From a virus, in the IMG/VR virus record IMGVR_UViG_3300035698_013693, positions 1 through 22,812 of that record: DNA of 22,812 nt. One strand, 5' to 3'. Every line of letters begins with the position of its first letter. The first letter of the stretch is position 1. The translations under genes and the position numbers were made by a program. This document shows positions 1-22,812 of the stretch, piece after piece. The notes under the pieces are model-generated. The model was not told the origin of the DNA and searched no databases. It was given only the letters and a program-made list of their open reading frames with translations.

Positions 1-122
1 ACCCGTTGTCCCTGACGTACCCGTTGTCCCTGACGTACCCGTTGTCCCTGACGTACCCGTTGTCCCTGACGTACCCGTTGTCCCTGACGTACCCGTTGTC
101 CCCGACGTACCCGTTGTCCCTG
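1..122. repeat. 18-bp tandem repeat, about 6.8 copies
   Basis: The unit acccgttgtccctgacgt is repeated head to tail from the first base of the window and breaks off at 122. All copies are identical except one, which has C instead of T at position 103. On the minus strand the array is in frame with the gene starting at 234 and encodes alternating Gly-Thr-Thr and Gly-Thr-Ser triplets. The single variant changes a Ser codon TCA to TCG and is silent. The array runs off the window edge, so its true copy number is unknown. Confidence 0.97.
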
Positions 123-234
123 TGGTGTCACATTCATTTAAAGTAGTCGTTTCTAGAACTAAGTCCAGAAGAGGAGCACCTATTTTTCTCAAAACATAAC
201 ATTTAAACTCGTCTCTAGTGGATATTCTAGCCAT
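1..234 (-). CDS. T4-like virion structural protein, N-terminal part, with collagen-like Gly-X-Y repeat (truncated by window edge)
   Basis: The frame opens with ATG at 234 behind a good ribosome site (tgaggaa, about 6 nt upstream) and stays open to base 1, so the C-terminus is missing. The first 36 residues begin MARISTRDEFKCYVLRKIGA. This resembles the 'STRxEl..YcLRrLGAP' opening that I recall from a family of virion structural proteins in marine T4-like phages; that link comes from memory and was not searched. From residue 39 to 78 the protein is 13 strict Gly-X-Y triplets plus a final Gly, alternating G-T-T and G-T-S, the pattern of a collagen-like triple helix or an extended Thr/Ser-rich linker. 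A late promoter box lies at 258-265, so expression with the other structural genes is expected. A fibre, neck or wedge role is plausible but not shown. Confidence 0.85.
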   Translation of the reverse strand, partial: MARISTRDEFKCYVLRKIGAPLLDLVLETTTLNECDTTGTTGTSGTTGTSGTTGTSGTTGTSGTTGTSGTTGTSGTTG

Positions 235-257
235 GATTATTCCTCATACATATAGTA

Positions 258-265
258 TATTTATA
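258..265 (-). promoter_or_regulatory. T4-type late promoter box TATAAATA
   Basis: On the minus strand the octamer TATAAATA lies 23 nt before the start codon at 234. It sits just inside the gap after the 414-aa gene, whose stop codon is at 269-271. Confidence 0.8.
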
Positions 266-268
266 TCT

Positions 269-1513
269 TCAGACCATGGACGATCTATTATGTTCTTTTA
301 ACTTCTTATCAATATCCTCATCTGTTTCTGGTATCTGTAAACCAAGTTTTGCTAATGTATATGCTTTTTTACCATATTTTTTAATATTTGTATTTTCGTC
401 GTATTGAGTCTCCATACCATATCTATTTAATTCAGTTATACGTCTCTTAATAGTGATAGCTTTAAAATCTCTCCAACTTGGTTCCAATTCGCATATCTCA
501 TCATGTCGTTTCTGTAATAGAAAAATCTCCATCGCTAATACTTTTTTACTATAATCACCTAATTCTTCATATATACTTTGTAGAATTCTTATAGTTTCCC
601 ATCTAACACCAACACTTTTCTTTTCGTATTTTATTGCTTTACCCCTATTCCTTAATATCGTGTCAACCACATCGATATTAATCTTAGTCCATTTTATATC
701 ATCGAACTTCTCTAATTGTTCCTCGGTTATATCACCAATCATAAAATGCCTATCTTGTGTTTCTATCAAATGCTTATATGCTTCTTTACCTTCGAAAGTA
801 AACACCTTCGCTTCTTCTTGTACTTCTAAATTAACTGGTTCAGTTATACGTTCTACTTCAACTGGTACTTTGAACTCCTGTAATACCACATCTTCCATGA
901 ATTGCTCAAAAGACTTCCCTTTATTAATTACATTTTCGTCATATACACCTGAAGTTTGCATTACACTGTCTGTCCTATCAACAACTCTCTCCACTTCTTC
1001 TATTGTTGGATCGTCATACGTGGCCTCAATTGGTTCATCGTCCACTGCAACAAAATCCTTCATATTAGGTTCATTGGGTTCATCGAGTGTCTCATCTACC
1101 CTATTTAATGTGGGTGTAGGTAATCTTAATCTATCTACGAATACAGGAACCCCTTTTGGATTCAACACCGTAACGAAATTACGTTTTAACATCTTCCGAG
1201 CAAGATTCAATTGCATTGAAAGTTTATTAGAAAAGTCATATGGGTCCACTCTAATCCCATAACTTTGTAATTCGTGTATCACATCTTCCTTTCTCATAGT
1301 ATAAGCATCCTGTGGTTGCTTAACTAAATGTAAAGGTGGTGCTAGTCTCACTAAAGTTTCATCACGAACTTCAACGAAGTTGGGATGATTGTTAATATAG
1401 TCAAACAAGTGTTTTACACCTTCACTAATAAGTACTAATTGCCCTTCTAGTAATCTATGTTGACTATAGTTATTTCTAAGATAAATATCCGCTTTTGCTT
1501 GGAATACTGCCAT
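269..1513 (-). CDS. Hypothetical protein downstream of gp23, 414 aa, probable late gene
   Basis: ATG at 1513 is preceded by aagaggaag, a strong ribosome site, and by a late promoter box at 1546-1553, so this is very likely a late gene. I do not recognise the family. The N-terminal ~140 residues (MAVFQAKADIYLRNNYSQ...) look globular. Residues ~145-265 are rich in Asp and Glu with repeated EE/DD pairs and look like a flexible linker. Residues ~270-385 are again ordered-looking and rich in charged helices, including WETIRILQSIYEELGDYSKK and a basic ITIKRRITELNR stretch that could be a small helical DNA- or protein-binding domain. Its place between the major capsid gene and another structural gene suggests a virion or head-maturation role. 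In T4 this slot holds vertex protein gp24, but no similarity to gp24 or gp23 is visible. Confidence 0.85.
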   Translation of the reverse strand: MAVFQAKADIYLRNNYSQHRLLEGQLVLISEGVKHLFDYINNHPNFVEVRDETLVRLAPPLHLVKQPQDAYTMRKEDVIHELQSYGIRVDPYDFSNKLSMQLNLARKMLKRNFVTVLNPKGVPVFVDRLRLPTPTLNRVDETLDEPNEPNMKDFVAVDDEPIEATYDDPTIEEVERVVDRTDSVMQTSGVYDENVINKGKSFEQFMEDVVLQEFKVPVEVERITEPVNLEVQEEAKVFTFEGKEAYKHLIETQDRHFMIGDITEEQLEKFDDIKWTKINIDVVDTILRNRGKAIKYEKKSVGVRWETIRILQSIYEELGDYSKKVLAMEIFLLQKRHDEICELEPSWRDFKAITIKRRITELNRYGMETQYDENTNIKKYGKKAYTLAKLGLQIPETDEDIDKKLKEHNRSSMV

Positions 1514-1545
1514 TTCACTTCCTCTTATATACCGACTAACTTAAA

Positions 1546-1553
1546 TATTTATA
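1546..1553 (-). promoter_or_regulatory. T4-type late promoter box TATAAATA
   Basis: TATAAATA on the minus strand lies 32 nt upstream of the 414-aa gene. It comes directly after the gp23 terminator, so it restarts transcription behind that terminator. Confidence 0.82.
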
Positions 1554-1563
1554 CGTGCAGGCG

Positions 1564-1595
1564 AAAAAAAAGAGGGAGATCCGAAGACCCCCCTC
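1564..1595 (-). terminator. Rho-independent terminator with UUCG tetraloop after gp23
   Basis: Read on the minus strand, a 10-bp stem (GAGGGGGGTC pairing with GATCTCCCTC, two G-U pairs) closes a C(UUCG)G tetraloop and is followed by eight U residues (1571-1564). It lies 25 nt after the gp23 stop codon. C(UUCG)G hairpins are known as unusually stable RNA structures in T4 intercistronic regions. The hairpin should end the head-gene transcript and stabilise the abundant capsid mRNA. Confidence 0.92.
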
Positions 1596-1620
1596 CTGTA
1601 TGTACTCTTCTAGGAGACTA

Positions 1621-3045
1621 TTAGCCTCTAGAAGTAACTGTACCACTTCGAGAATCGAAGTAGTTATCTTTACCTGCTGGGAAAGACTGACTTGTGGTAG
1701 AAGAGATACCTTCACCAAAGTCAACTGCTATGTAACGATAGTAGTTGTGTGACCCATAAAGGTGATCGACGATACCATAACGAGTCATGACGCCTGCTCT
1801 TGGAGAGAAAGATTCTTGACCAATTGCCTTTTGGAACATCACTGGGATGTATGGGCAATAGATAAGTCCTGTCTCAGACTCTTTTCCACCCTTGTAACCA
1901 ACAACGATGAAATCAGATCCACCATTACTTGCACCATAAGCAAAAGTATCACGATAAACTTTGATACCATTACCAAGAGTACCTACTTCAGATACACCAA
2001 ACTTAAGTGTATCAACGTTTCCGCTAACAGGTGCGAATGCAAAGTCAGGAAGACTTTGAAGTGCAACTGCTACCTTTGGAGATACGATGATGTAGTTACC
2101 TGGTCCTTGACGAGTAGCACGTCCAATCTCTTCTGCCGCTGTGAGGATAGTGGTGTAGAGAGTACGAAACTTCTCTTGTTGCCATCTACCATCTGCAGTT
2201 TGAAAAGGAGAACCTGAAGAAGGAACACCAACTGTTCCATAATTCCAAGTAAACGTTCCACCTGCTTGTGCTGCAGTTTTGATACGAGATACGAGTTCAC
2301 GATCAATTTCTTGTGCGATCTCATATGCCATAAGGTCCATGATTTCTTCTTCGAAATCAAGGTTGTGCATTGCTGAAAGGTCTTGCTCAACCTCGATTGA
2401 CCAACGTGCCTTCAACTTACGAGTACGAGCAACGATTTCCTTTTGCTCGATAGTCATACCTACTTCACGGGTTGATTGGTATGGAGCAGATGCACCAAAA
2501 TTACCATTCAATCCACCAGCAGTTTCACTAGCAAGGAACTCATTGAGTTGCTCACCTTCTGCAGTTGTATATCCACCACCTGCAGTAGTTGCAGAAGTGT
2601 AAGTCTCATCAATATTGTTGTAACCCAATTCGGTTCCTTCATCATAACTACCAAAACCAGTTGATGCACGAAAACGAACTGCATACGCAAGTCCAACTGG
2701 ACCAGCCATTGGTTGAACACCCACAAGTTTGTGTGCAAGAAGTTCTGGGAAGATACGTCTTACCATTGGAATTGCAATTTGCTTGTAACGTGCGATACCA
2801 GAAGGTGTTGTAGACGCATTAGAAACGTCTCCGACTGAACTAAAAGCTGCATTACCATCTGAGTCTGTACTCAAGTTTGTTGGAGCAGATCCGGAATAAA
2901 TCCCTGCTTCTCCAAGAATTTGCTTGTCGATAAAACGACTTTGGTTTTCCAACATTTGTGCTGTTGACTTTACCATTTCGTCAGTACCGAGATCTTCGAG
3001 CATTGGTGCCCATTTTTCTACTATTTGTTTCATTTTATAATGCAT
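1621..3045 (-). CDS. 23: Major capsid protein gp23
   Basis: The shell-forming HK97-fold protein of T4-like heads, 474 aa (T4 gp23 is 521). The block at residues 94-113, VRRIFPELLAHKLVGVQPM, lines up with T4 VRRAIPNLIAFDICGVQPM, the most conserved part of the family. The N-terminal ~46 residues are a charged helical propeptide. LGE followed by AG (E46/A47) fits the L/I-x-E site cut by prohead protease gp21 and sits where T4 has its LTE/AEIGG cleavage. The start at 3045 is supported by aaggaga 5 nt upstream; M5 has no better site. The gene follows gp22 after 44 nt with no late box of its own and is closed by a strong UUCG terminator. It is therefore probably transcribed with gp22. Synteny gp20-21-22-23 is the canonical T4 order. 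Confidence 0.97.
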   Translation of the reverse strand: MHYKMKQIVEKWAPMLEDLGTDEMVKSTAQMLENQSRFIDKQILGEAGIYSGSAPTNLSTDSDGNAAFSSVGDVSNASTTPSGIARYKQIAIPMVRRIFPELLAHKLVGVQPMAGPVGLAYAVRFRASTGFGSYDEGTELGYNNIDETYTSATTAGGGYTTAEGEQLNEFLASETAGGLNGNFGASAPYQSTREVGMTIEQKEIVARTRKLKARWSIEVEQDLSAMHNLDFEEEIMDLMAYEIAQEIDRELVSRIKTAAQAGGTFTWNYGTVGVPSSGSPFQTADGRWQQEKFRTLYTTILTAAEEIGRATRQGPGNYIIVSPKVAVALQSLPDFAFAPVSGNVDTLKFGVSEVGTLGNGIKVYRDTFAYGASNGGSDFIVVGYKGGKESETGLIYCPYIPVMFQKAIGQESFSPRAGVMTRYGIVDHLYGSHNYYRYIAVDFGEGISSTTSQSFPAGKDNYFDSRSGTVTSRG

Positions 3046-3089
3046 ATATTTCTCCTTATTGAAAATGCTTATTCTGTGTAAACCGTCTC

Positions 3090-4121
3090 TTACTTACCAG
3101 AAACACGCTTGAATTCTTTTGCCCAATTCTCAACGAGAGATTTATCATCTTTCATCGCCCTAACATCAATGCTTTCTATAACAGTTGAATTAGATGCATT
3201 CATAACATCTTCTTCGTCTTCTGCTTTTTCATTGTTAGTTTCGGTAGAATCTGGGTTTTTCTTCTTGCCCTTTTCCTCTGGTCCATCACTGTCTTCCTTT
3301 CCTTCTTCTGTATCTTCATCCTTAACGAACTTTTCGCTAACGATCTTCTTAGAAGAAGACCTAACTTCTCCCTCGATGATTAAGTCACGAATAGCACCGA
3401 ATCGATCATCGATCTCATCAACACTATATGACTCAAGAAGTTTAGAAGCTCTCTCTCTTTGGGTGTCAGTTAAACCCTCGCAAACCTGAGAGACTTTCAC
3501 AGAACGCTGCATTTCCATAAGATTATCATTAATCTCCATGTTCTTCTTAACAGATTCTGCTAAGTCTGAACGCACAGAGATAATCTCATTTTTAGCATCC
3601 TTAAGTAAACCAAAATTTTCTTCATCAAATTGAATGTAATTATCAGAGAGTGATTTCTTAACACCCTCTACGATTGGCTCAAGAACTTGAACCTTTGCAA
3701 CCGCTTCTACGTAAGTATCAGGAATCTTTCTATCAAGTTCCAATTTAAGATACTTATCGACTTTTTCTACCACGAATTCTTTGAACTTAGAAGTTTCATT
3801 TTCTTTTTGTTCTTCGATCTGAGTCTTGACTTTATCATGAGCTTCTTCTAAAGTCTTTTTAAACGTAGATGCTTTCTTAACTAATGACTCTTCCAATGTT
3901 TTAATCTTTGTACTAAACATATCAGTCGCTTCTTTCAAAAGAGTATCATACTTCTCTTTTGTGTCCGCTTCAACTACTTCAGTTTGAAACTTAACCTTAG
4001 CATCGACTCTACTGTCAATGATACTATCTAATTTTTCGCTAATGGAAGTTGTTTGTTCCTCGGAAAGTTCAGATACCTGATCCCCGAAAAGTCCTTTTAA
4101 AGCATCTAAGTTTTTGCTCAT
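3090..4121 (-). CDS. 22: Prohead core scaffolding protein gp22
   Basis: 343 aa. The internal scaffold around which the prohead shell assembles; in T4 it is degraded by gp21 during maturation. It lies between the protease and major capsid genes. It is almost entirely Lys/Glu-rich helix with heptad-like patterns (coiled coil, residues ~15-210). The segment GLTDTQRERASKLLESYS resembles the conserved region of gp22 proteins. The C-terminal third is a very acidic low-complexity stretch followed by a helical tail ending ENWAKEFKRVSGK. Start: the ATG at 4121 has GGAG 8 nt upstream, whereas an in-frame GTG at 4130 would sit directly against that site. I therefore take 4121 (MSKNLDALKGLFGDQ). A late box lies at 4162-4169. 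Confidence 0.92.
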   Translation of the reverse strand: MSKNLDALKGLFGDQVSELSEEQTTSISEKLDSIIDSRVDAKVKFQTEVVEADTKEKYDTLLKEATDMFSTKIKTLEESLVKKASTFKKTLEEAHDKVKTQIEEQKENETSKFKEFVVEKVDKYLKLELDRKIPDTYVEAVAKVQVLEPIVEGVKKSLSDNYIQFDEENFGLLKDAKNEIISVRSDLAESVKKNMEINDNLMEMQRSVKVSQVCEGLTDTQRERASKLLESYSVDEIDDRFGAIRDLIIEGEVRSSSKKIVSEKFVKDEDTEEGKEDSDGPEEKGKKKNPDSTETNNEKAEDEEDVMNASNSTVIESIDVRAMKDDKSLVENWAKEFKRVSGK

Positions 4122-4161
4122 AATATTCACTCCTAATTGGTTGCCTTAGTTAATTTAATAT

Positions 4162-4169
4162 TATTTATA
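4162..4169 (-). promoter_or_regulatory. T4-type late promoter box TATAAATA
   Basis: TATAAATA on the minus strand, between gp21 and gp22, 40 nt before the gp22 start at 4121. It is probably also the promoter that feeds gp23, which lacks its own box. Confidence 0.82.
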
Positions 4170-4173
4170 ATTT

Positions 4174-4869
4174 TTATTTCAATGAATTGAGTATGTGGTT
4201 AATATTTTGAAATATTTTTTCATTTTTTGCTTCAGTCTTCTTAGGAAGCACCTCAAGATTATGGGCCATGTTCTGTAGCATTTCCTCAATGGTAGTCGCA
4301 ACGTGTATGTCTTTAGTGTCACTATTAACATAGTATTGTAATCCTTCCATAACTGATTGAACAAATGCATTTGGTGCAGAAGGATCTGCTACAATATCAA
4401 CTGTTACAAGTTCAAATTCTGATACTACTGACCCATCACTACCGTCTTCGTCTAATTTCCCAACTCCTCTTGTAGATACCCCAAGAGTCATCCCATCATT
4501 AATAAGTGATCTTGCTATCATACCAGTTGGTGTAGTTGCAATCTTCGCTTTTCCGATACCATCGTTTCCTTGCATAGTCAAACTTGTTATATAGTGAGAT
4601 ACTCTCTCTAAATCAATTTGAATTGACGATTGTGGGTGATTGAGTTCGCCTGGAACACCAATACCTCTAACCTTAGTCTTCATGAAATCTTCTACTGCTT
4701 TCGTAAGCATAGGTACTGGATAGATTCTACCATTTCTATTTTTAACATCACCTTGAAGAAATGGACCTTGGATATACAGATGTTTTGCGTCTGTCCCATC
4801 CACTGTTTCAGTTAAAGTAGTGAACTCTACCTGAGGTGTGTAATCTCTAAAGGGGGTTAAACGATCCAT
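4174..4869 (-). CDS. 21: Prohead core protein and maturation protease gp21
   Basis: 231 aa, serine protease of the T4 prohead protease family (MEROPS S77 type). It cuts scaffold and capsid propeptides before DNA packaging. The family signature elements are visible: the Gly-rich substrate-side strand HLYIQGPFLQGDVKNRNGRIYP near residues 30-51; His78 in GVPGELNHPQ; Ser132 in LGVSTRGVG, the nucleophile; and the following strand with VDIVADPSAPNAFV (residues 157-170), typical of this protease fold. The C-terminal ~50 residues are Lys-rich and probably correspond to the self-cleaved tail. It sits between a small core-protein gene and gp22, each with its own late box; that for gp21 is at 4901-4908. 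The ribosome site (cagagaaa) is modest. Confidence 0.95.
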   Translation of the reverse strand: MDRLTPFRDYTPQVEFTTLTETVDGTDAKHLYIQGPFLQGDVKNRNGRIYPVPMLTKAVEDFMKTKVRGIGVPGELNHPQSSIQIDLERVSHYITSLTMQGNDGIGKAKIATTPTGMIARSLINDGMTLGVSTRGVGKLDEDGSDGSVVSEFELVTVDIVADPSAPNAFVQSVMEGLQYYVNSDTKDIHVATTIEEMLQNMAHNLEVLPKKTEAKNEKIFQNINHILNSLK

Positions 4870-4900
4870 ATTATTTTCTCTGTTAGCAACAATGTAAATA

Positions 4901-4908
4901 TATTTATA
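4901..4908 (-). promoter_or_regulatory. T4-type late promoter box TATAAATA
   Basis: TATAAATA on the minus strand begins immediately after the TAA of the 48-aa gene (4909-4911) and ends 31 nt before the gp21 start. Confidence 0.82.
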
Positions 4909-5055
4909 TTATTTATTCATACTGTCGATAATTTCTTTCTTTTTCTCGTTAACCCTTACCCTCATAATATGCTCTTGTGCTTTATTCAAATCAACTTTAC
5001 ATTTACGAAATTCGTCGTTAATGAGGTTATCCACTAGTTTTGCTGTACTCTTCAT
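4909..5055 (-). CDS. Small prohead core protein, gp67-like by position (48 aa)
   Basis: ATG at 5055 has an excellent ribosome site (ataggaga, about 6 nt upstream) and its own late box at 5076-5083, which makes this 48-aa frame very likely real despite its size. The product begins MKSTAKLVDNLINDEFRKCK and is one charged amphipathic helix ending KEIIDSMNK. In T4 the slot between gp20 and gp21 is occupied by the prohead core proteins gp67 and gp68. T4 gp67 starts with a similar short helix before a long acidic tail, and the tail is absent here. The gp67 assignment rests on position and helical character only. Confidence 0.75.
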   Translation of the reverse strand: MKSTAKLVDNLINDEFRKCKVDLNKAQEHIMRVRVNEKKKEIIDSMNK

Positions 5056-5075
5056 GATAGTCTCCTATTACTAAC

Positions 5076-5083
5076 TATTTATA
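5076..5083 (-). promoter_or_regulatory. T4-type late promoter box TATAAATA
   Basis: TATAAATA on the minus strand in the gap after gp20, 20 nt before the start of the 48-aa core-protein gene. Confidence 0.82.
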
Positions 5084-5095
5084 AAACAATTTTTT

Positions 5096-6658
5096 TTAAA
5101 GTCCACCTTCGTCACCTTCTTCGACTCCGGCATCACCTTCCATTTTCTCTTTTTCAATCATTCTTTGGTTCTCGTCCCAATCCTCTGGAGTTACTTTAAG
5201 GAAGTGCTTAACTGCCCATTCCTTAGAGAATACTTCCCCTACATAAGTAGATACTGTACCCCAAGCATTAAGACGTGATTCCTCTACCTGCGCTCTCTTC
5301 ATTTCTTCAAAATAATTATTCTTATTCATTTCAATTCTAAAGTCAGTGTCCTTTAGGTTGTATAAATCCCAAAGACCTTTTAGTTTAAGATGTGTTTTGA
5401 ATATATCCCAAAGGCACCCTGTCACTTTACGTCTAACTCTATTTACCATCTTGGAAAACTTAACTTCTTGCCAAGATATATCAGACACGCTTCCCGTATT
5501 ATATTTCTGATCTCCAGAAGAGTGATCTAAACGTCGATTAACTGGAATCTCCAATGACCTATATAACTTCTCAAGGAAGTAATTTAAGTCAGTAATCTCA
5601 CCAATGTTTTCGCCACCAGGCAATGTGTCAATTTCTGTTGAATTGCCATCCGCTGGTTGCGAGAACCAATAGTCCTCAAGCATCGAAAGGATATTGCTTT
5701 GTCCATCAATCTCGCCAGTTGACGTATTATAAATTTTGTTTTGTCGATAGGTTCTCATCAATTTCTTAACATATTCTTCTGCTTGTGCTCTAGGCATATT
5801 ACCTGTAGCAACCTTAAATACTCTTCTCTCTGGTGCTCTAACGATACGATAGATAACAACTGCTTCCTCAAGAAGTTGAAGTTGTCTCCATACTTTCTTA
5901 ACTGGTTCCAAGTAAGACACAACATACATTTCTCCAGACTCAGCATTCTCATGATAAGAATCCCAATTCTCATATGCAACCAAACTCTTAGGAATCACAC
6001 TACCTGTACCTTCACCATTAACATTAGTTACTCTAAATTGCTTAATCCCATCGAAGTCATCTTCCCATATTGGAAAAATGTTATCTGGTCTTAGACGCTT
6101 AACTCTTTTAAGCCCATCTTCTTTTCTTTCTGGATTAATAACCTTCTCATAGATAAGTTCTCCAGAAATAAGAAAAGATAAGATAGCATCTCTCCCAGTA
6201 TCTTTGAAGTTAATTAAGTCATCAAATATATATTTCCATTCTTTTCTAAGGTTATCTCTTTTATTGATGTTTTCTAGGATACTTTCATTTTGAATAACCA
6301 ACTCACCTACATTGCCATTCAAATCACTATAGTTTAGCATTTCATCACATATCATACTAATAGCATATTTAATCTCTGGGTAATCTGCCATTTGTCGATA
6401 TAGTCTCAGTTTCTGTCTCTTAGTTGGTTCCTCGAAGTTTATATATCGTCTCATGTTACCATAGAACTGAGCACCAATAATATCACCGTTCTCACCGTCA
6501 GCACCAACAAGAAGTTTATCCTTGTCTGATAATGCTACACCAGTATCTTTACTTTGTTCTTCGTAATCTAAATACCCGAATACTTTGGTTATCTTCTGAA
6601 ACCAATCTGGTCTCTCGACATTAGGATTTTCTAAGTTAAATTTTCCAAACAGACCCAT
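5096..6658 (-). CDS. 20: Portal vertex protein gp20
   Basis: 520 aa (T4 gp20 is 524), the dodecameric portal through which DNA is packaged and to which neck and tail attach. Strong block similarity to T4 gp20: residues 259-288 (LQLLEEAVVIYRIVRAPERR, then the V..GNMP element) match T4 [20 protein letters not shown] and its GNMP, and residues 310-348 (STGEI, LSMLEDYW, EIDTLPGG) match T4 STGKI, MSMTEDYW and EVDTLPGA. The early segment YRQMADYPEIKYAISMICDE is the usual gp20 helix. The C-terminus is acidic and flexible (EEGDEGGL). The start MGLFGKFNLENP is the natural one and carries a late box at 6683-6690, 24 nt upstream. It is the first gene of the gp20-core-gp21-gp22-gp23 head cassette. Confidence 0.97.
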   Translation of the reverse strand: MGLFGKFNLENPNVERPDWFQKITKVFGYLDYEEQSKDTGVALSDKDKLLVGADGENGDIIGAQFYGNMRRYINFEEPTKRQKLRLYRQMADYPEIKYAISMICDEMLNYSDLNGNVGELVIQNESILENINKRDNLRKEWKYIFDDLINFKDTGRDAILSFLISGELIYEKVINPERKEDGLKRVKRLRPDNIFPIWEDDFDGIKQFRVTNVNGEGTGSVIPKSLVAYENWDSYHENAESGEMYVVSYLEPVKKVWRQLQLLEEAVVIYRIVRAPERRVFKVATGNMPRAQAEEYVKKLMRTYRQNKIYNTSTGEIDGQSNILSMLEDYWFSQPADGNSTEIDTLPGGENIGEITDLNYFLEKLYRSLEIPVNRRLDHSSGDQKYNTGSVSDISWQEVKFSKMVNRVRRKVTGCLWDIFKTHLKLKGLWDLYNLKDTDFRIEMNKNNYFEEMKRAQVEESRLNAWGTVSTYVGEVFSKEWAVKHFLKVTPEDWDENQRMIEKEKMEGDAGVEEGDEGGL

Positions 6659-6682
6659 ACATATTTTCCTTAAGTATACTGT

Positions 6683-6690
6683 TATTTATA
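6683..6690 (-). promoter_or_regulatory. T4-type late promoter box TATAAATA (contains gp4 stop codon)
   Basis: TATAAATA on the minus strand, 24 nt before gp20. The TAA inside the octamer is the stop codon of gp4 (6688-6686). Confidence 0.82.
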
Positions 6691-7141
6691 TTCTAAAGTC
6701 TTTTTCTGTGAATTTCTTAAATTCCCAACCTTTTTTCATACAATACTTTTCTGCCGCTTCCCATTTTGCTATATTCTTAGCATATGTATATTGCTCATAT
6801 AGCATTGTCTTCTTGCTTTTCTTTTTAGAATTTCTTGGTGGAATAGTTTGTCTATATGGTTTTACTTCAATCAATACCTCTCTACCACCCATGTCTTCGA
6901 TTAAAAAGTCAGGGTAATACCTATGGGGTTTACCCATAAAATAGTACGGTATTGCTATACACTCTGAACACCAATACTTAATCTTTTCGTCAGTATCGAA
7001 ATGATTCATTAGTGTCTTTTCCCAACTGGAGCGATATATAATTTTATTCTTATTTCTACCAGAATACTTCTTTGGGTTTTTTAATTGATAGTAACCTTTT
7101 AGGTACTTAGCACCCTTATGACTTGGTTCTTTTGAGGCCAT
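6686..7141 (-). CDS. 4: Head completion protein gp4 (PD-(D/E)XK nuclease fold)
   Basis: 151 aa (T4 gp4 is 150). In T4, gp4 (also called 50/65) acts at the last step of head filling before tail joining. The match to T4 is clear: YRSSWEKTLMNHF against YRSNWEKFFFEWL, YWCSECIAIPYY against WGSETAVIPYF, YYPDFLIED against YFMDFWMKD, and LIEVKPYRQTIPP against FIEIKPKKETQPP. These contain a nuclease-type active site with E41, PD at 77-78 and E92-V-K94, that is PD-(D/E)XK. Unlike T4, the proline of the PD motif is present. The start overlaps the end of the upstream gene by 26 nt and has no late box close by, so it is probably translated from a longer transcript. It lies directly upstream of gp20. Confidence 0.93.
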   Translation of the reverse strand: MASKEPSHKGAKYLKGYYQLKNPKKYSGRNKNKIIYRSSWEKTLMNHFDTDEKIKYWCSECIAIPYYFMGKPHRYYPDFLIEDMGGREVLIEVKPYRQTIPPRNSKKKSKKTMLYEQYTYAKNIAKWEAAEKYCMKKGWEFKKFTEKDFRI

Positions 7142-7460
7142 AGATTAATTTCTCAAACATTTTTTGATGATCTTTATATATTTGATCCAACTCTAGTTCA
7201 TTAAGCCATGACACATCTTTAGTCATCTCTTTAAACTTATACAAGGGACATCCCTCTTTTACTTCCATTACATATATTTTTAAAACTTCGCTATCCTGTG
7301 TCTCCTCACCTAACTGATAACATTTAAGTGCGTCTTTTTTATTAACGCCAAGGAAATTAGCAGCACATATTTCTACTTGTTCTTGTTCGTCTTTACTTGG
7401 ATCTAAACGAGTTCTAGCAATACGATAAATCTCATCTTCATTCTCGTCATTTGGAGTCAT
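7116..7460 (-). CDS. Hypothetical protein upstream of gp4, 114 aa
   Basis: Not recognised. The product is acidic and helical (YRIARTRLDPSKDEQEQVE, then KDVSWLNELELDQIYKDHQ) with three Cys residues that form no obvious metal motif. It overlaps gp4 by 26 nt, which suggests co-translation. The ATG at 7460 has no convincing ribosome site. The frame stays open upstream of it for 17 further codons back to a TAG, reading LPFYRDEEQRIFGLF before the Met. That extension looks protein-like but contains no ATG, GTG or TTG. The true N-terminus is therefore uncertain. Position suggests a head or neck morphogenesis role, without direct evidence. Confidence 0.75.
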   Translation of the reverse strand: MTPNDENEDEIYRIARTRLDPSKDEQEQVEICAANFLGVNKKDALKCYQLGEETQDSEVLKIYVMEVKEGCPLYKFKEMTKDVSWLNELELDQIYKDHQKMFEKLIYGLKRTKS

Positions 7461-7522
7461 GAATAAACCAAAGATACGTTGCTCCTCATCCCTATAAAAA
7501 GGGAGAACCCCTATCGTATTAA

Positions 7523-8131
7523 TTATTGTTTCCTGAACGGCTTTTTTTTTGACTCGGTAGTGTTTATAGTTGGGAATTTTCTTTTAAGGGGTTTCTCTTT
7601 TTTAAACCCTACATGTTTATTAATAGCAACATTACCAGTGGATGTCTGACCACTAGTTGAAATATCATTCGGTGTACCAATACCAACGCCACCAGTACCG
7701 CCCATTGCTTCTTCATTCATATCGAAATAACGAGTAACGTAGTTACTAGCATCAGTTGGTCTATAAAACTTTTTCTTTCTTAATTTATTAATAGTGTTTT
7801 CTGGATTATTAAATCTAAACATCTCGACGTTAAACATAGAATCGTCATCATACTCACCTTCTGACCCAAAACCCTCAACTGCAATCATAAAACTTATTTT
7901 AGCATTAGCAAGTTGCTCATTTGTAGCACCTTCAAAAGGATGACTTGAGAATTTAATAAAAATAGTACCATTGCCATTCTCTGTCTTATCAAAGATAACT
8001 TTAGAAAATAACTTCCCAAACTTTCTTCGGATGTGAGTCTTCATCCTAGCAACAATCTCACCTAACCCTTGATTGGGTTGACAAGACTCATAAATTTCTA
8101 AAAATTTATTAAGTTTATCTAATGACGACAT
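7523..8131 (-). CDS. Hypothetical late protein, 202 aa
   Basis: The start ATG at 8131 has agaggt about 7 nt upstream and a late box at 8151-8158. The first ~145 residues look like one globular domain: an N-terminal helix MSSLDKLNKFLEIYESCQ, then beta-type segments such as GTIFIKFSSHPFEGA and KISFMIAVEGFG. It is followed by a Gly/Thr/Ser-rich linker (GGTGGVGIGTPND) and a strongly basic tail (KKEKPLKRKFP, ESKKKPFRKQ). A globular domain with a flexible basic tail would suit a DNA-contacting packaging or head protein, but I do not recognise the family and this is inference only. Confidence 0.85.
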   Translation of the reverse strand: MSSLDKLNKFLEIYESCQPNQGLGEIVARMKTHIRRKFGKLFSKVIFDKTENGNGTIFIKFSSHPFEGATNEQLANAKISFMIAVEGFGSEGEYDDDSMFNVEMFRFNNPENTINKLRKKKFYRPTDASNYVTRYFDMNEEAMGGTGGVGIGTPNDISTSGQTSTGNVAINKHVGFKKEKPLKRKFPTINTTESKKKPFRKQ

Positions 8132-8150
8132 TCACGTACCTCTTTTATCT

Positions 8151-8158
8151 TATTTATA
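8151..8158 (-). promoter_or_regulatory. T4-type late promoter box TATAAATA
   Basis: TATAAATA on the minus strand after the RNase H gene, 19 nt before the start of the 202-aa gene. It re-establishes late transcription downstream of RNase H. Confidence 0.82.
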
Positions 8159-8174
8159 AAAAAGATACTAGAAG

Positions 8175-9218
8175 TTATTCACATAATGGTTCTAGGAGAT
8201 TCCCGATCCTAGAAGTGTCGTCCATGAATTCATTGAAACTATTAGAAATGAAAAATTCAAAGAGTTTTTTTAAACCAACACACATATCATAGTTCTCGTA
8301 TGTCTCGTTTATCTCTTGTTGTATTTCCTTTGGTTGAGCCATTAAGTTCACTAACTTATTATTTCTAATGAACTTCTTTTTTAAATCTGGATGTTCGTCT
8401 AAAAAGTCTTTTATTGTGTTAGATTTGATCAACCCATTAACTTGCTTCTTAGGAAATGCCATGACTCTAGATGGTTTAATACCATATTTTTTTTGAAATT
8501 CGAGTTCGTTATAGATCATTAAGTATTCATCTGCTTCAAATTTCACCCTTAGATTGTATTCGTTGTCTGCAACACCCTCTTTTACGCACCAATCGATAAA
8601 TTCCTGTTTAAATAGGTGTCTGTCCTTGATAGAAGGCACAAAGTCACCTTTGTCACCCAACATAATCTTTCTTAGGAGTTCTTCCTTTGGGTCATCACAT
8701 ACCATAAACTCTTTTTTGATTGGATTATACACCCTTACCATAGGGTTAGCAAGTAGTTGAAGATAATCCTTATCTGTTGTAATGAGTATCTTCATATTGT
8801 GCTCTAAATCCTCATGTTTAGTTAAGACACCAGCAATATCATCTGCTTCTGCGGTGTCTACCCGTAATACTTTAACTGGTAAGTTTTCAGCAATATCTTT
8901 CAACAGTCTATCATATTGCTCATAGTATTCTTTAAAATTGAACCAATGTTCTACTCCATCCTCTTCATCACGAAGTATCTTACGATGTGCTTTGTAATAT
9001 TTAAATACCTCCTTTCTCCAGTTCCCTCTAGCATCTAAAGCAATTATTAATTCGTCTGCATTAAACTTCTCTATAAACTGAAAAAGACCCCCGATGAAGT
9101 AATACCTCCATAGTTGGTATGCTTCCTCGGGAGTCTCCTCCTTTTTACATCCGAAAATTAGTCTAAGTCCATGATTGGACCCATCTAATACAACAGTTAC
9201 TTTTTTTCCATTTTCCAT
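8175..9218 (-). CDS. rnh: RNase H / 5'-3' exonuclease of the FEN-1 family (T4 Rnh-like)
   Basis: 347 aa (T4 RNase H is 305). In T4 it removes RNA primers and adjacent DNA from Okazaki fragments. The metal-binding acidic residues of the FEN fold appear in order: D12 (VVLDGSN), D62 in ALDARGNWRKEVFKYYK (T4 CIDNAKSGYWRRDFAYYY), E124/D126/D127 in DTAEADDIAGVL, D149/D151 in LITTDKDYLQLL, and D189/D192 in MLGDKGDFVPSI (T4 LKGDKKDNVASV). The C-terminal extension of ~40 residues is Phe/Asn-rich and unassigned. It is flanked on both sides by genes with late boxes, but itself has a sigma70-like promoter (9241-9278) and no late box. That fits early expression of a replication gene inside a structural region. 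Confidence 0.95.
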   Translation of the reverse strand: MENGKKVTVVLDGSNHGLRLIFGCKKEETPEEAYQLWRYYFIGGLFQFIEKFNADELIIALDARGNWRKEVFKYYKAHRKILRDEEDGVEHWFNFKEYYEQYDRLLKDIAENLPVKVLRVDTAEADDIAGVLTKHEDLEHNMKILITTDKDYLQLLANPMVRVYNPIKKEFMVCDDPKEELLRKIMLGDKGDFVPSIKDRHLFKQEFIDWCVKEGVADNEYNLRVKFEADEYLMIYNELEFQKKYGIKPSRVMAFPKKQVNGLIKSNTIKDFLDEHPDLKKKFIRNNKLVNLMAQPKEIQQEINETYENYDMCVGLKKLFEFFISNSFNEFMDDTSRIGNLLEPLCE

Positions 9219-9240
9219 AGGGGTTTCCCAATAAGGAATA

Positions 9241-9278
9241 ATTATAGGTCAAAAAATCTGTTTATCAAATGCTTTCTT
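9241..9278 (-). promoter_or_regulatory. Sigma70-like (early-type) promoter of RNase H within a 38-nt element shared with 19111-19148
   Basis: On the minus strand TTGATA (9268-9263), a 16-nt spacer and a perfect TATAAT (9246-9241) precede the RNase H start by 22 nt. The surrounding 38 nt, beginning aagaaagcattt and containing cagattttttg, match the plus-strand element at 19111-19148 at 31 of 38 positions. It also overlaps the end of a 28-codon frame (9249-9335). Confidence 0.7.
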
Positions 9279-9335
9279 ATATTTAACGTAAAGTAGCAAG
9301 AATTCCCCTATGTCTTTAGCATAGTGGTAGTTCAT
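9249..9335 (-). CDS. Possible small ORF, 28 aa, coupled to the preceding gene
   Basis: The ATG at 9335 follows the TAA of the 183-aa gene directly (TAAATG), an arrangement typical of translational coupling. The peptide starts MNYHYAKDIGEFLLLYVKYK and is a plausible amphipathic helix. There is no separate ribosome site, and the 3' half coincides with the RNase H promoter element, so the frame could be chance. Not recognised. Confidence 0.35.
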   Translation of the reverse strand: MNYHYAKDIGEFLLLYVKYKKAFDKQIF

Positions 9336-9887
9336 TTATACGATATAAAGATATCTACGACCAGTTTTTTCACTTTCAACGTAGAATCGCTTTACCTTCT
9401 TTTGACGAATCAACTGACGCCCATCTTCACCAAGATACTTCTTCCAATGTTGACCTTCTTCTCTGTGAATAAGGTTAGCATAAACTGCTTCGTCTACTTG
9501 TATAACTGGAATTCCGTCAGTTTCTACCTCGAATTTAGCAGTTTCGTTACAAATCTTGTCTTGGTCAAAGTCGTGGATCTTGTAAGAAACTGAAATGTAT
9601 TCTTTACTAGTATCTTCTTCCGCAATCAATTTCTCGAACTTCTTTCCATCCTTCTCTTTGAGTGCTTTCGTCTCAAGAAGTTGGTCACACTTGTCTGTCT
9701 TTGAATATTTTCTATAAGACTTATCTAAGTATCCCTCTTTTACAAGAATCTGAAATTGTTCATATTGAGTCATGTTGTCAAAGGAAACTACCTTTTCCTC
9801 ATTAAGACCCTTAATAAGATCAATAACATCCTCAGAAAGTTTACCCAAAACTTCCGCACTTTCTCTTAAAATCTCTGTTTTGCTCAT
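9336..9887 (-). CDS. Hypothetical late protein, 183 aa
   Basis: ATG at 9887 has a strong aaggag ribosome site 9 nt upstream and a late box at 9929-9936. The N-terminal ~90 residues are helical and highly charged (ILRESAEVLGKLSEDVIDLIKGLNEEK). The C-terminal half looks like a compact beta-rich domain (ISVSYKIHDFDQDKIC, FEVETDGIPVIQVDEAVYANL) ending in a basic, Tyr-rich tail, FYVESEKTGRRYLYIV. No catalytic motif or known family is visible. Late control suggests a virion or assembly function. Confidence 0.85.
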   Translation of the reverse strand: MSKTEILRESAEVLGKLSEDVIDLIKGLNEEKVVSFDNMTQYEQFQILVKEGYLDKSYRKYSKTDKCDQLLETKALKEKDGKKFEKLIAEEDTSKEYISVSYKIHDFDQDKICNETAKFEVETDGIPVIQVDEAVYANLIHREEGQHWKKYLGEDGRQLIRQKKVKRFYVESEKTGRRYLYIV

Positions 9888-9928
9888 GTTTTACAACTCC
9901 TTGTACGTCAAACTGCGCTGTTCAAGGT

Positions 9929-9936
9929 TATTTATA
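9929..9936 (-). promoter_or_regulatory. T4-type late promoter box TATAAATA
   Basis: TATAAATA on the minus strand just before the end of the HAD phosphatase gene (stop at 9939-9941) and 41 nt upstream of the 183-aa gene. Confidence 0.78.
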
Positions 9937-9938
9937 TT

Positions 9939-10349
9939 TCAAACTTCGTCATAATCATTATTTTCATATTCGTCCCAAGCATCTTGATCCCAAACATGAT
10001 TTCTTTTAATATTTGATGGAAGTTTATTCAGCACTTCTTCTTCTTCATCGTCGTAATGTGCTATAGATTCCAATTCAATTACCTTCTCGACTTTTTTAAT
10101 ATCATTTCCCACCAAAAGAATATCTTCATATTTTAACCCATTCTCATCTAAAAATGCTTTGATCTCATTTTTATTATTCTCAGTGTCGTATCTACTAGAT
10201 ACTATATACATGGCATGATCTTTCTGTAACTCTTTATAATCGTTGACCATTTCTTCATTTGGTCTACCTATTTCAAGTTTAAGTGTATGGTCGAAATCAA
10301 CTGTAACAACTGGCAATTTACCTTCAACATATTCCATAAAAGACATCAT
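9939..10349 (-). CDS. HAD-superfamily phosphatase-like protein, 136 aa
   Basis: The N-terminus reads LPVVTVDFDHTLKLE: two hydrophobic residues, then D18-F-D20-H-T22, the DxDxT nucleophile motif of the haloacid dehalogenase superfamily. A second strand ends in Ser (YIVSSR, S51/S52, motif II). The segment LLVGNDIKKVEKV supplies a candidate motif III Lys, and HYDDEEEEV (D100/D101) fits the acidic motif IV. There is no room for a large cap domain, so a minimal HAD core acting on a nucleotide, phosphoprotein or DNA end is likely. The last ~25 residues are acidic (WDEYENNDYDEV). Two adjacent ATGs (10349 and 10346) share a gaggtga ribosome site. It lies 9 nt after the 84-aa gene and is probably co-transcribed with it. 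The substrate is unknown. Confidence 0.82.
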   Translation of the reverse strand: MMSFMEYVEGKLPVVTVDFDHTLKLEIGRPNEEMVNDYKELQKDHAMYIVSSRYDTENNKNEIKAFLDENGLKYEDILLVGNDIKKVEKVIELESIAHYDDEEEEVLNKLPSNIKRNHVWDQDAWDEYENNDYDEV

Positions 10350-10358
10350 TAATTCACC

Positions 10359-10613
10359 TCAACGTTGATCATCGTACCTAGTACCCTCTACCTTTTCAAA
10401 TTTAACTACTTCTGGAGTCTCTTCGGGGTCACTAATACCACCATCTCTAGAAACAGTTGTGGCACAATGAAAAGGTACTTCTTCTTCTATTACACCTGGG
10501 ATAGCAGGAGCATCTTCTTCTAATACTAAAATATCGGGAATGCCATTCTCGATTGGTCCTTTCCAAGATGGAATAGGATCATTTATTGTTAGTACACAAG
10601 ACGATGTGGGCAT
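10359..10613 (-). CDS. Hypothetical acidic protein, 84 aa
   Basis: The start ATG shares one base with the TAA of the 109-aa gene (TAATG), so translation is probably coupled. The product is small, acidic and Pro/Ile-rich (NDPIPSWKGPIENGIPDILV, EEDAPAIPGVIEEE) with no recognisable domain. Its start overlaps the end of the upstream gene and only 9 nt separate it from the HAD gene. The three genes (10942 to 9939) therefore look like one operon driven by the late box at 10964-10971. Confidence 0.7.
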   Translation of the reverse strand: MPTSSCVLTINDPIPSWKGPIENGIPDILVLEEDAPAIPGVIEEEVPFHCATTVSRDGGISDPEETPEVVKFEKVEGTRYDDQR

Positions 10614-10942
10614 TATACCTGTCCTAAAATCTTCCTAATTGCATTTAGTTTGTCATTAGCATTTTTCTTAGAGATTCCGTTTTCTTCTTCGATGATCTCT
10701 TTCATTGCCTGAAGAGCACCCATAACTTTAAGTGGATCTCCCACCGTCTCATTTATGTGTTGTGTTTGTTTGGTTGGTTGCCCTGTCATTTTTTGATAAG
10801 ATTCCATGGCATTAGAAAGACTATTTGACTGATTAACTACACCTGGATTTTTTTTTGTTTCTCTTCCATCAAAAAGACCTTCTTCCCGAACACCCTTCAT
10901 CTGTTCCATGATTTGTGTCATACTTTGTTTATTTCGTTCCAT
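10613..10942 (-). CDS. Hypothetical late protein, 109 aa
   Basis: Begins with ATG at 10942 behind a late box 21 nt upstream (10964-10971); a weak gggga stretch acts as the ribosome site. The product is Gln/Asn/Met-rich. The first ~15 residues (MERNKQSMTQIMEQMKG) and the C-terminal third (VMGALQAMKEIIEEENGISK) look helical, with an unstructured Ser/Thr/Gln linker between. No known family recognised. Confidence 0.78.
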   Translation of the reverse strand: MERNKQSMTQIMEQMKGVREEGLFDGRETKKNPGVVNQSNSLSNAMESYQKMTGQPTKQTQHINETVGDPLKVMGALQAMKEIIEEENGISKKNANDKLNAIRKILGQV

Positions 10943-10963
10943 ATTTATCCCCTATCCCTAAAC

Positions 10964-10971
10964 TATTTATA
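10964..10971 (-). promoter_or_regulatory. T4-type late promoter box TATAAATA (contains upstream stop codon)
   Basis: TATAAATA on the minus strand, 21 nt before the 109-aa gene. The stop codon of the nuclease gene (10969-10967) lies inside the octamer. Confidence 0.82.
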
Positions 10972-11494
10972 AAGTTTTCCAGTTTCTTAATAAATTTATA
11001 CTTGTTTTGTGTTTTAAAAACTCATCTAACGTGTATATTAAATATATACCTTTATAAACCAAAACATTTTCTAATTGTTCTTTGATTAAATCACCGTCAT
11101 TAAACGACAAGTTCTTTGTGCATACATAACTACCCTTTCTAACAAACTTCATAACCAAAAACATTTCTTTACCAGAAACTTTAGCATCACTTTCTGCCTG
11201 CCTAATCCATTCATCCAATACTTTATTCTCACCCCGTAATACTTGATGGAACTCAAAGTCTTTGTATGACTTACATTCAATAGAAAATGGGAAGTCTTTT
11301 GGTGTTATAACATCGCCAGCAAGTATCTCTACCGCATCTTGACGAAAACCCTGATCCACAAAACGCCTATTGACACCTCCAACTATAGCACCAGATTGTG
11401 GTACTCGTTTGAACATATCGTTAAATTCTTCCGAGAATTTATTGGCAATTTCTCTTTCGAAAGCATTACCTTTTGCTTTTCCGTTTACACCCAT
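10967..11494 (-). CDS. PD-(D/E)XK nuclease, Holliday-junction-resolvase-like, 175 aa
   Basis: The N-terminus KAKGNAFEREIANKFSEEF (conserved Glu in the first helix, E13/E15), then VPQSGA, GDVITPKDFPFSIECKSYK with D61 and E73-C-K75, form the E...D...ExK pattern of PD-(D/E)XK nucleases. The layout is close to small archaeal/phage resolvase-type and restriction-like enzymes. The remainder (FLVMKFVRKGSYVC) supplies the later strands of the fold. Possible roles are branch resolution during packaging or host DNA degradation; the sequence does not decide. It lies between a 400-aa acidic protein gene and the 109-aa gene. The ribosome site GAGG is unusually far (13 nt) from the ATG and is part of an inverted repeat at 11505-11524. 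Confidence 0.8.
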   Translation of the reverse strand: MGVNGKAKGNAFEREIANKFSEEFNDMFKRVPQSGAIVGGVNRRFVDQGFRQDAVEILAGDVITPKDFPFSIECKSYKDFEFHQVLRGENKVLDEWIRQAESDAKVSGKEMFLVMKFVRKGSYVCTKNLSFNDGDLIKEQLENVLVYKGIYLIYTLDEFLKHKTSINLLRNWKTL

Positions 11495-11504
11495 GAGAGT
11501 AATT

Positions 11505-11524
11505 ATACCTCTTTTAAGAGGTAT
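11505..11524 (-). promoter_or_regulatory. Inverted repeat covering the ribosome site of the nuclease gene
   Basis: Atacctctt and aagaggtat are perfect 9-nt complements around a 2-nt centre, so a 7-bp stem with a 6-nt loop can form. The repeat starts 5 nt after the stop of the 400-aa gene and contains the only GAGG before the nuclease ATG. There is no U-run after it, so it is not an ordinary terminator. It may hide the ribosome site, or be a protein-binding palindrome. Confidence 0.45.
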
Positions 11525-11529
11525 TTCGA

Positions 11530-12732
11530 TTAGATTTCTAATCCTTCTTCCTCACCACCTTCTTCACCGCCCATATCGCCAGTATCAAGTCTCTCTGCTT
11601 CTGCTTTATCTAACGCACTAAGTTTTTTAACTATTTTTGGATAAATTGCTTCCGCTGGCATAATTTTTCTTTTATCATCTGGAATATCATTATATACAAC
11701 ATTCAATGCTCGTTTAGCATTAGCACTAACAAGTCTACTAATTAAAAAATCATAAAATTCATATGTATTTTCGGACCCAAGATGGAATTCTTCACGACTA
11801 ACTAATTGCTCAACTTCATTTGGGGGTAGTTCTTCTTCAGGTTCCTCTTCTTCACCTTCTCCATCATCACCTTCATCATTTTCTAAATCAAGTTCTCCGA
11901 ACTCACCTTCTTCGTCCTTACCTTCTTCGTCTTCTTCATCCGAAGGTTCTTCTTCTTCTTCTTCGTCTTCGCCATCCGCTTCTTTTAATTTATCTTCAAT
12001 CAACGAAAGGATATCGCCTTTTTTCTTACTCTTCTTACCATATACAGATTCATTCAATGCGGTATATCGTTCGATTTTTTCCATTACAGATTCTTCAATG
12101 TCTAATTCTTCATCCACCTCTTCTTCACCCACAAGATCTTTAATCTTATGTGCGATATCTTTTTCTAATTCTTTAGTCTTTTCTTGACCTGGAGTATCTG
12201 CAGTGTAGTAAGAATGCTTATCTTTAAGTTGTTTTCTATCTGTACTAAGTACTTTGTCTAGATTCTTAGTGTATTTTTCTTTCTTTACAACTTCAGTTTC
12301 TCTTTTAACCAGTTGTAATTCTTTCTGATCTAGTTTTGCTTGCTTAAGTTGATTTTTTAACTTCTCAATCTTAAGTGCGACTTTATTAAAAGGATCGTAT
12401 CCCTCTGATTTTATAGATCTCATTTGTTCCAATTCCGTTTGTTCAATATCTAAAATTTCTGTTTTTTTCTTTTCTTCTTTCTCATCACGAAATCTTTTTG
12501 CCGCTTCTACGTTAGTTCTGGTTTGCCCTCTTTGTTTGTTACTAGACCCCACACTACCATAATGACCTTTTTCTTCTTTACCATGATCACGATGAGTCAT
12601 TTCATCGCCATCCATTTTTCGTTCTACTGGTTCACCTTTTACAATAACAACTTTATGTCCTGGAGTCGATGAGTGATAGTGTACTTTGGTTTCCCCAGTA
12701 TTCTTACACTTACTTTCTTTTCGGATAATCAT
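11530..12732 (-). CDS. Hypothetical two-part charged protein, 400 aa
   Basis: The gene starts 5 nt after the preceding stop, with no late box, so it is read with the acidic 302-aa gene. The product is strikingly polar: residues ~30-175 are Lys/Arg-rich helix (KALKIEKLKNQLKQAKLDQK type, likely coiled coil), and residues 251-306 are an almost unbroken Asp/Glu run. A small ordered-looking C-terminal domain (residues ~310-385: EFHLGSENTYEFYDFLISRL, IPDDKRKIMPAEAIYPKIV) follows, and the end is acidic and Gly-rich. No known family recognised. Such polyampholyte proteins are common among T4 prohead core proteins, but they also occur as DNA mimics. Neither is demonstrated. The ATG at 12732 has a poor ribosome site, so coupling to the upstream gene is likely. 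Confidence 0.82.
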   Translation of the reverse strand: MIIRKESKCKNTGETKVHYHSSTPGHKVVIVKGEPVERKMDGDEMTHRDHGKEEKGHYGSVGSSNKQRGQTRTNVEAAKRFRDEKEEKKKTEILDIEQTELEQMRSIKSEGYDPFNKVALKIEKLKNQLKQAKLDQKELQLVKRETEVVKKEKYTKNLDKVLSTDRKQLKDKHSYYTADTPGQEKTKELEKDIAHKIKDLVGEEEVDEELDIEESVMEKIERYTALNESVYGKKSKKKGDILSLIEDKLKEADGEDEEEEEEPSDEEDEEGKDEEGEFGELDLENDEGDDGEGEEEEPEEELPPNEVEQLVSREEFHLGSENTYEFYDFLISRLVSANAKRALNVVYNDIPDDKRKIMPAEAIYPKIVKKLSALDKAEAERLDTGDMGGEEGGEEEGLEI

Positions 12733-12737
12733 CGGTG

Positions 12738-13646
12738 TTACTTAGTTATAAGACTGTTCTCCTTGACACCTTCTTCATCGTCTTCGTCGTCTTCGGAGTC
12801 ATCACTATCCGCTTCTGGATCTTTAGTAAAGTCATCAGATTCACCATCTTCATCTTCACCTTCTTCGTCTGTCTCTTCTTCATTAGACCCTTCACCTTTT
12901 TCAATTTCAATACTAATCCCATTTGCTTTAATGGATACTGAATCGTCGTCCTGATCTACTTGGATGTCTCCACCTTCTCCTTCACCTTCGTAGTCGTAGT
13001 CTTCTTCTTCGTCGCCGCCTTCGTCGTCACTACCACCGAGTTCAAAGTCAGATTCCTCACCTTCGTCACCGCCATTTAGGTTAGCATCAGCAAGATCACC
13101 ATCTTCACCTTCATCGTCAGTTAGAGGTTCTACGTCACCAATCGTTGTGTCGTCACCTTCTGGTTCTTCTTCACCACCAACTTGTGGTTCATCACTTGGT
13201 ACTAGACTATCACCTTCACCATTGTTTGCCATTTCAGTAGTTTCATCATTATCGGCACACGCACAACCTTGGCAGTTTGGAGCAGTACAACCATCTGCGT
13301 GCTTAATAACCACATCTTCACCACCTTCTGGCGCAACATCATCTACAGGCATTTCTTCTGCAGGAGGCATATCATCCATAGGTTCTTCACTGCCTTCTGG
13401 TGCAACATCATCTGCAGGCATTTCTTCTGCAGGAGGCATATCATCCATAGGTTCTTCGCCACCAACTTCTGGAGACACAGGAGGCAATTCTTCTGCTGTT
13501 GTACCAACAGAATCACCTGGAATAAGTTCATCGTCACCCATAGGTGCTTCTGGTTCCTGATAATCGATAGTATTCATAAACTCATGTTCGAGTTTGCCTA
13601 ATCTACTATCTATTCTCAATAGAATATCTTTAATGTCTTGATCCAT
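12738..13646 (-). CDS. Extremely acidic repeat protein with Cys cluster, 302 aa
   Basis: The start is ATG at 13646 with AGGAG 7 nt upstream; a GTG at 13664 lies before that site and is unlikely. After a short N-terminal helix (MDQDIKDILLRIDSRLGKLE), nearly the whole protein is Asp, Glu, Gly and Pro. Residues 64-109 are two tandem copies of a 23-residue unit built on EEPMDDMPPAEEMP. Residues 120-130 hold CTAPNCQGCAC, a possible metal-binding knot in an otherwise Cys-free protein. The segment VSIKANGISIEIEKGE (residues ~235-250) is the only stretch that looks beta-structured. A late box lies at 13684-13691. No known family. It may be a prohead core or inner-head component, or a DNA-mimic protein; this is inference. 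Confidence 0.85.
   Translation of the reverse strand: MDQDIKDILLRIDSRLGKLEHEFMNTIDYQEPEAPMGDDELIPGDSVGTTAEELPPVSPEVGGEEPMDDMPPAEEMPADDVAPEGSEEPMDDMPPAEEMPVDDVAPEGGEDVVIKHADGCTAPNCQGCACADNDETTEMANNGEGDSLVPSDEPQVGGEEEPEGDDTTIGDVEPLTDDEGEDGDLADANLNGGDEGEESDFELGGSDDEGGDEEEDYDYEGEGEGGDIQVDQDDDSVSIKANGISIEIEKGEGSNEEETDEEGEDEDGESDDFTKDPEADSDDSEDDEDDEEGVKENSLITK
13320..13457. repeat. Two tandem copies of a 69-bp in-frame unit
   Basis: Positions 13389-13457 and 13320-13388 are near-identical 69-bp units (only a few differences, e.g. an Ala to Val codon) encoding a 23-aa acidic Pro/Met motif twice in the 302-aa protein. The length is a multiple of three and keeps the frame. It looks like a recent duplication. 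Confidence 0.93.
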
Positions 13647-13683
13647 GGTTAGACTCCTGTTCACCTAAATAACAATTTACTTA

Positions 13684-13691
13684 TATTTATA
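13684..13691 (-). promoter_or_regulatory. T4-type late promoter box TATAAATA
   Basis: TATAAATA on the minus strand, 37 nt upstream of the acidic 302-aa gene, in the gap after the 134-aa gene. Confidence 0.82.
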
Positions 13692-13698
13692 AAAAATA

Positions 13699-14103
13699 TC
13701 ACACCAAATCCTGTTTCTGTTGCATTTCTTTCCAGTGTTTATTTATAATATGCTTATAGTCTACATACTTATGAAGTTCTATAGCATAGGAAAGAAAGTC
13801 TTTATCTTCACCAACCTCACCTATTTTACTCTTCACAAACATATCGTATACGATTACCCCTAACGTCTCTTTCTCGATTTCCTTAAACCCTTTTAAAAAG
13901 AAATTCAAAAAAGCATCTTTAGAAAAGATATTTCTGAATAATATAAGGTTCTGTACTAGTTTCTTAAGTGAAACAGTATCTTGAGGATCAATAGCAATAA
14001 GACTAACATACTTTTTAATATAGTTTTTTCTTCTTACATCCCTATTGTATTCTTGGATATACGTAGAATTTATGTACTTTTCAAATGGCAAGTATTCTTT
14101 CAA
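13699..14103 (-). CDS. Hypothetical protein, 134 aa, TTG start
   Basis: The frame has no ATG near its beginning. The best start is TTG at 14103, which overlaps the TGA of the upstream gene (TTGA), so re-initiation by the same ribosome is likely. The product is helical and rich in Lys, Ile, Phe and Tyr (YLPFEKYINSTYIQEYNRD, FRNIFSKDAFLNFFLKGFKE) and resembles no family I know. Together with the 115-aa gene upstream it forms a tight pair between the glycosyltransferase and the acidic gene. Confidence 0.75.
   Translation of the reverse strand: MKEYLPFEKYINSTYIQEYNRDVRRKNYIKKYVSLIAIDPQDTVSLKKLVQNLILFRNIFSKDAFLNFFLKGFKEIEKETLGVIVYDMFVKSKIGEVGEDKDFLSYAIELHKYVDYKHIINKHWKEMQQKQDLV
13740..13747 (-). 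promoter_or_regulatory. Second TATAAATA box, inside the 134-aa gene
   Basis: A further exact TATAAATA on the minus strand, 49 nt upstream of the box at 13684-13691, within coding sequence. It may be a tandem late promoter for the acidic gene, or chance in AT-rich DNA. Confidence 0.4.
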
Positions 14104-14447
14104 TCTAATAACGTCTTAATAAATTTTTTGTTGCTAACGGTGACAAATTTTCTAACTAACATGTTACCTTTTTTCTCTAGTATGGTTTTCCTAAAAGAAC
14201 AATTGTCTTCTTCAAGAATGCCATAATACTGAAGGATCTTATAAAATTTCTCTACCAATTCCCTATTAGACACCTTCCACTCTTTATCGATTGATATCTT
14301 GACAGTATCCAAAAGTATCTCATCTTCTGGTACACTATTAATAATACTCTCAATTATTTTAAGCGCATTTGCTTTTGGTATGAACTTGTATTCACCTACT
14401 CGCTCACACTCATTGAGGAAACTGTCAATTTTATCTATTATATCCAT
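14100..14447 (-). CDS. Hypothetical protein, 115 aa, possibly near-leaderless
   Basis: ATG at 14447 is the only sensible start and there is no ribosome site before it. A perfect late box sits just 6 nt upstream (14454-14461), so transcription would begin about one base before the start codon. The product has helices (IDKIDSFLNECERVG, NRELVEKFYKILQYYGI) and a basic C-terminus (NKKFIKTLLD). No known family. It overlaps the following TTG-start gene by 4 nt. Confidence 0.75.
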   Translation of the reverse strand: MDIIDKIDSFLNECERVGEYKFIPKANALKIIESIINSVPEDEILLDTVKISIDKEWKVSNRELVEKFYKILQYYGILEEDNCSFRKTILEKKGNMLVRKFVTVSNKKFIKTLLD

Positions 14448-14453
14448 ATAAGT

Positions 14454-14461
14454 TATTTATA
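14454..14461 (-). promoter_or_regulatory. T4-type late promoter box TATAAATA, unusually close to the start codon
   Basis: TATAAATA on the minus strand between the glycosyltransferase stop (14463-14465) and the ATG at 14447. Only 6 nt separate box and start codon, against 19-41 nt for the other late boxes here. Confidence 0.7.
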
Positions 14462-14462
14462 T

Positions 14463-16988
14463 TTAGTATTTTATCCTACCCCACCTACCAGTCATCAAAT
14501 AATAATCATGCTCATTAATTACTGAATCTCTGGTAGCACTTTCTAAGTGAGTTGCCCAATGCTCATTGCAACAAATACTCTTATACCCTTCTCTATTAGT
14601 TTTCAAACAAAGGTCAACGTCTTGGAAAACTTTTTCGTATTCTTCATCAAATCCAACAATTTCCAAGAATAATTCAGTTGGCATCATCAAACAAGCACCA
14701 GTAACACCATGTACTATTTCATTCTCATCTCTCGTACTCTTCTCTTTATAATCAATATGCTCTGGCAAATAAAATTTATCTGGATTTCGTTCATCACTAA
14801 TAACCATCTTAACACCGCCATGCTGAACTGTACCATCTTCGTATAGAAGTTTAAGACCAGCAATACCAAACTTACCTTTTATTAACTTACTCATACCTTC
14901 AACGATATCACTATTAACAAACACGTCATTGTTCAAAAATAGAACTCGGTTGTATTTTGCATGTTTAACTACTAAATTATTATTCTTAGAAAATTGATAC
15001 TCTCCTGCATCAATTACTTTAATGTCATTTCTGAGCACCTCATATATTTCAAGGGCATTCACATCAGTCGTGCCAGTATCACCAACTAAAATTTCATAAT
15101 TGTCTTGTTTAGTGTTATCTATAAGTCTATTGAGACATTCACCGATCAACTCTGGTTTATCCTTACTTAATATAACAATAGATACGCCATCTTCTCTTTT
15201 GGAAAGATATTGTTTAACGTCATACCTCAGATAATTCTTCGCATTCACACTTTCATCTATATGCTGCAGATCAATATCCTCTACTTTAGGTTCAAGTCCC
15301 AACATTTCCCCAAGATACCAAAATGCTTTATTTTTTCTATAGTGTACCGTTGTAGTTGAAATAAAAGGGAACCTACCAGCCCATTTCTTAAAGAATTTTT
15401 TTCCCTGTCTTCTATATTCATCGTAACCACCTTTTTTCTTAAGGTTAACATCACCACCTGAGTGATGGGTAATTGGTATCTTGATCACATAGTTATTTAA
15501 TTTAATATTAAGTGCCTGACAGCAAATATCTGCCCCATAAAAATGAAAGTGATCTAGATATTCCCCAAACTTCAATTTATTTTTACTATCACCAATCAAA
15601 CAAAATTCATCAACAGTCTGTGCTTTTAGAAAATCGAAGTTGTAATTAATATTAGAAAAATCAACACCACGTATTGCCCCTTTACCTCCAACTTGGATAC
15701 CTGCTGGTCCAATGATACCAAATGGACCACCTATGTTATTAATGATGTTCTGAATGTTAGCAAACGGTTCGTTAGCATCAAAAGTAACATCTTGGTGCAT
15801 CCACATCAAGTACCTACCTTCACTCACCTCAGATAGTGTATTCAGTGCCTCTGAGGACCACATGAAGTTAGAGGTGTTGTTCACATATATAAATTCATAC
15901 CTTTCTCTTGACTTAATACTATTGTATAGAGATAGCATTTGATTCTTTCTTGTAGCACATACCAAAATGGAAAATGTCTTTTTGCTTTCAACTGGAAAAT
16001 TACCTTTTTGTACCCAGTCAACTTTAAACTTAATAAAGTCCGATCTAGACTCTTCTTTCACATCTTCTTTTCTAGTGCCATGGTCTATGTGGTATAGTGC
16101 CTTTTCTCTAACACAAAAGTTAGTATATCCTAATTGCCCAACCTTGAGGTTAAGATCAACATCTTGGAGAATATCTACATACTCTTCGTTAAACCCACCA
16201 ACTTTATTAAATAACGATTTTCGCATCATCAAGAATGCCGCAGTTACACCTTCTACTTTAACATTCTCAGTAGAAATATCCTCTAGGGTTCTACCTAGAT
16301 TGTAATGCCCTGGTCCATTCCAAAGTCCATCCCATGGTTGATACAGAACCTGTCCATCATGCTGAATAGTATCTCTCTTCCCATCATAAACTAATCGATG
16401 CCCAACACATCCAATGTTACTACATAGTTGATACTTAATCATAGTTGATATAGCATCGTATGTAAGAAACACATCATTGTTCATAAAGAGCACAACACTA
16501 CCAGAAGATTTCTTAACCAGAAAGTTATTATTCTTAGAGAAGTTATATTCATGCCCCATAAAGACACGGAACTTATCTTTATTCGTGTCATAGTAGTCTA
16601 AAACGTTCTTATCAGTTGTACCCGTATCACACACAAGTACCTCGAAGTCATGATAATCTGTATGTTCATAAATACTTTCTATACATCGTTGTATAACACC
16701 ATCACCGTCCTTAGAAACAATACAAATAGAAACTCTAGGTGCTCCATCTTCTTCGATAGCATCCCAGTCAATGAATGGTTCATAAAGATTCTTTATTTGT
16801 AATCTAATGTTTCTTCGTGCTCTCTCTGGATCACTTTTCTCTATCTTACTAAGACCAATCACTTCGAAATTCTCAAAGTCTTTGAAACTCTCTGGACCAC
16901 TAAATACCTTATGTGGTTTAATTAATTTCCGCTCTCCATTAAGTGTCACTACAACATTTTCAGTACCAGTATATCTAATTAATGCCAT
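14463..16988 (-). CDS. Multi-domain family-2 (GT-A) glycosyltransferase, three tandem domains, 841 aa
   Basis: Transfers sugars from nucleotide-sugar donors; the acceptor is unknown. Domain 1 (residues ~85-305) opens with VSICIVSKDGDGVIQRCIESI, has the metal-site motif FMNNDVF (N170-N-D172), QHDG and the catalytic QDVD (275-278). Domain 3 (~602-830) repeats the layout with VSIVILSKDKPELIGECLNR, FLNNDVF (686-688), QHGG and QDVD (789-792). Domains 1 and 3 are obvious duplicates. The middle (~338-515) is a third, different GT-A-like unit: FSILVCATRKNQML, MHQDV (397-401, DXD equivalent), GPAGIQVGGKG and HHSGG. The first ~75 residues (MALIRYTGTENVVVTLNGER) are not a transferase and look like a small beta domain. 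ATG overlaps the uvsW stop (TAATG), so the two are co-translated. Possible targets are virion proteins, host surface glycans or phage DNA; the sequence does not decide. Confidence 0.92.
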   Translation of the reverse strand: MALIRYTGTENVVVTLNGERKLIKPHKVFSGPESFKDFENFEVIGLSKIEKSDPERARRNIRLQIKNLYEPFIDWDAIEEDGAPRVSICIVSKDGDGVIQRCIESIYEHTDYHDFEVLVCDTGTTDKNVLDYYDTNKDKFRVFMGHEYNFSKNNNFLVKKSSGSVVLFMNNDVFLTYDAISTMIKYQLCSNIGCVGHRLVYDGKRDTIQHDGQVLYQPWDGLWNGPGHYNLGRTLEDISTENVKVEGVTAAFLMMRKSLFNKVGGFNEEYVDILQDVDLNLKVGQLGYTNFCVREKALYHIDHGTRKEDVKEESRSDFIKFKVDWVQKGNFPVESKKTFSILVCATRKNQMLSLYNSIKSRERYEFIYVNNTSNFMWSSEALNTLSEVSEGRYLMWMHQDVTFDANEPFANIQNIINNIGGPFGIIGPAGIQVGGKGAIRGVDFSNINYNFDFLKAQTVDEFCLIGDSKNKLKFGEYLDHFHFYGADICCQALNIKLNNYVIKIPITHHSGGDVNLKKKGGYDEYRRQGKKFFKKWAGRFPFISTTTVHYRKNKAFWYLGEMLGLEPKVEDIDLQHIDESVNAKNYLRYDVKQYLSKREDGVSIVILSKDKPELIGECLNRLIDNTKQDNYEILVGDTGTTDVNALEIYEVLRNDIKVIDAGEYQFSKNNNLVVKHAKYNRVLFLNNDVFVNSDIVEGMSKLIKGKFGIAGLKLLYEDGTVQHGGVKMVISDERNPDKFYLPEHIDYKEKSTRDENEIVHGVTGACLMMPTELFLEIVGFDEEYEKVFQDVDLCLKTNREGYKSICCNEHWATHLESATRDSVINEHDYYLMTGRWGRIKY

Positions 16989-18586
16989 TATAGTCTAACC
17001 TCAAAAATTTCATGGTCGTATTCCTCTTCACTGTAAAAGTTTAATCTCTCTTGTGCATGTTTCTTAGAGTATTTTAAGTTATCAACAATATCATATATTC
17101 TGGCAATTTTCTTACTAGAATGTTGTCTTAGACATCGCCCTACACTTTGTATAGTCCTCACCTTACTTTTTCCCATAGAAGAAAAAATTGCACTATGTAA
17201 ATTACGGACAGAAATGCCAGTACTAAAAAGAGAAGTGGTAGCCAAAATAATAACTCTAGTTTTCTTCTCCAATTCCTCCCTGATCCTTTTTCGTTCATAT
17301 TCATCCATATCCCCACTGATATAGTATATCTCATTTACTTCGTTTTTTAATAGGTGACCTAGAACTTTCTCTAAATCTCTGCCAAATTCTAGTGTATTCG
17401 CCAGAATCAAAACGTTTTCATCTTTTTTTAATCGTGATTTAGCAATCTTGGAAATTAGTTTCATCCGCGGAACATACTTTTCTAAAAACTTCTTCTCCGC
17501 AACAAACTTAGCATTTTTAGGCATATCGTCTTTTTTGGTATCATCAGTGATTCCCATATCTAAAAGAATTTCTTTGATCTTATCATTTGCTATTTTTTTA
17601 TCATACTCAATGAATGGAATGGCAATCTTAAGTCTTGTGATGTGCCCTTTATCCATCAACGTAGATGCCTTGACCTCGTTTTTTACTTGACCGATGCCAC
17701 TAATGACTGTTCTTAAATCCAATGGGTCGGTTGGTAAAGTACCAGTGAACCCAAATCTCCAATTAGCATTTGTACATAGATCACATATCTGACGCATGAC
17801 AGTACCTCCACTTTTTCTCTTGCTATTTGAAGATTTATCTCCACTAGAAGCACCATGAACCTCATCGACCAATAGACAATCAAACCCTTCGAAGAATTCT
17901 CGTTCATCTATGTTTTGTAGAGTTTGCCATGTTGCAATAGTCACTGATTTACCTTCGTCTTTTACCTTCCCAAAATAAAGACCAATATCATCCATGGACA
18001 TACCATACTCCTCCATGTCCCGTTGAAATTGAATTACCAAGTCAGATCTAGGCACTACAAGTAGAACATTCTCAACATAATGATTGTGTAATAAGTATTT
18101 TATCATTAAAGTGATAGTGAACGATTTACCAGAACTTGTCGCTGACTTGGTAATACCTCTTTTACTCTGTAGAAGAATCTCAGCAGTCTCCCATTGGTGA
18201 TCCCATGGGATCATTGGTTCCGCTCCTTTTTGTTTATCGATCAATTCTTTTTCTATGATTGCTCTAAAATTGGAGGTATCTATTGGTTTATGTTCTAGTT
18301 TTGGGTCGAGTTGATATTTAATATCCCATTGTTTTAATATACCGACACACTCATCAAGAAGACCTCTTGGGAGCAAACCATTATTTTGTAAAAATCTAAT
18401 ACGACCATCCCATTGACCAGATTTATATGCAGGAGTAAATCGTGCATGCTTAACATCATTCTGAAAGAATCTTTTCAATCTATTAATATGTTCGTCATTA
18501 CGGGATGCAATAAGCACATTGATACTATCGACATGGACAATATCAACCTTATCATAAGAAAGATCTAAATCAGAATATTTAATCAT
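16988..18586 (-). CDS. uvsW: UvsW-like SF2 RNA/DNA helicase
   Basis: 532 aa (T4 UvsW is 503). In T4 it unwinds R-loops and branched DNA and switches replication from origin- to recombination-dependent. The N-terminal ~120 residues are the UvsW-type accessory domain (FFQNDVKHARFTPAYKSGQW). The helicase motifs follow: a Q-motif-like WDHQWETAEILL, Walker A ATSSGKS (149-155), DEVH box (241-244), motif III FTGT (280-283), then the second RecA domain with LILANTLEFGRDL, STGISVRNLHS and motif VI QSVGRCLRQ (480-488). It starts 16 nt after uvsY and shares its last base with the glycosyltransferase start. It has no late box of its own and is probably read from the uvsY promoter. Adjacent uvsY and uvsW are also found in T4. 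Confidence 0.96.
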   Translation of the reverse strand: MIKYSDLDLSYDKVDIVHVDSINVLIASRNDEHINRLKRFFQNDVKHARFTPAYKSGQWDGRIRFLQNNGLLPRGLLDECVGILKQWDIKYQLDPKLEHKPIDTSNFRAIIEKELIDKQKGAEPMIPWDHQWETAEILLQSKRGITKSATSSGKSFTITLMIKYLLHNHYVENVLLVVPRSDLVIQFQRDMEEYGMSMDDIGLYFGKVKDEGKSVTIATWQTLQNIDEREFFEGFDCLLVDEVHGASSGDKSSNSKRKSGGTVMRQICDLCTNANWRFGFTGTLPTDPLDLRTVISGIGQVKNEVKASTLMDKGHITRLKIAIPFIEYDKKIANDKIKEILLDMGITDDTKKDDMPKNAKFVAEKKFLEKYVPRMKLISKIAKSRLKKDENVLILANTLEFGRDLEKVLGHLLKNEVNEIYYISGDMDEYERKRIREELEKKTRVIILATTSLFSTGISVRNLHSAIFSSMGKSKVRTIQSVGRCLRQHSSKKIARIYDIVDNLKYSKKHAQERLNFYSEEEYDHEIFEVRL

Positions 18587-18602
18587 CGAACTATTTTATC
18601 AC

Positions 18603-19028
18603 CTATTGATTAATTTTTTCTAGGTCTACTAACTTCTGTACCAACCACGCATTGTTGTTCATGTTTTTAACCGTCCTATCAAGAAAATCAACCAAACACT
18701 CAAGATCATTACATATCCTAATTGCATTCTGATACTTCTTGTCTTTCTGTACAAATTTCATGACATCAGAAGAACTGGTTAATTTAATCTCAAAGTCATT
18801 CTTGTACTTATGGAACAATTCACCTTCTACCTTTTTAACATATGCCTGCATCTTCATCATTTTTCGTTTTGCTCGGTAATATTCTTCGATGTATCGTTGA
18901 GTTCGGTTAACGACACTCCGACATTCACCTCTAAGATCTAGGTCATTGATTTTGGTGTCATTTCGAATATCCTCTATAAACTCATCGGACAATTCGAACC
19001 CAGTATCTTTTACCTCTTCACTCATCAT
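18603..19028 (-). CDS. uvsY: UvsY-like recombination mediator
   Basis: 141 aa (T4 UvsY is 137). In T4 it loads the UvsX recombinase onto gp32-coated single-stranded DNA. The helical, charged profile fits: TQRYIEEYYRAKRKMMKMQA, ELFHKYKNDFEIKLTSSSDV, KFVQKDKKYQNAIRICNDLE and a C-terminal oligomerisation-type helix, VDFLDRTVKNMNNNAWLVQK. Identity to T4 is low; the call rests on length, pattern and the position directly before uvsW. The first ATG (19028) has ggag 5 nt upstream and the second (19025) has it 8 nt upstream. A late box lies at 19050-19057. Confidence 0.85.
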   Translation of the reverse strand: MMSEEVKDTGFELSDEFIEDIRNDTKINDLDLRGECRSVVNRTQRYIEEYYRAKRKMMKMQAYVKKVEGELFHKYKNDFEIKLTSSSDVMKFVQKDKKYQNAIRICNDLECLVDFLDRTVKNMNNNAWLVQKLVDLEKINQ

Positions 19029-19049
19029 TTAGTCTCCACCAACAAAAAA

Positions 19050-19057
19050 TATTTATA
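19050..19057 (-). promoter_or_regulatory. T4-type late promoter box TATAAATA
   Basis: TATAAATA on the minus strand, 21 nt before uvsY. It probably serves the uvsY-uvsW-glycosyltransferase transcript; in T4 uvsW is known to be expressed late. Confidence 0.8.
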
Positions 19058-19086
19058 CTTATTTTACTGATTTTATTGACGATTTT

Positions 19087-19099
19087 CGTATCAGATACG
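19087..19099. promoter_or_regulatory. Palindrome CGTATC-A-GATACG between divergent genes, followed by T-run
   Basis: A perfect 6+1+6 inverted repeat followed by ten T on the plus strand (19100-19109), between the late box of uvsY and the promoter-like element of the helix-turn-helix gene. It may be an operator. As an RNA it would only give a 5-bp stem with a 3-nt loop, a poor terminator. Confidence 0.35.
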
Positions 19100-19110
19100 T
19101 TTTTTTTTTG

Positions 19111-19148
19111 AAGAAAGCATTTCAAAAACAGGTTTTTTGTTATACAAT
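19111..19148 (+). promoter_or_regulatory. Early-type promoter element, second copy of the 38-nt motif
   Basis: Aligned without gaps to the RNase H promoter (9278-9241, minus) it matches at 31 of 38 positions. The -35 is TTCAAA (19121-19126), the spacer 16 nt and the -10 TACAAT (19143-19148), at the same spacing as TTGATA/TATAAT there. The predicted transcript starts about 10 nt before the ATG at 19164. Confidence 0.55.
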
Positions 19149-19163
19149 TATATCGAAAAATTT

Positions 19164-20126
19164 ATGGTAGAAGCAGATCAAATCAAAATGGATCTAACGC
19201 TTGTATCTAGCATTATGCATTTTGCTGGTTACAAGGGTTTGCTAAACTACTTATCCGTAGAGACTTATAAGAAAAACGTCAAGGATGAGTACCTAGATTT
19301 CTCCAAATTTGAGCAATATTCTTTTTTTAATCAGAATACGTGGGAAGACCACATGGACAAATTAGTAGACATGTCCTTGGCAACCAAGAATAACACTCAT
19401 TTTATTTCTCGTAAAAAAAACAAGGATTGGGGGATTTTTTGTCAAGAAAAAACACCCAGTGCCAATTCTTTAAATGGGTTCATCGTTTTTAACATGACCG
19501 AACTTTATTTAAAAAGACATGACGTATATTTAAAAGATTTTATTTACCTCTCCCTAGTGGAGAATGTTTCCAAAGGTAAAAGTTATTCAAGGAATTTTAT
19601 TAAAAAAATAACAGGAATATCAGCACATCAACAAAGAACAATAGAAGAACGACATAAGGGAACTCTAGTTCTCGAAGTCAAAACACAACATATACCAGTA
19701 AACGATAACGAAATAAAAAATAAAAAAGTAAAAAACATTCCAGTATTCAAAGGTGTAGTTAGTGCAAAACATATGATATGCCACAAAACTTCTACAAATA
19801 AAAGTAACTGTAACGTAATTCAATTAGGCAATAAAGTAAAAATTAAAAATCAACGCATTAGTTATTTCGAGAATAAAAAAATATTTAAAAAATCAAAATC
19901 ATTGAATGATGGGTTAAAAACATCAGACGTTCAAGATTGGGAAGATTTTGATATGGTTTTAGACACTTCGGATAAGGCAAGAAGTAACAAGTTCAGAGGA
20001 ATCTTAAGTGTAAAGGATACACGAAAGATGTCTTGGAAAGATTTCCATCACTACGATTATGATAAAGTCGGTGTGATCTCTGAAAATGGTTCTCTTGTTC
20101 CTTTAAGAAGTTTACTTAACCAATAA
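19164..20126 (+). CDS. Helix-turn-helix protein of unknown role, about 320 aa
   Basis: Isolated plus-strand gene between uvsY and gp46. The clearest motif is residues 141-162, YSRNFIKKITGISAHQQRTIEE, a helix-turn-helix of the kind found in winged-helix replication initiators and regulators (SRxxIxxxTGIS..TxqR). It follows a helix, LKDFIYLSLVENVSKG. Residues 180-245 are strongly basic (NEIKNKKVKNIPVF, NKKIFKKSKSLND) and probably contact nucleic acid. The last 60 residues contain MSWKDFHHYDYDKVG. Candidate jobs are phage origin binding or transcription control; the family is not recognised. Start choice is uncertain: ATG 19164 lies about 10 nt after the predicted transcript start without a ribosome site, and ATG 19188 is the alternative. 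It converges on gp46 across a 56-nt gap with only a weak 5-bp hairpin. Confidence 0.85.
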   Translation: MVEADQIKMDLTLVSSIMHFAGYKGLLNYLSVETYKKNVKDEYLDFSKFEQYSFFNQNTWEDHMDKLVDMSLATKNNTHFISRKKNKDWGIFCQEKTPSANSLNGFIVFNMTELYLKRHDVYLKDFIYLSLVENVSKGKSYSRNFIKKITGISAHQQRTIEERHKGTLVLEVKTQHIPVNDNEIKNKKVKNIPVFKGVVSAKHMICHKTSTNKSNCNVIQLGNKVKIKNQRISYFENKKIFKKSKSLNDGLKTSDVQDWEDFDMVLDTSDKARSNKFRGILSVKDTRKMSWKDFHHYDYDKVGVISENGSLVPLRSLLNQ

Positions 20127-20182
20127 CCAGTATTTCTAACTTTTTTTTCTTTTAGTTAGGTACATAATAAAGGATCATGCCG

Positions 20183-21979
20183 TCAAAAATGAGTAAAACC
20201 ATTCTTCTTATAAAGAGTTATCTCCTTATCAAATAAATCAAGTGGTAAATTATCATTATGACTAATTACATATATTGACTTACCTTTCTTATCAACAAGT
20301 TCTCTAAACAAATGAAGTACATCTTCTCTACCAGTATTATCAAGTCCACTATCAAGAAGTTCATCAATTACCATAACATTCAAATCAATTGAATTCTGAA
20401 TTTTACTTACATCAATTAAAGAAAGAAGAATTGCTACATCAATACGAGCTTTCTCCCCACCACTAAAAGCATGGTAACTTAATGCATCTCTATTCCTTGC
20501 TTTAATAGTTGCATTCAGTTCTTCATCAAAAACTAGATTAAATTCTGCATTCAATTCAGATAAATAAAAATTAATCTTTGAGTTCCAAAAACCTAAGATC
20601 TTTTTTATGATGTAATTTTTAATACCATTATCAGAAAGAAGTTTACGTATATAATCGTAATAATCCTTATCTTTACCGAAATCATTGATCTTTATTTCAA
20701 GTGTATCAATTTTTTCCTCTTTATTTTTTAACTCATTCTCATCTATTAGATCAGAGAAATCATTCTTTTCAGATTGAATTTGTTTAACTTGTTTTGCTAA
20801 GTTAATCTTCTCATGCTTAGTTTGTTCTTGTTTACGAGAATAAGATTCGCTAGTTTTCTTTTCTTTATCAAGTTTATAGATCTTTTCTTCTATAGTTTCA
20901 ATCGTACTAATCTGTGTATCAATATCTTTTTTTAATATATCAATGCTATCATTTAGAGTAGAAAGTTCATCTTTAAGTGTATTCATATGTTCATTCACAT
21001 GGTTAGAACTAGTTTCTGTACCACATACTGGACATAGAGGTTTACTCTCAAGACTTGATAAAGTTTCATTTTTACCACGAACATTCTCTTTATGTATTCT
21101 TAACTCAGTTTTCATGTCCTGTAATTTCTTGGTGTTTTTCTTTTCAAATTTCTCTAGTTTACTGATCTTCTCTTCTAGTTCTTTAGAATCACTTATCTTT
21201 TCTTCGTAATCAGATATAAGTTTGTTTATTTCTCTAAGTTCATCTTTTATGTTTTCGATCTTTTCATTTTTTCTATCTTCAAACTCCTCCGCTTTCTTTA
21301 GGAGTTTTTCTCTATTCTCTTTTAATGTCTCAAGATTCTTCTTAGACATCTCATATTCCTTTTCGATGACTTTTAGTTCATTTTTTAAATCAGTGAAGTT
21401 TGTTTTTGCTGCAGAACTCATTTCGCCAAAGATTGTCACACCAAGAATGTTTTCTATCACTTCTCTTTTCTTTGACTTATCTAGGTCTAGAAATGGTTGT
21501 GTATATGAATTAGACATAAGAAGTAGATGACTAAAGGTAGAGAAACTAGATTTAATAATATCGTCAATTCTCTTCTGAGTGAACTTTTTAGCACTCTCTT
21601 CCTTCTCTTGTGAGTTGTTTTTCTTATCCTCATCACCTGTTTGGTAGTTTTCATATAGTCGTAAGAAACTAGGACTAATGCCTCTATGGATCATATATTC
21701 CTTGGCTTCTACAGAAAACACAAGTTTCACTTCGCAGTTTTTACCATTGTTAATGGTATTTGCTACTTCCGTTAATGGTATCTTTCTAAGAGGTTTACCA
21801 AACAATGAGAACATCAACGAATCCAAGAAAATCGAGGATTTACCAACTCCATTTTTGCTATTGTTATCTAGGTTATCGCCTGTAACTCGATACAAACCAG
21901 AGCGGAAATCTACCGATATCCACTTGTTCCCAACTGACAAAAAGTTTTTTAAATGTACTTCTTTTATGTTTAATTTCAT
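20183..21979 (-). CDS. 46: Recombination endonuclease subunit gp46 (Rad50/SMC-like ATPase)
   Basis: 598 aa (T4 gp46 is 560). With gp47 it forms the phage Mre11-Rad50-type complex that resects DNA ends for recombination-dependent replication. Motifs: Walker A NGVGKSS (43-49), Q-loop region LLLMSNSYTQPFL (152-164), two long coiled-coil arms (~190-310 and ~335-440), a zinc-hook CPVC (316-319) at the apex, ABC signature FSGGEK (505-510), Walker B LNVMVIDE (533-540), D-loop SGLD (544-547) and switch His in YVISHN (570-575). The start at 21979 (MKLNIKEVHLKNF) has gaggga upstream; more upstream starts would run 20 residues into the divergent promoter region. No gp47 lies next to it in this window. 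Confidence 0.96.
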   Translation of the reverse strand: MKLNIKEVHLKNFLSVGNKWISVDFRSGLYRVTGDNLDNNSKNGVGKSSIFLDSLMFSLFGKPLRKIPLTEVANTINNGKNCEVKLVFSVEAKEYMIHRGISPSFLRLYENYQTGDEDKKNNSQEKEESAKKFTQKRIDDIIKSSFSTFSHLLLMSNSYTQPFLDLDKSKKREVIENILGVTIFGEMSSAAKTNFTDLKNELKVIEKEYEMSKKNLETLKENREKLLKKAEEFEDRKNEKIENIKDELREINKLISDYEEKISDSKELEEKISKLEKFEKKNTKKLQDMKTELRIHKENVRGKNETLSSLESKPLCPVCGTETSSNHVNEHMNTLKDELSTLNDSIDILKKDIDTQISTIETIEEKIYKLDKEKKTSESYSRKQEQTKHEKINLAKQVKQIQSEKNDFSDLIDENELKNKEEKIDTLEIKINDFGKDKDYYDYIRKLLSDNGIKNYIIKKILGFWNSKINFYLSELNAEFNLVFDEELNATIKARNRDALSYHAFSGGEKARIDVAILLSLIDVSKIQNSIDLNVMVIDELLDSGLDNTGREDVLHLFRELVDKKGKSIYVISHNDNLPLDLFDKEITLYKKNGFTHF

Positions 21980-22031
21980 AATTCCCTCATTAGATAATAT
22001 AATTATACTGTATTTTTTGGAGAATAATTCC
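21980..22031. promoter_or_regulatory. Divergent gp46 / 92-aa gene control region
   Basis: 52 nt between two divergent starts. On the plus strand TTCATA (21975-21980), a 17-nt spacer and TATAAT (21998-22003) could drive the 92-aa gene. On the minus strand TATAAT (22007-22002) precedes gp46 but no good -35 is found. No TATAAATA late box is present. Confidence 0.35.
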
Positions 22032-22310
22032 ATGAGCAAACTAAATAATGCTGGGTCAGAGAACGCTAGACTACGAGCAATGATGGCACTTCAACTTAGT
22101 CAATATGAGGAAGACACTGGTATACACTTAACTGAAGAACATATCGAACGGGTAATAGAGAAGGCAGAGGCATATCAAAAGAAAGACCGCGATAAGAATA
22201 TTAAGAAGAATTCTATAGAAGAAGATTTCTCAAAAGGGAGTGTTAGGAACCAACCTTGTCCACTATGTAAAGTAAAATTGAAACACTGTAAGTGTGGGTT
22301 TCTTTTATAA
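22032..22310 (+). CDS. Small protein with C-terminal Cys-rich zinc-ribbon-like knuckle, 92 aa
   Basis: ATG at 22032 has tggagaa 7-10 nt upstream. The frame is open further upstream, but that part is antisense to gp46 and has no ribosome site. Residues 1-70 are charged helix (ENARLRAMMALQLSQYEEDT, EEHIERVIEKAEAYQKKDRD). The C-terminus has C76-P-L-C79 and C86-K-C88 (QPCPLC, KHCKCGF), a plausible zinc knuckle. No known family. It is divergent from gp46, and its stop codon overlaps the late box of the next gene. Confidence 0.8.
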   Translation: MSKLNNAGSENARLRAMMALQLSQYEEDTGIHLTEEHIERVIEKAEAYQKKDRDKNIKKNSIEEDFSKGSVRNQPCPLCKVKLKHCKCGFLL

Positions 22311-22313
22311 ATA
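22306..22313 (+). promoter_or_regulatory. T4-type late promoter box TATAAATA, plus strand
   Basis: The only exact TATAAATA found on the plus strand. It contains the TAA stop of the 92-aa gene (22308-22310) and lies 26 nt before the ATG at 22340. Confidence 0.78.
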
Positions 22314-22339
22314 ACACAGAATGCAGAATGGAGTCTATC

Positions 22340-22747
22340 ATGAAACAAGAATTTGTTAAATTAGTCAAAACACTAAATGAGAATGTTGATATAGAAATGG
22401 AAGCAGCCGATGATATGGAAGTATCTGGCGAAGTTAATAAAATATTTGGACCAGGTGAAGAAAAATTCATAGAAGAGTGCCACGGACAACAAGTAGTGTT
22501 TAAAGTATATATGCCAGAAACAGATGTTATGGCAACTGTAGAAGGTGAATTGAATTATGATAAACGATCTAAACTCATTTATATTGAACAATCTAACACA
22601 AAAGTAAGTCTTACAAGTAAACTGGTTTTAGAACCTAATTTAGTTGAATCTAAAGGAATGGGTGACGATGGATCATTTATTCGTTTTGAGATAAAAGATG
22701 GCCAATATGGTTGTTTAGTTATCATACAAAAACCACGTATTGTTTAG
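22340..22747 (+). CDS. Hypothetical late protein, 135 aa, C-terminus altered by tandem repeat
   Basis: ATG at 22340 has tggag 7 nt upstream and a late box at 22306-22313. Two earlier in-frame ATGs (22292 and 22328) precede or overlap these signals and are rejected. The N-terminal ~30 residues are acidic helix (MKQEFVKLVKTLNENVDIEM). The rest reads as a beta-rich domain (QQVVFKVYMPETDVMATVEG, KLIYIEQSNTKVSLTSKLVL). Not recognised. The last 12 codons lie in the first copy of a 29-bp repeat. Because 29 is not a multiple of three, the frame now ends KPRIV. Without the extra copies it would end KPRNE plus TAA. Confidence 0.8.
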   Translation: MKQEFVKLVKTLNENVDIEMEAADDMEVSGEVNKIFGPGEEKFIEECHGQQVVFKVYMPETDVMATVEGELNYDKRSKLIYIEQSNTKVSLTSKLVLEPNLVESKGMGDDGSFIRFEIKDGQYGCLVIIQKPRIV

Positions 22748-22798
22748 TTATCATACAAAAACCACGTATTGTTTAGTTATCATACAAAAACCACGTAA
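22712..22798. repeat. 29-bp tandem repeat, three copies
   Basis: Copies at 22712-22740, 22741-22769 and 22770-22798 are identical except for the last base (T, T, A). The unit starts tgtttagttatcataca. The first copy codes for the end of the 135-aa protein; the other two lie mostly after its stop. The window ends 14 bases later. Confidence 0.96.
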
Positions 22799-22812
22799 TG
22801 AATAAAATATAA

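Follow-up and report, generated by a model that had tools for sequence, protein, structure and literature searches.

A collagen-like Gly-Thr/Ser repeat inside the gp13-type neck protein of a T4-like phage

In phages, collagen-like repeats have been described in fibres with a free end and in short stretches of capsid proteins. Phage collagen triple helices are real, as in EPclA (PMC3368898), and the collagen-like protein BclA of bacteria is glycosylated (PMC8968730). At the neck of phage T4, gp13 forms a dodecamer with helices 1 and 2 in the core bundle, I24 and I25 contact gp14, and an insertion at residues 190-239 binds fibritin (PMC12270204). (PDB entries for T4 gp13 are 9mkb and 9lu4-9lu7.) In Milano, neck parts are linked by disulfides (PMC10491603). 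Here we describe a gp13-type neck protein that has a collagen-like array between its first two helices.

The window (the whole stretch of DNA that we analyzed) is a 22,812-base virus contig that ends inside this array. Positions 1-122 contain 6.8 copies of an 18-bp tandem unit, with a 98% match and zero indels. On the minus strand, the frame that opens at 234 translates as MARISTRDEFKCYVLRKIGAPLLDLVLETTTLNECD TT (GTT GTS)n. In other words, 36 residues and Thr-Thr are followed by 14 glycines in perfect register, which gives 13 full Gly-X-Y triplets, and the frame is still open at base 1. The features at this end of the window are:

1..126, minus strand: Gly-Thr-Thr/Gly-Thr-Ser array (18-bp unit), codons 37-78 of the gp13-type neck protein; carries on in record L122, 12796->11930
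127..234, minus strand: first 36 residues of gp13, comprising helix 1 and the loop that leads to helix 2, from matches to gp13 N-termini
235..245, minus strand: ribosome-binding site GAGG, ahead of the ATG at 234, from the sequence
258..265, minus strand: T4-type late promoter TATAAATA, from the sequence
269..1513, minus strand: 414-aa ORF between gp23 and gp13, of no known family; a 49% identical relative has the same place in record L085
1621..3045, minus strand: gp23 major head protein (phrog_138, E = 1.1e-90)

A first-pass annotation had described 13 perfect Gly-X-Y triplets behind a 36-residue N-terminus, and both the repeat analysis and the translation bear this out. It had also called the only base change in the array silent; the change is TCA to TCG, and both codons encode serine. 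Thr and Ser account for 28 of the 42 array residues, and the window's array has no proline and no charge. Pfam's Collagen family matches it with E = 3.1e-6 and 27.3 bits (the cut-off is 27.2). Across all frames of the window, the next longest run with glycine at every third residue is 4. The late promoter and ribosome site that had been assigned to this gene are present too: its minus-strand leader reads TATAAATATACTATATGTATGAGGAATAATC-ATG, with the promoter at 258-265 and GAGG before the ATG. The window contains TATAAATA at 14 sites, where 3 would be expected, and nearly all of them are oriented with the genes.

The rest of the window is from a T4-like phage, with a gp4-type head closure protein, gp20, gp23, UvsW and UvsY types, and SbcC. 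The minus-strand gene order is gp20, protease, scaffold, gp23, the 414-aa ORF, and the array gene. (The gp21- and gp22-type ORFs between gp20 and gp23 were assigned by position only.) In the viral contigs, genome contigs and phage records that we searched, the sole relative of the 414-aa ORF is the one in L085; judging from its position, the ORF may have a virion or head-tail role. Elsewhere in the window, a 202-aa ORF (7523-8131) weakly resembles a tail completion or Neck1 family (E = 0.003), and a 69-bp tandem repeat (13315-13463) lies within ORF 12738-13664, which is acidic and of low complexity. Close to the contig's right end are three perfect 29-bp tandem copies (22711-22797); these sit in ORF 22340-22747 and shift its frame, which could be real or an assembly effect.

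When two units of the array were used as a query against the 2.9 million contigs of IMG/VR, exactly one other record was found. This record, L122 (12,797 bases), terminates within the same array, in the same orientation as the window, and has 70 bp exactly in common with it, including the TCG variant. From the array, the frame in L122 runs through GDSTTQTTATTGTPQCQAFSESVC into the body of gp13 (the sequence right after the array is GDSTTQTTATTGTPQCQAFSESVCTQLDLAIDDTLDYFQQF..., which begins the gp13 body). L122 11930-12586 matches phrog_211, the head-tail adaptor Ad2 family, with E = 1.3e-10. So the frame does not close after the repeat, the array does not look like an artefact, and the collagen-like domain does lie within a T4-like neck-type structural protein, as the first-pass annotation had proposed. 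We had considered that the 36 residues might be the head of a separate fibre protein; we rejected this because L122 has the gp13 body after the array, and there is no fibre module there of the kind that a collagen-like tail fibre would have.

Downstream of the gp13 body, L122 encodes gp14, gp15, TerL, gp18 and gp19 types, an order that fits with gp20-21-22-23 ahead in the window, and it also has T4-type late promoters. Of the loci compared, L122 comes nearest to the window in tetranucleotide profile (r = 0.69; the two halves of the window give 0.72). The gp13 parts of the two records are complementary, with almost no overlap. We conclude that one virus is probably behind both. They could be strains rather than one genome: the two arrays are out of register where they would join, with 5 GTT-type units before the TCG variant in the window and 2 in L122. 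The gene is not covered in full by any one contig.

The large terminase gene of L122 has a feature of its own. It is apparently in two ORFs (5623-7350 and 7379-7723, minus strand), with an intein that is atypically split at the Walker A motif. Its N part is short, about 30 aa from CVFSDTLIKV on, and its C part is longer and ends GILSHN|S; the match of this putative intein to Pfam's Intein_splicing (2e-5) is below the family cut-off. Split inteins of this TerL kind are already known.

Several comparisons identify the gene as gp13. The first-pass annotation had suggested a profile search with residues 1-36. Alone, this start matches no family in Pfam or PHROGs, but by tblastn it is 41-47% identical to the N-termini of annotated gp13 or head-tail adaptor Ad2 proteins (E = 8e-3), and residues 1-34 fit the motif of the N-terminal helix, R..[LF]..Y.L..[LI]G.P. 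Our main HMM was built from nine annotated gp13 proteins, with neither the window nor L122 among its rows. It matches L122 over model positions 33-264 (E = 5e-21) and the beginning of the window's gene over positions 3-34 (E = 3.5e-3), the latter being the top-scoring ORF of the window. None of 2000 shuffles of the 36 residues came near the window's score. (An earlier HMM from 21 gp13 proteins gave E = 3e-6 for the window, but it is partly circular, as most of its rows were found through the N-terminus.) By itself, the match of the 36-residue sequence is short and weak.

Predicted structures agree. AlphaFold modeled the L122 half with low confidence (mean pLDDT 54) and gave no order in the array, yet when this low-confidence model was compared with the PDB by Foldseek, the best six matches were all T4 gp13 (E = 1e-5 to 5e-5). 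The predicted structure of a reference gp13, L103, matches T4 gp13 with E = 1.5e-13; its helix 1 spans residues 7-17 and helix 2 starts at 29. In an alignment with T4 and marine gp13 proteins, the array comes after ...GAP(L/I)(L/I)... and ahead of ...LDLAIDD.LDYF. What the window contains is thus the beginning of a T4-like gp13 neck (head-tail adaptor) gene: its 36-residue start, followed by the first part of an array that is inserted into the loop joining helix 1 to helix 2. A Gly-X-Y array is absent from 21 other gp13 proteins and from T4. We also considered the 720-position N-terminal part of phrog_211 as a precedent for the insertion, but ordinary gp13 begins at 722, so that part is an N-terminal extension and differs from this loop.

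A diverged relative has the same arrangement. L085 was found via its capsid protein, which is 70% identical to the window's, and its gene order is as in the window: gp23, the relative of the 414-aa ORF (49%), and then MARISNRTQFKCYVLSKLGHPILDLPIQISEIDECATSSSTGASGTPGITG... and a Gly-X-Y array that likewise ends at the contig end. (L085 carries an extra 591-aa ORF, absent from the window, between gp23 and the relative of the 414-aa ORF. This ORF, 7491-9266, weakly resembles the Mom family, scoring just under the cut-off.) Over the 36-residue start, the two proteins are 56% identical, with 8 synonymous and 16 replaced codons out of 36, and the main gp13 HMM matches the L085 start with E = 8e-4. 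The repeat unit of L085 is 27 bp and encodes Gly-Thr-Ser-Gly-Thr-Pro-Gly-Ile-Thr. Nevertheless, the position of the array, the flanking Cys12 and Cys35, and the promoter, including TATAAATA, are all kept. Glycine at each third residue over many triplets, as expected of collagen-like sequence, is seen in all three records (the window and L122 have 13 triplets each, and L085 has about 15). A search with the L085 repeat did not find the missing half of that virus.

Our preferred explanation, with a probability of roughly 0.62, is that the array is a length-variable Gly-Thr/Ser surface loop that each of 12 gp13 subunits displays at the neck. As in T4, twelve subunits would form a ring between the portal and gp14. 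The position of the array in gp13, together with the T4 structure, places the loop near the gp13/gp14 junction, so each virion would have twelve such loops adjoining it. The loop may be flexible or polyproline-II-like, and its base is perhaps pinned by cysteines (Cys35 before the array and two after it). Repeat number would be altered by slippage or unequal recombination. By analogy with T4, the loop would point outward; in cis, it could take on part of the role of the neck fibres that other phages add. Candidate roles are contacts with tail fibres or with the surroundings, or shielding of the joint.

Could the array instead be an assembly artefact, in which either the assembler generated a tandem repeat where the contig stops or a gp13 start was wrongly fused to a fibre repeat? 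It does lie at the extreme end of the contig, and the window's right end has the perfect 29-bp copies. But the arrangement recurs in L122 and L085, and L122 joins the other side of the array to a gp13 body. That the window and L085 share the arrangement with different DNA repeats also argues against an artefact, which we consider extremely unlikely. A tolerated coding repeat, which stays in frame in a permissive loop and has no specific role, would account for the variation in unit and number between relatives, for the low complexity of the sequence, and for the absence of the array from the other 21 gp13 proteins and T4. Against it, glycine at every third residue is retained in both lineages despite unlike DNA units, and L085 keeps the position, Cys12, Cys35 and promoter; we view this explanation as unlikely.

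The same perfect glycine register in two diverged relatives, along with the Pfam Collagen matches, would fit a true collagen triple helix. Neighboring gp13 subunits would associate in threes to form up to four rod-like whiskers in cis, replacing fibritin. Twelve subunits are divisible by 3, phages do have such helices (EPclA, PMC3368898), and T4 gp13 bears neck fibres via another domain (PMC12270204). However, the array is tethered at both ends to one subunit, and with both ends held close, a long parallel triple helix is awkward. By a rough estimate, a rod of 14-20 triplets would be about 12-17 nm long, while the linkers (about 10 and 11-20 residues) would reach about 7-10 nm. There is also no adjoining trimerisation domain, no proline or charge in the window's array, and no order there in the low-confidence AlphaFold model. 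We therefore think that the triple helix is improbable, and the trimeric fibre-like stalk of the first-pass annotation is doubtful: in this dodecameric ring protein, the array is inserted in a single chain, after helix 1 and before helix 2. The broader idea that this lineage builds its neck fibres in cis, with collagen-like gp13 loops assembled around the head-tail joint instead of separate fibritin whiskers and repeat number setting their length, is likewise rather unlikely. A further proposal concerns the ORF at 14463-16988, which the annotation had correctly recognized as a large glycosyltransferase. It is a tandem GT2 enzyme, with a 63% relative in the L085 record. If it attached glycans to the array's Thr and Ser (two-thirds of its residues), as happens to BclA (PMC8968730), the neck would be mucin-like. 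But the enzyme is encoded 14 kb away, nothing ties it to the gp13 array, and phage enzymes of this kind can modify DNA or other virion proteins. Nor is the composition unusual, as had been claimed. In 460 runs of at least 10 triplets from 79 viral loci, Ser and Thr make up 74% of X and Y residues and Pro makes up 1%, and 402 of the 460 runs lack proline. (As the 79 loci of this first scan were chosen by similarity, they demonstrate that arrays of this sort are common but do not make them representative of collagen-like proteins in general.) Glycosylation of the array by this enzyme seems very unlikely.

The surface loop that we favor would mean that a fast-evolving decoration can be accommodated, and perhaps put to use, at the neck joint. 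The collagen-like repeat lies within one of the neck's core ring proteins, at a position given by the recent T4 structure, and its presence in gp13 accounts for the breaks that separate assemblies have at this gene. The T4-like phage with this gp13 variant is known from metagenomes only. In the open-access literature and the gp13 proteins that we sampled, we found no published collagen-like insert in a neck protein. Collagen-like repeats and gp13 are themselves known; what is new is the placement in the gp13 ring protein rather than in a separate fibre.

How does this protein compare with known systems? Like T4 gp13 (phrog_211), it has the N-terminal motif, the C-terminal signature YND.WV..Y.TAL...G.NL....G..LPGG, a matching fold, and a neighborhood of gp14, gp15, TerL, sheath and tube types. 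Unlike T4 gp13, it has an array of at least 13 Gly-X-Y triplets between helices 1 and 2, and the alignment shows nothing that corresponds to the fibritin-binding insertion (T4 190-239). (We saw no gene for fibritin in either the window or L122.) The perfect Gly-X-Y register resembles that of EPclA-type fibres and of the GTS-rich loci L006-L084, and the Ser/Thr-rich X and Y positions resemble those of L006-L084; but fibres of the EPclA type carry trimerisation domains and are free at the distal end, whereas here a two-ended loop lies in a dodecameric ring protein. As an added element at the neck, the loop is reminiscent of the whiskers of T4 fibritin (wac), the spikes of XM1 and the collar of Milano, and the cysteines that flank the array recall Milano's disulfide-linked neck parts. 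Those elements are separate proteins, whereas this one is built into the ring protein itself.
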